Positions 1 through 64,000 of a stretch of 64,000 nucleotides of DNA are shown piece by piece. Below the pieces are notes generated by a model. It was not told where the DNA came from, ran no database searches, and saw only the letters and a list, made by a program, of their open reading frames with translations. Source of the DNA: Bryobacteraceae bacterium CoA2 C42. Its GTDB lineage: Bacteria > Acidobacteriota > Terriglobia > Bryobacterales > Bryobacteraceae. The DNA lies in contig JAINDL010000045.1 of assembly GCA_019931245.1 (NCBI GenBank), positions 1 through 64,000 on the forward strand. The letters are read 5' to 3'. Each line of letters starts with the position of its first letter. Position 1 is the first letter of the stretch. The position numbers and the translations under genes were made by a program.

Positions 1-59
1 GAGGAACTCGCCCCTCCTGCCGGGCCGAAGCGAGTCCGTTGTGCGCGGTTCCCTAGAAG
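1..59. repeat. Dispersed 59-bp repeat, copy 1 (cut by window edge)
   Basis: This stretch matches 8080-8138 at 52 of 59 positions by direct comparison. The second copy begins with a perfect hairpin, GGGCGAG-gaa-CTCGCCC. Here only the right part of that hairpin lies inside the window, so the repeat probably continues to the left. It runs over the stop codon (53-55) of the leftward receptor gene, so that gene's last codons belong to the repeat. Confidence 0.75.
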
Positions 60-3000
60 TAGAACTTCGCGCCCAATACGATCCGCCGCGCATCCAGCGT
101 GCTCGTATACTGCCCGAACGTCCCACTCACCTGCCGGTTCTGCGCATCGAAACGTGCCGTCGTGTCCACCCCCTGGAAGCTCACGTGGTTGAAGAAGTTG
201 TAGAACTCAAACCGCAGTTGCAACCTCTTCTGGTCGCTCTTCCCCATCGGGATGTTCTTGATAAACGTCACGTCAAACACGTTGATCCCCGGCCCCCGCA
301 GCACGTCCTTCGGCGCGTTGCCCACACCAAACTCCGCCCGCGTCGGCGGCGCAAACGCGTCCGTGTCGAAATGCCGCTGCGGTGTCCGCTGGTCCTTCGG
401 CAGAATCGGGCTGCGCAGCAGGTTCACCCGGCTGTCAATCCCCGCTCCGCTCGCCCCCACCAGGTCCGCCCCGCTCACCAGCGAGTAGCCGATCCCCAGC
501 GGTTGCCCCGAAGTGAACGTCGTCAACCCGCTTAACTGCCAGTCGTCAAACACCGCCTTCACCACCGGATTATCCTTCGCCAACCGGCTCGCCTTCGGCA
601 GGTCGTACAGATAATTCAGCACGAAGTTATGCGTCCGGTCGAAACTCGCCCGCCCGTACTGCCGCATCCGGTAGTTCAAATACGGATTCACCGCGTCGCC
701 GTTGCCATTGACGATCGTCATCGCCTTCGACCACGTCCACGCCACCCCAAACTGCAAACCCTTGCTGAACCGCTTGTTCAACTGCGTCTGCATCGAGTGG
801 TAGTTACTCGTTCCGGCTAACTCAATGTACAAAATGTCGCCATAGCCCGGCTGCGGCCGCAGGAAGTTATCCGGCAGCGGGTTCCCCGTCGTGCTGTCGA
901 TGCTCGATGGCTGGAACCGCGTCCCGTACGGCAGCGCATTCAGGCTCCGCCGCTGCATCAACCGCCGGCCCACGTTCCCCACGTAAGCCACATCGAGTAC
1001 CGCGCCAAAACCCACGTTCTGCTGAATGCCAAAGCTCCAGTTGTATACCGTCGGCGGACGGAAATCCCGCTGAATCGTCGTCACATTCGCCGGGCTCACC
1101 CGGAACGGACTCCGCAGCAGCTCCGCCATCGTCGTGTTCACCGCCGTCGGCGTAATCACGTTCGGCGGCAGTTCCCGGTGAATCAGCACCTGGTCGTCGT
1201 TGAACCGGTCATAAAACACGCCCACGCCGCCCCGTACCGCCGTCCGCGCATTCCCGAACACATCCCACGCAAAGCCCAGTCGCGGCGCCACCTGCAGCGG
1301 CGGCGTATTCTGCAACCGCTCGTTGTACACCGTCATGCCCTGAAACGGCGCCACGCCCGAAGCGAACTGCCCGATCGATGCCGGCGATACCTCCTGCCCG
1401 CTCACCGGATCCCGCCCCACCCGCAGCCCCGCCGCGTTCCGGAACGGTTGAATCAGTTGCGGCTGCTTCGTCCGGTCATAGGCCGCCAGGTCGAACGCTG
1501 CCAGTTTGTCCCCGGCGCTCCAGGTCGGTTGAATGTAGTAAAACCGCACCCCCGCGTCCACCGTGAACCGCCGCGTTAACTTCCACGTGTCCTGCGCAAA
1601 CCACTCCACGTTCAGGTACCGCGCATGGCCGTCCAGCTTCGCCGTCGCCTCCGAGTAGCTCTGCACGCTCCCGATCAGCGCGTTCGAATACGCCCAGTTC
1701 GTATCAAACGGGTTATTCACATCCCGGTTGAAATTGAAGGTCCCGTTGAAAGCCGAACCGCGCGCCGCGTTGCGCGTGGTCCGTTCCACGTAAAGCCCCA
1801 CCTTGATATTGTGGCTGTTCCAGATCTTCGACACGTTATTCGACCAGTTCCAGATGTTATTCGTTCCAAAGAACGGATATCGCGACTCCACGCTCAGCAC
1901 CCCCGCGTTCGGCACCCCGCCAAAGTTCGCGTTCGGCACCAGATTGCTCGGGTTCGCCTGCGGGAAAAACTGCGGCAGGTTCGGCAGCACCTTCGCCCGC
2001 ACGTTCCGGTCCAGTCCCGCTTGCGACAACGGGTCCACCGTCTGCTTGGCCCGGTTCACCCCAAACGTGAACTCGTTCACCAACGTCGGCGAAAACGTAT
2101 GGATCAGCGTCGACACCATGCCGGCCGACCGGATCTGGTAGTTAATCGGCAGCTGCCCCCAGGAAGACGACGCCAGCACAAACGCAAAGTCGCCCCTGAA
2201 CGCCTCATAGTCGTTGATGCCGCGCCAGTAGAACTGCGTCTTCGAGCCCAGGTTCCAGTCCACGCGCAGGATCTGGTCCCGCCGCGGCTGGTCCACGGTC
2301 CCTTGAATCAGCGCGTTGAAGTTATTCGTCGGGTCCACCGCGTTCGGCTGCGGAAACAGGTTCAGAATCGTCTGTCCGTTGCGGTCAATCCGGTTCTGCG
2401 GAATGATGTTGCCGGGGAAGGGAATCCGGTTGTTCAGCGGATCCCAGATCGGAATCAGCGCCCGGTTGGTGTCAAAGGTCTGCGAAAAGTCCCCGTTCCG
2501 CTGCGCCTGGGTCGGGAACGTCCGGCGGAACAGGTCCGTCGGATAGTTCCGCGGCAGAAACTCCTGCGACCAGAAGAAAAACAGCTTGTCCCGGTTCTTG
2601 TTGTATTTCAGAAATGGCACCGGACCGCCCACGAAGTATCCCGGATAGTTGAACCGGTACAGCGGCCGCCGCAACCCGTCCCGGTTGCGGAAAAACTCAT
2701 TCGCATTCAGCGCCTCATTGCGCAGGAAATAGTAGGCCCCGCCGTGGTACTCCCGCGTGCCGGACTTGATCACGGTGTTGATCGTCCCGCCCGACGACCG
2801 TCCGTACTCGGCCTGATAGTTCGTCAGCAGCACCTTCACCTCCGCCACCGCGTCCACCGACGGCGCCAGGTACGGTCCGCCCATCGACCCCGTGTCGAGC
2901 GACGAAATGCCATCCAGCGTCAGATTGATCGTCCCCTGCCGGTTCCCGTTGATCGTAATGCCGCCCAGGTTGTTCCATCCCGGGGCGTTTCGGTTCGCCG

Positions 3001-3490
3001 TGTCGATCACGCCCGGCAGCAGTTTCACGAGCCCCAGGTAGTCCCGCCCCTTGAGCGGCACGTTCTGCGTCTGGTCAAGCGAAATCAAGCCGGACCGTTC
3101 CGCCGACTGCGTCTGCAGGCGCGCCGTCTCCGCCGTCACCTCGACGGTTTGGGTCAATTCGCCCAGTTGCAACTCCACCCGCTTCAGCACCACGCGCTCC
3201 GTGGCCGTCAGAATGATGTCGGACTGTTCATACCGCCGGAACCCTTTCGCGCTCACCGACACTTTGTAGGTGGACGGCAGCAGTTGCGTGAACACAAAGT
3301 CCCCGTTCGCGTCCGGCTGTGCCGTACGCGTCTGTCCGTTGGCGGTGTTGGTCAGCAACACCTCGGCCGCCGGCACCGCCGCGCCGGTCTGGTCAGTCAC
3401 GTTCCCGGTAATCGAACCCGTGAGTCCCTGTGCGTAAAGCCCGGGGACGAGCAGGCAAAGCATCGCCACCTTGGCGTAAGACATTCCCAT
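53..3490 (-). CDS. Oar-type TonB-dependent receptor with carboxypeptidase-regulatory-like domain
   Basis: Predicted outer-membrane protein of 1,145 aa for active uptake of an unknown, probably large, substrate. Residues 1-20 form a Sec signal peptide ending in YAQ. A CarboxypepD_reg-like beta-sandwich follows at about 24-105 (GSITGNVTDQTG start, then SAKGFRRYE). A plug-like segment lies at about 120-245 (NVPLKGRDYLGLVKLLPG, then TLDGISS), and the rest is beta-barrel ending in KFYF, the terminal Phe used by the BAM machinery. The length is normal for acidobacterial Oar-like proteins. The ATG at 3490 is preceded by AGGGG; an in-frame ATG two codons later is an alternative. The gene is transcribed away from the protease-like gene at 3671. 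No TonB/ExbBD genes lie nearby, so the substrate cannot be told. Confidence 0.93.
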   Translation of the reverse strand: MGMSYAKVAMLCLLVPGLYAQGLTGSITGNVTDQTGAAVPAAEVLLTNTANGQTRTAQPDANGDFVFTQLLPSTYKVSVSAKGFRRYEQSDIILTATERVVLKRVELQLGELTQTVEVTAETARLQTQSAERSGLISLDQTQNVPLKGRDYLGLVKLLPGVIDTANRNAPGWNNLGGITINGNRQGTINLTLDGISSLDTGSMGGPYLAPSVDAVAEVKVLLTNYQAEYGRSSGGTINTVIKSGTREYHGGAYYFLRNEALNANEFFRNRDGLRRPLYRFNYPGYFVGGPVPFLKYNKNRDKLFFFWSQEFLPRNYPTDLFRRTFPTQAQRNGDFSQTFDTNRALIPIWDPLNNRIPFPGNIIPQNRIDRNGQTILNLFPQPNAVDPTNNFNALIQGTVDQPRRDQILRVDWNLGSKTQFYWRGINDYEAFRGDFAFVLASSSWGQLPINYQIRSAGMVSTLIHTFSPTLVNEFTFGVNRAKQTVDPLSQAGLDRNVRAKVLPNLPQFFPQANPSNLVPNANFGGVPNAGVLSVESRYPFFGTNNIWNWSNNVSKIWNSHNIKVGLYVERTTRNAARGSAFNGTFNFNRDVNNPFDTNWAYSNALIGSVQSYSEATAKLDGHARYLNVEWFAQDTWKLTRRFTVDAGVRFYYIQPTWSAGDKLAAFDLAAYDRTKQPQLIQPFRNAAGLRVGRDPVSGQEVSPASIGQFASGVAPFQGMTVYNERLQNTPPLQVAPRLGFAWDVFGNARTAVRGGVGVFYDRFNDDQVLIHRELPPNVITPTAVNTTMAELLRSPFRVSPANVTTIQRDFRPPTVYNWSFGIQQNVGFGAVLDVAYVGNVGRRLMQRRSLNALPYGTRFQPSSIDSTTGNPLPDNFLRPQPGYGDILYIELAGTSNYHSMQTQLNKRFSKGLQFGVAWTWSKAMTIVNGNGDAVNPYLNYRMRQYGRASFDRTHNFVLNYLYDLPKASRLAKDNPVVKAVFDDWQLSGLTTFTSGQPLGIGYSLVSGADLVGASGAGIDSRVNLLRSPILPKDQRTPQRHFDTDAFAPPTRAEFGVGNAPKDVLRGPGINVFDVTFIKNIPMGKSDQKRLQLRFEFYNFFNHVSFQGVDTTARFDAQNRQVSGTFGQYTSTLDARRIVLGAKFYF

Positions 3491-3574
3491 TTAAGTAAAC
3501 CCCTGTTCATCAATTGGGCGCAGACTGGCGCCGTCAAAATATCCAGAGAATAGCAAAAAATATACACCGTGCAA

Positions 3575-3613
3575 ACCCGTTTCCTACACCCGTTTCCTAC
3601 ACCCGTTTCCTAC
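3575..3613. repeat. Three perfect 13-bp tandem repeats in the divergent intergenic region
   Basis: The unit ACCCGTTTCCTAC occurs three times without a gap (3575-3587, 3588-3600, 3601-3613). The array sits between the receptor start at 3490 and the protease-like gene start at 3671, next to an AT-rich segment (3535-3570) that could hold promoters. Confidence 0.9.
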
Positions 3614-3670
3614 CCTCGCGCCCGGGCGTCCACCCATTCCATTGCGGAACAAACTATAGTTAGAGACGTC

Positions 3671-4744
3671 ATGCGATTGTTGCCCATCCTGCCGGCCCTC
3701 TTCTTCTGCTCCAGACTCGGAGCCCAGAGCCCTCAGGCCGTAACCCCTGCCAGCGTGCTGGCGCGGACAGCGAACTCCACTGCCGTCGTGCTTTCGGGCG
3801 CTGGTTCGGGGCGACTTACCGGACTCAGCACCGCCGTGGTAGTCCGACCGGATGGTGTCCTCTTGACCGTGTACCACCCCCTCAAGAATGCCCGTGAAGT
3901 GCAGGTTCGCCTGAAGAATGGCGAAACGTTCGATCGTGTCGTGCTCCTTGGCGTGGATACCCGAAGGAACATCGCCGCTATTAAGATCCCGGCCGCCAAA
4001 CTGCCGGCACTCGCCCCGGCGACCGCCTCCGATCCGAAGCCCGGGGAAGCCGCCTTTACTGTTTCCAACGCCAATGGCACCACCTGGACCGCCACCCAGG
4101 GAATCTTCTCGGCAACGCGCATGGCCGACGAAATCCAAGGCATCGGTCAGGGCTACAAGGTTCTCCAGTTCACCGCGCCCGGCGCCTCGGGCCCCATCGG
4201 TGGTCCGCTCGTGGACGCCCAGGGTGGCCTCGTCGGGATCATCCTCGGCGGAAACTCCGGAGGCGCCGCCCTCGCCGTCCCGGTGGACTCCGTGATCGGC
4301 CTGGTCGACGGCGGATTGAACACTCCCTTCGGCGAGGGAACCGCCCTGCAGTTTCCGTCCAATCAGCCCGCCCCGGCCTCCCGGGCTGTCGCCAACGCGG
4401 ATCCCAAACAACTGCTGCGCGACGCCAAGACCGCACTCATCTATTCGCGGACCAACTTCTTCACCCCGGACGCGCTCGCACGAGAGTGGATCAAGGATTC
4501 CGGATTTCAGTCCCTCGGCCTGGCGCTGGTCAAAGACGAGCGATTGGCGGACCTCGAAATCAAAATCGATCGCCCACTCTTTACCTACACGTTCACTTAT
4601 TCGATTACCGACAAAAGGACCTCTCGGCTGCTCGACAGCGGCAAGGTGACCGCCATTGATGGGAATGCGGCGGCAGGCAAACTTGCAAAGGCAATCCTGA
4701 AAAGGCTTCAGGACGCTCGGGCCGAGCCGAGTAAGAAGCCGTAA
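3671..4744 (+). CDS. Secreted HtrA/S1C-like protein with degenerate catalytic triad
   Basis: Exported protein of 357 aa. Residues 1-19 are a signal peptide. Residues 45-225 follow the trypsin/HtrA fold: TAVVVRPDGVLLTVYHPL, then RRNIAAIKI, then GPIGGPLVDAQGGLVGI. Aligned by eye with HtrA proteins, the catalytic His is kept (H69), but the Asp position is Asn (N100) and the GNSGG serine is Ile (I176). It is therefore probably not a peptidase and may act as a binding or scaffold protein. The C-terminal region (about 245-345) carries a separate alpha/beta-looking domain (LLRDAKTALIYSRTNFF) that I do not recognise. An upstream in-frame ATG exists at 3569, but it would put about 34 residues before the signal peptide and overlap the tandem repeats, so 3671 is preferred. 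It is transcribed divergently from the receptor. Confidence 0.82.
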   Translation: MRLLPILPALFFCSRLGAQSPQAVTPASVLARTANSTAVVLSGAGSGRLTGLSTAVVVRPDGVLLTVYHPLKNAREVQVRLKNGETFDRVVLLGVDTRRNIAAIKIPAAKLPALAPATASDPKPGEAAFTVSNANGTTWTATQGIFSATRMADEIQGIGQGYKVLQFTAPGASGPIGGPLVDAQGGLVGIILGGNSGGAALAVPVDSVIGLVDGGLNTPFGEGTALQFPSNQPAPASRAVANADPKQLLRDAKTALIYSRTNFFTPDALAREWIKDSGFQSLGLALVKDERLADLEIKIDRPLFTYTFTYSITDKRTSRLLDSGKVTAIDGNAAAGKLAKAILKRLQDARAEPSKKP

Positions 4745-4968
4745 ACAGTCCCGTCCCTGGTTACGCCTCCAGATCGCTCGAGACGAGCATGTCGTTTTCC
4801 ACCCGGGCCAGACAGGTGGGTCCGGTCTCCTACGCGTCGAGTCATCAGTGTCCGCTTGCCATGCTGGAGAACGACGCGGACCGCATGATCTCCCACGCCG
4901 CGATTTGCCCGCTTCACTTGCTATCCTCCTACAAGGCAACAGCCTCCGCGCCGCACCCACTAACCCCC

Positions 4969-6528
4969 ATGCCCGCCCCCTCCCGCCCCCTCCGCATCGC
5001 CGTCGCCGGCTTCCTTCACGAATCCAACACCTTCCTCCCCGTCCCCACCACCTACGACCACTTCGTGAACGCCAGCCTCACCCGCGGACCCGCCCTGCTC
5101 GCCCGCTGGGCTCACGCCCATCACGAACTCGGCGGCTTCCTCGACGTCCTCCAATCCCCGCCCGCGGAAAATCAACCGCCCCTCGAAGTGGTCCCCCTCC
5201 TCGCCACCTTCGCCATCCCCAGCGGCGCCATCACCGCCTCCGCCTTCGAACGTATCGCCGCCGAACTCCTCGCTGACCTCGCCAACGCCGGCCCCCTCGA
5301 CGGCCTCCTCCTCGCCCTCCACGGCGCCACCGTCAGCGAAGCCTACCCCGATGCCGATGGCGAACTTCTCCGCCGCATCCGCCTCGCCACCGGCCCCCAC
5401 CTCCCCATCGTCACCACCCTCGACCTCCACGCCAACGTCTCCCCCCAGATGATTGCCCTCGCCAACGCCACCGTCGCCTACCGCTCCAACCCCCACCTCG
5501 ACCAGCGCGCCCGCGGGCAGGAAGCCGCCCATCTCCTCCTCCGCACCCTCCGCGGCGAAATCCGCCCTGTCCAGGCCCTCGAAACCCCGCCCCTGCTCAT
5601 CAACATCTCCCGCCAGCAAACCGCCGTCCTGCCCGCCCGCGCCCTCTACGACGATCTCGCCCACGTCCTCACCTGGCCCGGCGTCCTCTCCGCCAGCGTC
5701 ACCCTCGGCTTCTACTACGCCGACGTCCCCGAAATGGGCGTTGCCTTCTTCGCCGTCGCCGACAACGACCCCGCCCTCGCCCGCCGCGCCGCCCGCTACC
5801 TCGCCACCCGCGCCTGGCAAAGGCGCGACGAGTTCGCCGGCGCCCTCCCCACCCCCGCCGAGGCTGTCGCCCAGGCCGCCCGTGCGCCCCACCGCCCCGT
5901 TGCCCTGATGGACATCGGCGACAACGTCGGCGCCGGCAGCCCCGCCGACTCAACCGTCCTCTTCGCCGAACTCCTCCGCCAGAAAATTCCCAACGCCCTC
6001 GTCATCCTCTACGATCCGGAATCCGCTGCCGCCTGCCTCGCCGCCGGCCCCGGCCAAACCGTCCGTCTCCGCGTCGGCGGCAAGACCGATACCCTGCACG
6101 GCGCCCCCGTTGAGGTAGAAGGCGTCGTCCGCGCCCTCACCGACGGCCGCTTCGTCGAGCGCGAGCAGCGCCACGGCGGTTGGGGCGCCTGCGACCAGGG
6201 CCTTACCGCCGTCGTCGAAACCCCGGAAAACCACTCCATCATTCTCACGAGCCGCCGCATGGCCCCCATGAGCCTCCAGCAGGTCCTCAGCACCGGCGTC
6301 CAGCCCGCCGCCAAAGACATGGTCATCGTCAAAGGAGTCGTCGCCCCCCGCGCCGCCTACGAACCCGTCTGCGCCAGCATCCTGCTCGTTGACACCCCCG
6401 GCGTCACGAGCGACAACCCCCGCCATTTCACCTATCACCGCCGTCGCCGTCCCCTCTACCCGCTCGAACCCGATGCCACCTACCATCCGGAAGCACTCCC
6501 CGAACCGCCCTCATCCGAGCCGGGATAA
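4969..6528 (+). CDS. M81 family metallopeptidase (MlrC-like)
   Basis: Protein of 519 aa that matches the M81/MlrC family, named after the sphingomonad enzyme that acts on linearised microcystin peptides; most members have unknown substrates. Recognisable segments are RIAVAGFLHESNTF at the N-terminus, LLLALHGATVSE and TLDLHANVSPQM (likely metal-binding His/Asp cluster), AYRSNPHLDQ, and GDNVGAGSPADST in the second half. The family core starts immediately after the ATG at 4969, so longer in-frame starts (4789, 4861) are unlikely. No Shine-Dalgarno sequence is visible. There is no signal peptide, so the protein should be cytoplasmic. It stands alone, convergent with the sialidase-like gene. Codon third positions are almost all C, as in the neighbours. 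Confidence 0.88.
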   Translation: MPAPSRPLRIAVAGFLHESNTFLPVPTTYDHFVNASLTRGPALLARWAHAHHELGGFLDVLQSPPAENQPPLEVVPLLATFAIPSGAITASAFERIAAELLADLANAGPLDGLLLALHGATVSEAYPDADGELLRRIRLATGPHLPIVTTLDLHANVSPQMIALANATVAYRSNPHLDQRARGQEAAHLLLRTLRGEIRPVQALETPPLLINISRQQTAVLPARALYDDLAHVLTWPGVLSASVTLGFYYADVPEMGVAFFAVADNDPALARRAARYLATRAWQRRDEFAGALPTPAEAVAQAARAPHRPVALMDIGDNVGAGSPADSTVLFAELLRQKIPNALVILYDPESAAACLAAGPGQTVRLRVGGKTDTLHGAPVEVEGVVRALTDGRFVEREQRHGGWGACDQGLTAVVETPENHSIILTSRRMAPMSLQQVLSTGVQPAAKDMVIVKGVVAPRAAYEPVCASILLVDTPGVTSDNPRHFTYHRRRRPLYPLEPDATYHPEALPEPPSSEPG

Positions 6529-6669
6529 AAGCAGGCTTACCCCGCCCCGGCCAAGCAACCGAGCCAGCGTACCCTGATGGAGCGATTCATCCGTACTCAT
6601 CCCCTCGCGCTGGCCCGCATCAGGGGATTGCACATCAGTTGCGTGAGAGATGCGTCTCGTCCCCTCTCC

Positions 6670-7821
6670 TCAATCCCCCGCCTTCCTCCTGTCCTTGTAT
6701 AAATCCCGCGTCTCAAACCACGCCAGCGATGTCCGGCTCAAATGCGGCAACCCCTCCCCGCCCGAAACAAACCCCAACACTACCCGCGACCCCACAAAGT
6801 GAATCGCGACATAGCAGTACCACCCATCCGCCGCCGCCAGCACGTCCCGCCGCCGGATCCACGTCCGCCCTTCATCTTTCGATATCGCCACCGTCAGCGG
6901 CGTCCGCTTCCCCCCGCTCTTCTCGTTCGCCCGGAATGACTCCTCCACTCCCGTATGATCGTTCCACACCGCCAGCAAATCGCCCGTCTTCGGCAGCCGC
7001 TTGATCGACGCCGGCGACAAAGGCCCCACCAGCGCCGACGGCTTCGCCTCGCTCCAGCTATCCCCGCCATCCGCCGAATACGCAACATACTGGCTGCCCA
7101 GCTGCGTCCGGATAAACATCATCACCCGCCCGTCTTTCAGCTCCACCACGCCCGGCTCCTGAAATCCCGCCCGGCTCTCCGTCGGGCACTCGAGTTGGCT
7201 CTTGCTCCGCCGCCACGTCTTGCCCCCGTCGTCCGAAAAGTACACCATGGAAATCCCGCGCCCGGACCACCTCCCCCCGGGACTCAGGTGCTGCGCCACC
7301 GGCAGCAGAATCCGCCCGCTCCGCAGCTGCACCACGCGGTCGTTGTTCAGGACAAAATACCCCTCATCCGGAATCGCCAGCGCCGCCTCGCTCCACGTCT
7401 TCGCCTCATCGGTCGAAATCCGTAAGTACACCCGGCAGTCCACCAGATTGTTCTTGCGCAGATAAAACAGCCCGATGCGCCCGTCCCGGAAGCGCAGCAG
7501 CGACACGCTCATCGCGTTCATCGTTCCTTCGCGCTCCACCATCGGCTCATCGGTCGTGCTCCAGGTCTTCCCGCCATCCGCCGAATACCGCCCCACGATC
7601 GAAGCGGCGTCATGGTCTCCGCCCCCGCCCGTGAACTTGGTATAGGCAAACAGCACCCGCCCGTCCCGCAGGGTCACAAAGGAGCCCTCCGTATTGCGCG
7701 GATTACCCGGCCCCGGCGGCAACAGCCGCACCACCTCCGCCGATCGCAGCGGGGGATTGCTCTCCCCCCACGCCGCCCCCGCGGCCACCGCCGCCACTGC
7801 CAAAAACCAGAGTCTGTTCAT
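6670..7821 (-). CDS. Secreted sialidase-like (BNR/Asp-box) protein
   Basis: Exported six-bladed-propeller protein of 383 aa. Residues 1-19 are a signal peptide. Five Asp-box motifs (S-x-D-x-G-x-T-W type) are visible: SADGGKTW, STDEAKTW, SDDGGKTW, SADGGDSW and SKDEGRTW, the usual number for exo-sialidase folds. The N-terminal PRNTEGSFVTLRDGRVLFAY segment resembles the region around the first catalytic Arg in bacterial sialidases and their acidobacterial and planctomycete relatives. Whether sialic acid is the substrate cannot be told; many such proteins act on other glycans or are uncharacterised. The ATG at 7821 follows a strong GAGGAGGAG ribosome-binding site. It ends 141 bp from the convergent M81 gene with no clear terminator between them. 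Confidence 0.88.
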   Translation of the reverse strand: MNRLWFLAVAAVAAGAAWGESNPPLRSAEVVRLLPPGPGNPRNTEGSFVTLRDGRVLFAYTKFTGGGGDHDAASIVGRYSADGGKTWSTTDEPMVEREGTMNAMSVSLLRFRDGRIGLFYLRKNNLVDCRVYLRISTDEAKTWSEAALAIPDEGYFVLNNDRVVQLRSGRILLPVAQHLSPGGRWSGRGISMVYFSDDGGKTWRRSKSQLECPTESRAGFQEPGVVELKDGRVMMFIRTQLGSQYVAYSADGGDSWSEAKPSALVGPLSPASIKRLPKTGDLLAVWNDHTGVEESFRANEKSGGKRTPLTVAISKDEGRTWIRRRDVLAAADGWYCYVAIHFVGSRVVLGFVSGGEGLPHLSRTSLAWFETRDLYKDRRKAGD

Positions 7822-8079
7822 CGTGCTCCTCCTCGCCTACCTCCCCAGAATACAAACGCTCCCCGCTCGCCCGCTACGCCCCTCGTTTTTTCGAAAATGA
7901 CGATTCGCTGCCCCTCCCGATTTTTATCTCCCCTGTTTCCAAAGCCTTGCCCCGGCCCTCGCCCCCCGTCCGGTTCCGTCGATAGCAGAATCACCATGCG
8001 GGGAGCAATCTCCCCGCCGGCGGGTTGTCCAGCTCTCAAGCGCACAGGCACAGGCCGCGCAGGCCCGGCACCAACGGGC

Positions 8080-8138
8080 GAGGAACTCGCCCATCCCGCC
8101 GGGTCGTAGCGAGTCCTTTGTGCGCGGTTCCTTAAAAG
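8080..8138. repeat. Dispersed 59-bp repeat, copy 2, with hairpin
   Basis: This copy matches 1-59 at 52 of 59 positions. It begins within a perfect inverted repeat, GGGCGAG (8076-8082), GAA loop, CTCGCCC (8086-8092). The 3' end GGTTCCTTAAAAG recurs once more at 8533-8545. The size, hairpin and intergenic position resemble a REP-like or mobile non-coding element, but only two copies are visible here. Confidence 0.75.
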
Positions 8139-8339
8139 CGGAGCACCCTGGTCTGCCCAGGGCCAACACTGAGAAGGAACGGGGCGCGAGCGATGTGGCA
8201 AACTCAGACAAGCGCGAGCGGCGGAAGTAGGCCGTCCTAGCATTGGTGCCTTTGAGCCCGATCAAAAGCTTGGTCCCGAGTTCAGCGCACAATCCCTTGG
8301 TTACAGCAGTGGCACTGCCGCTAGCTGATTCCGTTTAAA

Positions 8340-8360
8340 AGAGGGCCCTCTATTTTTTTT
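8340..8360 (+). terminator. Possible intrinsic terminator
   Basis: A perfect 12-bp palindrome AGAGGGCCCTCT (8340-8351) is followed by A and eight T residues (8353-8360). AAAA before it would also give a short U-tract in the other direction. The stem is short, with a loop taken from the palindrome centre. No gene reads into it from the left, so it may end an unannotated small transcript or be fortuitous. Confidence 0.4.
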
Positions 8361-8742
8361 CGCGACTCGGCCCTGCTCGTGCGTCCCTGTTCTTTGAAAA
8401 ATCCGCTCGCACACTGACAGGCTTCCAGAGTCTCTAAGGTTCGTGTGCCCGAAAAACGCCAAAGGGCTAACTTTCCGCAAAACGGACCGCGCCAATATCC
8501 CCAAGTCGTTGAATACAAAACCCGTAGGCTGTGGTTCCTTAAAAGAGCGGAAGCCCTCCGAACGAAGCCAATTTTTGACCGTTTGTTGGGGTGTCCAAAA
8601 AATCTAAAAATGTTGATAAATAAATACTTATCGAAAAACAATACCGCTCAAGCCCCGAAAACAACGTTATTTTTTACGGACGAAGCCAAACTGCCCTCCG
8701 CCAGGCGCGCCAAACAGCCGTTCCGCCACCCTATGCTACCCT

Positions 8743-8750
8743 AAGGAGGT
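8743..8750 (+). promoter_or_regulatory. Shine-Dalgarno sequence unusually close to mazG start
   Basis: AAGGAGGT is a near-perfect anti-16S match but ends one base before the GTG taken as the mazG start. The next in-frame start (ATG 8806) would remove residues conserved in E. coli MazG, so the GTG is kept despite the short spacing. Confidence 0.55.
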
Positions 8751-8751
8751 A

Positions 8752-9522
8752 GTGGTCGACCCCTCAACGCCAGCCGGAGAAGAGTTCTCCCGTCTAGTCG
8801 CCCTCATGGCGAAGTTACGTGCCCCCGATGGTTGCCCCTGGGATCGGGAACAGACCTTCGACTCCATTAAAAAGTACACCCTCGAAGAGACCTACGAGGT
8901 CCTCGACGCCATCGATCAGCGCGACTGGCCCGGGTTGTGCGAAGAGCTCGGCGATCTGCTCCTACAGCCCGTCTTCTATGCCCAAATGGCCTCCGAAGAG
9001 GGTCTCTTCGACATCACCCAGGCCCTCCGCGCCATCAACGAAAAGCTCATCCGCCGCCATCCCCATATCTTCGGCGACGCCCGTGCTGAAACCGCCGAAG
9101 CCGTCCTCGATCAGTGGAACCAGATCAAGGCCGCCGAAAAGCCCGAACGCCGGCGCCTCCTCGACGGCATCCCCAACGCCATGCCCGCCCTCCTCCAGGC
9201 CCGCGAAATCAGCAAACGCGCCGCCAAAGCCGGCTTCGATTGGGAGAGTCCCGCCCAGGTCGTCGACAAACTCCACGAAGAGCTCGCCGAACTCGCCGCC
9301 GCCACCCCCGAAGAGCGCGAAGGCGAAATCGGCGACCTCTTCTTTGTCCTCGTCAACCTCGCCCGCTTCTATCAGGTCGACCCCGAACAAGCCCTCCGCC
9401 GGACCAACGCCAAGTTCCGCCGCCGCTTCGCCCACCTCGAGGACCGCCTCGATGGCCAGATAGCCGGCGCCCCCCTCTCCCAACTCGAAGCCCTCTGGCA
9501 GGAGGCAAAGGCCCAGGAATGA
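8752..9522 (+). CDS. mazG: Nucleoside triphosphate pyrophosphohydrolase MazG
   Basis: Cytoplasmic enzyme of 256 aa that hydrolyses NTPs/dNTPs to NMP and PPi, a house-cleaning role. It aligns with E. coli MazG over its whole length: MAKLRAPDGCPWDREQTF, the first metal-binding helix LEETYEVLDAID with EELGDLLLQPVFYAQ, RRHPHIFGD, and the second MazG module HEELAELAA...GEIGDLFFVLVNLAR. The E-x-x-E and E-x-x-D metal motifs are present in both halves. Start is GTG; the next start, ATG 8806, would lose 18 residues. It is the first gene of a translationally coupled operon: its TGA overlaps the ATG of the GNAT gene (ATGA at 9519-9522). Confidence 0.95.
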   Translation: MVDPSTPAGEEFSRLVALMAKLRAPDGCPWDREQTFDSIKKYTLEETYEVLDAIDQRDWPGLCEELGDLLLQPVFYAQMASEEGLFDITQALRAINEKLIRRHPHIFGDARAETAEAVLDQWNQIKAAEKPERRRLLDGIPNAMPALLQAREISKRAAKAGFDWESPAQVVDKLHEELAELAAATPEEREGEIGDLFFVLVNLARFYQVDPEQALRRTNAKFRRRFAHLEDRLDGQIAGAPLSQLEALWQEAKAQE

Positions 9523-10202
9523 TCGAAATCCGTGAGTTAGTCGAACTCCCCGACTTAGTAACTGCCGTCAATCTCCAACGCGAAATCTGGGGCTTCTCCG
9601 ATCTGGACTTACTCCCCGTCCGCCTCTTCGTCGTCGCCACCAAAATCGGCGGCCAGGTCCTCGGTGCCTTCGACGGCGACCGCATGGTCGGCTTCTCCAT
9701 CGCCATCCCCGGCGCTAAACCCGGCGGCCGGGCCTTTCTCCACAGCCAGATGATGGGCGTCGTCGACGGCTACCGCAACGCCGGCGTCGGCCGCCTCCTC
9801 AAGTTCCGCCAGCGCGAACTCGCCCTCGCCGCCGGCATCAACCTCATCGAGTGGACCTTCGACCCCCTCGAAACCAAGAACGCCTACTTCAACATCGAAC
9901 GCCTCGGCGCCGTCGTCAGCCGCTACGTCCTCAATCAGTACGGCAATACCTCGAGCAAACTCCACGCCGGCCTCCCCACCGACCGCTGCATCGCCGAGTG
10001 GTTCCTCGATAAAGAGAAGACCCCCGTCGACATCACCGCCCGCATCGAAGTCCCCTACGAAGGCGCCCGCACCCGCGAAGTCCAGGCCCGCATCAGCCAG
10101 CAGTTCCTCGAACACTTCCGCGCCGGCCGCACCGTCGTCCGCTTCGAACGCGGCGAAACCCGCGGCGCCTATCTCCTCGCCGACAAGGACGGCCTCCAAT
10201 GA
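9519..10202 (+). CDS. GNAT family acyltransferase paired with OSBS/NSAR enolase
   Basis: Protein of 227 aa with a GNAT acyl-CoA-binding motif, QMMGVVDGYRNAGVGRLLK (R/Q-x-x-G-x-G/A type), at about residues 84-102, followed by NLIEWTFDPLETKNAYFNIERLGA, a segment typical of the COG3375 type of predicted acetyltransferases. In Geobacillus a GNAT of this kind encoded beside N-succinylamino-acid racemase is a succinyl-CoA:D-amino-acid N-succinyltransferase. The coupling seen here (ATGA overlaps on both sides, mazG upstream and the enolase downstream) supports the same role, but the acyl donor and acceptor are inferred. No signal peptide; cytoplasmic. Confidence 0.85.
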   Translation: MIEIRELVELPDLVTAVNLQREIWGFSDLDLLPVRLFVVATKIGGQVLGAFDGDRMVGFSIAIPGAKPGGRAFLHSQMMGVVDGYRNAGVGRLLKFRQRELALAAGINLIEWTFDPLETKNAYFNIERLGAVVSRYVLNQYGNTSSKLHAGLPTDRCIAEWFLDKEKTPVDITARIEVPYEGARTREVQARISQQFLEHFRAGRTVVRFERGETRGAYLLADKDGLQ

Positions 10203-11314
10203 GCTTTCAAATCGACGAAATCCGCCTCCGCCAGGTCAAAATGCCCCTGGTCCACTTCTTTGAGACCAGCTTCGGCCGTACCTACGAACGCCACATGGTT
10301 CTCGTCGAGGTCGTCTCGGACGGCGTCTCCGGCTGGGGCGAAGTCACCGCCGGCGAAAACCCCTTCTATAACGAAGAGTGGACCGACTCGGCCTGGATGA
10401 TCGTCCGCGACTACGTCGCCCCCCGCGTTCTCAACCACCCCCTCGAATCCGCCCGCGAAGTCGCCCCGCGCCTGGCCCACATCCGCGGCCACCGCATGGC
10501 CCGCGGCGGCGTCGAAGCCGCCATCTGGGACCTCGAAGCCCGCCGCCAGAACATCCCCCTCCATCAACTCATCGGCGGTGGCGCCCGCACCGAAATCCCC
10601 TCCGGCGTCTCGCTCGGCATCCAGGACTCGGTCGACGACCTCCTCCGCGTCATTGACAAGGAACTCGCCGCCGGCTACCAGCGCATCAAGATCAAGATTA
10701 AGCCCGGCCGCGACATCGAAGACCTCCGCGAAGTCCGCAAGCGCTTCCCCCACGTCAAGATGATGGCCGACGCCAACTCGGCCTACACCCTCAGAGACGC
10801 CGACCGCCTCCAGGCCCTCGACGAGCTCTATCTCATGATGATCGAACAGCCCCTTGCCCACGATGAGATCATCGACCACGTCGAACTCCAGGCCAAACTC
10901 CAAACCCCCATCTGCCTCGACGAGTGCATCCGCTCGGCCCACCACGCCGAACAGGCCATCCGCCTCCACGCCTGCGGCATCATCAACATCAAGCTCGGCC
11001 GCGTCGGCGGCTTCGCGGAAGCCATCAAAGTCCACGACATCTGCCAGCAGCACAACATCCCCGTCTGGTGCGGCGGCATGCTCGAAAGCGGCATCGGCCG
11101 CGCCCACAATATCGCCCTCGCCAGCCTCCCGAACTTCGTCCTGCCCGGCGATGTCTCCGCCTCGCAGCGCTACTGGAAGCGGGAACTGCTCACGCAGCCT
11201 GTTGAAGCCACCCCCCACGGCACTATCGCCGTCCCCACCGGCCCCGGCTTCGGCTTTGATATCGACTTCCCGTTCCTTGATTCCATCACCGTCCGCCAGG
11301 AGATCGTCCGTTGA
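10199..11314 (+). CDS. menC: o-Succinylbenzoate synthase / N-succinylamino-acid racemase (enolase superfamily)
   Basis: Cytoplasmic enolase-superfamily enzyme of 371 aa. Catalytic and metal residues are all in place with near-constant offset from the characterised Amycolatopsis NSAR: KxK lysines K164 and K166 (RIKIKIKPG), D191 and N193 (MMADANSAY), E216 (MIEQPL), D241 (CLDECI) and K265 (NIKLGRVGG). These residues allow either dehydration of SHCHC to o-succinylbenzoate in menaquinone synthesis or racemisation of N-succinyl-amino acids; family members often do both. No other men genes are in the window, while the partner GNAT is coupled by ATGA overlap, so racemase function is likely. The downstream EamA gene starts inside its stop codon. 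Confidence 0.9.
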   Translation: MSFQIDEIRLRQVKMPLVHFFETSFGRTYERHMVLVEVVSDGVSGWGEVTAGENPFYNEEWTDSAWMIVRDYVAPRVLNHPLESAREVAPRLAHIRGHRMARGGVEAAIWDLEARRQNIPLHQLIGGGARTEIPSGVSLGIQDSVDDLLRVIDKELAAGYQRIKIKIKPGRDIEDLREVRKRFPHVKMMADANSAYTLRDADRLQALDELYLMMIEQPLAHDEIIDHVELQAKLQTPICLDECIRSAHHAEQAIRLHACGIINIKLGRVGGFAEAIKVHDICQQHNIPVWCGGMLESGIGRAHNIALASLPNFVLPGDVSASQRYWKRELLTQPVEATPHGTIAVPTGPGFGFDIDFPFLDSITVRQEIVR

Positions 11315-12195
11315 ACGATGGCAGTAGTAGTCCGTGGAAGCTGTACCTGATCGTCGTCGGCGTCTACCTGTTCTGGGGCGCTAACTTTATCTTCTCGAAG
11401 ATCGTCCTCCGCGAGATGCCCGGCCTGGTCGCCGCCAGCCTCCGCACCGTCCTCGCCGCCGCCCTCATGCTTCCGGTCTACTGGTGGAGCGTTCGTCGTG
11501 GCGCCCCCGCCGTGAAGTTTCGCGAGTTGCCGATCTTTTTGTTCCTCGGCTCGGTCGGCATCGCCATCAACCAGGCCTGCTTCCTCATCGGCATCGCCCA
11601 GACCTCGGCCGGAAACGCCGCCCTGGTGATCAGCTTCACCCCCATCCTCGTCCTCTTCCTCGCCGCCGCCGTCGGCCAGGAGCGCATCACCCCTCTGAAG
11701 CTCGTCGGCCTCGCCGTCGCCATCGGCGGCGTCGTACTCCTGCAACAGGGTCACGAGGGTGGCGCCTCCTCCTGGGTCGGCGATCTGTTCATGCTCGCCG
11801 CCGGCGCAAGTTTCGCTGTCTACACCGTCTTCGGCAAACACGCCACCCGCCGCCACGGCGCCATCCCCATCATCGCCTTCAGCTATTCCGCCGGGGCACT
11901 TACGATGTGGCCGTTCACCTACTCCGCCGTCGCCGCTTTTGACTTCGGCGCCGTCTCCACCAAGGCCTGGCTGGCCTTCTTCTACATGACCGTTGTCTCC
12001 TCCACGGTCTGCTACCTCTTCTTCTACTACGCCCTCCATCGTCTCGCCGCCTCCCGCATCTCGGCCTTCGCCTATCTGCAGCCCTTTGTTGCCACCCTCC
12101 TGGCCATTCCCATGCTCGGGGAACCGCTCACCGCCGCCGTCATGGGTGGCGGCACCCTCGTTCTCGCGGGGGTATTCCTCACGGAGCGGGGCTAG
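11311..12195 (+). CDS. EamA (DMT-superfamily) transporter
   Basis: Inner-membrane protein of 294 aa with two EamA repeats and about ten hydrophobic segments (LYLIVVGVYLFWGANFIFSK at the N-terminus, WVGDLFMLAAGASFAVYTVF at the start of the second repeat). Family members move amino acids and other small metabolites, usually outward. The TTG start at 11311 overlaps the TGA of the upstream gene (TTGA) and is preceded by AGGAG at 11298-11302. Being the fourth gene in a coupled operon with a GNAT and an NSAR-type enolase, amino acids are the most likely cargo; that is inference. Confidence 0.88.
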   Translation: MNDGSSSPWKLYLIVVGVYLFWGANFIFSKIVLREMPGLVAASLRTVLAAALMLPVYWWSVRRGAPAVKFRELPIFLFLGSVGIAINQACFLIGIAQTSAGNAALVISFTPILVLFLAAAVGQERITPLKLVGLAVAIGGVVLLQQGHEGGASSWVGDLFMLAAGASFAVYTVFGKHATRRHGAIPIIAFSYSAGALTMWPFTYSAVAAFDFGAVSTKAWLAFFYMTVVSSTVCYLFFYYALHRLAASRISAFAYLQPFVATLLAIPMLGEPLTAAVMGGGTLVLAGVFLTERG

Positions 12196-12197
12196 CC

Positions 12198-13493
12198 ATG
12201 GCCGGCTTTACCCAACTCCTCCGCCAGAACCACAACTACCGCAATCTGTGGTTCGGTCAGGTGGTCAGCGAAGTTGGCGACCACTTCAATACCATTGCCG
12301 TCTTCAGCCTCGTTCTCCAAAACACCAACTCTGGCTTCGCCGTCTCCGGCGTCATGCTCGCTCGCGCCATCCCCATGCTTCTGGCTGGCCCCCTCGCCGG
12401 CGTGGCCCTCGACCGGCTTGACCGGCGCAAACTGATGCTCTGGAGCGACTTGTTCCGCGCCGCCATCTCTATCCTGTTCATGTTGGCTATCCCCGCCGGC
12501 CGCACCTGGCTCGTCTATTTACTCAGCGCCCTCCTCATGGGCGCTTCGCCCTTCTTCACCTCCGGTCGCACCTCCATTCTGCCCGCCATCGCCAGTAAAC
12601 AGGAACTCCACACCGCCAACACCATGACCCAGACCACGCAGTGGACCACCACCGCCATCGGGTCCTTCCTCGGCGGCGCCAGCGCCGCCGCCTATGGCTA
12701 CGAAGCCGCCTTCTTCCTCAACGCCGTCTCCTTCCTCTTCTCCGCCTGGAGCGTCTCCCTGCTCCAGGGCGAGTTCACCGCCCGCCGCGACCACTCGCTC
12801 AACGAAACCAAGGTCATGAAGCCATGGAACGAGTACGTTGAAGGCCTCCGCTACATCGCCTCCATCCCTCTCGTCTTTGGCCTCATGATGGTCGGCGTCG
12901 GCTGGGCCACCGGCGGCGGCGCCGCGCAGGTGCTCTTTTCGCTGTTCGGCGAACGAGTGTTCCACCGCGGCCCGGCCGGCATCGGCGAACTGTGGGGCGT
13001 TGCCGGTCTCGGCCTCGTCATTGGTGGCTTTTTCGCCCACCGCCTCATGCCCCACCTCTCGTTTGCCGCCTACAAGCGCACGATTGCTCTGGCTTATCTC
13101 TTTCACGGCGGCTGCTACGTTGTCTTCAGCCTCATGACGAATTACGGCTGGGCGCTCTTCTTCCTGTCAATGTCCCGCGCTGCCGTTGCCTTTAGCTCCG
13201 TGATGAACATGACCCTTCTGCTCCGCCACGTCAGCGACGAGTACCGCGGCCGCGTCTTCGCTACTCTTGAAACCCTCGTCTGGGCCGTCATGATGCTCTC
13301 GATGACCGGCGCCGGACTCGCTTCGGACCGCGTCGACACCCGCTGGATCGGCGTGGCGAGTGGTGTCCTCAGCTCCTGCACCGCCTTCTATTGGATCTGG
13401 GCGAACACCAGTAACCGTCTTCCCCAGCCGTCGCTGCCGCCCCATGTCGTCGAAGTCGAAGATCTCGAAGTGCACGGTGAACCGGCGGCCTAA
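12198..13493 (+). CDS. MFS transporter
   Basis: Inner-membrane protein of 431 aa with about twelve hydrophobic helices. The N-terminus QLLRQNHNYRNLWFGQVVSEVGDHFN and the loop GPLAGVALDRLDRRKLM between helices 2 and 3 are typical of the MFS_3/enterobactin-exporter-like group. The cytoplasmic loop after helix 6 includes DHSLNETKVMKPWNEY. The substrate is unknown; the group contains efflux proteins for siderophores and drugs. It starts three bases after the EamA stop and is the last gene before a strong terminator, so it closes the mazG operon. Confidence 0.9.
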   Translation: MAGFTQLLRQNHNYRNLWFGQVVSEVGDHFNTIAVFSLVLQNTNSGFAVSGVMLARAIPMLLAGPLAGVALDRLDRRKLMLWSDLFRAAISILFMLAIPAGRTWLVYLLSALLMGASPFFTSGRTSILPAIASKQELHTANTMTQTTQWTTTAIGSFLGGASAAAYGYEAAFFLNAVSFLFSAWSVSLLQGEFTARRDHSLNETKVMKPWNEYVEGLRYIASIPLVFGLMMVGVGWATGGGAAQVLFSLFGERVFHRGPAGIGELWGVAGLGLVIGGFFAHRLMPHLSFAAYKRTIALAYLFHGGCYVVFSLMTNYGWALFFLSMSRAAVAFSSVMNMTLLLRHVSDEYRGRVFATLETLVWAVMMLSMTGAGLASDRVDTRWIGVASGVLSSCTAFYWIWANTSNRLPQPSLPPHVVEVEDLEVHGEPAA

Positions 13494-13508
13494 CCAGTTA
13501 TACATGGC

Positions 13509-13541
13509 AAAAGGGCAGGGCTGTCGCCCGGCCCTTTTTTT
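13509..13541. terminator. Bidirectional rho-independent terminator
   Basis: AAAAGGGCaGGGC (13509-13521), loop tgtc, GCCCgGCCCTTTT (13526-13538) form a 13-bp stem with one mismatch, with a T-run to 13541 and a complementary A-run at the left. It separates the rightward MFS gene from the leftward DUF4397 gene and should stop transcription from both sides. Confidence 0.9.
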
Positions 13542-13556
13542 CCGCGCAATTTGTTG

Positions 13557-14240
13557 CTAATTGGCGTCCGGCAGGACCAAGAGTTCGAACTCGCCACCGG
13601 CGGTCGAAGGATCCAACGCCACCACCGTCCTAGCCGTGTTGCTCATCAGCGGAAACCGTCCGGAGTCGATCGCCACGGTGCGCGTTCCAGCTACCGTCGC
13701 GCGAGCCTGGTAAACTCCTGCCGGGACCGTCAGATAGTGGCTCGCCAGCGGAAACGGCACGTTGGCCAAGGCCGGAGCGCCAATCAACGGGGCATACAGA
13801 GCCGTCGCATAGATGTCGACGTTCGGGGCGGTCGAGGCGCCATGCACGACGCGGATCTTCGCCATGCCCATGCCCGGGGCCTCGACCTCATCGCCCGCGC
13901 CCATTATCTGCAGCGTGCCACCCCGAACGCGGCCAAACGCGAAAAAGGTATATGCAGAGCCACCCCGCAAAGTCGTCGGGCCGCTGCGCAGCACGGTCGT
14001 GGCCGTGCCGCTCACGTTGACGCTGAAGTCATAGGTAGCCGGAGGCACCGGGGTGTATTCTGTGAAGCCCTTGTACTTGATTCCCTGGAACACCAGATTG
14101 CCGTTGGCCAGAATATCGACCGCCGGAGCGTCAGAAGAAGCGTGGACCACACGAACCCAGGCCACGCTCGAGGGCACCTGCGCTGAAGCAGCAGAAACAA
14201 AGAGTAGGGTAGCGGCGGCGGACAAAAACAGCGTTTTCAT
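13557..14240 (-). CDS. Secreted DUF4397 domain protein
   Basis: Exported protein of 227 aa. Residues 1-20 are a signal peptide ending in ASA. Two tandem DUF4397 units follow: WVRVVHASSDAPAVDILANG at about 27-125, and KIRVVHGASTAPNVDIYA at about 127-225. The VRVVHAS.DAP.VD signature is characteristic. The fold is beta-rich and the function unknown; family members occur on cell surfaces of soil bacteria and are sometimes annotated as anchors. The ATG follows GAGGAG at a normal distance, and AT-rich sequence just upstream (TACCCTAATTTAAT on the minus strand) may hold its promoter. It is a single-gene unit, convergent with the MFS gene and divergent from the SDR gene. Confidence 0.88.
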   Translation of the reverse strand: MKTLFLSAAATLLFVSAASAQVPSSVAWVRVVHASSDAPAVDILANGNLVFQGIKYKGFTEYTPVPPATYDFSVNVSGTATTVLRSGPTTLRGGSAYTFFAFGRVRGGTLQIMGAGDEVEAPGMGMAKIRVVHGASTAPNVDIYATALYAPLIGAPALANVPFPLASHYLTVPAGVYQARATVAGTRTVAIDSGRFPLMSNTARTVVALDPSTAGGEFELLVLPDAN

Positions 14241-14324
14241 GAATCGGTCTCCTCAAATTAAATTAGGGTACTTACCGTGCCGGAGGGGCAGCAGGATGGT
14301 GCTCGAAGCATGGAAATTGCATCC

Positions 14325-15128
14325 ATGCGCTCTTTCAGATATGCCAATCGTCCGGGAGGATCTATTTTTTGGGGCACTCTCCACGTACCATGGAGTAAGG
14401 AGCACCTGCTGCCCAACCTCTACGGAAAAGTCATCCTGGTCACCGGCGCCGCCAAACGCATCGGTAGATCCATCGCCCTCCGCCTCGCCCGCGAAGGCGC
14501 CCAGGTCGCCTTGCACTACCACTCCTCGGCAAGCGAAGCCCGCGAAACCGCCCGGGAGTGCGGCGGAGTTCCTGTCTTTGCCGCCAACCTCGAAAAGGTA
14601 TCGGAAATCGAGGCCCTGTTCGCCGCCGTCGACCGCCATTTCGGCCGTCTCGACGGCCTCGTCAATAACGCCGCCCGCTTCACCCGTCTCGATCCCCTCG
14701 AGATGACCGAGGCCGACTGGGACTTCATCCATAACGTCAACCTTAAGGCGACCTTCTTTTGCTGCCGCGAAGCAGGCCGCCGCATGAAAGCACAGGGCCA
14801 CGGTCGAATCGTCAACATCAGCTCCCTTGGCGGCCTCCGCCCCTGGGCCGATCATGCCCACTACTGCGCTTCGAAAGCCGGTGTCATCATGCTGACCCAA
14901 TCCCTCGCCAAGAGCTTCGGTCCAGGCGTCACCGTCAACTCCGTCGCCCCCGGCGTCATTCCGTTTGGGGAAACCATTCCGGGCCTGGACGGTATGATCC
15001 GGTCGACGCCCGCCGGCCGCCCCGGCACTGGCGACGAAATCGCCGATGCCGTCAGCTATCTCCTGTCCGCCAGCGATTTCCTCACCGGCCAGGTCCTGGC
15101 CGTCGATGGGGGACTCAGCCTCCGATAA
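14325..15128 (+). CDS. SDR family oxidoreductase (FabG/pteridine-reductase-like)
   Basis: Short-chain dehydrogenase/reductase. The Rossmann glycine motif is TGAAKRIG, with RIG as in pteridine/dihydromonapterin reductases; then VNNAARF (structural NNAG-like motif), the catalytic Ser in NISSLGG, YCASK (catalytic Tyr and Lys), and a C-terminal LTGQVLAVDGG. NADPH use is suggested by the Arg after the glycine motif. The start is unclear. ATG 14325 is the nearest standard start to the domain, but CTG 14409 has a good TAAGGAG (14396-14402) and would begin just before LPNLYGKVILVTG, where SDR proteins usually begin. It is followed after two bases by a TolC-like gene. The substrate is unknown. Confidence 0.85.
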   Translation: MRSFRYANRPGGSIFWGTLHVPWSKEHLLPNLYGKVILVTGAAKRIGRSIALRLAREGAQVALHYHSSASEARETARECGGVPVFAANLEKVSEIEALFAAVDRHFGRLDGLVNNAARFTRLDPLEMTEADWDFIHNVNLKATFFCCREAGRRMKAQGHGRIVNISSLGGLRPWADHAHYCASKAGVIMLTQSLAKSFGPGVTVNSVAPGVIPFGETIPGLDGMIRSTPAGRPGTGDEIADAVSYLLSASDFLTGQVLAVDGGLSLR

Positions 15129-15130
15129 CC

Positions 15131-16405
15131 ATGCGCCTTCTTCCTGTCCTGCTCCTCGCCTTCGCCGTCCACGCTGAAATCCGCCCCATGACCTTCAAGG
15201 CCGTTCTCGAAACGGCCCTGGCGCAGAACCCCGACCTCGCCCTCGCCCGTCTCGACGAACGCAAAGCCGCCGAAACTGTCCGGGCCGCGCGCGACCCGTT
15301 CGCCCCCAGCGCCTTCGTCGGCAGCGGACTTGCCTACTCGAGCGGTTTTCCCATGAGCATGGAGGGTTCGGCCCCGTCCATCGTCGAGGCCCGCGCCATC
15401 GCCAGCATCTTCAACCGCCCTCAGCGCCTCCTGATTGAAAAGAGCCGCCAGGACGAGCAAACGGCCAGGATCTCCAGCGAAGAACGCCGCGAATCGGTGG
15501 GCTACCGTGCCGCGGCCCTCTACGTCGAGGCGGGCCGGATCGCTGAAGCCGCTAAGACCGTCAGTCAGCAGATCGCCAGCTTGGAGAGCCTGCTGAGCAA
15601 CGTCAAGATCCGCATCGAGGCGGGCAGGGAACTGCCGCTCGAAGAGAAACGCGCCCGCCTCAAACTCGCCCAGGCCAAACAGCGCCAGCAGCGCCTCGAG
15701 TTCGATCGCGAGGCGGCTGAAACCGACCTCGCCCTGCTTCTCGGCCTTGCTCCCACCGACCGCGTCCAGCCTCTCGAGCCCGAACGGAGCGTCCCCGCCA
15801 TCATCGACAGCGAGACCGATGCGGTCACCAACGCGCTACGCAACTCCCGCGAACTCCAGCGGCTCGATTCTCAACTCAAAGCCAAAGCCCTCGAACTCCG
15901 CAGCCACGACGCGGCCCGCCTGCCCACCTTCGACCTTGTGGCCCAGTACGGCCGTTTTGCCCGGTTCAACAACTACGACAAGTTCTTTAACCGCTTTGCC
16001 GCCAATAACGCCCAGGTCGGCATGTCCTTCCGCATTCCCCTGGTTCCCTCGCTGGCCAGTCGCGCGCAAAAAAACATCGCCTCGGCCGACATTGTCGCCC
16101 TGCGCACCCAGGTCACCTCCGCGCGCGGCCGCATCGCGGTCGGCGCCCGGCGCGCCTGGCAGTTCGTCGCCCAGCAGCAGTTGAGCGCCGAGGTGGCTAA
16201 ACTTGACCTCGAAGTCGCCCGGGATCAGGTCTCCCAACTTCTCGCTCTCTTTGAGGAGGGCCGCGTCCCGTTCCGCCAGCTCGAAGAGGCCCGCATCCAG
16301 GAGAGCGAAAAATGGATGGCGCTGTTCGACGCCCGCTACGCCCTCGATCGCGCCCGTCTTGATCTGCTTCGCGAAACCGGCAACGTGCTGGCGCTCCTGC
16401 GCTGA
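15131..16405 (+). CDS. TolC-family outer-membrane protein
   Basis: Exported protein of 424 aa with a signal peptide at 1-15 (LLLAFAVHA) and the two-fold alpha-helical hairpin pattern of outer-membrane efflux proteins: MTFKAVLETALAQNPDLALARLDERKAAE at the N-terminus, and long Ala/Glu/Arg-rich helices at about 105-190 and 310-420 interrupted by short beta-strand segments. It forms the outer-membrane duct of a type I secretion or efflux system in this family. No inner-membrane pump or adaptor lies beside it, in contrast to the TolC-like gene at 35138. It starts two bases after the SDR stop codon, so the two are co-transcribed. Its partner is probably encoded elsewhere. Confidence 0.85.
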   Translation: MRLLPVLLLAFAVHAEIRPMTFKAVLETALAQNPDLALARLDERKAAETVRAARDPFAPSAFVGSGLAYSSGFPMSMEGSAPSIVEARAIASIFNRPQRLLIEKSRQDEQTARISSEERRESVGYRAAALYVEAGRIAEAAKTVSQQIASLESLLSNVKIRIEAGRELPLEEKRARLKLAQAKQRQQRLEFDREAAETDLALLLGLAPTDRVQPLEPERSVPAIIDSETDAVTNALRNSRELQRLDSQLKAKALELRSHDAARLPTFDLVAQYGRFARFNNYDKFFNRFAANNAQVGMSFRIPLVPSLASRAQKNIASADIVALRTQVTSARGRIAVGARRAWQFVAQQQLSAEVAKLDLEVARDQVSQLLALFEEGRVPFRQLEEARIQESEKWMALFDARYALDRARLDLLRETGNVLALLR

Positions 16406-16450
16406 GCCGTGCAACTTTCACCCGTGCCGCGGGTTATAGTGGAGGATTCC

Positions 16451-19400
16451 ATGCGTCTCGTCCGTGTCCTCCTCGCCCTGGTGGCTCTGGTTCTTCCGGG
16501 ACAGGCCGCTACTCTGGGCACCGTCATCAATATCACCGGCGGTGCCAGCGATCTGGTTCTCGATGATACCCGGGGCCTGCTTTATCTCGTCCGTCCGGCT
16601 CCCTACAATCGAATTGACATTTTTTCGGTCACGCAGCGGCGGGTGCTTTCGTCGGTGCTGACGGACGCCCTGCCACTCTCGGCGGCCCTGTCGCGCGACG
16701 GCAACATCCTCTATGTCACCTGCCATGATGGCTCTTCGCTGAACATCATTGACACCCGCGCCAATCCTCCGGCCGTGGTCCAGAAAGTCTCCCTTCCCGC
16801 TAAACCCGAAGGCGTTGCGGTCGGCGCCGATGGGCGCGTGCTGATCACCACGATCGGGTCGGGCGCCGGGAACCTTCTGAACACCCTCCTGATCTATGAC
16901 GCCTCCGTGACGGACACCGCCCGGACCCTGCTAACGGTACCGGTCGCCACGCCTCCTCCGCTGCCGCCGGTCCTGCCGCCGCTCTCCGGCCGGGCCTTTC
17001 TGGCGAACCGCAGCCAGTTGATTGCCACGCGCAACGGCGAGCGCATCATCGGCGTCAACGGGTTCAATAATACCCAACGCGTGGTTTTTGTCTATGAATC
17101 GGCCTCCGGCAGCGTGATCCGCAGCCGGATTGTTAACGATACCTCGACGGTTCTGTCGGTTTCCCCGGATGGCGCCCGGTTTATGATGGGCCTGCGTTTA
17201 TTCGAGACCGAAACGCTGAGCGTACTCGCGCAGCAGAACGCCGCCAATGCACCGTTTCCTTTGTCGGTGACCGTCACCGCGGCCGGCTTCACGCAGGTAG
17301 GCGGTCAGTTCAACCTCCAGCAGAACCAGGGCGGCAGCGCCTTCACCCCGGACGGTTCCCGCATCTTCGCCGCCTTCAACATTGCTCCAATTCAAAACCC
17401 GCCGGCGCGGGCGAACGTGACACAGTTGTTGATCGACGATCCGGATAATCTGCTGATCTATGATGCTCTGCAGTTGCCCGAGAATCTTGCAGGCAAAATC
17501 GTTGCCAGCCTCGACGGATCCGCCCTGTACGCTCTCAGCGAAAGCGGCATCACGATCATTCCCGTCAACGAAATCGCGCGCAGCCCGGTCCTGCAGCCTT
17601 CCACCAACGCCGTGGTCGTGGCGACTGATCCGTGCAACTCGGTGCCGGAGACGCGGTCCTTCCGCGTCGATATTGCCAACGTCAACCGCACCCCGGGTCC
17701 GCTGAACGTAACGACGACGCTGCTCCAGCAGCTTTCGACGACCACCAACGTGAACGTTCCCGGCATCGGCGGCGGTTTGCCCGGTCCGGGCGGCGGCGGG
17801 ATTGTCATTCCCATTCCCGGTCCCGGCGGCGGCATCGTTCTACCGGGCAATCCCAACCAGAACCCGGCCGCCGCGGCGCTGCAACAAGCCCCGACGGTTC
17901 GCGTGCTCCGCGATGGCAACTCCACCTCGGGTTTTGAGTTTTCAATCAACGCCGTCGCCGCCCGTTCTCTCGGAACCTCGCAGTCGTATGATTATCTGCT
18001 TTCGGCGCCCCAGGCCGTGAATGTACCCTCCGTTGTACGCGTCTATCAGAATGGCCGGAATCCGGAAGCCCGCGGCAACCTGGTCCCGATCCGGACCAGC
18101 CTGTCACCTTCTGAAGGGCTCACGGATCTCGTGATCGACTCGGTGCGCCAGCGGCTGTATATCGCCAATTCGGGCATGAATCGCGTGGAGGTCTATGATC
18201 TCCGCCAGCGGCGTCTGCTCAACCCGATCAAAGTGGGGCAGCTGCCGCGGACGCTGGCCATGTCGCCCGACAACGCCACGCTCTTTGTCGCCAACTCCGG
18301 CAGCGAATCGGTTTCGATCGTTGATCCGGAGCGGTTGGAGGTCACCGGGCGCATCAAGTTTCCGCCGATTCCTTTTAACGGCAACGTGCCGATTGTGACG
18401 CCCTCGCACGTGGGCGTCACCCAGCGCGGCGTGCAGATTGTGATGAGCAACGGCACGCTGTGGCGCGTGGTGGGCGACGAGGCGGTACCGCGCGCGGTGA
18501 GCCCGATTATTGGCTCGGTGACCGTCCCCGCGCCACGGACCCTGACGGTGACCCCGAATGGGGAATACATGCTGCTGCTGGCCGGTAACGGGAACGCCTA
18601 TCTCTACGACGCCCAGGTGGACGACTATGTCCAGGCCCGCCAGGTGGCTCCCGCCCCGGTGACGGGGTACTTCGGTCCGGTCAGCGCCGGTGCCCGAGGC
18701 CAGTACTATGTGGTCAATGGCTTGGTTCTGAACCAGAGTCTGTCGCCGATTGCGGGAAGCACGCCCACCCCCGGCGGTCCCGGAGGAGGTCCAGCGGCCA
18801 CGACGACGCGGCCCATTGCCGCGGTTGTGGCGGGCAGCGGCACGGTCTACGCCCGGTTCACCCAGCCCGTGATTGCGAACGCCAACACTGTGGTTTCCGA
18901 TACCCCGGCCGTAGAACTGGTGGATGCGACCACCGGGGGCCTGTCCCGGTCGGTTGCGGCGCTAGAGGGGCCGCTGTCCCGCCTGGTGGGAAATCAACGG
19001 GTCAATGTCGAAGGCCGGATGATGGCCATTGACGCGGCGCTGGCCAACGCTTACCTATTGACGATCAGCGGTTTGAGCATCATTCCTCTCGATGTGATCC
19101 CCCCCACGGCCCGGCCCGTGGTGGCGGCTAATGGGATTGTCAACGTGGGCACCTACGCCGCCGGCGCGGCCCAGAACGGCCTGATTTCTATTTTCGGCTC
19201 CAACCTGGGGGCGAGCGCAACCGCTTCCGGGACACCGCTGCCAACCTTGCTGGGTGGCCTCTGCGTGACGCTCAACAATGCTGCGCTGCCTTTGTTGATG
19301 ACATCAACCGGTCAGGTGAATGCCCAGATACCGCCCAATCTGGCCGCGGGACGGTATCCGCTGGTGGTACGGTCGGTGGAGCGCAAGGCGGCTGCGACGC

Positions 19401-19864
19401 CGGTACAATTGACCGTGGCGCGTTACAGTCCGGCGGCGCTGGCGGACCCCGCGACGAAGCGGGCGCTGCTGTACCGGTCGAGCGGGGCGGCGGTTACCGC
19501 CGAGCGTCCGGCTCGGCGGGACGAACCGCTGGTACTCTACGCGGTAGGGTTGGGGATCCCGGCTCGTACCACTTTGGCAGCCGGGGCGCCGGCTCCTTCG
19601 TCGCCTCTGATTGAGACGGACGATGTCCAGTTGTACTTCCGCAGGGTGGCCTCGCCGGCCGACCTCACCCGGGGGCCAACGGTGCAGGAAGAGATGATCG
19701 TCGACTGGAGCGGACTGGTGCCCGGCTACGTCGGTCTTTATCAGATCAATCTGCGTGTGCCTGGATTCCACGAAAAAGGCCCGGACTTGCGGGTAGTCCT
19801 ACGGATAGGGGGCGTGGAGAGTCCGCTGACTGGGCCCCTGGTTCCAACTGTTCCGGTGGAATAG
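16451..19864 (+). CDS. Secreted YVTN beta-propeller protein with C-terminal TIGR03437-like domain
   Basis: Exported protein of 1,137 aa. ATG 16451 has GGAGG seven bases upstream and opens a clear signal peptide (residues 1-19, ending GQA). YVTN-type propeller strands are seen at about 20-360 and again at about 560-700 (DLVIDSVRQRLYIANSGMNRVEVYD, SPDNATLFVANSGSESVSIVD). A Gly/Pro-rich linker lies at about 437-475. The last roughly 220 residues (from about 895, GIVNVGTYAAGAAQNGLISIFGSNLG) match the Solibacter-type domain I know as TIGR03437, whose members end many large secreted proteins of this lineage. Function unknown; surface display is plausible. It stands 46 bp after the TolC-like gene and may share its transcript. 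Confidence 0.85.
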   Translation: MRLVRVLLALVALVLPGQAATLGTVINITGGASDLVLDDTRGLLYLVRPAPYNRIDIFSVTQRRVLSSVLTDALPLSAALSRDGNILYVTCHDGSSLNIIDTRANPPAVVQKVSLPAKPEGVAVGADGRVLITTIGSGAGNLLNTLLIYDASVTDTARTLLTVPVATPPPLPPVLPPLSGRAFLANRSQLIATRNGERIIGVNGFNNTQRVVFVYESASGSVIRSRIVNDTSTVLSVSPDGARFMMGLRLFETETLSVLAQQNAANAPFPLSVTVTAAGFTQVGGQFNLQQNQGGSAFTPDGSRIFAAFNIAPIQNPPARANVTQLLIDDPDNLLIYDALQLPENLAGKIVASLDGSALYALSESGITIIPVNEIARSPVLQPSTNAVVVATDPCNSVPETRSFRVDIANVNRTPGPLNVTTTLLQQLSTTTNVNVPGIGGGLPGPGGGGIVIPIPGPGGGIVLPGNPNQNPAAAALQQAPTVRVLRDGNSTSGFEFSINAVAARSLGTSQSYDYLLSAPQAVNVPSVVRVYQNGRNPEARGNLVPIRTSLSPSEGLTDLVIDSVRQRLYIANSGMNRVEVYDLRQRRLLNPIKVGQLPRTLAMSPDNATLFVANSGSESVSIVDPERLEVTGRIKFPPIPFNGNVPIVTPSHVGVTQRGVQIVMSNGTLWRVVGDEAVPRAVSPIIGSVTVPAPRTLTVTPNGEYMLLLAGNGNAYLYDAQVDDYVQARQVAPAPVTGYFGPVSAGARGQYYVVNGLVLNQSLSPIAGSTPTPGGPGGGPAATTTRPIAAVVAGSGTVYARFTQPVIANANTVVSDTPAVELVDATTGGLSRSVAALEGPLSRLVGNQRVNVEGRMMAIDAALANAYLLTISGLSIIPLDVIPPTARPVVAANGIVNVGTYAAGAAQNGLISIFGSNLGASATASGTPLPTLLGGLCVTLNNAALPLLMTSTGQVNAQIPPNLAAGRYPLVVRSVERKAAATPVQLTVARYSPAALADPATKRALLYRSSGAAVTAERPARRDEPLVLYAVGLGIPARTTLAAGAPAPSSPLIETDDVQLYFRRVASPADLTRGPTVQEEMIVDWSGLVPGYVGLYQINLRVPGFHEKGPDLRVVLRIGGVESPLTGPLVPTVPVE

Positions 19865-19946
19865 GAATAAAGATCAGTACTTCTGTCATCTGCGCGGAAA
19901 ATTCGGTGCGTTGTACCATTAGGTATAGGATTCCTTCAACACGCCG

Positions 19947-22262
19947 ATGCCCAACCGTTTTGTCACCGTTTTCATCCTTACTCTCTCCCTGCTGCTGAAT
20001 TCCTGCCTGAGCGACCCGGAATCTCGCAAGAAGAAATTTCTCGCCAACGGCAACAAGTACTACGAAAAGGCGAAGTTTCGCGAAGCCTCGATCATGTTTC
20101 GCAACGCCCTCAAAGAGGACGCCCGCTTCGGAGAGGCGTACTACCGGCTGGCTCTGACGTCGGTAAAGCTGGGTCAGTACGGTGATGCCTTGAACGCATT
20201 CCAGCGGGCGGTCGAGTTACAGCCGGATAACCTCGATGCCTTCCGGCAGCTGACGGATCTTTACATGGCGGCCTACTCGGCCAATCCGAAGAAGTTCAGC
20301 AATATTCTGAAGGAGGTGCAGGATCTGGCGGACCGCTTCAAGAAGACCCATCCCTCCTCGTTTGAGTACTTGCGGTTGCAGGGAATGCTGCAGCAGGTTG
20401 GGAATAAGCCGCAGGAGGCTCTTGACAGCTACCTTGCCGCCGACAAAGTGAAGGCGAACGACCCGGACATTCAATACGCGATTGCGACCTGCTACATTGC
20501 GTTGAACCGCGTGCCGGAGGCCGAGGAGTTGCTGAAGAAGCTGACCGTAAGCGCCAAGCAGTATCTCCGCGGCTACGACCTGCTCTACGGACTGTATGCC
20601 CGGACGGGAAAGATTCCTGAAGCTGAACAGGTGGCCAAGCAACGAATGGAGTCCAATCCGACTCTGTCGCAGGCTTACCTGGCGCTGGCGGCGCACTACG
20701 CCGGCTTACGCAACGAGGCCGCGATGACGGGGACGCTTGACGGCCTTCTCAAGAACAGCGATAAGATCACCACTGCCTACGAGGACGTGGGTTCGTTTTA
20801 CGCCAGGCTGGGCAAACACGACAAAGCGATTCAAACCTTTGAGGCCGGGCTGGCGAAGCTGTCCGATGAAACGCTCAAGAAGAACCTGCGTAAGGGAATT
20901 GTGGCCTCCTACGCGAGCCAGAACAAGCTGGCCGAAGCCCTCGCGGTGGTCGATGGCATGTTGAAGGCTGACGCCAAGGATCCCGATGCGCTGGCTTTGC
21001 GGGCGCATCTTTGGCTGATGGGCGGAGATCCGAAGAACCTGAACGCGGCGATCACCGATTTACAGTCGATCGTTTCCAAGAGACCGGAAAACCCGGTGCT
21101 GCGCTTCGACTTAGGGAATGCACTGCTCATTCGGGGTGAGTTTGAAGCAGCCAGGGTGCAATTGCTTGAGGCGATTAAACTGCGGCCCGACTTCTTCCCG
21201 GCGCGCAACTCTCTGGCACAACTGAGTTTGCAAAAGCAGGACTGGACCTCTGCGCTGCAACTGTCTCAGGAGGTGCTGTCGCAGGATCCCTCCAACATAT
21301 TCGGGTTGCTGGTGCGGTCGCATGCCCTGATGGCGACGAACGAGTTTGGCCAAGCCAAGGAGTTGCTTGAGAAAACGATCAAAGCTTATCCTGCGTCGCG
21401 CGACGCGCAGTACCAACTTGGTTACCTGCTCTTCCGGGAAAAGAATTTCAAGGCGGCCGAGGAGAGCTTTCGGCGACTCTACTTCTCCGAATTCCAGGAT
21501 TTGCGTGGCCTGATGGGATTGATGGAAAACTACATGGCGCAGAATCAGTATGATGCCGCCGCCAAGATGCTCGACGCGGAGATTGCCAAGTATCCCAAGG
21601 CGCTGGCTCTGCAAATTGCCCGCGGTACCGTTGCGGCGCGCGGCGGGCAGCACGGCGAGGCGGTAGAGGTTTTCCGGAAAGCGATCAAGGAACAGGATAA
21701 AGTTCCGGATCTGTACCTGCGCCTCGCCGAGGCGCAGCGGTTGGCAGGGGATGCGGGGGGTGCCTTGGAGTCGTGGAAGAAGGCCTCGGAGCTGGACCCG
21801 AATTTGATTGTTCCGCTGCTCAACCGGGCGACCACGCTGGATACCATGAAACGGCGGACCGAGGCCCGGCCGCTTTACGAGCAGGTCCTGAAGATCCAGC
21901 CGGACCAGGCCGTCGCTCTGAATAACCTTGCCTACCTGCTGGCGGAAGAGGGCACTGATCTCGACACGGCGCTGACGTTGGCGCAGCGGGCCAAGCAAAA
22001 GGCGCCAAACGATCCGATGATCTCCGACACGCTGGGTTGGATTTACATTAAGAAGGGCTTGGCCAATAATGCCCTGCCCATATTCACCGAGTTGACGGCT
22101 AAATTCCCGGCCGTGTCCACCTTCCACTACCATCTGGCGATGGCGCACTCTCAGCGCGGGGATAACGTACAGGCCAAGCGGGCTCTCGAAGCGGCACTCA
22201 AGGCCAATCCGCAGAAACAGGAATTGGAGGACATCAGGAAGTTGCAACAGAAGATAGGCTAG
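19947..22262 (+). CDS. TPR-repeat lipoprotein
   Basis: Lipoprotein of 771 aa. The N-terminus has a basic/hydrophobic leader and lipobox LLNSC, giving an acylated Cys at about residue 20. The remainder is tandem TPR helices throughout (for example YYRLALTSVKLGQYGDALNAF; the last ones ALNNLAYLLAEEGTDLDTAL and ISDTLGWIYIKKGLANNAL). The layout of a lipoprotein leader plus about twenty TPRs resembles the PEP-CTERM-system TPR lipoproteins, though it is somewhat shorter than those I know. It begins a long co-directional gene run, six bases before the haem-motif HEAT gene, followed by a CAAX-like protease. A role in assembling or exporting an envelope component is likely but not shown. Confidence 0.85.
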   Translation: MPNRFVTVFILTLSLLLNSCLSDPESRKKKFLANGNKYYEKAKFREASIMFRNALKEDARFGEAYYRLALTSVKLGQYGDALNAFQRAVELQPDNLDAFRQLTDLYMAAYSANPKKFSNILKEVQDLADRFKKTHPSSFEYLRLQGMLQQVGNKPQEALDSYLAADKVKANDPDIQYAIATCYIALNRVPEAEELLKKLTVSAKQYLRGYDLLYGLYARTGKIPEAEQVAKQRMESNPTLSQAYLALAAHYAGLRNEAAMTGTLDGLLKNSDKITTAYEDVGSFYARLGKHDKAIQTFEAGLAKLSDETLKKNLRKGIVASYASQNKLAEALAVVDGMLKADAKDPDALALRAHLWLMGGDPKNLNAAITDLQSIVSKRPENPVLRFDLGNALLIRGEFEAARVQLLEAIKLRPDFFPARNSLAQLSLQKQDWTSALQLSQEVLSQDPSNIFGLLVRSHALMATNEFGQAKELLEKTIKAYPASRDAQYQLGYLLFREKNFKAAEESFRRLYFSEFQDLRGLMGLMENYMAQNQYDAAAKMLDAEIAKYPKALALQIARGTVAARGGQHGEAVEVFRKAIKEQDKVPDLYLRLAEAQRLAGDAGGALESWKKASELDPNLIVPLLNRATTLDTMKRRTEARPLYEQVLKIQPDQAVALNNLAYLLAEEGTDLDTALTLAQRAKQKAPNDPMISDTLGWIYIKKGLANNALPIFTELTAKFPAVSTFHYHLAMAHSQRGDNVQAKRALEAALKANPQKQELEDIRKLQQKIG

Positions 22263-22268
22263 TAGGAT

Positions 22269-25250
22269 ATGCCTGTGCTGTTTGTGATGATACTGGCAGC
22301 GGTGGGCCTGGCGCCCGCCGCTGTTGTGCGTAAGGACCTGCTCGCCGGCCCGCAGTCCGTTCTCGTTTCGGTGCCCGCGCCCGGGCAACTGGGAGGCGAG
22401 ACGGTGCGGGTGGAACTGCGGCGGCGGGGTGAGGTGGTGCTCACCAAGCTCCTGCACGCTGGTGATGGCGATCTGTTCACCTATGTGGGGGCGGGGCAGG
22501 GAATGCGCTTGGAGGTGACCCATCCGGACGGAGTGGCCGTCCGGACGGTGCTGCGGTCGCTCGACCGGGCGCCGCAGGTTGAGAGCGAGCCGAATGATAG
22601 CTGGTCCTCCGCGACGCCGGTGGTCCTTGGCCGGCCCGTTGCCGCCTCGGGCGATGAGGCTCCCTACATTCCGCTCGGTGACAGCCGCCAGCAGGCCCCG
22701 GCCGAAGACTGGTTTCGCTTTGCGTTCCCGGCCGGGCCGCCGCAGCTACTGCACCTGGCGCTTGATGTGCCGGACCGGGATAACATTCCGGTGGATGTCA
22801 GTCTGCACCGGGTGGTGAACGGGAAGCTGGTGGAGTACTCCGAGGGCGAGGATCCAGTGGCCCTGCCGCATGAGGTCCAGGCGCTGCCGGGCAACAAGTT
22901 TACCACCCGGGTGCTGAGCCAGCCGGGCGCTTACTACATCCGCGTACGGATGTCGCATCCGGCCTACACCCTGATTACGCGGCTCTACCCGGCGCCGCCC
23001 TACGCCAAGCCGCAGGAGGCCGTGCAGGCCGCCATCGACTATCTGATCGGGGCCGGCGACTCCTGGCACGCCAACACCCCGCGCCGGGGCGGGGTCTACG
23101 ACCGGATTGCGACACCGCACCAGGAGACGACCCTGTGCGTGGCCTGTCATCCGACCCACTTCACGCTGCGGGCGCAACTCTACGCCAGCCGGCACGGCTA
23201 TGCTACGCACTATCCGCGGCAGCTTGCGTTTCTGGCCGAACGCTTCTACAACAACCCGCGGCCGCTTTACGGCTTTGAAAAAGAGGGCGCGGTCTGGTCC
23301 CGGGTGATCTCGGCTGGGGCGAACGTGCTCAGCCGCATGTCGCATCTGACTACACTTTACGAGCAGCAGGCCGGGGCGCCGCGGCGCGAGGATTTCCACC
23401 GCGGCGTGGGGGAGTATCTGCGTCTCTACTACCGGGACCGCACCAAGCTGCCCCCGGACGAGACGAACGGCAATACGCCGCTGGTATCCACCTATGAGGT
23501 GGCCTGGTATGCCTGGGAGAACACCCGGGACCCGCGCATCGCCGCGCTGCTTGAACAGGACGCGGTCAAGAATACGATCGATATGTGCTACCAGACGCTA
23601 GCGCTGGCGGCGATAGATCCGCGCAAACATCAGGCAAAGATTGCGGCCAACGCCGCCCGCCTGCTTGGGCTTCAGCGCGCCGATGGGCAGTGGTCGGCCA
23701 AACTGGAGCCGGAGTCGCTGCCGGTGGAATTCCAGACCGGCCATGCGCTCTGGACGCTGGCCGCGGCCGGGGTGCCGGTCTCGCATCCGCAGGTGCAGAA
23801 GGGACTGCAGTTTCTGCTCAAGCGGCAGCGGCCGTTTGGCGGCTGGCTCGATCCGCTGCAGACGTACGAGAACTTCCGGACGCCCTTTCGAGAAACGCAG
23901 ATGGCGGTTCTCGCCCTGAGCGCCTACTTTCCGCTGACCAAGCCCGCTCCCGCTCCTCGCCGCACGAAACCGAATCCGGACTTCCGGGCGCTCGGCGATG
24001 CGTCAAAGCTGGTCCAGCGCGAGACTGCGGCGCAGGTCCGGCAGCTCTACAGCGAGTACCCTGCTACCTCGGCGCAGCCGCTGCTCGATGCTCTGGCCTC
24101 GCCCGACGAGCGGACGCGTTGGGGCGCGACGCGGGTGTTTGCGTCGCACTTTGCGGCCCTGGCCCGGCGGCCGGAGTTTGCCGCGCCCCTTGCGAGGCTC
24201 CTGGGCGACCCGGCGCCCGCCGTCCGTTTGCAGGCCGCCAAGGCGCTGTGGCAGTTCTGGTTCTGGTCGCCGGACGCGGCCGCGCGCGAGACGATTGAAG
24301 ACGCGTTGCTGGCCGCGCTGGCCGAGCCGCAGCACCCCTGGATCGACCGGGCGCTGCGGGAGGCCGTCTACAACCTGGCCGATGAGAACATCCGCTATCT
24401 GTACAACAACTGGGTTCCCGGCCTCGCGCGTCCGGCGGACCGGGAACAGGTGGTGCGGGGCCGGCTGGCCGTGGAAGACCGGCTGTCCCGCAAGTTTGCA
24501 CGCGTGCTGGAGCAGGGTACGCTTCGGCAGAAAAAGACGCTGTTAACCGGGCTCACGGAGTTTGAACTGCGGCGCGGAGACGTCTACGACCCTACGGCTG
24601 ATCACACGACGCCCTTTCCGCCCGTCTATAACCGCATCGGCAACGATGTCGAACAGATTGTCTTCTTCGGCGAGGCAAACGACCGGCTGGCGCGCGCGCT
24701 GCTGCCGCTGCTGGACCATCCGGAGTTGGGTTCGCTGGCCCGCGGCGCTTCGATCATTCTGCGGGATGTGAACTTCGGCGAGGCGGCGCGGCTGGCCGGT
24801 CCGCTCGTTGGCGATCGGGAGCCGATCGTCAGGAAACTGCTCAGCGAACTGCCCGCGCAGCTGCCGAATCTGCAGGCGTGGGGGCGCGCTCCGGCGGCGC
24901 CGCGCAAGCCGGGCGCTCCCCGCGCCACCGCCACCGGGGCCCGGCCCGATGACGATTACTTCCGCGGCTACGTCGAGCCCATCCTCACCACGCGGGGTAA
25001 GGATGGGCAGGCCTGCGTGCACTGCCACGCTTCGCACACGCAGTTCAACGCGACGTTAACCACGGCTCGGAACGTGATCAATCTCGAAGATCCCGAGCAG
25101 AGTCTGATTCTGCTCAAGCCGATCTCCGATGCCGAGAGCGAAGGAACGCTCGGCGCGAAGAAACTGGCTCATGGCGGGGGAGTCCGTTTTGAAAAGGGCT
25201 CGCCCGAATACAACACCATCCTGAATTGGATCCGGGGGACCAAGCCTTGA
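22269..25250 (+). CDS. Large exported protein with two haem c motifs and HEAT-like repeats
   Basis: Protein of 993 aa with a signal peptide at 1-19. Residues about 20-235 form two beta-rich, pre-peptidase-like units (VESEPNDSWSSATPV, then DWFRFAFPAG). A CxxCH haem motif stands at 290-294 (CVACH). The middle part (about 330-560) has alpha/alpha-toroid features of terpene-cyclase or prenyltransferase-like folds (RLLGLQRADGQWSAK, FQTGHALWTLAAAG). Residues about 575-800 look like HEAT repeats. A second CxxCH motif stands at 916-920 (CVHCH), followed by NLEDPEQSLILLKP, as in Planctomycete cytochrome-like domains. It is probably periplasmic and redox-active. I know no characterised protein with this order. 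It lies between the TPR lipoprotein (six bases) and the CPBP protease (TTGA overlap). Confidence 0.8.
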   Translation: MPVLFVMILAAVGLAPAAVVRKDLLAGPQSVLVSVPAPGQLGGETVRVELRRRGEVVLTKLLHAGDGDLFTYVGAGQGMRLEVTHPDGVAVRTVLRSLDRAPQVESEPNDSWSSATPVVLGRPVAASGDEAPYIPLGDSRQQAPAEDWFRFAFPAGPPQLLHLALDVPDRDNIPVDVSLHRVVNGKLVEYSEGEDPVALPHEVQALPGNKFTTRVLSQPGAYYIRVRMSHPAYTLITRLYPAPPYAKPQEAVQAAIDYLIGAGDSWHANTPRRGGVYDRIATPHQETTLCVACHPTHFTLRAQLYASRHGYATHYPRQLAFLAERFYNNPRPLYGFEKEGAVWSRVISAGANVLSRMSHLTTLYEQQAGAPRREDFHRGVGEYLRLYYRDRTKLPPDETNGNTPLVSTYEVAWYAWENTRDPRIAALLEQDAVKNTIDMCYQTLALAAIDPRKHQAKIAANAARLLGLQRADGQWSAKLEPESLPVEFQTGHALWTLAAAGVPVSHPQVQKGLQFLLKRQRPFGGWLDPLQTYENFRTPFRETQMAVLALSAYFPLTKPAPAPRRTKPNPDFRALGDASKLVQRETAAQVRQLYSEYPATSAQPLLDALASPDERTRWGATRVFASHFAALARRPEFAAPLARLLGDPAPAVRLQAAKALWQFWFWSPDAAARETIEDALLAALAEPQHPWIDRALREAVYNLADENIRYLYNNWVPGLARPADREQVVRGRLAVEDRLSRKFARVLEQGTLRQKKTLLTGLTEFELRRGDVYDPTADHTTPFPPVYNRIGNDVEQIVFFGEANDRLARALLPLLDHPELGSLARGASIILRDVNFGEAARLAGPLVGDREPIVRKLLSELPAQLPNLQAWGRAPAAPRKPGAPRATATGARPDDDYFRGYVEPILTTRGKDGQACVHCHASHTQFNATLTTARNVINLEDPEQSLILLKPISDAESEGTLGAKKLAHGGGVRFEKGSPEYNTILNWIRGTKP

Positions 25251-25912
25251 GGAATCACCCTGCCATTCCCTATGTCGCGCCGTTTGCGGCATTTCTGCTG
25301 CTGCTGATGGCCGCGCCTTACTGGCCGTGGGACCCCCGCTGGGAGCAGTACTGCCGCGTGGTGGTGCTGGCGGTGATCGTCTGGTTTTTCTCGCGGAAGG
25401 TGGTCGACTTCCGGTGTGCGGCGCCGGTGGGAAGCATTGCGGTGGGGGTGGTCGTCTGGCTCCTCTGGATTGCTCCCGATACGCTGATTCCGGGATACCG
25501 GCAGCATTGGTTGTTTACCAACTCGCTCACCGGTCAGCTGTCGAGTTCGATTCCTCCCGAGGCGCTCGGTTCGACCGCCGTGCTCGTGTTCCGGACGCTG
25601 CGGGCGGCGATTCTCGTACCCATCCTCGAAGAGCTGTTCTGGCGGGGCTGGATGATGCGCTGGCTCATCAATCCGGACTTCACCAGCCTTCCGCTGGGCG
25701 CCTACTCGCTCTCGTCGGTGCTGATCACGGCGGTGCTGTTCGCCTCCGAACACGGGCCTTTCTGGGAGGTCGGTCTACTGACCGGGGTCATCTACAACCT
25801 CTGGATGGTGAAAACCAGGCGATTGGGTGATCTCATCCTGGCGCACGGGGTGACGAACCTTTGCCTGTCGCTCTACACCATCGCCACGGGACGCTGGGAA
25901 TACTGGATGTAG
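25247..25912 (+). CDS. CPBP/CAAX-like intramembrane protease
   Basis: Integral membrane protein of 221 aa with about seven hydrophobic helices. The glutamate motif EELFWRG (E128, E129), the second motif SEHGPFW (H169) and the third LAHGVTN (H200, N204) are the catalytic signature of CPBP (Abi/Rce1-like) glutamic endopeptidases. It resembles the CAAX-protease-related family reported near exosortase and EPS loci (TIGR03008 as I recall it). The TTG start at 25247 overlaps the TGA of the upstream gene and has GGGGGA before it. Together with the TPR lipoprotein it suggests an envelope-processing function; no exosortase gene is in the window. Confidence 0.85.
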   Translation: MRNHPAIPYVAPFAAFLLLLMAAPYWPWDPRWEQYCRVVVLAVIVWFFSRKVVDFRCAAPVGSIAVGVVVWLLWIAPDTLIPGYRQHWLFTNSLTGQLSSSIPPEALGSTAVLVFRTLRAAILVPILEELFWRGWMMRWLINPDFTSLPLGAYSLSSVLITAVLFASEHGPFWEVGLLTGVIYNLWMVKTRRLGDLILAHGVTNLCLSLYTIATGRWEYWM

Positions 25913-25913
25913 C

Positions 25914-26333
25914 TTGAAGGTTTTTGTCTACTTCATCGGGAAGGTGCGCGATCAGCACGCCCAGGCGCTGACCGAGGAGTATCTGAAGCGCACCTCGCGC
26001 TATGCACCGGCCCAAGCGCGGGAGGTCAAGCCGGAGGCGCTCGACTTTGTCGACCGGCATCCTTCGGCGTACAAGATCTTTCTCGATCCGGCGGGCAAGC
26101 AGTTGCCTTCGCCGAACTTTGCGGCGCTGGTCGGGAAGCTCGAGGACGAGGGGCGCGACTTGCTGTTCCTGCTCGGGGGGCACGACGGGTTGACCGATGC
26201 GCAGCGGGCACGGGCGGACCTCCTGCTGTCGCTCAGCCTGATGACCTGGCCGCATGAACTGGCGCGCGCCATGCTGGCCGAACAGATCTACCGGGCCTTC
26301 GCCACGTTGCGGGGCCATCCGTACCCGCGCTAA
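25914..26333 (+). CDS. rlmH: 23S rRNA (pseudouridine1915-N3)-methyltransferase RlmH
   Basis: SPOUT-class methyltransferase of 139 aa that methylates pseudouridine 1915 in helix 69 of 23S rRNA. It is of standard length and carries the signature LLGGHDGL (SAM-binding knot), LSLSLMTWPHELARAMLAEQIYRAF, and ends GHPYPR, close to the usual GxPYH ending. The start is TTG at 25914, placed one base after the upstream TAG; MKVFVYFIGKV is the expected N-terminus of the family. Its position directly behind the CPBP protease and ahead of accD suggests co-transcription with both. Confidence 0.95.
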   Translation: MKVFVYFIGKVRDQHAQALTEEYLKRTSRYAPAQAREVKPEALDFVDRHPSAYKIFLDPAGKQLPSPNFAALVGKLEDEGRDLLFLLGGHDGLTDAQRARADLLLSLSLMTWPHELARAMLAEQIYRAFATLRGHPYPR

Positions 26334-26344
26334 CCTAAGGGCTA

Positions 26345-27205
26345 ATGTCCTGGTGGACCCGTAAGACCCCGAGCGTTACGACCGAGCCCGAAGACGAACG
26401 CAAACTGAAAACCGAAGGGCTGTGGGAGAAGTGTGACGGCTGCGGCCAGATCATCTGGAAGAGGGAACTTGAAGAGAACCTGTCGGTGTGCACGCAGTGC
26501 GGCTTTCACTGCAAGCTGAACGCCGAGGAGCGGCTGAACCTGTTATTTGACGATGGGCAGTGGCAGGAACTGGATGCTACGCTCCGTTCGACCGACCCGT
26601 TGCACTTTGTCGACTCGAAACCCTACGCCAGCCGGATGGCCGGCATGGCGAAAACCACCGGGCATCGGGACTCGCTCATCGCGGCGGTGGGCACCATCAA
26701 GGGCCGCCGTGTGCACTGCTGTGCGTTCAATATGAAGTTCATCGGCGGCAGCATGGGTGCAGTCGTGGGCGAAAAGATTGTGCGCGCCATTGAACGCTGC
26801 CTGGCCGAACGGACCCCGCTGCTGATTGTTTCGGCTTCGGGCGGCGCCCGCATGCAGGAGGGCGCCGTCAGCCTGATGCAGATGGCCCGGACCTCGGCCG
26901 CGCTGATGAAACTCGACGAAGCCGGTCTGCCGTTTATCAGCCTGTTGACCGATCCCACCACGGGTGGGGTCACCGCTTCGTTTGCCATGCTCGGCGACCT
27001 GAACATCGGCGAACCTGGCGCTCTGATCGGCTTTGCCGGGCCGCGCGTCATCGAACAGACCATTCGCCAGAAGTTGCCGCCGGGGTTCCAGCGCTCGGAG
27101 TTCCTGGTTGAGAAAGGCTTTCTCGACGCGGTGGTCAAGCGCAGTGACTTACGCGATTTTCTCGCCAACGCCTTCGACTTCTTTCTCGGCCCCGTAGCCC
27201 GTTAA
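26345..27205 (+). CDS. accD: Acetyl-CoA carboxylase carboxyltransferase subunit beta
   Basis: Protein of 286 aa, the beta half of the carboxyltransferase that transfers CO2 from carboxybiotin to acetyl-CoA in the first step of fatty-acid synthesis. The N-terminal four-Cys zinc ribbon is intact (C30, C33, C49, C52). The crotonase-like core follows with FIGGSMGAVVGEKIVRA, SASGGARMQEG (oxyanion-hole glycines), TGGVTASFAMLGD and GPRVIEQTIRQKLP. It has normal length. accA is not in the window. It lies 11 bp behind rlmH. Confidence 0.97.
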   Translation: MSWWTRKTPSVTTEPEDERKLKTEGLWEKCDGCGQIIWKRELEENLSVCTQCGFHCKLNAEERLNLLFDDGQWQELDATLRSTDPLHFVDSKPYASRMAGMAKTTGHRDSLIAAVGTIKGRRVHCCAFNMKFIGGSMGAVVGEKIVRAIERCLAERTPLLIVSASGGARMQEGAVSLMQMARTSAALMKLDEAGLPFISLLTDPTTGGVTASFAMLGDLNIGEPGALIGFAGPRVIEQTIRQKLPPGFQRSEFLVEKGFLDAVVKRSDLRDFLANAFDFFLGPVAR

Positions 27206-27221
27206 TTCAAGGACTACTCCC

Positions 27222-28763
27222 ATGCGCCTGCTGTTGTTTGTCGCTCTGGCCGCTGCTGCCTTCGCCGCCGATTTTGATGTGTTGATCCGGAACGCCCGGG
27301 TCATCGATGGCACCGGCAACCCCTGGTTTCGCGCCGATGTCGGTTTGCGCGCGGACCGCATCGCCGCCATCGGCAACCTGAACGGCAAGACCGCCGGGCT
27401 TACCATCGACGCCCGCGACCGCGTTCTGGCGCCCGGCTTCATCGACGTGCACACGCATCTTGAAGGCGCCGTCGAACTCAATCCGCAGGCGGCCAACTTT
27501 CTCTATCAGGGCGTGACGTCGGTGATCACCGGCAACTGCGGCGGCTCCCGCACCGACCTCGCCGGGTGGTTCAAGCGGCTCGAGGAGATCCGGCTGGGGT
27601 TGAACGTCGGCTCGCTGATCGGCCACAACGCCGTGCGGCGCGATGTGATGGGCACGGCCAATCGCCGGGCGACTCCGGAAGAGATTACGAAGATGCAGGC
27701 CTTGGTCGACCAGGCCATGCGCGACGGCGCCGTGGGTTTTTCAACCGGTCTGATCTATGTTCCCGGCACTTACTCGGATACGCCGGAAGTGGTGGCCCTG
27801 GCGCAGACGGCCGGCAGTTACAACGCGGTCTACGCCAGCCATATGCGCGACGAAGGGCGGAAGGTGAAGGAGGCGATCACCGAAGCGGTCACCGTGGGGA
27901 AGTCCTCCGGACTGCGCGTGCAGATTTCGCACTTCAAGATCGATACGCCGGCCATCTGGGGCTATTCGAAGGAGACCATCGCCCTGGTCGAACAGTTCCG
28001 GCGCGATGGCGTCGATGTCGTCGTCGATCAGTATCCCTACGATCACTCGTCGACCAACCTCGGCATCACGCTGCCCAGTTGGGCGCTGGCCGACGGGCCG
28101 GGGGCGATCAGCGAGCGGCTCCAGTCGCCGGAAACCCGCGCCCGCATCACGCAGGAGATGCGCGCGCAACGGGCGGCGCTGGGTCACCAGGATTACTCGT
28201 ACGCCATTGTCGCCAGCTACAAGCCCAAGCCGGAGTATGAGGGCAAGAACATCGCCGCCATCGCCAAAATCGAGGGCAAGGCCGAAACCGATACGATTCT
28301 CGACATGATCGCGGCGGGCGGCGCGCAGATGGTCTATCACTCGATGGGTGACGAAGACATGCTGCGCATTCTGCAATACCCCAATACGGCGATCGCCAGC
28401 GACGCCGGCGTGCGCGACTTCGGCGTCGGCATGCCCCATCCGCGGGGCTACGGCACTAATCCGCGCGTGCTCGCCGAGTATGTGCGCAAGCGCAAGGTCC
28501 TGACGCTCGAAGACGCCGTCCGGCGCATGACCTCCCTGCCGGCCCGCACCTTCCATCTCAAAGACCGCGGCCACCTGCGCGAAGGCTTTGCCGCCGATCT
28601 CGTGCTGTTTGATCCCGAAAAGGTTCAGGATACGTCCACCTACCAGGCGCCCCACGCCTACGCCGCCGGCTTTGACTACGTCTTCGTCAACGGCCAGGCC
28701 GCCGTGGCCGAGGGTAAGCTCACCGAGACCCGCGCCGGCCGCATTCTCCGCCACCAGCCCTAA
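27222..28763 (+). CDS. Exported D-aminoacylase (N-acyl-D-amino-acid deacylase), paralogue 1
   Basis: Amidohydrolase-superfamily enzyme of 513 aa that removes the acyl group from N-acyl-D-amino acids. Residues 1-15 are a signal peptide, so it acts in the periplasm. Metal-site residues expected from the Alcaligenes D-aminoacylase are all found: H77 and H79 (DVHTH), C106 (TGNCGG), H207 (ASHMRDEG), H237 (ISHFK) and D394 (ASDAG). The C-terminal strand returns to the small beta domain (GFAADLVLFDPEKVQD). It is preceded by AAGGA and lies 16 bp after accD; its stop codon is directly followed by the ATG of the ABC-F gene. A second copy lies at 55051-56613. Confidence 0.93.
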   Translation: MRLLLFVALAAAAFAADFDVLIRNARVIDGTGNPWFRADVGLRADRIAAIGNLNGKTAGLTIDARDRVLAPGFIDVHTHLEGAVELNPQAANFLYQGVTSVITGNCGGSRTDLAGWFKRLEEIRLGLNVGSLIGHNAVRRDVMGTANRRATPEEITKMQALVDQAMRDGAVGFSTGLIYVPGTYSDTPEVVALAQTAGSYNAVYASHMRDEGRKVKEAITEAVTVGKSSGLRVQISHFKIDTPAIWGYSKETIALVEQFRRDGVDVVVDQYPYDHSSTNLGITLPSWALADGPGAISERLQSPETRARITQEMRAQRAALGHQDYSYAIVASYKPKPEYEGKNIAAIAKIEGKAETDTILDMIAAGGAQMVYHSMGDEDMLRILQYPNTAIASDAGVRDFGVGMPHPRGYGTNPRVLAEYVRKRKVLTLEDAVRRMTSLPARTFHLKDRGHLREGFAADLVLFDPEKVQDTSTYQAPHAYAAGFDYVFVNGQAAVAEGKLTETRAGRILRHQP

Positions 28764-30683
<1,920 letters not shown>

Positions 30684-30751
30684 CCGGCCGTGCGCCCCGG
30701 AACTTCCGAAATACCTTGCGATAACTCCCGGGATCCGCAACAATCGGATCA

Positions 30752-33700
30752 ATGTCTCGCTTTCGGGTCTGCTTATTTTTTGCCGTATGTACTGCCTCTC
30801 GTCTCGCCGCGCAGGATGTTACCGGCGCATTAAGTGGCACTGTAACCGACTCCTCGGGCGCCGTGGTGGCCGGAGCCAAGGTGACGGTCTTCAGCACCGC
30901 GCGCGGCGCGGTCGTTTTTGACGGAACGACGAGTGATTCGGGCGCCTACTCCGCCCCCGCTCTCCCCGCCGGAGTCTACTCCCTCCGGGTCGAGGCCAAA
31001 GGCTTCAAACGGGCCGAGGTCTCGTCCGTTACCCTGCAGCTCAAGCAGCGCGCCCGCGTTGACGTGATGCTGACCCTCGGCGATGTCGCCGAAACCATCA
31101 CCGTCGTCGGCGAAGGCCTCGGCCAACTGGAGGCCGAAACCTCGGCGATGGGCGCCGTCATCAACACCTCGCAGGTTAAGGACCTGCCCATGCCGAACCG
31201 CAACATCCTGAACCTGCTCACCCTCGTCGGCGGCGTCTCAAGCGGCGGCGCCGCCACCGGCATCAACGCCTCGCAGCTTTCGATTAACGGCTCCCGCACG
31301 CTCAACTCCGAATTCGCCGTCGACGGCGTCAGCGTCGTCTCCGGCTCCACCGGCGGGGTGGGCCGCATGCCCTCAACGGAAGCCATCCGCGAATTCCGCG
31401 TCCTTACGTCCGGCTACACCGCCGAGTACGGGCGCACCTCCGGCGGCTTCGTCAGCGTCGTCTCCGACAGCGGCACCAACCAGTTCCACGGCAGCCTCTA
31501 CGAATACTTCCGCAACGAAAAGCTCAACGCCAATAACTTCTTCCGCAACCTCCGCGGTCAGGAGCGCCAGTCGGACCGCTTCAACCAGTTCGGCGGCAAA
31601 CTCGGCGGCCCCGTGCGCCTCCCCAAACTCTACAACGGCACCGACCGCAGCTTCTTCTTCTTCAACTACGAGGGGCTCCGCCGCGTCTCGCCCTATAACA
31701 GCCAGTCCACCATCCCCACCGAAGCCGCCCGCCGCGGCGACTTCGCCGCCAACCCCATCTCCCTGTTCGACTCCTCCGCCAACGCCCCCTTCCCCAACAA
31801 CCGCATCCCCGCCTCCCGCCTCGACCCCGCCGCTCAAAAAGTCCTCTCCCTGCTACCCACCCCCAACCAATCCGGCGTCCCCGACCCCGCCAACGGCCGC
31901 ACCCTCAACAACTTCCTCAGCGCCGGCTCGAACGCCACCGTCGATAACCAGTTCACCCTCCGCGGCGACCACTCCATCGGCGCCGCAGCCCGCCTCACCG
32001 GCCGCTACACCACCTTCAGAGTCACCAACCCCAGCGGCCCCATCATCCCCGGCCCCCTCGACTCCCGCGTCGGCGACAGCCTCACCACCGGCCACCAGGT
32101 CTCCCTCTCCTGGACCCACATCTGGTCGCCCCGCATCATCACCGAAGCCTTCGCCGGCTTCCAACGCAATAACCCGCGAATCGATCCCCCCAGCCTCGGC
32201 ATCAACGTCCGCGAAACCCTCGGCATCGAGCGATCTTCCTTCGCCGCCACCCCCATCATGAGCATCAGCGGCTGGCGAGGTCTCGGCATCGATACCAATA
32301 CCTACCGCCGCCAGATTGACAACAACTACCAGGGCTCCTTCGCCCTCACCCGCACCACCGGCGCCCACACCCTCAAAACCGGCCTCCAACTGCGCAAGAA
32401 TCAGTTCAACGTCTTCAACCCCGGCGGCAACTTCGCCGGCGTCTACAACTTCAACGGCGAACTCAGCGCCGCCAACCGCAACCCCGGCAACCCGATTCAC
32501 GCCCTCGGCGACTTCCTCCAGGGCCTCATCGCCACCGCCAACTACGACCTCCCCCAACCCCCCACCGGCCGCCGCAACACCAACCTCGGCCTGTTCGTCC
32601 AGGACGACTGGAAACTCTCCCGTCGCCTTACCCTCAACCTCGGCATCCGCTACGAATACGAATCGCCCATGACCATGTCGAACGACATCTACTCTCGCCT
32701 CGATATCGTCACCGGCAAACTCCTCGTCGCCGGCGTCAACGCCACCCGCTCGCTCAACCTCCAGGCGGCGAAAACCAACTTCGCCCCCCGCGTCGGCTTC
32801 GCCTACTCGCTCGACCCGAAAACCGTCATCCGCACCGGCGCCGGGTCGTTCTTCAGCCAGATCTTTTCAAACCTCGGCGGCGTTGTCACCTACCCCGGCT
32901 TCACCGTCGCCCAGGCCTTCCCCGACCTCGGCGTCGGCGTCCCTCAGCCCTTCCGCTTCTTCCAGGGCATGCCGCTGCTCGCCGTGCAGAACTTCGCCGA
33001 TCCCTTCTTTGTCGAACGCACCGCCACCCTCACCAATCCCCTCAACTCCGGCGCCCAGTTCGGCCAGATCAACCCCATGCCCCGCAGCTACCAGTGGAAC
33101 TTCGGCATCCAGCGCGAAGTCCTCCGCGGCACCGTCGCCGATATCAGCTACGTCGGCAGCCGCGGCAACAACCTGCCGCTGAGCCTCCCGTTCAATCCCA
33201 TCCCCTTCGAACGCGGCGAGGAACTCGCCCGCATCGGCACCGCCGCCGTCAACCAGCAGGCCCGCCGCCTGCCGCTCGTCGGCGGTCTGAACTCCTTCGT
33301 CCACGCCGGTACCTCCAGCTACCACTCGCTCCAACTCAAGGCCGCCAAGCAGTTCTCCCGGACCTTCGGCTGGAACGCTACCTATACCTTCTCGAAATCC
33401 ATCGACGACGGGACCGGCCTATTCAGCTTCTCCCAACCCAACGATGTGGACGGCGGCCAGTTCCCCGCCTTCTTCCGCAATCTCGACCGCGCCCGCTCCA
33501 ACTTCGACCGCCCTCACGTCTTCGCCGGCTCCCTGCAGGTCAAAACCCCCGGCCCCGCCTGGCTTCGCGGCTTCACCATTAGCCCCATTCTCATTGCCCG
33601 CAGCGGTCTGCCCGATACCATCTCGCAAAGCAACCTCTGGCCCGGCGCCAACCAGCAGCGCCCCTTCGTCGTCGGTACCGACGGGCAGGCCAAAGCCCCC

Positions 33701-34108
33701 GCCATGACGCCAGAAGGCCTCGCCGTCCGCTACCTGCTCGCGCCCACCTCCCCCAACTTCCCCTTCCGCCCCGCCGGACCCCTCTTCGCCGGTGCCGGCG
33801 CCAACCGGACCCTCGTGCTCCCCGCTTCGCTCGGGAACCTGGGCCGCAATACCCTCCGCCAAATCGGCGAGTTCAACATCGACCTCGCCGTCTCCCGCAC
33901 CTTCCCCATCAAGGATCGGGTGCGCTTTGAACTTCGCGGCGAAGCCTTCAACTTCCTGAACTACACGAACTTTGAAGGGCCCAATACCAGTCTCAGCGTC
34001 CAGGTGAATCCGGCCGGCCAGGCGTTCTTCAACTCGCCCAGCTTCGGCCTCATCACCTCGGCCAAAGCCGCCCGCTTTATCCAACTGGTTGGCCGCTTCG
34101 AGTTTTAA
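30752..34108 (+). CDS. Oar-type TonB-dependent receptor
   Basis: Outer-membrane protein of 1,118 aa. Signal peptide at 1-20 (SRLAAQ), CarboxypepD_reg-like domain at 22-105 (GALSGTVTDSSGAVVAGAKV, RVEAKGFKRAEV), a plug-like part at about 125-235 (KDLPMPNRNILNLLTLVGG, SEFAVDGVSVVSG, TSGYTAEYGRTSGGFVSVV), and a long barrel with repeated aromatic girdles, ending GRFEF. A family sister of the receptors at 53-3490 and 47875-51279, sharing the FRNEKLNANNFFRN-type motif. No sigma/anti-sigma pair or TonB gene is nearby. It has 68 bp of upstream sequence after the ABC-F gene, so it may have its own promoter. Substrate unknown. Confidence 0.93.
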   Translation: MSRFRVCLFFAVCTASRLAAQDVTGALSGTVTDSSGAVVAGAKVTVFSTARGAVVFDGTTSDSGAYSAPALPAGVYSLRVEAKGFKRAEVSSVTLQLKQRARVDVMLTLGDVAETITVVGEGLGQLEAETSAMGAVINTSQVKDLPMPNRNILNLLTLVGGVSSGGAATGINASQLSINGSRTLNSEFAVDGVSVVSGSTGGVGRMPSTEAIREFRVLTSGYTAEYGRTSGGFVSVVSDSGTNQFHGSLYEYFRNEKLNANNFFRNLRGQERQSDRFNQFGGKLGGPVRLPKLYNGTDRSFFFFNYEGLRRVSPYNSQSTIPTEAARRGDFAANPISLFDSSANAPFPNNRIPASRLDPAAQKVLSLLPTPNQSGVPDPANGRTLNNFLSAGSNATVDNQFTLRGDHSIGAAARLTGRYTTFRVTNPSGPIIPGPLDSRVGDSLTTGHQVSLSWTHIWSPRIITEAFAGFQRNNPRIDPPSLGINVRETLGIERSSFAATPIMSISGWRGLGIDTNTYRRQIDNNYQGSFALTRTTGAHTLKTGLQLRKNQFNVFNPGGNFAGVYNFNGELSAANRNPGNPIHALGDFLQGLIATANYDLPQPPTGRRNTNLGLFVQDDWKLSRRLTLNLGIRYEYESPMTMSNDIYSRLDIVTGKLLVAGVNATRSLNLQAAKTNFAPRVGFAYSLDPKTVIRTGAGSFFSQIFSNLGGVVTYPGFTVAQAFPDLGVGVPQPFRFFQGMPLLAVQNFADPFFVERTATLTNPLNSGAQFGQINPMPRSYQWNFGIQREVLRGTVADISYVGSRGNNLPLSLPFNPIPFERGEELARIGTAAVNQQARRLPLVGGLNSFVHAGTSSYHSLQLKAAKQFSRTFGWNATYTFSKSIDDGTGLFSFSQPNDVDGGQFPAFFRNLDRARSNFDRPHVFAGSLQVKTPGPAWLRGFTISPILIARSGLPDTISQSNLWPGANQQRPFVVGTDGQAKAPAMTPEGLAVRYLLAPTSPNFPFRPAGPLFAGAGANRTLVLPASLGNLGRNTLRQIGEFNIDLAVSRTFPIKDRVRFELRGEAFNFLNYTNFEGPNTSLSVQVNPAGQAFFNSPSFGLITSAKAARFIQLVGRFEF

Positions 34109-34143
34109 ACATACGCTTTACTGCCTAGGAATCTATCAGATCC

Positions 34144-34497
34144 ATGAGTCTCTTCAACCGCTTCTTTCAGTCCGCCGATGACGCGGACTCCTCGCCGCCG
34201 CTCCCTGCCAACCTGCTCGAAATGGAGATGGCCGTCGTCTTCAAACACAGCCAAACCTGCCCCGTCAGCTGGGCCGCCCAGCGGAAAGTGAATCAGTTCG
34301 CGGCGGATCATCCAACGGTTCCACTCTACACAGTGATCGTGCAGAAAAATAGAGAGTTGTCGAATCAGTTGGCCGCCAGTACCGGCGTCCGCCACGAGTC
34401 TCCCCAGGTCCTCGTCTTTCGTCGCGGCAGTGTCACCTCCCACACCTCCCACGAACAGATTACGGTCGACTACCTGGTCGACGCCACCCGGCCCTAG
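34144..34497 (+). CDS. YtxJ/bacilliredoxin-like monothiol protein
   Basis: Thioredoxin-fold protein of 117 aa. The active-site segment FKHSQTCPVSWAA has a single cysteine (C39) in a TCPxS context, as in YtxJ/BrxC, the monothiol bacilliredoxins that remove bacillithiol from S-bacillithiolated proteins. The later VPLYTVIVQKNRELSNQLA and HESPQVLVFRRG segments also match that family, with a cis-Pro region at ESPQ. There is no signal peptide, so it is cytoplasmic. It lies 35 bp after the receptor gene and ahead of the TetR/RND operon. Bacillithiol use by this organism is an inference from this family only. Confidence 0.85.
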   Translation: MSLFNRFFQSADDADSSPPLPANLLEMEMAVVFKHSQTCPVSWAAQRKVNQFAADHPTVPLYTVIVQKNRELSNQLAASTGVRHESPQVLVFRRGSVTSHTSHEQITVDYLVDATRP

Positions 34498-34507
34498 CGG
34501 AAAATAG

Positions 34508-34558
34508 TTGACGAACCGACAGGTCGGTTTGTACCCTGAAAAAGACCGACCGGTCGGT
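34508..34558 (+). promoter_or_regulatory. Promoter with two TetR-type operators ahead of the RND operon
   Basis: Two palindromes with identical half-sites, ACCGAC-NN-GTCGGT, lie at 34515-34528 and 34545-34558. Their centres are 30 bp apart, about three helical turns, so two dimers would sit on the same DNA face. TTGACG (34508-34513) is a good -35 box and TACCCT (34532-34537) a modest -10 at 18-bp spacing, which places the first operator inside the promoter. The second operator lies just before the ATG at 34563 and replaces any Shine-Dalgarno sequence. Autoregulation by the TetR gene is the natural reading. Confidence 0.85.
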
Positions 34559-34562
34559 TTTC

Positions 34563-35141
34563 ATGACCTCCAAATCTGCACTCTCCCGCGCCAAACTCCT
34601 CAACGCCGCCCGCGCCGTCCTCGAATCCCAGGGAGCGCGCGCCCTCACCCTCAATCAAGTCGCTGCGAAAGCGCAACTTAGCAAAGGTGGATTAACCCAT
34701 CACTTTAAGTCAAGGCAGGAGCTTCTCCTCGGCCTGTTCGATCTTGTCGCTGCCACGACGCTCGCCCGCATCGACGCCCTCCTCGACGAAGAGCCCGACG
34801 ATGGCTCTCCCGGCCGCTTCACCCGCGCCTACCTGCGCGCCAACCTCCAGTCCATCCAGACCGGCGAGGCTCTCTCGCTCCGCTCGCTCCTCGAAATGCT
34901 GGTCGCTGAACCCGCTATCGCCCCCCTCCGCCGCGCCCAAATCGTCGCCGATTACAAGCGCCTCGAAACCGATGGCCTCCCGCCCATGCAAGCTCTGGCC
35001 CTCGCTAGCGCCAGCGATGGCTGTCTCACCGAAGTGCTCCTTGGCTTCTGCGACGCCAAGGATCCCAAAGTCACCCTGCTCCATGACTATCTGCTCTCGC
35101 TCACCCGCCACCCGCTCCCGCTTCCCGAGGCCCGCTCATGA
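34563..35141 (+). CDS. TetR/AcrR family transcriptional regulator of the RND pump
   Basis: DNA-binding protein of 192 aa. The N-terminal helix-turn-helix is clear (ARAVLESQGARALTLNQVAAKAQLSKGGLTHHFKSRQELL, residues about 15-56). The C-terminal ligand domain includes GEALSLRSLLEMLVAEP and SDGCLTEVLLGF and ends near residue 192. It is probably a repressor of its own operon, acting on the two palindromes directly upstream. Its stop codon overlaps the ATG of the TolC-like gene (ATGA at 35138-35141), so regulator and pump genes are translationally coupled. The ligand is unknown. Confidence 0.92.
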   Translation: MTSKSALSRAKLLNAARAVLESQGARALTLNQVAAKAQLSKGGLTHHFKSRQELLLGLFDLVAATTLARIDALLDEEPDDGSPGRFTRAYLRANLQSIQTGEALSLRSLLEMLVAEPAIAPLRRAQIVADYKRLETDGLPPMQALALASASDGCLTEVLLGFCDAKDPKVTLLHDYLLSLTRHPLPLPEARS

Positions 35142-36643
35142 CCTGCATTCTCCTTCTCGCCTTCGCCGCCGAACCGCTCACCCTCGGCCATGCCATCGCC
35201 CTGGCCCTCCGGCAGAACCCCGAACTCGTGGCCGAGCGCACCGCCCCGCAGGCGGCCGCCGCCGCTGTCCGGGCCGCCCAGGGCGCCTTTGATCCTGTCC
35301 TCGGTTTCCGCCTCGCCCGGCGCAACGCCGCTACGCCTGCTACCTCCATTCTCCAAGGGGTCAATGGCCGCCTCGACGAACGCCTCTCCACCCAGGCCAC
35401 CACGCTCCGCCAGCGTCTCCCCTGGTTCGGCGCCACGTTCGAGAACACCGTCGAAAACAACCGCATCTCCACCACCAACCCCTTCACCTCTCTCAATCCT
35501 TACTACGCTCCCGTCTGGCGCTCCACCCTTTCGATTCCTCTCTGGCGCTTCCGCCGGGACGACCCCTTCCGCTCCGCCCTCCGCGTCCGCCGCCTGAACC
35601 GGCAGGCCGCCGACCGGGAACTGCAGGCCAAAGTGCTCGATATCGCCGCCCGCGTCGAGGCCGCCTACTGGAGTTGGGTCGCCGCTCTTGAAGCCGAAAC
35701 CGCCGCTACCGCCAGCGTCAACTATGCCCGGGAGGCGCTCGACTCCACCGCTCGCCTCGTCCGGGCCGGCGAACAGGCCGACAACGAACTCGCCGGGGCC
35801 CGCGGCCAGCTCCGCCGCGTGGAAGAGCAGGCCGCGCAGGCCCGCGGAGCGGCTGGAGAAGCTGCCCAGCAGCTCAAGTCCCTGTTGGCGGCCCACGGTT
35901 CGGACCCCATCTGGGAGCAGCAGTGGCGCCCCGTCGAGACGCAGCTTCCTCTCGACGCCAAATCCGCCGGCGAACTGGCCGAACGTGCCCTCCGCTTCCG
36001 GCCCGAACTCGCCGCCGCCGCCCATCGCCTCGCCGCCGAGAAGGAGAGCACCAAACTCGCCGCCGAAGCCCGCAAACCCGCCGTTGACCTCGCGCTCTCC
36101 CGCACCGCCCAGGGGCTGGCCGGCCGCGCCGTGCCGCAGGGCGAACTCTTCCCCGGCTTCTCGCTCGACCCGCCGGGCCAGCTCATCGGTGGCCACGGTC
36201 GGGCCTACTCCCAGGTCTGGCGCAACATCTACCCCACCTACGAAGCCACCCTTACCGTGGAACTCCCGCTCCGCAACCGGGAAGCCGAAGGTCGCTTCGG
36301 CCAGCAGCAGGCGCTTGAACGCCGGGCCGCGGCGCAGCTCCGGCAGCTCGAAGTGCAGACCACCCTCGAAGTCCGCCGCGCCTGGGAATCCTACTCCGCC
36401 GCCCAGTCCCGGGTCCGCGCCGCCGAAGACAGCCAGACCGCCAGCCGCGAGCGCCTCGAAAGCGAACTGCGCCTCTATCGCGAAGGCCAGTCCAACAACC
36501 TCAGCCTCAACGTGCGGCAAGGCGAACTCGCCGAAAGCCAGCAACTCCTCGTCAACGCTCGCCGCACGCTCAACCTCGCCGCCGCGGAACTCCGCCGTGC
36601 CGCCGCCCTCACCCTCGAAACCTTCTCCATCCAGGTCGAATAG
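35138..36643 (+). CDS. TolC-family outer-membrane efflux protein
   Basis: Protein of 501 aa that should form the outer-membrane channel of the tripartite pump encoded here. A short leader (MTCILLLAFAAE) precedes the family's opening helix LGHAIALALRQNPELVAERT. Long Ala/Arg/Glu-rich helices lie at about 165-250 and 385-490, alternating with strand segments such as PVWRSTLSIPLWRF and YEATLTVELPLRN, matching the two-fold TolC repeat. It is coupled to the TetR gene by an ATGA overlap and followed after eight bases by the adaptor gene. Confidence 0.9.
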   Translation: MTCILLLAFAAEPLTLGHAIALALRQNPELVAERTAPQAAAAAVRAAQGAFDPVLGFRLARRNAATPATSILQGVNGRLDERLSTQATTLRQRLPWFGATFENTVENNRISTTNPFTSLNPYYAPVWRSTLSIPLWRFRRDDPFRSALRVRRLNRQAADRELQAKVLDIAARVEAAYWSWVAALEAETAATASVNYAREALDSTARLVRAGEQADNELAGARGQLRRVEEQAAQARGAAGEAAQQLKSLLAAHGSDPIWEQQWRPVETQLPLDAKSAGELAERALRFRPELAAAAHRLAAEKESTKLAAEARKPAVDLALSRTAQGLAGRAVPQGELFPGFSLDPPGQLIGGHGRAYSQVWRNIYPTYEATLTVELPLRNREAEGRFGQQQALERRAAAQLRQLEVQTTLEVRRAWESYSAAQSRVRAAEDSQTASRERLESELRLYREGQSNNLSLNVRQGELAESQQLLVNARRTLNLAAAELRRAAALTLETFSIQVE

Positions 36644-36651
36644 CCGCTCCC

Positions 36652-37932
36652 ATGAAACCTCTTTCCGCTTCCGTTGTCGTCTGCCTTCTGCTTTCCGCCT
36701 GCAGTCGCACCCCCACCCCAGCGCCCGCGGCCAACACCCCGGCCTCGGTGCCGGTGGTCACCATCGCTGCCATCCAGGCCTTCGACGCCCCGCCCGCGCT
36801 CGAAAGCTCCGCCGCCTTCGCCGCCATCGACGCTGCCGAACTGGCCCCGGAAACGGAAGGCGTGGTCCGCGAGATCTACGTCCGGACAGGCGACTCCGTG
36901 CCCGCCGGCGCCCCTCTCCTCCGCCTGGAGGACCGCGAGGCCCAACTGCGTTTGGCCGAAGCCCGCGCCCGCGTGCGCGAGATGGAAGCCCTGCTCCGGC
37001 AGGCGGAAGCCCGCCTCGGTACCGAGGGCCAGGCGGCCGTTGAACGCAGCGCCGATGTCCTCAACGCCCAGGCCCTCCTCGACCAGGCCGCTGAAGACGT
37101 CCGCCTCGCCGCCATCGACGAAGCCCGCGCGAGCCGGCTGCGCGCCACTCGCGACATCTCCCAAAACAGCTACGACCGCTCCCAAAGCAACCTCCTCTCG
37201 GCCCAGGCCCGCCTCCGCGGCGCCCGCCAGCAGGTCGCCCTCGCCACCAGCACGGCCCGTCAGGCGGCCCACGGCATCGCCATCGCCCGCGCCCAGCTCG
37301 CCTCCACGCAGGCCCAGGAGGCCCAGGCCACCAAGCGTGCCGCCGACTCCGTCCTTCGCGCTCCCTTTGCCGGGGTCGTCACGGGCCGGTCGGCTTCCGT
37401 CGGTGAGTTTGTCTCCCCCCAATCCAAGCCGCTCCGCCTCGAGCGCGTCGACCCGCTCCGCCTCGTCTTCGCGCTGTCCGAGTCCCAGGCCGCCCGCCTC
37501 AACCCCGGCCTCGCCGTCGAAGCCCAGGTCGCTGCCCTGCCTGGCGAGACCTTCTACGGCAAGCTCCGCGCGCCCAATGGCGCCCTCGATCCCGCCTCCC
37601 GCGCCCTCTCCGTCGAAGCCGAGTTCCCCAACCCCCAGCGCCGCCTCAAACCCGGCTACTTCGCCCAGGCTCGTATCCTGCTCGGCGGCACGCAACCTCT
37701 CATCCGCCTCCCCCTCCGCGCCCTCGATTTCGACCCCCGCACCGAAACCTACCGCGTCTGGACCTACGCCACCGGCCGGGTCAAACTCCATCTGGTCGGC
37801 CTCCCCCGCAAGCGCGGCGACGCCGTCGAACTGCCCCCGGCGCCCGGACTCGCCGGCGGGCTTTCGGTCATCGTCGATCCCCCGCCCAGCCTCCATGACG
37901 GCATGACGGTAACAGCCGCGGGGAAACAATAA
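36652..37932 (+). CDS. Efflux RND periplasmic adaptor (HlyD/AcrA-like) lipoprotein
   Basis: Membrane-fusion protein of 426 aa linking the RND pump to the outer-membrane channel. The lipobox LLSAC puts the acylated Cys at residue 17. The biotinyl-lipoyl halves are at about 63-95 (TEGVVREIYVRTGDSVPAGAPLLRLEDRE) and about 230-255 (APFAGVVTGRSASVGEFV), separated by a long Ala/Arg/Glu-rich coiled-coil hairpin (about 97-220). The beta-barrel part follows (GLAVEAQVAALPGETFYGKL). The coiled coil is long enough for a typical AcrA-type hairpin. It is followed after one base by the RND gene. Confidence 0.92.
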   Translation: MKPLSASVVVCLLLSACSRTPTPAPAANTPASVPVVTIAAIQAFDAPPALESSAAFAAIDAAELAPETEGVVREIYVRTGDSVPAGAPLLRLEDREAQLRLAEARARVREMEALLRQAEARLGTEGQAAVERSADVLNAQALLDQAAEDVRLAAIDEARASRLRATRDISQNSYDRSQSNLLSAQARLRGARQQVALATSTARQAAHGIAIARAQLASTQAQEAQATKRAADSVLRAPFAGVVTGRSASVGEFVSPQSKPLRLERVDPLRLVFALSESQAARLNPGLAVEAQVAALPGETFYGKLRAPNGALDPASRALSVEAEFPNPQRRLKPGYFAQARILLGGTQPLIRLPLRALDFDPRTETYRVWTYATGRVKLHLVGLPRKRGDAVELPPAPGLAGGLSVIVDPPPSLHDGMTVTAAGKQ

Positions 37933-37933
37933 C

Positions 37934-40900
37934 ATGCAAACCCTCGCGGCCCTCTGTGTCCGGCGGCCCGTGTTTGCCGCCATGCTCATCCTGTCGATGT
38001 CCGTCGTCGGCACCGTCAGCTTCTTTCTGCTCGGTCTCGACCGCTTTCCCAATGTCGACCTCCCCGTCGTCACCGTTACCACCGCCAACCCCGGCGCGAG
38101 CCCGGCCGAGATTGAGCGCGAAATCACCGAACGAATCGAAGCCACCGTGAACACGGTCGCCGGGATCGAAGAGCTCCGGTCCATCTCGAGTGAAGGCATT
38201 TCCAATGTCGTCGTCCAGTTCCACATTGGCCGCAGTATCGATGCCTCCGCCGCCGAAGTCCGCCAAAAAGTGGACCTTGTCCTCAACGACCTGCCTCGTA
38301 CCGCCGAAAAACCCGTCGTACAGAAGATCAACTCCGACGCCGCCGACGTGCTTTTGTACGCCATCGCCTCGCCTCGCGAACTCACCGCCCTTACCGAACT
38401 CGTCGATAAACAGATCGTCGACCGCCTGGCGAGCGTCAGCGGTGTCGGCAAGGTCACCCTCTACGGCGGCCGCCCCCGCGAACTACAGATCCTCGCCGAC
38501 CTCGATAAACTCCGCGCCTACCAGCTCACCATCAGCGATCTCGCCCAAGCCCTTCGCGCCCAGAATCTCGAACTCCCCGGTGGTGCGCTCGACCAGGGAC
38601 CCCGCTCTCTCACCGTCAAAACCATGGGCAAGATTACCGCCGTGGACGATTTCGCCCGCATCGTTGTTGCCCAACGCAACGGCTACCCGATCCGCATCGC
38701 CGACGTGGCCACCGTCCGGGACGCGGGCCGGGAAGCCAAAAGCATTGCCCGCCAGAACGGCGCCAACGCCATCGTTCTCGCCGTCGCCAAACAATCCGGC
38801 GTCAACACCGTCGCCCTCATCGACGCCGTCGAAGAGCGCCTCACCGAAATCCGCGCCGAACTTCCCCCCGACATTCAACTCACCAAGATCCGCGATCAGA
38901 GCGAATTCATCCGCGCGAGCCTCCACTCAATTGAAGAACATCTCGTCGTCGGCGCTCTCCTCGCCGCCCTCGTCGTCTACATCTTTCTTGGCAACCTGCG
39001 CAGCACCCTCATCGCCGCCCTCGCCATCCCCACCTCCATCGTTACCAGCTTCGCCCTCATGGCCGCCCTCGGCTACACCCTCAACCTCATGACGATGCTT
39101 GCCCTCACCCTCATGGTCGGCATCGTCATCGACGACGCCATCGTCGTTCTCGAAAACATCGTCAAGGTCATGGAGGAGCGCGGTCTGCCCCCGGAACAGG
39201 CTGCCATCGAAGGCACCCGCGAAATCGGCTTGGCCGTCATGGCCACCACTCTCAGCCTCCTCGCCGTCTTCGTTCCGATTGGCTTCATGGGCGGCATCGT
39301 CGGCATGTTCATGTCCAGCTTTGGCTTCACCAGCGCCGCCGCCATCGCCGTCAGCCTCCTGGTCAGCTTTACGCTCACCCCCAGCCTGGCCGCCCGCTGG
39401 CTCCGCCACTCGCCCGGCGCCCCGCCCAGCGCCGCCTCGCCCCTGAACCGCTGGCTCGACACCGCCTACACCCGCCTCCTCGTCTGGAGCATGGCCCACC
39501 GCGGCAAGGTCGCGCTACTCTGCCTGCTCGTCGTCTCGAGCACCATCCCCCTGGCCTGGCTGACCGGCTTTCAGTTCATCGCTCAAGATGATGAAAGCGA
39601 ATTTGAAGTCTCCGTTCGCCTCCCGGAAGGCGCCAGCCTCGCCGCCACCGAAAACGTCATGGAAGAGGTGGCCCGCCTCATCCGCCGTGAGGTGCCGGGG
39701 GTGAAAAGCACCCTCACCGTACCCGGCTTCAACGCCCTGCAGAAAGTAAACCAGGGCAATATTCTCGTCCGCCTCCTGCCCCCCGCCGAACGCGAACAGG
39801 ACCAGCAGGCCCTCGTCGCCCTCACCCGCCGGAAAATTCAGCGCTTTCCCCCGGATATCTACACCTCCGTCCAGCCCATCGACCCCTTTAGCGGCGGCGA
39901 AAAAAACACCGAAGTCCAGTTCGTCCTCCGCGGTCCCGACCTCGACCGGCTCGAAGAGTACTCCGCCCGCGTCCTGGCGATCATGAAGAACAATCCCAAA
40001 CTCGCCGATAGCGACCGCAGCCTGCTGCCCGGAAAACCCGAACTGCGCATCCACGTTAACCGCGAACGCGCCGCCGACCTCGGCGTCCAGGTCGATGATA
40101 TTGCCGCCGCCATCAATACCCTCTACGCCGGCGAACTCGTCGGCAACTACGGCGAAGGAAAAAACCTGTACGGCATCCGGCTCCGCGCCCGCCTCGCCGA
40201 GCGCGGCGATGCCGCCCGCCTCGACGAAATTCTCGTCCCCCGCCGCCTGCCGGGCGATAGCGAAGACCGCGGCCTCGTGCCCCTCAGCCAGCTCGTGCGC
40301 CTCGAACGCGCCGCCGGACCCGGCTCCATCGACCGCCTCAATCGCCAACGCCAGGTCACCCTCTACGCCAACCTCGCCCCCGGCGCGAGCCAGAGCGAAG
40401 CGGTCACCGCCATCCGCGATGCCGTCCGTTCGCTCAATATGCCCCCCGCCTACACCGAAGCTCTCACCGGCAACGCCAAAGAGCTGGAAAAAACCGGTTA
40501 CTACTTCTTACTCGCCGTCGGCCTTACCTTTGCCTTTATGTATATGGTGCTCGCCGCCCAGTTTGAAAGCCTCATCCATCCGGTGACGATCTTACTGACG
40601 CTGCCGCTCAGCATCCCCTTCGCCCTTCTGAGCAGTTACCTCGCGGGCCAGCCCCTGAATATCTTCTCGATGCTCGGCATCTTACTGCTATTCGGCGTCG
40701 TTAAGAAAAACGCCATCCTCCAGATCGACCACACCAACCAACTCCGCGCCAAAGGCATGCCCCGCTACGAAGCCATTCTCGCCGGCAACCGGGACCGCCT
40801 CCGCCCCATCCTCATGACAACCCTCGCGCTTGTCGCCGGCATGGTCCCCCTTGTGCTCGGCGGCGGACCCGGCGCAGCCACCAACCGCAGCATCGGCCTC

Positions 40901-41047
40901 CTCGTCGTCGGCGGCCAGAGCCTCTGCCTGCTGCTCACCCTGCTGGCCGTTCCTGTCTTTTACTCGCTGTTTGAGGATGGTTCCCACTGGCTCCGGTCGC
41001 GGTTCGGTTCCGCGGCGCCGGCTGCGGCACCCGTACCCACCCCTTGA
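37934..41047 (+). CDS. Efflux RND transporter permease (AcrB-like)
   Basis: Inner-membrane pump of 1,037 aa, normal for the HAE family. It opens with LAALCVRRPVFAAMLILSMSVVG and has the periplasmic porter motifs GASPAEIEREITERIEATVN, and later NPGAS-like and GNYGEGKN segments. The proton-relay residues are present: D400 and D401 in helix 4 (VIDDAIVVLENI) and K925 in helix 10 (KKNAILQID). Twelve membrane helices are apparent. It should be the energy-using part of the TetR-controlled tripartite pump. The downstream fusion gene begins within its stop codon (TTGA). Confidence 0.95.
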   Translation: MQTLAALCVRRPVFAAMLILSMSVVGTVSFFLLGLDRFPNVDLPVVTVTTANPGASPAEIEREITERIEATVNTVAGIEELRSISSEGISNVVVQFHIGRSIDASAAEVRQKVDLVLNDLPRTAEKPVVQKINSDAADVLLYAIASPRELTALTELVDKQIVDRLASVSGVGKVTLYGGRPRELQILADLDKLRAYQLTISDLAQALRAQNLELPGGALDQGPRSLTVKTMGKITAVDDFARIVVAQRNGYPIRIADVATVRDAGREAKSIARQNGANAIVLAVAKQSGVNTVALIDAVEERLTEIRAELPPDIQLTKIRDQSEFIRASLHSIEEHLVVGALLAALVVYIFLGNLRSTLIAALAIPTSIVTSFALMAALGYTLNLMTMLALTLMVGIVIDDAIVVLENIVKVMEERGLPPEQAAIEGTREIGLAVMATTLSLLAVFVPIGFMGGIVGMFMSSFGFTSAAAIAVSLLVSFTLTPSLAARWLRHSPGAPPSAASPLNRWLDTAYTRLLVWSMAHRGKVALLCLLVVSSTIPLAWLTGFQFIAQDDESEFEVSVRLPEGASLAATENVMEEVARLIRREVPGVKSTLTVPGFNALQKVNQGNILVRLLPPAEREQDQQALVALTRRKIQRFPPDIYTSVQPIDPFSGGEKNTEVQFVLRGPDLDRLEEYSARVLAIMKNNPKLADSDRSLLPGKPELRIHVNRERAADLGVQVDDIAAAINTLYAGELVGNYGEGKNLYGIRLRARLAERGDAARLDEILVPRRLPGDSEDRGLVPLSQLVRLERAAGPGSIDRLNRQRQVTLYANLAPGASQSEAVTAIRDAVRSLNMPPAYTEALTGNAKELEKTGYYFLLAVGLTFAFMYMVLAAQFESLIHPVTILLTLPLSIPFALLSSYLAGQPLNIFSMLGILLLFGVVKKNAILQIDHTNQLRAKGMPRYEAILAGNRDRLRPILMTTLALVAGMVPLVLGGGPGAATNRSIGLLVVGGQSLCLLLTLLAVPVFYSLFEDGSHWLRSRFGSAAPAAAPVPTP

Positions 41048-43647
41048 TTTCCCGCTACGATAGGGAAATGCGGCGCCATCTCGGCACCTATCTCGAGGAC
41101 CTGGCCGGCGATCAGCGTAACCTCGCCTATGTCTACGCCGACGGGCTCCGCACCCGCCGCATCACCTACGCCGAACTGGCCCAACTTGCCTGGCAGACCG
41201 GCGCCTGGATGCAACGCCAGGGCATCCAGCCGGGCGACCGCGTCATTCTCTGGGCCGAAAACTCCGGTGAATGGGCCGCCGTCTTCTGGGCCTGTCTCGC
41301 CACCGGCATCGTCGCTGTCCCCATCGACGCCCAGTCCAGCCAGGAATGGGCCAATCGGATCGTTGAAGAAACCGGCGCCAAACTCCTCTGGCAGCACCGC
41401 GAACTGGCCCATCTCCGCCAGACCGTCGCCGGCCTCCCCGCCGCGCCTCCCCGCGGCGAAGGCCCCGCCCGCGACGCCCTTGCCCAGATCATCTTCACCT
41501 CCGGCTCCACCGCCGCGCCCAAAGGTGTCTGCCTTACCCACGGCAACACCCTCGCCAGCCTCGAGCCCATGGAGAGGGAGATCGCCAAATACCTCCCCTG
41601 GGAACGCCCCTTCCATCCTGTCCGCTTCCTCGTCCAGCTCCCTCTCTCCCACGTCTTCGGCCAGATGCTCGGCCTGTTCGTACCCCCGCTTCTGCGCGGC
41701 GAAATCCACTTCATCCCCGCACTCAGCCCGGCCGACGTCATCCGCTCCCTGCGCGAACGCCGCATCTCCGTCCTCGCCACCGTGCCCCGCTACCTCGACC
41801 TGCTCGGCGCCGAGGTCATCCACCAGCATCATTTAGCCCCGCGCCTGGCCATCCCCGCTCGGGGGCACTTTTTGAAAAGCTGGTGGCTCTTCCGCGACGT
41901 CCACGCCCGCCTTGGCTGGAAGTTCTGGGCCTTCGTCTGTGGCGGCGCCTCGCTCCCGGAGCAGACCGAACGGCTCTGGCGCCGGCTCGGCTACGCCGTC
42001 ATCCAGGGCTACGGCATGACGGAGACGGCGTCGCTCATCAGCGTCAATCACCCGTTTAAGATGAGCCACGGCAGCATTGGCAAGTCCATGCCCGGCCGCC
42101 AGGTCCGCATCAGCGAAACCGGCGAGATTCTCGTCAAGGGAGAAACTGTCTCCCCCGGCTACTGGAGCAAGGAAGGCGGCGCCCAGGGCTGGGGCGGCGA
42201 ATGGTTTTCCACCGGCGATCTGGCCGAAACCGACGCCGCCGGCAACTTCTTCTTTCGCGGCCGCAGCAAGGAACTCATCGTCGCCTCGAACGGCATGAAC
42301 ATCTACCCGGAGGACATCGAGCACGCTCTCCGCGCCGAACCCGAAGTCGCGGACGCCATCGTCGTTGGCGTTGAACTCCCCGGCGGCCCCATCCCCATGG
42401 CCCTCTTCCGCGGCCACGCGGATTGGGAGGCCGTGGTTCAGCGTGCCAACACGCGTCTCGAACCCCACCAGCGCATCGCCCGCTGGGCTGAGTGGCCCGA
42501 CCTCGATTTCCCGCGCACCGGCACCCGCAAAGTCCGGCGCGGCGTCGTCCGGGAGTACGCGCAGGCGATCGTCAGCGGCGAACCCGTCGAATCCCTCCGC
42601 GCCAGCGCGCTCGAACAGGCGCTCCGCGACGCCGGCGCCCGCTGGCAGGGGGCGCTGCGCGACGACTGGGAGCTTGGCCGCCATCTCGCCCTCGACTCGC
42701 TGGCCCGCGTCAGCCTGCTTGCCGCGCTCGAATCCCGCTTCTCTCTTTCGCTCGACGAAGGCGAGGTCGGCGAATCAACCACCATCGGTGCCCTCCGGCA
42801 TACCATCGCGGCTCGCCTCGAAGCCGGAGCTGTTTCCCCCGCCGCGCCAGCCCCTTCGCCGCCCGTCCCGGAGACGGCGCCGGAGACGGCGCCGCAGACG
42901 GCGCCTCGGACGGCGATGGAGACGGCCCCGGAACAAAACCCTGTCTTTCCCCGCTGGCCCCAATCCTGGTGGGCTGCCGCGCTGCGCGCCCTGCTGCACG
43001 GGTTGCTCCTCCGCCCGCTGACGGCCTGGTTCTCCGGCCGCGCGCCCCTCTATGGTCTCGAGCATCTCGAGGGGATCTCCGGCCCCGCGCTGCTGTTGGC
43101 GAACCATCTCACGGCGATCGATGGCGCGCTGCTCGTCGGGCGTCTGCCGTGGCGCCGTGCCCGCCGCGTGGCGATTGCCATGAGCGGCGAACTGCTTGGC
43201 GACTACCGCTGTCCGGCTCCCTCGCTGCCGTGGTTCCGGCGCCTGGCCCGGCGCGTGCAGTATGGGCTGCTGCTGCTGGCTTATCAGGTATTCCCGCTGC
43301 CGCGCAGCGCGGGCGTTCGCCGCGCCTTTCAACACGCGGGCCGGCTGGCGGACGCCGGCTATTCGGTATTGGTGTTCCCGGAGGGCCGCCGCTCGGAAAC
43401 GGGCGAACTTCTTCCCTTGCAGCCCGGCGCCGGGATTCTCGCGCGCGACCTGCGCCTGCCCGTGGTACCGGTGTGGTTGGCGGGGCTGCGGGAGCTGCGC
43501 GAGCAGGGTCGCCGCCGCGCGGCGGCTGGCGAACTCAGTCTCCGCGTCGGTTCTCCCCTCGCCTTCGACGCCACTGCCGATCCTGCGGCCGCCACGGCTA
43601 CCATCGAGCGGGCCATGCGCGAGTTGGGCGGCCTGCCTCCCCGGTAA
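41044..43647 (+). CDS. Three-domain fusion: AMP-ligase, acyl carrier, PlsC-type acyltransferase
   Basis: Protein of 867 aa. Residues about 1-505 form an ANL-family AMP-ligase with the P-loop TSGST (152-156), YGMTETAS and FSTGDLAE motifs and a C-terminal GTRKVRRG lysine region. Residues about 510-600 look like an acyl carrier domain with the phosphopantetheine serine at S552 (LALDSLARV). A repeat linker of (E/Q/R)TA(P/M) units spans 610-629. Residues about 640-867 are a PlsC-type acyltransferase with H688-x4-D693 (NHLTAID) and EGRRS at 780-784. The design suggests activation of an acyl group, loading onto the tethered carrier and transfer to a lysolipid or other acceptor. It differs from E. 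coli Aas by the carrier domain and order. TTG 41044 overlaps the RND stop codon; ATG 41068 is an alternative start. Confidence 0.87.
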   Translation: MISRYDREMRRHLGTYLEDLAGDQRNLAYVYADGLRTRRITYAELAQLAWQTGAWMQRQGIQPGDRVILWAENSGEWAAVFWACLATGIVAVPIDAQSSQEWANRIVEETGAKLLWQHRELAHLRQTVAGLPAAPPRGEGPARDALAQIIFTSGSTAAPKGVCLTHGNTLASLEPMEREIAKYLPWERPFHPVRFLVQLPLSHVFGQMLGLFVPPLLRGEIHFIPALSPADVIRSLRERRISVLATVPRYLDLLGAEVIHQHHLAPRLAIPARGHFLKSWWLFRDVHARLGWKFWAFVCGGASLPEQTERLWRRLGYAVIQGYGMTETASLISVNHPFKMSHGSIGKSMPGRQVRISETGEILVKGETVSPGYWSKEGGAQGWGGEWFSTGDLAETDAAGNFFFRGRSKELIVASNGMNIYPEDIEHALRAEPEVADAIVVGVELPGGPIPMALFRGHADWEAVVQRANTRLEPHQRIARWAEWPDLDFPRTGTRKVRRGVVREYAQAIVSGEPVESLRASALEQALRDAGARWQGALRDDWELGRHLALDSLARVSLLAALESRFSLSLDEGEVGESTTIGALRHTIAARLEAGAVSPAAPAPSPPVPETAPETAPQTAPRTAMETAPEQNPVFPRWPQSWWAAALRALLHGLLLRPLTAWFSGRAPLYGLEHLEGISGPALLLANHLTAIDGALLVGRLPWRRARRVAIAMSGELLGDYRCPAPSLPWFRRLARRVQYGLLLLAYQVFPLPRSAGVRRAFQHAGRLADAGYSVLVFPEGRRSETGELLPLQPGAGILARDLRLPVVPVWLAGLRELREQGRRRAAAGELSLRVGSPLAFDATADPAAATATIERAMRELGGLPPR
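42871..42930 (+). repeat. Five 12-bp imperfect tandem repeats encoding a linker
   Basis: Units of the form GAGACGGCGCCG repeat five times with small changes and encode (E/Q/R)TA(P/M). They are in frame with the fusion protein and separate its carrier domain from its acyltransferase domain, so they act as a flexible hinge. Copy number could vary between strains. Confidence 0.85.
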
Positions 43648-43996
43648 ACCGCCAATCGGAAGGTTCAGGAGCGTGGCTCTCAACGCGAAGGTGGCGAACC
43701 AGAAACGAGCCGCCACCACCACGCAGTTCGACCGCGTTCGGCCCGCCGTCTGTCGCGCCAGAAGGGGCGGAATCGCTGGCGGTGCCAACGCTCGATCGTG
43801 CCGTGCAGGAAGCGGTTCCCGGCCACCAACGCCCAGGTTCGCAGGCAGTACCCAACGAGGGAAATCGAACGGAACTCGACATGGCTTGTCGAAGATCGCC
43901 CAATACGAGAGGTTACCGGCCTACCCTCGCGGGCTCAGACGGAATGGCTGCGGGTAGCGGTCGAGGGCGGCGTGCCGTCGCCAACGGCAGCGCCGG
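43648..43996. other. 349-bp intergenic region, nothing recognised
   Basis: The region lies between the convergent fusion gene and the DUF1501 gene. Several frames stay open for 50-100 codons, including a minus-strand frame running into the fusion gene, but none shows a protein motif I recognise. No clear terminator hairpin with a T-run was found. It could be decayed coding sequence or a repeat element. Confidence 0.5.
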
Positions 43997-45373
43997 CTAT
44001 CCTCCCTGCGTCAAGAGGTCTTTCACCACCGTCCCAAACACATCCGTCAGCCGGAAATCCCGTCCGGCATACCGGTAGGTCAGACTCGTATGGTCAATAC
44101 CCAGGGCGTACAACAAAGTCGCATGCAGGTCGTGCACCGAAACACGGTTCTCGACGGCCTTGAAGCCAAACTCATCCGTCGCCCCGTAAGTCAACCCGCC
44201 CTTAAATCCTCCGCCCGCCGTCCACATCGTGTAGCCATAGGGATTGTGGTCCCGGCCCGTCCCGCTTTCGGAAACCGGCGTCCGCCCAAACTCCCCGCCC
44301 CAGGTCACAATCGTCTCATCGAGAAGCCCGCGCCGCTTCAGATCCCGCACCAGGGCCGCCGCGGCCTGATCCATCGGCGGACAGTTCTTGGCGTAGTTCG
44401 CCGGCAGTTCCTTATGGTCGTCCCAGTTGCCCAGCGCGACGTGCACATAGCGCACTCCCCGCTCCACCAACCGCCGCGCCAGCAGGCAACTGTTGCCCGC
44501 GTTGTGTTCCCCATACTCGGCCCGGATGGCCGCCGGCTCCTTCCGAATGTCGAAGGCGTCCGTCGCCGCCGTCTGCAGTCGAAACGCCGACTCCATCGAT
44601 TGAATCCGGCCCTCCAGAAAATCATCCCCGCCGAAGGACTGCGAAAACTCCCGGTTCATGGCCTGCACCGCATCCAATTGCCGCCGCTGGCTCGCCGTGT
44701 CCAACCAACGGTTGCGCAGGTCCGGAATCATCTTCTCCGGCTCCGTCTGCCCGCTGTCAAAACCCGTCCCCTGATGCTCCGCCGGCAGAAACCCCGCCCG
44801 CGTCGCCGATCCCCCCAAGCCCCCGCCATTATCCCGCGCCGACAGCGCCACAAACCCCGGCAGGTTCTCGTTCTCCGTGCCCAATCCGTACGACACCCAC
44901 GACCCGATCGACGGCCGGTTCAACAATACCGTCCCCGTATGCCACAAACTCAGCGCCGGTGTGTGCGTCGGGTTGAAGGAATACATCGAGCGAATCACGC
45001 ACAAATCATCCGCTACCGTCGCCAGTTGCGGGATGATATTGCTGATCTCCATCCCACAACGGCCCCGCTTCTGGAACTCAAACGGACTCGGCAGCAAGCC
45101 TCCGGTCTGCCGCTCCGTCCGCACATCCACCGCCCCCGGCCGCTGCCCCTGATACTTCACGAGCGCCGCCTTGGGGTCGAACAAATCCACTTGCGATGGC
45201 CCGCCCGTCAACCACAACGCAATCACCCGCTTGGCCTTGCCCGGCGTCCGCGGCCCGCTGTACCGCCCGGCGGCCCGCGCTTGCTCCCCTGCCAGCATTC
45301 CCGCCAGCGCCGTACTGCCCATCCCCCCGAACAACTGCCGCAACATCGCGCGCCGTCCCGCTACCTGCCTCAT
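43997..45373 (-). CDS. DUF1501 family protein (sulfatase-like fold)
   Basis: Protein of 458 aa. The N-terminus RRAMLRQLFGGMGSTALAGMLAGEQARAAG looks like an export signal with a paired arginine and may use Tat. Family hallmarks follow: KRVIALWLTGGPSQVDLFDPKAAL, IRSMYSFNPTHTPALSLWHTG, GFVALSARDNGG, RYVHVALGNWDDHKELPANYAKNCPPMDQA and VTWGGEFGRTPVSESGTGRDHNPYGY. The alkaline-phosphatase/sulfatase-like metal residues probably lie in these Asp/His motifs. DUF1501 genes almost always accompany DUF1549/DUF1553 genes, as here (ATGA overlap with the gene upstream). Both are proposed to act on sulfated or complex polysaccharides, but the activity is not established. Confidence 0.92.
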   Translation of the reverse strand: MRQVAGRRAMLRQLFGGMGSTALAGMLAGEQARAAGRYSGPRTPGKAKRVIALWLTGGPSQVDLFDPKAALVKYQGQRPGAVDVRTERQTGGLLPSPFEFQKRGRCGMEISNIIPQLATVADDLCVIRSMYSFNPTHTPALSLWHTGTVLLNRPSIGSWVSYGLGTENENLPGFVALSARDNGGGLGGSATRAGFLPAEHQGTGFDSGQTEPEKMIPDLRNRWLDTASQRRQLDAVQAMNREFSQSFGGDDFLEGRIQSMESAFRLQTAATDAFDIRKEPAAIRAEYGEHNAGNSCLLARRLVERGVRYVHVALGNWDDHKELPANYAKNCPPMDQAAAALVRDLKRRGLLDETIVTWGGEFGRTPVSESGTGRDHNPYGYTMWTAGGGFKGGLTYGATDEFGFKAVENRVSVHDLHATLLYALGIDHTSLTYRYAGRDFRLTDVFGTVVKDLLTQGG

Positions 45374-47787
45374 GGCCAGAAGATCTCCTCATTGGTCGCC
45401 AGCAATACCTGCGCGAACTGCTCCATCGTTCCCTCGTTCAATAACGTCAACGCCCGGTCGATCTCCGCCGGGGACGCATCGCGGCTCAATGCCTTGCGGA
45501 ACAGCAGACGCACGGCCTCGGCCTTCGACCCCGCTCCGCTCACGCTCGCCGCCAACGCCTCGGCCGCCGCGCGCAGAAACTCGCTGTTCATCACAAACAA
45601 CTGCTGCAGCGGGCTGATCGTTAACTCCCGCCCCCCGGCCGTCTGCATCGGGTCAGGGAAGTCGTACGTCTTCAACAAAGCACTCATCACGCTCCGGCTC
45701 ACCCGCCCATAAACCGTCCGCCGCACGTTCTCCGGCGCGTGTACCTCCTCCGGCTTCCCGTACATCCGCCCGTCCAGCCGGCCCGACAACCGCAGCAGCG
45801 TATCCCGGTAGGCCTCCACCTCCATCCGCCGCGGATTCATCCGCCACAGCAGCGCATTGCCCGCATCGAGGCGCATCCCCTCCGCTCGCGGCTGGCTCGC
45901 CTGCCGGTACGTCGCCGAGTGCACAATCTCCCGGTGCAGCCACTTGAGCGACCACCCGTGCGCGATCAACTCCGTCGCCAGATAATCCAGCAACTCCGGG
46001 TGCGTCGGCTTCTCCCCCTGCACCCCGAAATCGCTCGCCGTTGCCACCAGTGGCCGTCCAAAGTGCCAGCCCCAAACCCGGTTGACGATCACCCGCGCCG
46101 CCAGCGGCGCCGCGTCGGTAAAGATCCGTTCGGCCAGCTCCCGCCTCCCGGAACCCTGCCGGAACTCCGCCTCCCCCTTGGCCAGCACAGCCGGAAAGCG
46201 CCGCCGTACAATCTCGCCCGGGCTGGCGTAATTGCCCGCCCGCAGCACGGGAAGGTCCCGCGCTTCGCCAGGCTTGTAGTGGATCATCGTCACCTGCGTG
46301 TCGCTGCCATCCACCACCTGCGCCGCCTCGTACACCACGTTCATGAACGGTTCGGTCGAAGCGTTACTCCGGTTCCAGATCGGCTGCGCGTTCGCTCCCT
46401 TCGGCTCGGGCTCCTCTTTTTTCCAATACTTCTCCAGGCTCTCGGTCAGCTTCGGATACCGCTCGGCGAACGACAACGCCTCCTGCTTCAACGCCTCGAA
46501 CTCCACCTTCCACTTCTCTACCCGCTCGGCTGCCCCGGTCACCGTCGTCGGCTGATCCGTCAACAGCTTGATCAGATAATGCAGATCGAACAGCCGGTTG
46601 CGCAGCCACAGATAGCGCTGCTCGGTGGCCGCATCCACTGCGAACAACGGGCGCTCACTCCGCATCGTCGACGCAAACACCCCGGCCAGTCCGTAGTAGT
46701 CCTTCGTCGGAATCGGATCAAACTTATGGTCGTGGCACCGTGCGCATGCCACCGTCATCCCCAGCAAGCCCCGCGATACCGCGTCCACGCGCTCATCGAG
46801 ATCATCGGCAAGGAACCCGCCAATCACTTGCTCGGACAGACGCAGATCCTTGTGGTACACCGGCGCTGCCCCCAGATAACCCAATGCGCGCAGATCCTCT
46901 CTCGGCGTTCCCTCCATCAAATCCGCCGCCAGTTGCAGCTTCACGAAACGGTCATAGGGCACATCCTTGTTGATCGCCTCAATGATCCAGTCCCGGTAAC
47001 GCCAAGCATACGCAAAACCCGGATTGGTCGCCTCCCCTGTCGGGTTGTCCTCCCCAAAGCGCGCCACGTCCATCCAGTGCCGGCCCCACCGCTCCCCGTA
47101 CCGCTCGGAGGCCAGCAACTCGTCAACCAGCCTGCTGTAGGCCTCCGGGGTGGGGTTGCTCGCAAAAGCCTCGACTTCTTCATAAGTGGGCTTGTATCCC
47201 ACCAGATCCACATAAAGGCGCTTGACCAGCGTCCGCGCGTCGGCCGGTCCGGAAGGCTGCAGGCCTTTGCTCGCCAACGCCTGCCGCACAAAACCATCAA
47301 TCCCGTTGTTCGCTCCCGTTGCCTTCTGCAGCGGCTGAAACGCCCACCACTTCCGCCCCTCGGCGAGTGACATCCCCTTGTACGCCGTCGTCGCCGGCTG
47401 GCTGTCCTCCGCCCGCGGGTCGTCGGCGCCGCTCGCAATCCATTGCCGAAAGTCCGCGATGACCGTCTCCGGCAGCTTTCCCGAAGGCGGCATCTGCAGG
47501 TGCGTGTCCTCGTAGGTCATCGCCTGCAGAAGCCGGCTTTGCGCCGGTTTCCCGGCCACCACCACCGTACCGTTCACCCCGCCCCGCTGCAGACCCGCCT
47601 TCGTATCGAGCCGCAGTTCTCCCATCGGCGCCTTCATCTTCGACGAATGACAGCCGTAGCACCGCGTCGCCAGCACGGGCCGGATCTTCGATTCAAAAAA
47701 CGCCGGATCTCCCGCCGCGGCCCCTATCGACGCCGCCAGCAAGATACACATCGCTCTGACTTGCAAGCAACCCCCCACGTGTCCCAT
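45370..47787 (-). CDS. PSCyt1 - DUF1549 - DUF1553 protein
   Basis: Exported protein of 805 aa. The start at 47787 is chosen because TTGGAG precedes it at a good distance; an in-frame ATG at 47871 would add 28 residues and 47751 would remove 12. A signal peptide ends near residue 25. A Planctomycete-cytochrome-C motif comes first (RPVLATRCYGCHSSKMKAPMGELRLD; C43, C46, H47), then DUF1549 (about 140-345: VKRLYVDLVGYKPTYEEV, GRHWMDVARFGED) and DUF1553 (about 510-760: RELAERIFTDAAPLAARVIVNRVWGWHFGR, HREIVHSATYRQASQP). It precedes DUF1501 with an ATGA overlap, the standard pairing. Function unproven; a haem-linked hydrolytic or redox role at the cell surface is proposed in this family. Confidence 0.92.
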   Translation of the reverse strand: MGHVGGCLQVRAMCILLAASIGAAAGDPAFFESKIRPVLATRCYGCHSSKMKAPMGELRLDTKAGLQRGGVNGTVVVAGKPAQSRLLQAMTYEDTHLQMPPSGKLPETVIADFRQWIASGADDPRAEDSQPATTAYKGMSLAEGRKWWAFQPLQKATGANNGIDGFVRQALASKGLQPSGPADARTLVKRLYVDLVGYKPTYEEVEAFASNPTPEAYSRLVDELLASERYGERWGRHWMDVARFGEDNPTGEATNPGFAYAWRYRDWIIEAINKDVPYDRFVKLQLAADLMEGTPREDLRALGYLGAAPVYHKDLRLSEQVIGGFLADDLDERVDAVSRGLLGMTVACARCHDHKFDPIPTKDYYGLAGVFASTMRSERPLFAVDAATEQRYLWLRNRLFDLHYLIKLLTDQPTTVTGAAERVEKWKVEFEALKQEALSFAERYPKLTESLEKYWKKEEPEPKGANAQPIWNRSNASTEPFMNVVYEAAQVVDGSDTQVTMIHYKPGEARDLPVLRAGNYASPGEIVRRRFPAVLAKGEAEFRQGSGRRELAERIFTDAAPLAARVIVNRVWGWHFGRPLVATASDFGVQGEKPTHPELLDYLATELIAHGWSLKWLHREIVHSATYRQASQPRAEGMRLDAGNALLWRMNPRRMEVEAYRDTLLRLSGRLDGRMYGKPEEVHAPENVRRTVYGRVSRSVMSALLKTYDFPDPMQTAGGRELTISPLQQLFVMNSEFLRAAAEALAASVSGAGSKAEAVRLLFRKALSRDASPAEIDRALTLLNEGTMEQFAQVLLATNEEIFWP

Positions 47788-47810
47788 CGTACTCCAATCC
47801 GTGTGTCCGA

Positions 47811-47856
47811 AAAACAGACCGGCTGGTGCCCGCCCCGAGGGGCGGCCGCCAGCCGG
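47811..47856 (-). terminator. Strong hairpin terminator after the receptor, inside the operon
   Basis: Stem CCGGCTGG (47819-47826) pairs with CCAGCCGG (47849-47856), with an inner stem CGCCCC/GGGGCG in the loop. On the minus strand it is followed by TCTGTTTTTC. It sits 18 bp past the receptor stop and 24 bp before the DUF1549/1553 start, so it should reduce read-through from the receptor into the two downstream genes. Confidence 0.85.
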
Positions 47857-47874
47857 CACGACCATACCCAACTC

Positions 47875-50800
47875 TCAGAATGCGTACTTCAGCGCCATCT
47901 GCCACTGCCGGGGAACGTAAGAGGCAAACGCCCCAAAGATACGGCCCGCTACCCCGGGGCAGTCCACGCAGGCGTTCGGGTTGGCCAGATTCGTATGGTT
48001 GGTGAAGTTAAACGCCTCGGCCCGGAACTGAATCGAGTGGCGTTCGTTAAGGGAGAACGTCTTAAAGAACGACATATCCAATTGGCCGAAGTTGGGGCCA
48101 TAGATGGCGTTGCGGCCGATGGTGCCGAAACGGGCCCGCTGCGGGCGCTGCCAGGGGCCATCCACCTGCCCGTTCGCCGTCAGCGGCACGCTCGCCGTCT
48201 TGAACCAACCGAACTGGCTGGGGTCAGCAACCGAGAAATCACCGATCAGGTCCGGACGGCACCACCCGGTATCCCGGTCGGCGTTGCAATCCCGGTAGCT
48301 CGGCGTGAAGGGCTGGCCGGCCATGTAACTCCACGTGCCGTTCATCTGCCAGCCGCCGATCACCAGATTCGCCGCGCGGGAACTCGTGTTCAGGAACTTG
48401 CGGCCCTTGCCGAACGGTAGTTCGTAGAGAGAGGCGAGGAAGAAAACATGGCGGCGGTTGTTGTTGGAAATGCCCCGGGCCAAACGGGCATCGCGCGGGT
48501 AGTAAGTCCCGTCATAGTCGATGTTCTTCGACCACGTGTAGTGGGACATCACGTTAATGCCGCTAGCGAATCGTTTGTCGAAGCGGAGTTGCATCGAGTG
48601 GTAGTTGTTGCTCGCGTCACTGCCGTAGTACCGGAGGTTTTGCGACCAGCCAAACAGATTGAAAAACGGACGCCGCTGGTTGGTCGTCAGCGTGCCGAAG
48701 CCATTGATATCGGGTTGATTCGGGTCGTAGTCGCCGCCCGTGCCGGCGAACACGTGGGTGCCCTTGGTCCCCACATAGGCGATTTCAAACGACGAGGAGG
48801 CGTTCAACTGGCGCTGGATGGTAAAGTTCCAGGCATCCACGGTGGGGAAGCGGATCGGGTTGGTGATCACGAACGCCGTCACGCCGTTCGGAAGAATGTT
48901 ACGCCCGTTCGGCCCTTTGCGCTGCGCGGCGAGAATCGAGCCCGGGTCCAGCGCGGTCGGGCCGTTGGCCAGTGTGAACACGGCGTCGAAGTTATTCGTC
49001 GGCTGGTTGCTCTGAATGCCCAGCACGGGAAGATTCTGCGTCACATTGTGCCCGAAGATCGACCCGAAAACCCCCAGATTGAAACCGCGACCGTACCCGG
49101 TACGGATCACGGTCTTCGGATTCAATTGGTAGGCAATGCCCAGCCGGGGAGCGAACAGCTTGTTCGAAGTCTTCACGTTCAGGTCCAGGCCGACGCCGTC
49201 GCGCCCCGCCACGAGTACCTCCCCGGTGGCGATGTCCACAAAGCCCCCGTTCCCCGCCGCGTTCACCCGCTGCGGACGGTAGTTTTCCCAACGCAAACCA
49301 TAGTTGACCGTCAGTTTGCTGGTCACGCGCCAGGAGTCCTGGGCGAAAAAGAAGAACCGGTTTTGGGTTTCGCTCGCGTCGAGAGCCTTCGACACGTAGC
49401 GCTCAAAACGGGAGACATCACCGATCAGGAACGACGCCAGCCCGGAGCCCCCACCCGTGGGTCCCTGCGTGCGGGCCGCATCAAAGTTGAGTTCGCCCGA
49501 CCGGTGGCGGTCGGACGGCACGCGGAGGTTTCGCGCGTGGCGAATGTCGGCGCCGAACTTCAGCGTGTGGTTGCCCTGGATCTTGGTCCAGTTGTTGACG
49601 AACTGATACTGCTTCTCATCCTGAATCAACGGACAGTTGCATCCGTTGACGCCGAGAGCATAGCCAAAGCGGAACAGGTTGCTGCCGTAGCCATTGATAA
49701 AGAACGCCGGCATGCCGGAGTTGAACTTATCATCCACGTTCAGGCCAGGGATGCCGGCGTCCTTCGCCGGCGCCGTGCCAATACCATTCGGCTGTCCAAA
49801 AACGTAGTAGCGCATGAAGCCAAACCGGAAATCGGTCAGCAGATTGGGGCGCATGTTGTAGTCAAAGCCACCCGCCACGGAGTGGTTCTGCGAATCGGAA
49901 GCGCCGGCATATGCGTTGGTAGAGCCCGAAGCGTCTAAGCCGGGTCCACCGGCCACCAGCCCGAACGCGCCAGGAGCCACCATGCCGAAATCCTGAATGG
50001 AGTAACGGCCAAACAGGTGAACCTTATCCGTGGCGAAGTAATCCACCCGTACGTTGGCGGCGTTGTCATTAAACCGCACCCCGCCGGATGCGGCGAAGTT
50101 GGGCTGATCCAGGATCGAGTTCACGTTCGGCCCGGGAATGAAACGAAGCAGGGCTTGAGTTTGCGGGGCCAGCCGGCTGGCGGGAATCACATTGTTCGGA
50201 AACGGTGCGCGAGAGGAAGGCGCCGCTCCCGATGCCGGGTCGAATATGTTGATGCCGGTGGCGCTCATGTCGCCCGCCCGCTCCGCCTGCGAGGGAACCC
50301 GCAGCAGCGTGCCCCCGCCCGTATTCCGCCGCGTCCCCTGGTAATCGCCAAAGTAGAAGAGCTTGTTCTGGATGATGGATCCGCCAATCGACCCGCCAAA
50401 CTGGTTCCACTGCGTCAGCGGGATAAGTCGCCCGTTCGAGTTCGGAATCGGCCGCGACTGCGTGAACGGGTTACGGGCGATCATCTTATCGTTCCGCAGG
50501 AATTCAAACAGCGATCCATGCAACTGATTGGTACCCGACTTGGTCTGCGCGCTCACGACGCCCGCCGAGGCCACGCCGAACTCGGCATCGTAGTTCGCCG
50601 TAGTGATCTTGGCCTCGGTCACGGACTCCAGTGTCGGGTTGATCACAATCCACCCCAGCACCGCATCATGGTTGTCCGTGCCGTCCAGCAGATGGGAGGT
50701 TCCCGCAAAGCTTTGCCCATTGACGAGCATGCGATACGATCCCTGCGGATTCTCCGCCGATGCAGCCGTCATGGACGTAGGAAAGGCGACTACCCCAGGC

Positions 50801-51279
50801 GTCATCAGCTGAAAGTTCGTGAAGCGGCGGTTCAACACGGGCAGTTGGGTTACCGTGCGTTCGGAGTAGGTGGAGGCGACATCCGAACGCTCGGTCTTGA
50901 GCACGCTCGCCTCCGCGGTGACCTCCAGAGTCTGGGTGACTTCACCTACTTCCAGTTTCGGGTCAACCCGGATCTCGCTATCAACCGATACCGGAATATT
51001 GTCCTGGACAAAGGCCTTGAACCCCCCCGCTTCGACGCGAAGGCGGTAGCGCCCGACAATCAAAAAGCGCTGATTGAAGTTTCCAGACTCATTGCTGGTG
51101 GTCAACTGACTGACCTGACGGCCGGTGTCCGTAATGATGATCTTGGCGTTAGGAATGGCGGCGCCCGATCCGTCCGTCACCGTACCTACAATGGAGCCAT
51201 ACACGGCCTGACCATAAGCGATGGGAGATAGCGAGAGTAACGCCAGCGGAAACAGTAGGGAAAATGGAGTTATCTTCAT
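47875..51279 (-). CDS. Oar-type TonB-dependent receptor, likely partner of DUF1549/1553-DUF1501
   Basis: Outer-membrane protein of 1,134 aa. ATG 51279 opens the signal peptide (LLFPLALLSLSPIAYGQ); ATG 51324 would only add 15 residues ahead of it. A CarboxypepD_reg-like domain follows (VYGSIVGTVTDGSGAAIPNAKI, then RVEAGGFKAFVQDNI), then a plug-like region at about 120-240 (TVTQLPVLNRRFTNFQLMTPGV, SHLLDGTDNHDAVLGW, TKSGTNQLHGSLFEFLRNDKM), and a long barrel ending LKYAF. It is the leading gene of a leftward unit with DUF1549/1553 and DUF1501, separated from them by a terminator. The 176 bp to the divergent TPR gene should hold both promoters. Confidence 0.93.
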   Translation of the reverse strand: MKITPFSLLFPLALLSLSPIAYGQAVYGSIVGTVTDGSGAAIPNAKIIITDTGRQVSQLTTSNESGNFNQRFLIVGRYRLRVEAGGFKAFVQDNIPVSVDSEIRVDPKLEVGEVTQTLEVTAEASVLKTERSDVASTYSERTVTQLPVLNRRFTNFQLMTPGVVAFPTSMTAASAENPQGSYRMLVNGQSFAGTSHLLDGTDNHDAVLGWIVINPTLESVTEAKITTANYDAEFGVASAGVVSAQTKSGTNQLHGSLFEFLRNDKMIARNPFTQSRPIPNSNGRLIPLTQWNQFGGSIGGSIIQNKLFYFGDYQGTRRNTGGGTLLRVPSQAERAGDMSATGINIFDPASGAAPSSRAPFPNNVIPASRLAPQTQALLRFIPGPNVNSILDQPNFAASGGVRFNDNAANVRVDYFATDKVHLFGRYSIQDFGMVAPGAFGLVAGGPGLDASGSTNAYAGASDSQNHSVAGGFDYNMRPNLLTDFRFGFMRYYVFGQPNGIGTAPAKDAGIPGLNVDDKFNSGMPAFFINGYGSNLFRFGYALGVNGCNCPLIQDEKQYQFVNNWTKIQGNHTLKFGADIRHARNLRVPSDRHRSGELNFDAARTQGPTGGGSGLASFLIGDVSRFERYVSKALDASETQNRFFFFAQDSWRVTSKLTVNYGLRWENYRPQRVNAAGNGGFVDIATGEVLVAGRDGVGLDLNVKTSNKLFAPRLGIAYQLNPKTVIRTGYGRGFNLGVFGSIFGHNVTQNLPVLGIQSNQPTNNFDAVFTLANGPTALDPGSILAAQRKGPNGRNILPNGVTAFVITNPIRFPTVDAWNFTIQRQLNASSSFEIAYVGTKGTHVFAGTGGDYDPNQPDINGFGTLTTNQRRPFFNLFGWSQNLRYYGSDASNNYHSMQLRFDKRFASGINVMSHYTWSKNIDYDGTYYPRDARLARGISNNNRRHVFFLASLYELPFGKGRKFLNTSSRAANLVIGGWQMNGTWSYMAGQPFTPSYRDCNADRDTGWCRPDLIGDFSVADPSQFGWFKTASVPLTANGQVDGPWQRPQRARFGTIGRNAIYGPNFGQLDMSFFKTFSLNERHSIQFRAEAFNFTNHTNLANPNACVDCPGVAGRIFGAFASYVPRQWQMALKYAF

Positions 51280-51455
51280 GATTGTCGAGTCCAGGACAAG
51301 ATACTGCTCGGGGGACTCTATCAACTTGGATCCTCGTCGTCAAGCGCTCCCCACGCTCCTCAGGCGCGGGACCGCGGCACAAGCTGGCACGGCTGTGCGG
51401 CGCCTATAATGGTGTCGAAAGTAGTCATCTTGTGGAAACGGAGTAATCGAAAGCT

Positions 51456-52685
51456 TTGGCCATCACTGCCATCCTGTGTGCCCTCCTGCTGACCAACGCA
51501 GACTGGATCGCTGAAGCCAGAGCGCGCAAAGCCAAGGGCGATGCCGCGGGAGCTTTGGACGCCTTCAGCCAGGCGGCGCGGAGCAGTCCACAGCCAGCCT
51601 GGGTCTATGACGAAATGGGCTTCCTGCTCGCCGTGTTGCGGCGCCCGGACGAGGCCATCAAACACTTTGAACAGGCCGTCGGCCTCGATCCACGCCTCGC
51701 CATCGGCCACTATCACCTCGCCGTGGCAAGATGGCTGCGACAGGATCGCGACGCGGCGGTGGCGAGTCTGCAGCGCGCCGTCACCTTGGAGCCCGGCAAT
51801 GCGGAGTACCGCTACCGCCTCGCGGGAATGCTCCACGAGACCGGTCAGTTGGACCTCGCGGCCGAACAGGCCGAACGCAGCACCCGCCTCGGGCCGAAAC
51901 GGGCCGAGGCGTGGAATCAACTCGGCGCGATCGAACAGGCCCGGAATCGAAACCCCGCTGCCCGCAATGCCTACGAGCGCGCGGTAGCGCTCCGTCCGGA
52001 AGATCACGACTTCCGCAACAATCTCGGATTGATGCTCGTAGAGACCGGCGACGCGGTGCGCGGCATCGCCGAATTCGAACGGATTCTGCAGCGGACTCCC
52101 GGCGATCGCGGCGCCCGGATCAACATCGCCTTCGCCTTGCTGCAGAAAGGGGACTACGACGCCGCCTTGCCGCGGCTGCGCCAATTAACCCTCGATTTTC
52201 CCGAGATGGCGTTAGTGCACTATAACCTGGGCCTCGCGTTGAAGCAGAAGGACGAACTCACCGAGGCCCGAAAGGAATTTCGCGAAGCGCTGCGGCTCCA
52301 GCCAGACATGGCGGAGGCGTATTACACCTTGGGAATCACGGCCTGGCAGGAAGGCGAGTTCGATGACACCATCGCGGCCATGCGCGGCGCCGTGGAGCAA
52401 CGGCCGAACTACGGTGCGGCTTACTACATGTTGGGGACGGCCTTGAAGCAGAAGGGGGACCTGGAGGGGGCAGCCAAGGCCCTGCAGGAAGCGATCCGGC
52501 TGGACCCGACCACGCCGGGGCCATTCAACATGCTGGCGCAGGTGCGGCAGCAGCAGGGAGAAGCCGGGGCGGCGCGGGAGTTGTTTGCCAAGGCGGCCGC
52601 GGTGAAGAAGAAGCTCGAAGCCGATCAGGTCAGACGGTTATCGACGATGGGCGCGGGAGGAGCCGCCCTGCCCTCACGCCGGTGA
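51456..52685 (+). CDS. TPR-repeat protein, partner of CRTAC1 protein
   Basis: Protein of 409 aa built almost wholly of TPR motifs (for example YDEMGFLLAVLRRPDEAIKHFEQAVGLDP, NNLGLMLVETGDAVRGIAEFERIL, YNLGLALKQKDELTEARKEFREALRLQP), about nine to ten repeats. The first residues (MAITAILCALLLTNADW) make a short hydrophobic leader that may be a signal peptide. The start is TTG at 51456 with GGAG some distance upstream; no ATG is available without losing the leader. Its 3' end overlaps the 3' end of the CRTAC1 gene by 12 bp. TPR and CRTAC1 genes are commonly neighbours in acidobacteria and planctomycetes; the joint function is unknown. Confidence 0.88.
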   Translation: MAITAILCALLLTNADWIAEARARKAKGDAAGALDAFSQAARSSPQPAWVYDEMGFLLAVLRRPDEAIKHFEQAVGLDPRLAIGHYHLAVARWLRQDRDAAVASLQRAVTLEPGNAEYRYRLAGMLHETGQLDLAAEQAERSTRLGPKRAEAWNQLGAIEQARNRNPAARNAYERAVALRPEDHDFRNNLGLMLVETGDAVRGIAEFERILQRTPGDRGARINIAFALLQKGDYDAALPRLRQLTLDFPEMALVHYNLGLALKQKDELTEARKEFREALRLQPDMAEAYYTLGITAWQEGEFDDTIAAMRGAVEQRPNYGAAYYMLGTALKQKGDLEGAAKALQEAIRLDPTTPGPFNMLAQVRQQQGEAGAARELFAKAAAVKKKLEADQVRRLSTMGAGGAALPSRR

Positions 52686-54377
52686 GGAGCCTTCGAGAAC
52701 TTTTACGATCTGATTGACGGGCAGGTCCGGGAGGCGGTCATGCAGGCCGCTGGGCCACAGAATTTCAATCGTGGCGCGATCGGCCGAGGCGAGGCCGAAG
52801 TGGACGCGGAGATCGTTTTGGGAGAGGTAACTACCGCCGCTCGATACCTCGGCGATCAGGCGGCGTCCGGCGGCGTGGCAGATGACGCGTGCCCCGATGG
52901 CGCTGCGGTTGGACCGGACGCCAACGGCTTTGATCTTGATCCAGTTGTGATTGTGGGTGGACTGGCAGCGAAGGAGCTGCGGAAGGTCATTCACGCAATT
53001 GACGAGAACGTCGAGATCGCCATCATTGTCGAAATCGCCGACGGCCATGCCGCGGCCGGGCACCTGTTCCAGGATACCGGGACCGAGGGAGGCCGAGACC
53101 TCCGCGAACTTACCGTTACCGAGATTGCGGTAGGCCACTTTGCGCTGCCGGTAGCCGGATTCCGTGCTGGACTCTCCAACCTCGGGAAAAACGTGGCCAT
53201 TGCAAAGGAGAATGTCCGGGTAAGAGTCGTTGTCGAAATCGAGGAACGCCGCGCCCCAGCCGAGAAAGCGCGTGACCCGGCCAAGACCCGCCTGGAAGGT
53301 TTGATCATCGAAGACCCCTTTGTCCACGTTGCGATAGAGGCTGGTCGTGTCGCCGGCGAAGTTAGTTTTGACGATGTCGAGGCGGCCGTCACCATCGTAA
53401 TCGGCGACGGCCACGCCCATGCCCGCTTGGGGCTTGCCGTCGGCGGAGTAAGCGGCGCCGGCTTCAATGGCGATATCCGTGAAGGTGCCGTCGTGGTTGT
53501 TTCGGTAGAGTGTTGAGGAAGTGGAGTCGTTGGCAACGTAGATGTCAGGCCAACCATCGTTATCGAGGTCGGCGGCGACGACACCGAGACCATAGGTGCC
53601 GGGAGTTTTCAAAATGCCGCTCGCCGCGGAGACATCGGTGAACTTGCCGTTGCCCTCGTTGTGGAAAAGGATGTTCTTGCCGCCCTGAAGGCCGGGAGGG
53701 CCGCACGCAACGAGGATGCCTTTGTACTTGCAGGGGCCGGACTCGGGAAGCGGAGCCGTTTTGGGATCGAAGTCGATGTAGTTGGCGATGAAGAGGTCGA
53801 GATGGCCGTCGCGGTCGTAGTCAAGGAAGGCGCAGCCGGTGTTGTGGCGTTTCAGACCGGAGGTGGTGCGGGTGGTGACGCCGGCCGAGGCCGCAACGTC
53901 AACAAACTTGCCGTTGCCCAGGTTTTTCCACAGCGAGCAGTCGCCCCAGTACGTGACAAAAAGGTCGTCCAGGCCGTCGTTGTTGTAATCGCCAACGCAA
54001 CAGCCGGAGCCCCAGCCGGTGCGCGCCATGCCGGAAGGGATCGTGACATCAGTAAAGGTGCCGTCGCGATTGTTCTTGTACAGCCGGCTAACCGGGGCGG
54101 CGCCGGCGGGCCAGGTGGTTTCAAAGCGCGTGCCGTTGACGAGGAAGATGTCGAGCCAGCCGTCGTGATCAAAGTCGAAGAAGGCGGCGCCGCAACCGGT
54201 CGTTTCGATGAGGAACTTGTTGCGGGCCTGGCTGCCGTAGATGGTTTGGGCGCGAAGGCCGGATTCCTTGGCGACATTGACGAATTCGACGCCGAGGGGG
54301 AGACCGCCGAGTAAGTCGGCGCAGCTGAAGACGGCTGCGGAGCGGGAGAGGGAGCGAATGAAAGTCCTGCGGTGCAA
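52674..54377 (-). CDS. CRTAC1-like protein with FG-GAP/VCBS repeats and ASPIC/UnbV domain
   Basis: Exported protein of 567 aa. The N-terminus MHRRTFIRSLSR carries a twin-arginine motif, so Tat export of a folded protein is likely. Several FG-GAP/VCBS-type calcium-loop repeats follow: FFDFDHDGWLDIFLVNG, VGDYNNDGLDDLFVTYW, FLDYDRDGHLDLFIANY, AADLDNDGWPDIYVAND, VADYDGDGRLDIVKTNF and VGDFDNDGDLDVLVNC. The C-terminal roughly 80 residues match ASPIC/UnbV (NHNWIKIKAVGVRSNRSAIGARVICHAAG, LRVHFGLASADRATIEILWPSG). A beta-propeller that binds calcium is expected. The start is TTG at 54377 with AGGAA upstream. It overlaps the convergent TPR gene by 12 bp, tail to tail. Confidence 0.92.
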   Translation of the reverse strand: MHRRTFIRSLSRSAAVFSCADLLGGLPLGVEFVNVAKESGLRAQTIYGSQARNKFLIETTGCGAAFFDFDHDGWLDIFLVNGTRFETTWPAGAAPVSRLYKNNRDGTFTDVTIPSGMARTGWGSGCCVGDYNNDGLDDLFVTYWGDCSLWKNLGNGKFVDVAASAGVTTRTTSGLKRHNTGCAFLDYDRDGHLDLFIANYIDFDPKTAPLPESGPCKYKGILVACGPPGLQGGKNILFHNEGNGKFTDVSAASGILKTPGTYGLGVVAADLDNDGWPDIYVANDSTSSTLYRNNHDGTFTDIAIEAGAAYSADGKPQAGMGVAVADYDGDGRLDIVKTNFAGDTTSLYRNVDKGVFDDQTFQAGLGRVTRFLGWGAAFLDFDNDSYPDILLCNGHVFPEVGESSTESGYRQRKVAYRNLGNGKFAEVSASLGPGILEQVPGRGMAVGDFDNDGDLDVLVNCVNDLPQLLRCQSTHNHNWIKIKAVGVRSNRSAIGARVICHAAGRRLIAEVSSGGSYLSQNDLRVHFGLASADRATIEILWPSGLHDRLPDLPVNQIVKVLEGSSPA

Positions 54378-55050
54378 GGGTCGGATTCCTGGGTAAACCC
54401 ATCGGGGAGACTGGGCGAAAACTGATACGGTAGAAGCGCTGCTCGGTTTGTGATTACTCAGCCTGAAAGGGAAAGGGAGCCTTTCCGTTATTGTCCGTTC
54501 CGCTCTTCAGGAAACGACTCGCCAGTAGAGTAATTCCGGGCATGGTTGCGTCCCCGCAGAGCCTGCTCCAACTTCCTCTGGCATCGCCATTATAGTTGAA
54601 GGCTCATGCGGCCGGCCAGCATGGCGGCCGGAGTCACTGATCCAATCGCGCCATGCAGCCGCACCGTGTTGTTGCGGTCCCCATACTGCTGGAAGAGCGC
54701 GTCCCTCTTCTAAAACGGAGAAAGTTCCGAGTCCTGGTGATCTCGGGTCAACCATCGGCTCGGTGATCCCGACCAGGGGCGTGCGCCTCCGGCATGCTGT
54801 CGAACGGCTGCACTCCCATCACTTTTCCTGAGTTGCCCGGGATGCCCGGGGGTAAATAGGCACGACGGCAAAGCCGGATGGGCCACCCGGACGCCGCCGG
54901 CGCCGAAACGCCGCCGTTCCGGCCTGTCGTAGCTCTGGATCCGCCGGGAAATCATTCCAGCGGAAAAGCGCTTCGGTTGGCCCGCGTAGCCTCCCGGACT
55001 CCGGGCGCCCGTCAGAAACAACCCCCATCGTTCGAGAGCGATTGGCAACG
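54378..55050. other. 673-bp intergenic region with transposase debris
   Basis: No intact gene. A hairpin GGAAAGG-gag-CCTTTCC lies at 54470-54486 without a strong T-run. A minus-strand fragment of an IS3-type transposase lies at 54590-54711 (separate entry). The part from about 54720 to 55040 has open frames on the minus strand, but none is recognised and the sequence looks like decayed mobile DNA. Confidence 0.6.
54590..54711 (-). pseudogene. IS3-type transposase (OrfB integrase) C-terminal fragment
   Basis: The minus strand encodes YGDRNNTVRLHGAIGSVTP, then AAMLAGRMSLQL and a TAA stop (54590-54592). NTVRLH.AIG.VTP...LAGR is the typical end of IS3-group integrase-type transposases. The frame is closed by a TAG just upstream, so only about 40 codons remain. 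Confidence 0.75.
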
Positions 55051-56613
55051 CTAATTCTGACGCAGCACCCGTCCCTGTCGCACCGTGTTGGGCTGGCCTT
55101 CGTCCACCGAAATCGCCCCGTTGACCAGCACAAAGTCAAAGCCGGTCGTGTACTGGTGCGGCTTGTTGAACTCCGCCTTGTCCTGCACCTTGGCCGGGTC
55201 GAACAGCACCAGGTCGGCGGCGAACCCCTCGCGCACTTGCCCCCGGTCCTTCAAGCCAAAGGTCCGCGCGGGCAGGGAAGTCATCTTCCGGATTGCGTCT
55301 TCCAGTGTCAGTACGCCGCGCTCCCGCACATACTTGGCCAGCACGCGCGCGTTAGTCCCATAGTTGCGCGGGTGGGGCATGGTTTTCCCGAACGGCACGA
55401 GGCTCCCATCGCTAGCCACGGCGGTGTAGGGGTGCTTCATGATCCGGTCCACGTCTTCGTCGCTCATGGTGTGGTACACAATCGACGGCCGGCCTTTGAG
55501 CCGCAGGTCGATCACGGTCTCGATCTCGTCGGCCAGGGTGGCTTTCCGGCCCCTGGCGAGATTGATCTCGCTGATGTTCTTGCCTTCGAGGGAGCGGTCT
55601 TCCGGCGAGTCGGAGATCACGGCAAACGTATAGTTAGGCTGGCCCTGACGGAGGCCGACCTCTTTGGCCATCTGGGCCGCGATCCGTTTGCGGCTGGCCG
55701 GGGAGGAGAGGCGTTCGTGAATCGCCGCCGGGCCGTCGGCAAAGACATCGCGGGGGAAAAAAATGTCCATCGTGGCGCTCGCGGCGGTGTAGGGATACTG
55801 GTCCACCACCACGTCGAGCCCCTCGTTGCGGGCCGCTTCCACCAGGGCGAGCGTCTTGGTGGAGTTGCTCCAGCGCCGGCGGTCAATGATCTTGAAATGG
55901 GAGATCTGCACCGGAAGCCCCGATTCGCGGCCGATCACGACAGCTTCGTTGATCGCGGCTTCCACCGACATGCCCTCGTCCCGCATATGCGTGGCGTAGA
56001 CCTGCGCACCGGCCGCCGCGGCGGCGCGGGCCATCGCGGCAACCTCCGGAGTCTGCGAGTAAGTCCCGGGGACGTACCAGAGTCCGGTCGAGAAGCCAAC
56101 GGCGCCATCGCGCACCGCCTGGGCGACCAGCGCGTTCATCTTTTCCTGTTCGGCCGGGGTGGGCGGCCGGTTGGCGGATCCCATCACTGCGGTCCGGACG
56201 GCATTGTGGCCGATAAGAGCCGAGATGTTGGGACCAATGCCGCTCTTTTCGAGGCGGGCGAAGAACTCCTTCATGTTCACGGCCGACATGCCGCAGTTGC
56301 CCGTGACCAACGTGGTGACGCCGTCGCGGAGAAAGGAATCGGCGCGCGGAACCAGGAAGATGCCCTGCTCGATATGCGTATGGACGTCGATGAAGCCGGG
56401 GGCGAGGGTGCGCCGGGCCGCGTCGATTACCCGGTCGGCCGAGGCATTGGGAAGCATACCGATCTTGGCAATCCGGCCGTCCTTGATGCCTACATCGGCC
56501 AGGAACCACGGGTTCCCGGTGCCGTCGACCACGCGGGCGTTGCGTAGGAGCACGTCAAAATCGGCGCCGTGGGCGGCTACCGCCAGCAAAACAACCAGTG
56601 GAATTCTCATCAT
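55051..56613 (-). CDS. Exported D-aminoacylase, paralogue 2
   Basis: Amidohydrolase of 520 aa, clearly related to the product of 27222-28763. Signal peptide at 1-17 (VVLLAVAAHGA). Metal-site residues are conserved: H78 and H80 (DVHTH), C107 (TGNCG), H209 (ATHMRDEG), H239 (ISHFK) and the Asp of ASDGS. It should remove acyl groups from N-acyl-D-amino acids in the periplasm. AAGGG precedes the ATG; a second ATG directly follows. Downstream (leftward) is transposase debris, and upstream, eight bases from its start, lies an IS630-type fragment, so this intact gene is flanked on both sides by mobile-element remains. Confidence 0.92.
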   Translation of the reverse strand: MMRIPLVVLLAVAAHGADFDVLLRNARVVDGTGNPWFLADVGIKDGRIAKIGMLPNASADRVIDAARRTLAPGFIDVHTHIEQGIFLVPRADSFLRDGVTTLVTGNCGMSAVNMKEFFARLEKSGIGPNISALIGHNAVRTAVMGSANRPPTPAEQEKMNALVAQAVRDGAVGFSTGLWYVPGTYSQTPEVAAMARAAAAAGAQVYATHMRDEGMSVEAAINEAVVIGRESGLPVQISHFKIIDRRRWSNSTKTLALVEAARNEGLDVVVDQYPYTAASATMDIFFPRDVFADGPAAIHERLSSPASRKRIAAQMAKEVGLRQGQPNYTFAVISDSPEDRSLEGKNISEINLARGRKATLADEIETVIDLRLKGRPSIVYHTMSDEDVDRIMKHPYTAVASDGSLVPFGKTMPHPRNYGTNARVLAKYVRERGVLTLEDAIRKMTSLPARTFGLKDRGQVREGFAADLVLFDPAKVQDKAEFNKPHQYTTGFDFVLVNGAISVDEGQPNTVRQGRVLRQN

Positions 56614-56621
56614 GAACCCTT

Positions 56622-56777
56622 CTACTGTATCCCTGTCCGCCCATGAATTTGAATTCTGGGCTTTTCATCGACACGCAACGCCAGTGCGTTTAGTGGCGGA
56701 TTTAGGTACAAACCAACCACCTCGGCGGCCTTCGGCGCAAACTCCGGATCAGTGCTGACACACCAAGTGCGCAATCG
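56622..56777 (-). pseudogene. IS630-type transposase fragment
   Basis: The minus strand reads DPEFAPKAAEVVGLYLNPP, then NALALRVDEKPRIQ and HGRTGIQ before a stop at 56622-56624. VGLYL.PP..AL.L.VDEK..IQ..RT is the hallmark segment around the first catalytic Asp of IS630-family DDE transposases. Both ends are missing. It ends 15 bp from the stop of the TonB receptor at 56792. Confidence 0.8.
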
Positions 56778-56791
56778 CTGCAGGTAGAGCC

Positions 56792-59137
56792 TCAGAACTT
56801 CCAGTTCAGCCCCACGATGGGGAACAGTCCCAGTTGCGTTTCGATCGTTTGCCTGTTGTTGGTGCGACTCCAACTGGGAAAGGCAAAGTTCTGCCGATTC
56901 GTGGCATTCTGCAAGCCAACAAACAACACAACCGGTTTCTCCCGAAAGGTGAAGGTGCGATCTACACGGAAATCGAGCCGGAAGTAGTCTGGAGCGCGAA
57001 CACTGTTGTAGCGGGCCAGGTCAAACACGGCCCGGCGCTGAGCAGCGGACAGAGCCGTGTTGAAGGGGGTGATCGGTCGGCCTGTCAGGTACGCTCCACG
57101 GACGCTGAAGTCCCACTTGCGGTTCAGTGCGTAGCCAATAACGCCATTACCGACCAGCGGATAGTCGAAAGAACCGGGCCGGAGAATTCCATCGAACCCA
57201 GCGTGCCGCGTCCGTGACCAGGACCAGTTGGCTTGACCGTACCACTTCCGGGCGAACTTTTTCTCCACGAACAATTCCAACCCGCGCACCCGGCCTCGGC
57301 CGAAACTGACGTAAGGAAGCAATAACTCATTCTGCTCGAAGCTGTCACCCGCGTTCGCCAGACTGAATTGAGGAAAAAGCGGGCTCACGGGGTAGTCTTT
57401 GTAGCGTTTGAAGTAGCCTTCGAGGGTGACCCGTGTGTTGCTGTTCACAATCCAGGTCAAGCCCGTCAAGAAATGATCGGAACGTATGGGAAGCAACTGC
57501 CGGTTCTGTGGGAAGGCACCGGAGAGAAAAAACACTGGCTGCTGATGATAAGTTCCCCAGGCGGCGCGCCAGGAAACGTTGTCCGTGATGCGGTAGCTCA
57601 GGCCGGCTCGCGGGCTCCAGCGTGTGGCGCTGAGATAACGGTAGTTGTCATACCGCCCACCCCAAGTTAGGCTGATGCGCTTCCCCAGATTCTGTGTGGT
57701 TTGTATGTAGCCGCCTGGTTGAATTACATTGAAGTCATTCCGAATGTTGAACGGCAGAATGCCTGCAGTTGGGGAAAACTGACTGTCAAAGCCGAAGGGC
57801 TGCGTGGCGTTCAGTCTCACCCGGAAGAGCTTCATCGATCCGCCGGCCTGTACTTTGTTGAACAGCGGCACGTACACACTCAGGTCGTACTTGAGTGTGG
57901 ATTCTCCTTCTCTCGTGCGGTCCGTAAAGCTCGTTTGTTGATTCAACAGACGGTCGCTTTGAGTCTCCCGGACCGCGGCTTCAGAGTGCGCGAGCCCAAG
58001 CAACCCCACGCCACGGCTACCAAACAGGCGCTGCCAGTTAAAGCCGGAGGCGCTTCGCCAACCGCCTGCCCTGATTGTCAGGGTGTCATCGGGTTCGTTC
58101 GCTCTCGGCCTGATATTGATGTAGTCATATCCCGTGATGTTGACGAACCAGAGGCGATCCCGCGGAGAGGCATCGTAGACGAACTTCGCGTTCAGATTAT
58201 AGTTGACGGGCACCCCCCCAAGGCCGATGTCATCAGTGAAGGCGTCGAGAAAGCTACGGCGGGCGGAGACAATCCAGGACCCTTTCCCCTTTGCTACCGG
58301 TCCCTCGACAATCACCCCCGCCCCGGCGAAAGCAAGATCGGCGCGCCCGGAAAACCCTTTGCGATCGCCCTCCCGTTGAGCGACTTGCAAAACACTGGAA
58401 AGGCGATTGCTGTAAGGCGCCGGAAAAGCCCCGGTTAGGAAGTTGACGTCACGAATCAAATTGGCGTCGAGCGTGGAGACCGGTCCCCCGCTGGTTCCAA
58501 AATTAGCGAAGTTATTGATGTTGGGGATATCTATGTTGTCGATGACGAACAGGTTTTCGAGTGGGCTCCCCCCGCGGACGATCAGGTCATTGCGTAAATC
58601 ATCGGAGCCGATCGCCACGCCGGGCAAAGTCTGAACATATCGGGAAACGTCCTGGATGGCGCCAGCCGACTTTAGAATCTCGCGAGGCTGGACCAGAAAG
58701 CTCGACCCTTTCACTTCCTCCGGAGCGACGAGGATAGACTCAGATACGACTATCTCCTGACGGGAGACTTCCGGCAGGGAAAGCAGCACCTCGACCCTCG
58801 CGTCCAGACCGGCGCGAATCTCGATACCTGGCTGTCGCAGTGGTGGCTCACCTTTGACCTGCACGGCAAGGGAATACACTCCCGAGCGGATCTCGCTGAG
58901 ACGAAAGTTACCGAGCTCGTCCGAAGTCGCGCATTTTGAAAGTTCAACGATGCAGACGCGAACCCCCGCCAGCCGCCGCGGGCCCCCTGGCGGCGCAACA
59001 CCGGCAGGAGTTGAGGCAACGGCGCGGGCGATGTTGCCATTCAAACCTCCCACCCCAGCGGTGTTTTGAGCATCGAGCAGCCCGCTAAAAGCGAGTAGGC
59101 CACTAAATGCGTGAATCAATCGATCAAACTTAGACAT
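56792..59137 (-). CDS. TonB-dependent receptor of a shorter type
   Basis: Outer-membrane protein of 781 aa. The signal peptide ends near LLDAQ (residue 24). A short carboxypeptidase-regulatory-like stretch follows (LAGVRVCIVELSKCATSDELGNFRLSEIRSGVYSLAVQVKG). The plug has DLIVRGGSPLENLFVIDNIDIPNINNF. The barrel ends VGLNWKF. It is about 350 aa shorter than the three Oar-type receptors here and belongs to a different subgroup. Base composition and codon choice look less GC-rich than in the genes to the left, and it is bordered by an IS630-type fragment, which points to acquisition by transfer. Substrate unknown. Confidence 0.9.
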   Translation of the reverse strand: MSKFDRLIHAFSGLLAFSGLLDAQNTAGVGGLNGNIARAVASTPAGVAPPGGPRRLAGVRVCIVELSKCATSDELGNFRLSEIRSGVYSLAVQVKGEPPLRQPGIEIRAGLDARVEVLLSLPEVSRQEIVVSESILVAPEEVKGSSFLVQPREILKSAGAIQDVSRYVQTLPGVAIGSDDLRNDLIVRGGSPLENLFVIDNIDIPNINNFANFGTSGGPVSTLDANLIRDVNFLTGAFPAPYSNRLSSVLQVAQREGDRKGFSGRADLAFAGAGVIVEGPVAKGKGSWIVSARRSFLDAFTDDIGLGGVPVNYNLNAKFVYDASPRDRLWFVNITGYDYINIRPRANEPDDTLTIRAGGWRSASGFNWQRLFGSRGVGLLGLAHSEAAVRETQSDRLLNQQTSFTDRTREGESTLKYDLSVYVPLFNKVQAGGSMKLFRVRLNATQPFGFDSQFSPTAGILPFNIRNDFNVIQPGGYIQTTQNLGKRISLTWGGRYDNYRYLSATRWSPRAGLSYRITDNVSWRAAWGTYHQQPVFFLSGAFPQNRQLLPIRSDHFLTGLTWIVNSNTRVTLEGYFKRYKDYPVSPLFPQFSLANAGDSFEQNELLLPYVSFGRGRVRGLELFVEKKFARKWYGQANWSWSRTRHAGFDGILRPGSFDYPLVGNGVIGYALNRKWDFSVRGAYLTGRPITPFNTALSAAQRRAVFDLARYNSVRAPDYFRLDFRVDRTFTFREKPVVLFVGLQNATNRQNFAFPSWSRTNNRQTIETQLGLFPIVGLNWKF

Positions 59138-59470
59138 GACAAGAAAGCTCCTTAATTACAGTACGAATACCAGCCGGCCCTAATTGACCGTGAAAAGACC
59201 GTTTTGAGTCCGGCATGAGAGGCCCAGACTTAGTTCGCGCCAGAGTTTGGCGCAGCACTCACCAACGGAAGTTTCCGTCTGCGCCGCGTCATCCATGGTG
59301 ATGAGGGATGTGCCTTTCCCGTAAGGCTGCACTTCGGTAACGCGGGCAATGATGACGAGTGCGGACCCGGAGGTGCGTCAGAATCGATCAGCAGGCAAAC
59401 CTGCTTCAAGATCAGCAAGCTGATCACTCACAACACATTGCGCCGACGGCGTATAGGCCCAAACAGGACC
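59138..59470. other. 333-bp region upstream of the TonB receptor
   Basis: The part next to the receptor start is AT-rich and probably holds its promoter. A minus-strand frame of about 62 codons (59181 to about 59376) reads ALVIIARVTEVQPYGKGTS and ends CRTQNGLFTVN; it lacks a good start and I do not recognise it, so it is not annotated as a gene. Confidence 0.4.
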
Positions 59471-60139
59471 CTATCCATGCGGCCCATCACCCTTGCCCTC
59501 CACTAAGCGGCAAAGACGACCGTGGGCGTCCCTTACCGCAATCTTCAGTAGGCCCGGCCCGGCTTTTGGCGCCACGCTCTGCTGGATGGCACTTTCAACG
59601 AACGGCATCCGGATCAGCGTCCGGATGCCAGGCAGACCGATGACCGGACCCGCCTCAAACCGAAGCCGCGGCCGTCCTTCCAAGCGAGTCTTCTCAATTG
59701 CCGGATACCAGCGGATACCGCCCAACTCCTCCGCCCCCGATACCCTGTGGTGTACCCTGTGCCGGCAATAATTCATCAAGACATGGCGCAGAGTTTCGGT
59801 CAGCCTTTCCATGGCCCGTGCTGCCATTCGCTGCCTAACAAGGATCAGGTCAGCAATCGTGTTCAACGCCTGGGAGAGAAAATGCGGACTCGATTTCACC
59901 CGGGCTTGCTTGAAGATTTGCCTGAATGAGTGCTCCATCCGTCGAAACAAGATTGATTCGTCCGTGATGGTTGCCATCAGGTATTCAATTCGGCTGAGTC
60001 CGTCACTGCAGTCTGGCTCATAGAAAAGCCAGCGCCACCCGCCCGCCCCCATGGTGGCTCCGAAGACGTGAAAGCCGGCGGAATTGCCCAGAAACTGGAC
60101 CAGCATGAGAGCGGCAACAGAGAAGATAAAGCGTTCCAT
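59471..60139 (-). CDS. Hypothetical exported protein
   Basis: Predicted protein of 222 aa that I do not recognise. The ATG at 60139 opens a plausible signal peptide (MERFIFSVAALMLVQFLGNSAG). The rest is rich in Arg and short helices (HVLMNYCRHRVHHRVSG, then RWYPAIEKTRLEGRPRLRF). A longer reading from TTG 60172 would start inside the terminator hairpin of the upstream gene and is less likely. It lies between the TonB receptor and the darcynin gene, all on the same strand, in a tract with many mobile-element remains. It could be a lineage-specific gene or a chance open frame. Confidence 0.45.
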   Translation of the reverse strand: MERFIFSVAALMLVQFLGNSAGFHVFGATMGAGGWRWLFYEPDCSDGLSRIEYLMATITDESILFRRMEHSFRQIFKQARVKSSPHFLSQALNTIADLILVRQRMAARAMERLTETLRHVLMNYCRHRVHHRVSGAEELGGIRWYPAIEKTRLEGRPRLRFEAGPVIGLPGIRTLIRMPFVESAIQQSVAPKAGPGLLKIAVRDAHGRLCRLVEGKGDGPHG

Positions 60140-60170
60140 TCCACATGTCCGGATCAAAAAACTGTTTCTC

Positions 60171-60192
60171 AAAAAAGGTGCCTTGCGGCACC
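60171..60192 (-). terminator. Rho-independent terminator of the darcynin gene
   Basis: GGTGCC (60177-60182), loop, GGCACC (60187-60192) form a perfect 6-bp stem. On the minus strand it is followed by six T residues (60176-60171). It lies 130 bp past the darcynin stop codon and separates that gene from the exported hypothetical protein. Confidence 0.85.
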
Positions 60193-60324
60193 AATCAAGT
60201 CCATTGCTTGCATTCCCTCGGGGGGCACCAGAGCCGCTGCCTTCCGATCAACAACATAAGTTCATTGCCCCACCGAGGGTCGCAAACGGGCTGTTCCTCA
60301 AATGGAGATGAGAACAGACACCTC

Positions 60325-60675
60325 TTACTTCGGCGACGAAAAGGCCTCGACCCCATAGTGATCCGCGTACCCATCCTCGAAACCTGGAAGAATATCGAGG
60401 ACTGAGAAGTAGCGGTCCCAAAATGGTGTTTCGCGCAAGGCCTCCACCAGGGACTGATAGGACCAAAGCTCTGCGGTCTCCAAAACAAAAACATCACTGG
60501 CCCGGGCCGAGAATGCCTCAACGTCAAAGAATCGAAACTTGATATCGGCATGTTTGGCGAGCAGAGGCACCAAGGCCTTCCGCACAAATTCAAATCGCTC
60601 GGCAGGCGCGAGGGCAAGCCACTCGGTTGTCGTCTTTACAATCAGGAAGATAGTCAAGTTGCGCCTTGTTTTCAT
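60325..60675 (-). CDS. Darcynin-family protein
   Basis: Small protein of 116 aa that matches the darcynin family as I recall it: IFLIVKTTTEWLALAPAERFEFV, then IKFRFFDVEAFSARASDVFVLET, YQSLVEALRETPFWDRYF and LPGFEDGYADHYG. The family has a small alpha/beta fold, is often found beside TetR or LysR regulators, and has no established function. No signal peptide. ATG 60675 is chosen because the family begins just after it; ATG 60717 would place the start only two bases from the TetR start. It is transcribed divergently from a TetR gene 44 bp away and ends at a clear terminator. Confidence 0.82.
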   Translation of the reverse strand: MKTRRNLTIFLIVKTTTEWLALAPAERFEFVRKALVPLLAKHADIKFRFFDVEAFSARASDVFVLETAELWSYQSLVEALRETPFWDRYFSVLDILPGFEDGYADHYGVEAFSSPK

Positions 60676-60719
60676 GAAGATAGTATGCAAGCAAAAGCTC
60701 GCGTAGTATACTCGCATTC
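60676..60719. promoter_or_regulatory. Compact divergent promoter between darcynin and TetR genes
   Basis: TATACT at 60707-60712 is a near-consensus -10 box for the TetR gene and ends seven bases before its ATG. CATACT on the minus strand (60687-60682) ends six bases before the darcynin ATG. Both transcripts would start at or next to the start codon, and neither gene has a Shine-Dalgarno sequence. TAGTATGC (60681-60688) and TAGTATAC (60704-60711, part of the palindrome AGTATACT) may be TetR half-sites overlapping both -10 boxes. Confidence 0.6.
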
Positions 60720-61343
60720 ATGCCTCGAGCCGCGCGCGCGCTAAACCCACGAAAAGTCCCCAAACAGGCACGTTCCGAGGCTATGGTGGCAACGATTCTG
60801 GAGGCGGCAACTCGCGTTTTGAGGAAGTATTCGCTCGAGGGATTCAACACAAACCGGGTAGCGGCTACCGCCGGAGTCAGCATTGGGTCGCTTTACCAGT
60901 ACTTTCCCAACAAGGACGCTCTGATGGCTGCGCTGATCGAGCACGTCCAGCAGCAACTCAGAATCAGCTTCGAAAAACGCCTGCTGGCGGTACAGGGAAA
61001 GTCCCTCGAAGTAGCTCTTACGGGACTAGCTGAGTTTTGCGTCGAGCAGCAGTTCACCGATCCCGTGTTTGCTGCGGCGATCGACCAGGAGGAGCGTCGG
61101 CTGACCCTGGCGCAGGTGCAGTTTGCGAGCCGGCAAAGCATCCTGAACGGATTGGAAGGGCTCTTCCAAAGTTATGGAGTGCCCACGTCACGGGTCGCCG
61201 CTGCTGATTGTATTGCCATCGCCAAAGCGTTGGTTGAAGCGGAACCCCATCCATCTGCCGATCTCGCCGACCGCATCCGCCGTGCAGTAAGCGGCTATCT
61301 CCGGGAGCGAGGTTTGGAAGCCACACCGCTAACCGGACCCTAA
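60720..61343 (+). CDS. TetR/AcrR family transcriptional regulator
   Basis: DNA-binding protein of 207 aa. The N-terminal helix-turn-helix is textbook (TRVLRKYSLEGFNTNRVAATAGVSIGSLYQYFPNKDALMAALIEH, residues about 32-77), preceded by a basic tail (RKVPKQARSEAMVATILEAA). The C-terminal domain includes GLAEFCVEQQFTDPVFAAAIDQEE, as in AcrR-like regulators with TetR_C domains. It probably represses the divergent darcynin gene and itself from the 44-bp shared promoter. Ligand unknown. Confidence 0.9.
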   Translation: MPRAARALNPRKVPKQARSEAMVATILEAATRVLRKYSLEGFNTNRVAATAGVSIGSLYQYFPNKDALMAALIEHVQQQLRISFEKRLLAVQGKSLEVALTGLAEFCVEQQFTDPVFAAAIDQEERRLTLAQVQFASRQSILNGLEGLFQSYGVPTSRVAAADCIAIAKALVEAEPHPSADLADRIRRAVSGYLRERGLEATPLTGP

Positions 61344-61350
61344 TGCTGGA

Positions 61351-61506
61351 TCAGGCTCTCTTTGCCTCCCGCCCGACCGCGCCCAGACACGCCTCCCCCA
61401 CCTGGTGCACCAACCGGACGAGTTGCGCTGAACTGAGCAAAGCCATAACAACCTGAAACAGCCGCACCGGATCAGCAGTCGCGTGACGCCCGACACGGCA
61501 AGGCAT
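61351..61506 (-). CDS. Possible small ORF, 51 aa
   Basis: A minus-strand frame (ATG 61506, stop 61351) encodes MPCRVGRHATADPVRLFQ, VVMALLSSAQLVRLVHQV and GEACLGAVGREAKRA. The amphipathic, protein-like pattern is better than in the overlapping frames, but there is no Shine-Dalgarno and no recognised family. It ends seven bases from the TetR gene, convergent with it, and may be the tail of a decayed gene. Confidence 0.25.
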   Translation of the reverse strand: MPCRVGRHATADPVRLFQVVMALLSSAQLVRLVHQVGEACLGAVGREAKRA

Positions 61507-61603
61507 CCTAACGCGGTCACGACATTGTTCTGCCTCGGTTGAAAGCGGAGGAATCGGTTAAAACTGGGCGAAACGCGGCCGAAGCGGTCTTTGGAGCGAG
61601 ACC

Positions 61604-61765
61604 TTGAAGAAAGAAAGACGGCATTGGAGCGCGGACGACAAGATTAGATTGTTGCGCCTTCATCTGATCGAGAAGCAGGCGATTTCCAAGATCTGCGAGG
61701 AGGCCAGCCTTTCCCCGATGCAGTTTTACGCCTGGCAAGAGCAGCTGTTTGCCAACGGCAGCGCG
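61604..61765 (+). pseudogene. IS3-type transposase OrfA fragment
   Basis: The frame from TTG 61604 reads KKERRHWSADDKIRLLRLHLIEKQ, then AISKICEEASLSPMQFYAWQEQLFANGSAAL, which matches the helix-turn-helix OrfA of IS3-group elements (HWSAE.K..IL..HL.E...S..C.E.....FY.WQ..LF.NG). Similarity stops near 61765, where unrelated sequence begins. The preceding 61535-61603 may be the left end of the element. No OrfB follows; an OrfB tail of similar type lies at 54590-54711 in the other orientation. Confidence 0.75.
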
Positions 61766-61868
61766 GCGCTGGCCTGCTTCCGCTGCTTCCGGAATGTCTT
61801 GCGGCGCTGGAGACCATTCAGCCTCGGCAAGGGATTCGCATTGGGATCAATCCGTCCCGCTGAGCGCA

Positions 61869-62213
61869 TTACGCCGGATCCTTCTTCCAAGTCACCGCTA
61901 CGCGGTTCTGATCGGGTTTGTAGACGACACGCGCCACCAATTGCCGCAGTCGGCCCGCGTCCAACGATTCCCCCTCGCGCACATTTGGCTGCCTTTTCCA
62001 CATCATCGACTCGATTTCCCAGGCGGGAATCAGATACCCGCCTGGCGCCCGGCCTCCGGCAGTCGCCCGGCAAAGGTAATAGCGATAGACTTGGTTGCCT
62101 CGCCGGCAGCTGTGCGGCGACAACGGCTGGCCACACCGCCCGCAGCGGATCTTGCAGGAGCGTGTGCGACTCAGAGACGCTGTGAATCGTCCGGCGCGCT
62201 CGGGGATCGACCA
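61869..62213 (-). pseudogene. Serine recombinase C-terminal fragment (zinc ribbon)
   Basis: On the minus strand KIRCGRCGQPLS is followed by RYYLCRATAGG, then LIPAWEIE and a helical stretch ending VARVVYKPDQNRVAVTWKK before TAA at 61869. The CGxCG...RYYxC...IPAxxIE order is that of the recombinase zinc-beta-ribbon and coiled-coil part of large serine recombinases. The catalytic N-terminal domain is absent; the same frame runs into the stop codon of the next pseudogene at 62214. Confidence 0.7.
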
Positions 62214-62587
62214 CTACTCCCGCACCGTCAAATCCGGCTCAACCAACAGCCGCCCCGCGGCCACCGGATACACCGAACCCCCCATTTTTACCTCCGGATC
62301 GAAGTGCAGTCGCACGGTCCTCGCCCCCAATCCATGGGTATCGACGGGAACCAGTTCGATCATGCCGGCGCCGCTCGCGGCGTCGGTGACCGTGATGTTT
62401 GTACCGTGATGCTGGAGCCCACGGCCTTCTGAAAAATGACGGTGCTCACGCCCGGCGAGGTCTTGGCCGTGAACCAGACGCCGGCACCGGTGAGATCCAC
62501 CGGATTCCCGCCGAGCGTAATGGAAAAATCCAACAACATGGTGTTGCCGCGAAACCTGGTCAGTTGCGTGAATCCAAAACGGCCCAA
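62214..62587 (-). pseudogene. Frameshifted baseplate/BppU-like gene
   Basis: One frame reads TQLTRFRGNTMLLDFSIT, GGNPVDLTGAGVWFTAK and IFQKAVGSSITV; another continues exactly where needed with TDAASGAGMIELVPVD, then RTVRLHFDPEVKMGGSVYP and GRLLVEPDLTVRE and a stop at 62214. The pattern resembles phage baseplate upper-protein-like (BppU) N-terminal domains. The break coincides with a direct repeat ACCGTGAT at 62389-62396 and 62403-62410, a 14-bp spacing; removing 14 bp restores one continuous frame. The best start is TTG 62587. Confidence 0.65.
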
Positions 62588-62693
62588 CGTTTCTCTCGCC
62601 AAAGCGACCACCCCAAGGGGCCGCGAAGACCAGACGCGCCGGCCTCCCCGACCCAGGTGTCCCGCTCTAGGGCTGCGGCGCCTGGAAGAGGGA

Positions 62694-63218
62694 CTAGGAA
62701 TTGGGACGCACGACGCGGGGGGCTGATTCCCAGGCGTTTTCGCGGCCGCCGATCTCCTCCCAGTACTTGTTGAACGGACTGGTGGCGGTGAAGACGAACC
62801 GCCGCTCACCCAACTTGATCTGCTGGCCGAGCCACGGCGAAAAGGTGCTGGTGGTGTAGAAGCGGCTAGGCTGATTCGGGATCGGGCCGCCGACGGGACC
62901 GCCGATGGAGCCCTCGTCGGTCCCGTCGGAGAGCAGGAAGCTCTTGGGGTCGATGGTCGAGACCGGGCGGCCGGTGCCGGCGATCTTCATGGTGAAGAAG
63001 TCGTTGAAGCTGAAGACAGCCTCCACGGCTTCGTCGGGACGGGGTTCGCCGCTGGTGCCGCCGTTGCGGGCCCAGTCGCGGGCGGCGTCAAGAAAGCACT
63101 GCTCGGCGGTCTGATTCATCTGTTGCGCCATCCGGACGCCGTTTGCAATGAAGTCTGGCGTGGCAGCCTCCGTATCCGCCCATGATTTTCCGCGCGCATC
63201 CCGCCCGGTCGCTACCAC
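62694..63218 (-). CDS. Hypothetical protein, possibly phage-derived
   Basis: Predicted protein of 174 aa that I do not recognise. The GTG at 63218 is preceded by TTGGAGG at a normal distance and is preferred to the longer frame beginning at 63392 or to ATG 63131. Visible segments are MAQQMNQTAEQCFLDAARDWAR, VFSFNDFFTMKIAGTG, a Gly/Pro patch GGPVGGPIPNQP and FSPWLGQQIKLGERRFVFTA. There is no signal peptide or membrane helix. It lies directly ahead of the baseplate-like pseudogene on the same strand, so both may come from one prophage-like or contractile-tail remnant; that link is only positional. Confidence 0.5.
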   Translation of the reverse strand: MVATGRDARGKSWADTEAATPDFIANGVRMAQQMNQTAEQCFLDAARDWARNGGTSGEPRPDEAVEAVFSFNDFFTMKIAGTGRPVSTIDPKSFLLSDGTDEGSIGGPVGGPIPNQPSRFYTTSTFSPWLGQQIKLGERRFVFTATSPFNKYWEEIGGRENAWESAPRVVRPNS

Positions 63219-63532
63219 TTGTCCTCCAATATGCCCGCCCCCGGTGCCCCTCTCGGGCCCCGGAAAAGAACGTCCAAACAGGACAAGGGTGATCGATCGG
63301 TTCGTGATGGATCGCAAAAGTACCGAAATATTGGCCGAAATTCCTCCGTAAAGCCACTTTTTTCCCAAAAAGCAAAGCCACCACAAAGCCAATTCTCCGC
63401 CCCGGCCTCATCGCCACGCCCGCCTGCCGTCTCCCCGTGCCTGCCGCCCTTACCGATCAACCAGGCCCCGGCAATCTCGGCCGGCGCCCACGCGCGAGAT
63501 TTACCTGGCTTCCCATTCCAAACCGTAAGCGT

Positions 63533-63577
63533 CCTGCCCACCTATCCCCTGCCCTCTTATCCCCTGCCCACCTATCC
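63533..63577. repeat. Three 15-bp tandem repeats
   Basis: CCTGCCCACCTATCC (63533-63547), CCTGCCCTCTTATCC (63548-63562) and CCTGCCCACCTATCC (63563-63577). The outer units are identical and the middle one differs at two positions. The array ends one base before an ATG at 63579. The 63219-63532 stretch to its left contains no supported gene. Confidence 0.85.
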
Positions 63578-63578
63578 A

Positions 63579-63905
63579 ATGACTCTTGCCGTCCTCCTGC
63601 GCGACAACGCCGACCCCAAAACCGGACTCGAACACGGAACCCAGGTGGGAGACGGCGGATTCATCCTGAAACCATCCGACGGTGCCGGAACCAGCCGCAA
63701 GTGGAAGGCCCATGCCTTCTCCAACGGCCCCATCAATGGCGACACACGAAATCCACGTGTCCGCAACATCCCCATTCCCCCGAACTGGTTCGCTCCCGAC
63801 CATCCGCTGACCGGCCAGCAACGCCTTCCCGGAACTTACCGAATTCTATCTTCCCTGTTGACAACACCTTACGGCAAGATCCGCCCCCGTCCGCCCCGTT
63901 CCTAG
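63579..63905 (+). CDS. Hypothetical ORF, 108 aa
   Basis: The frame from ATG 63579 encodes MTLAVLLRDNADPKTGLEHG, then KWKAHAFSNGPINGDTRNP and IPIPPNWFAPDHPLTGQQRLPG, ending near RPRPPRS. I do not recognise it. The plus-strand frame stays open to the left (to 63219), and a minus-strand frame (63501-63821) also overlaps it, so coding status is uncertain. The tandem repeats lie directly upstream, in place of a ribosome-binding site. The last 95 bp of the window after it show nothing recognisable. Confidence 0.35.
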   Translation: MTLAVLLRDNADPKTGLEHGTQVGDGGFILKPSDGAGTSRKWKAHAFSNGPINGDTRNPRVRNIPIPPNWFAPDHPLTGQQRLPGTYRILSSLLTTPYGKIRPRPPRS

Positions 63906-64000
63906 GCCAACATCGTCACGTGGCCGCTCCTCCGTCCGCCGGTCCCCAGGGCAGGGATGCCGCCCACGACACCGCAAAAAACGAAGCCATTTTCCGCGGC

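Follow-up and report, generated by a model that had tools for sequence, protein, structure and literature searches.

Do the three adjoining genes at positions 19947–25912 of the window, the 64,000-nucleotide stretch of Bryobacteraceae bacterium CoA2 C42 DNA analysed here, encode a single new envelope machine? They lie on the forward strand in the order TPR-repeat protein (19947–22262; 771 residues), a protein that we name HEATcyt (22269–25250; 993 residues, ATG start) and a CPBP intramembrane protease of the TIGR03008 (pepcterm_CAAX) family (25247–25912; TTG start). An earlier note on this DNA had described the genes as coupled, and the open reading frame coordinates bear this out: 6 bases (TAGGAT) separate the TPR and HEATcyt frames, and the end of HEATcyt, CCTTGA, contains the TTG at 25247, so that the protease start overlaps the HEATcyt stop. 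The longest reading frame of the protease begins at an upstream TTG, at 25226, from which its residue numbers are counted below. The N-termini appear export-like, in line with the proposal that all three are exported or membrane proteins. Upstream, on the same strand, genes for a TolC-like outer membrane efflux protein (14759–16405) and a beta-propeller protein with a Soli_cterm (TIGR03437) domain (16409–19864) are kept across the genus; downstream, the housekeeping gene rlmH (25914–26333, forward strand) is kept within the genus as well as in genus g19. The TolC-like gene adjoins the TPR gene in several other genera, and the beta-propeller gene also stands beside some loci of other genera.

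The motif FxxxH is counted among the catalytic motifs of CPBP proteases. The window protease scores 138.1 bits against TIGR03008 (curated cut-off 81.05 bits) and has EExxxR, FxxxH and HxxxN intact, with E135, E136, R140, H176, H207 and N211 present in 35 of 35 aligned sequences and F172 in 34 of them. EExxxR and HxxxN are the catalytic motifs of the family as given in a section of PMC11980579, where the myxosortase MrtX and its relatives are described as CPBP sorting proteases acting on MYXO-CTERM proteins. These share both motifs with the window protease and offer a model for tail cleavage, although against the models for the myxosortase core and MrtC the window protease falls far short of cut-off. 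A second known relative is XrtE, the exosortase E/protease of the VPEID-CTERM system (TIGR04162), whose CPBP half belongs to the TIGR03008 type, whereas the window protein is a CPBP protein alone (59.4 bits, cut-off 150). Fusions of exosortase and CPBP protease above the TIGR04162 cut-off are encoded by a congener (genome G017) and by a genome of the same class (G057); such fusions are described as ‘Rosetta stones’ in a passage of PMC1569441. Fusions aside, no exosortase lies at any of the CPBP loci fetched, and the window protease is likewise encoded away from exosortase, within a type of string that reads TPR–CPBP or TPR–HEATcyt–CPBP.

The statement that no exosortase is present holds for the window but fails for the genome. 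Another contig encodes one (PF09721, 239 bits; TIGR02602, 195.3 bits, cut-off 105.55), adjoined by EpsI (TIGR02914, 102.8 bits, cut-off 42.8), and the genome has 13 PEP-CTERM matches, all on contigs other than that of the window. The exosortase was not assigned to XrtA, as it scores 189.7 bits against a cut-off of 208. Among 61 relatives, TIGR03008 occurs in 36, all of which also have PEP-CTERM proteins, and in none of the 20 relatives that lack PEP-CTERM. Counted by genus, 19 have both, none TIGR03008 only, four PEP-CTERM only and eight neither (Fisher p = 6e-5), a co-occurrence that partly reflects shared ancestry, most pair-bearing relatives belonging to one family. TIGR03008 was found without a detected exosortase in three genomes (G042, G046 and G051), and exosortase without TIGR03008 in four (G041, G044, G049 and G060).

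The TPR protein has a hydrophobic N-terminus ending in the lipobox-like LLLNSC, and a cysteine after a hydrophobic stretch recurs at many orthologue N-termini, as judged from sequence. The TPR array and the lipoprotein-like N-terminus are shared with PrsT, the TPR lipoprotein of the XrtA/PEP-CTERM system. Against the PrsT model, TIGR02917, the protein scores 266.1 bits, below the cut-off of 312.2, which no protein of the genome passes; it is nevertheless the best TIGR02917 match in the genome. The kinship of the flanking genes to PEP-CTERM/exosortase families, which had been suspected, is upheld. An identification as PrsT within a full XrtA/Prs system was rejected, since PrsK (best 102.5 bits, cut-off 300) and PrsR (best 416.3 bits, cut-off 502.6) are also under cut-off in this genome.

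HEATcyt begins with a hydrophobic segment. Its AlphaFold2 model (mean pLDDT 83.5, pTM 0.83) comprises beta units at about residues 18–97 and 124–241, a terpene-cyclase-like helical toroid at about 245–557, a solenoid of HEAT-like helices at about 572–871 and a small C-terminal domain at about 895–993, the last modelled at low confidence. The beta units, toroid, HEAT repeats and two CxxCH motifs that had been read from the sequence are thus all present, but the first motif (CVACH, residues 290–294; codons at 23136–23150, forward strand) lies within the toroid, in helix 285–307, and not before it; the second (CVHCH, residues 916–920; 25014–25028, forward strand) is in the C-terminal domain. The domain order, which the earlier note could not match to any characterised protein, is unusual and not unique: a 1311-residue paralogue in the same genome repeats it, as do longer proteins of other Acidobacteriota.

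In structure comparisons the nine best rows for the toroid, with Z-scores of 19.8–21.0 over 259–316 residues, are cyclases or terpene synthases, every one, so that the modelled fold resembles the alpha toroid of squalene-hopene and oxidosqualene cyclases (Z about 20). HEATcyt matches squalene/terpene cyclase families in Pfam and NCBIfam weakly, under every family cut-off (TIGR01507, 30 bits, cut-off 431.1; PF13243, 25.6 bits, cut-off 26.1). Unlike these cyclases its toroid carries a CxxCH motif, and a cyclase function is not implied. Invariant polar residues of the toroid include H267, R272, R273, W343, E398, N400, N402, H492 and R541. At the other end of the protein, the last ∼55 residues are 53–62% identical to a segment of 850–920-residue proteins, two of which (L190 and L193) are typed as PSCyt2/PSD1 (DUF1549/DUF1553); HEATcyt itself has no PSCyt2 or PSD1 match in profile searches, and the nearby cysteine motif of those proteins is CNGAACH or CNGKGCH rather than CxxCH. 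We also considered HEATcyt as a sorted PEP-CTERM substrate and rejected this, its C-terminus having no hydrophobic tail and none of the 13 PEP-CTERM matches of the genome lying on the window's contig.

Conservation of the CxxCH motifs in orthologues had been proposed in advance as a point on which the claim could fail. C290, C293 and H294, and likewise C916, C919 and H920, are invariant in all 31 aligned HEATcyt rows, which span identities down to 40%, and the C-terminal motif is kept in 27 of 27 rows when more distant partial matches are included; the motifs are therefore not there by chance. HEATcyt has no cytochrome profile match in Pfam or NCBIfam. The C-terminal domain has no significant Foldseek match in the PDB, and it is therefore the CxxCH motif that marks this domain as a putative cytochrome. 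Its similarity to FoxE is weak (Z = 5.1 and 5.0 for two FoxE chains among the five compared; phmmer E = 0.32), and a kinship to FoxE was set aside as too weak to use. We infer that HEATcyt carries two predicted c-type haems.

Do the three genes then belong together? The order TPR–HEATcyt–CPBP is held at all 12 same-genus loci with the three genes on one contig, which is the conserved neighbourhood that the earlier note had asked to be looked for, and HEATcyt–CPBP contiguity is seen in 18 of 18 testable cases. HEATcyt also adjoins CPBP at eight further loci beyond the genus. The adjacency recurs at about 53–60% identity, which together with the gene overlap in the window makes a functional tie possible. 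On this footing HEATcyt could be a dedicated partner of the other two proteins, for example as a redox or structural factor in sorting or assembling a surface structure, and loci without it would be losses. In the tree of HEATcyt, CPBP-adjacent rows indeed occupy parts separate from the others, and the label changes only three times; on the CPBP tree, five changes between with and without HEATcyt were counted, one too many by inspection, as locus L149 has the last HEATcyt codons directly upstream of CPBP at a contig edge and belongs with the former. Genome G046 has TPR–CPBP without HEATcyt and its congener G123 has HEATcyt; the junction reads AGGAACAAAGCG-TTGATCAA in G046 and AGGAACGAAGCC-TTGATCAA in G123, which resembles a remnant of the final HEATcyt codons but also fits a conserved ribosome-binding site of CPBP. 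Against a single three-part module, however, TPR is directly followed by CPBP, without HEATcyt, at 10 family loci in 10 genera, HEATcyt or a relative stands apart from CPBP at 14 loci, G045 keeps TPR–CPBP and HEATcyt at separate places, and a relative with 40% identity occurs in G037, a genome with neither exosortase nor PEP-CTERM matches. HEATcyt is facultative in the TPR/CPBP operon. We accordingly dropped the module as the main reading and consider it rather unlikely. Among the matches listed (in part for loci L130–L134), stand-alone HEATcyt genes share no neighbour past close relatives.

It is also conceivable that the genes share transcription alone, and that the protease acts outside the exosortase system, for instance in lipoprotein or peptide processing. 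CPBP proteases have varied roles, and the placement of TIGR03008 genes away from exosortase, together with the three genomes in which no exosortase was detected, would suit such a chance operon; yet the restriction of TIGR03008 to PEP-CTERM genomes among the 61 relatives, the fusions to exosortase and the persistence of TPR–CPBP adjacency in 10 genera make it quite improbable. Nor do we give much credit to a purely structural or binding HEATcyt, one whose toroid and HEAT repeats would attach to a polymer or a partner, with metal binding or disulphide formation as the task of the CxxCH motifs. That the C-terminal domain matches no solved cytochrome significantly, and that the toroid and beta domains also resemble carbohydrate-acting and collagen-binding folds, is consistent with that role, but two exact, invariant CxxCH motifs in an apparently exported protein argue against it. 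So do the cytochrome c assembly proteins encoded in the same genome, and a Cytochrome_CBB3 match over the first CxxCH in HEATcyt paralogues, weak and below cut-off (E = 6e-4 and 2e-3).

We therefore favour, with a probability of about 0.6, an exosortase-linked TPR/CPBP operon that hosts an exported di-haem protein, HEATcyt, which probably acts as a redox enzyme or relays electrons. The putative TPR lipoprotein and the protease would together serve the PEP-CTERM/exosortase surface-sorting system as an accessory pair, with the exosortase, EpsI and the substrates of that system encoded elsewhere in the genome. The lipoprotein may serve as a periplasmic scaffold, and the protease, a glutamic intramembrane protease, may act on exosortase substrates by cleaving their membrane tail, in parallel with exosortase or after it. 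HEATcyt, an exported member of an acidobacterial family, would carry one predicted haem in the toroid rich in invariant polar residues and the other in the C-terminal domain, and would likely act in the periplasm or at the surface. In some lineages it presumably entered the operon or was kept there; in these, one transcript is likely and HEATcyt is probably co-translated with CPBP; the pair would not require it. The trio is thus not one new machine, but contains one interesting uncharacterised protein. We think it unlikely, though worth stating, that HEATcyt represents a hitherto undescribed class of exported haem enzymes. In that reading a terpene-cyclase-like toroid would have acquired a c-type haem at its mouth, would receive electrons via the HEAT arm and second haem domain, and would modify polymers of the surface or surface proteins that have been sorted; in part of the Bryobacteraceae the enzyme would have been recruited as the partner of an exosortase-linked intramembrane protease.

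TIGR03008 proteases are linked to exosortase by genomics, and we know of no proof of their function. In the open-licence literature we found nothing on exosortase together with PEP-CTERM in Acidobacteriota, on exosortase in Solibacter or on the HEATcyt protein, and a term search of PMC5900883 gave no mention of exosortase or PEP-CTERM. In this lineage, which has exosortase–CPBP fusions as well, the TPR–CPBP pairs that include HEATcyt and those that lack it are natural comparisons for the role of TIGR03008. HEATcyt represents a conserved, uncharacterised family of two-CxxCH proteins and, if haem is attached, its toroid would be an uncommon environment for a c-type haem.

The three genes are closely coupled. 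The gene for a putative TPR lipoprotein (19947–22262), whose product carries a TPR array behind a hydrophobic N-terminus ending in Cys-20, is separated by 6 bases from the gene for HEATcyt (22269–25250), a 993-aa protein with two CxxCH motifs, CVACH (residues 290–294) and CVHCH (residues 916–920). HEATcyt in turn shares a TTGA overlap with the gene for the CPBP protease, which runs from TTG 25247 (or TTG 25226) to 25912, so that both junctions are as the earlier note described them. rlmH (SPOUT methyltransferase family; start at 25914) follows directly, and then an accD-like carboxyl transferase gene (start at 26345). CPBP scores 138.1 bits against TIGR03008, the pepcterm_CAAX family (cut-off 81.05), and all 35 aligned sequences share its catalytic-motif residues E135, E136, R140, H176, H207 and N211. 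The TPR protein reaches 266.1 bits against TIGR02917 (PrsT), below the cut-off of 312.2; the genome's second-best match to this family is another TPR stretch at 51525–52493 (+). A 1151-aa beta-propeller protein with Soli_cterm (TIGR03437), encoded at 16409–19864 (+), lies upstream of TPR in the whole genus, and in other genera too at some loci.

This neighbourhood is kept in relatives. TPR, HEATcyt and CPBP are contiguous in 12/12 genus loci that have all three genes on one contig, and HEATcyt adjoins CPBP in 18/18 loci with the 3' side present (these 12 and six others). In one of the 12, from the G001 MAG (L046 13506–16355, −), HEATcyt is broken over three reading frames, by sequencing error or as a decaying gene; the 58% complete G013 gave weak matches only. 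Beyond the genus, HEATcyt adjoins CPBP at eight loci, at two of which (L041 and L119) TPR was not found upstream. At E 1e-40, 40 of the 150 genomes of the family have a HEATcyt match; a profile at 1e-30 finds matches in 5 of 297 phylum genomes, the present genome included.

A single three-protein module, as had been proposed, is not supported by this comparison, HEATcyt being facultative. Outside the genus, CPBP directly follows TPR without HEATcyt at 10 loci, and HEATcyt or a relative lies away from CPBP at 14, including two more distant relatives (L130, L131) and two loci (L042, L123) where the contig ends soon after HEATcyt and the over-cut-off CPBP is on another contig. At five further CPBP loci, neither TPR nor HEATcyt adjoins CPBP. 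We infer that HEATcyt is dispensable for the TPR/CPBP pair because it is absent at those 10 loci. CPBP adjacency requires three changes on the HEATcyt tree (40 rows), and HEATcyt presence requires five on the CPBP tree (35 rows), of which one stems from a labelling error at locus L149; insertion and loss are both possible routes. Within genus g19, HEATcyt is present at this locus in G123 and absent in G046, where the junction looks like the last codons of HEATcyt, a likeness that may be only a conserved ribosome-binding site.

The domain order of HEATcyt, earlier thought unfamiliar, is not unique. A 1311-aa paralogue in the same genome (contig C153; L191 228–4160, +), with CMSCH and CLSCH, has a similar toroid–HEAT–haem-motif order, and genome G028 encodes a paralogue of 1629 aa; each has matches to SQHop_cyclase_C and HEAT families, with a weak one to Cytochrome_CBB3 at the first CxxCH. 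In other Acidobacteriota, 5/5 loci fetched encode relatives of 1211–1505 aa with two CxxCH. The family matches of HEATcyt itself are all weak: SQHop_cyclase_C and HEAT_2 just under their cut-offs, and hopene_cyclase far under. Conservation of the CxxCH motifs, on which the earlier proposal depended, was found: both, with many toroid polar residues, are invariant in 31 rows (the window and 30 of 38 loci, the other eight being partial or broken).

In the AlphaFold2 model of HEATcyt (pLDDT 83.5, pTM 0.83), residues about 245–557 reach Z about 20 against oxidosqualene cyclase, drimenyl diphosphate synthase and squalene-hopene cyclase (1w6k: 275 aligned, 3.5 A). Because GH105 hydrolases and complement proteins also match, at Z 15–18, this modelled region is a general alpha toroid fold. 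Part of the model matches the collagen-binding domains of ColG/ColH (TMt 0.64–0.68), in agreement with the pre-peptidase-like units first read from the sequence, ColG domains being of that kind. The HEAT region has sequence-profile matches to alphaRep and HEAT chains. The C-terminal 111 residues, folded separately (pLDDT 76.5), gave no significant PDB match; FoxE resembles the C-terminal part at Z 5.1 by structure and E 0.32 by sequence, neither of them strong enough to support a claim. Over its last 55 residues HEATcyt is 53–62% identical to proteins of 850–920 aa, and the two typed, L190 (G036) and L193 (G032), are DUF1549/DUF1553 proteins, which share this HEATcyt-like segment but have CNGAACH or CNGKGCH nearby, not CxxCH.

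The reported lack of an exosortase holds for the window but not for the genome (6.07 Mb in 237 contigs, 97.7% complete). On contig C51, an exosortase (TIGR02602, 195.3 against a cut-off of 105.55 bits) adjoins EpsI (TIGR02914, 102.8 against 42.8). The exosortase falls below the cut-offs of all named subtypes, XrtA being nearest by margin (189.7 against 208). Upstream of the pair (L032 9065–10614, −) is a gene that by eye resembles pyruvate kinase. The genome has 13 scattered PEP-CTERM matches, none of them on the window's contig. Of 61 genomes, 36 have TIGR03008 over cut-off, 37 exosortase and 41 PEP-CTERM. TIGR03008 and exosortase are both present in 33, TIGR03008 alone in three, exosortase alone in four and neither in 21 (Fisher p 1.5e-9; 16, 3, 4 and 8 of 31 genera, p 0.007), and the corresponding counts with PEP-CTERM are 36, 0, 5 and 20 (19, 0, 4 and 8 by genus, p 6e-5), all p-values being inflated by kinship among genomes. 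In the sister family f3, however, TIGR03008 exceeds its cut-off in G032 and G053 alone, and no other genome there has exosortase and PEP-CTERM.

Several genomes have exosortase and CPBP parts in a single reading frame, and both of the two typed, in G017 of the same genus (L146 8066–9646, +) and G057 of the same class (L144 9950–11701, −), exceed the cut-off of TIGR04162, the exosortase E/protease fusion. Each of these genomes holds a separate exosortase too, and G017 also a stand-alone TIGR03008 protein. Such fusions were already remarked on in a 2006 paper (PMC1569441).

The TPR lipoprotein and CPBP may be pictured as aiding exosortase-dependent sorting, in which CPBP would cut the substrate tail, as described for the myxosortase of Myxococcus (PMC11980579). 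HEATcyt is itself unlikely to be such a substrate; it would be exported, carry two c-type haems and work as a redox enzyme or relay, and cytochrome c assembly proteins are encoded in the genome. Most likely, then, the locus is an exosortase-linked TPR/CPBP gene pair of an already-known kind, which in part of the family hosts an uncharacterised toroid/HEAT protein with two CxxCH motifs.
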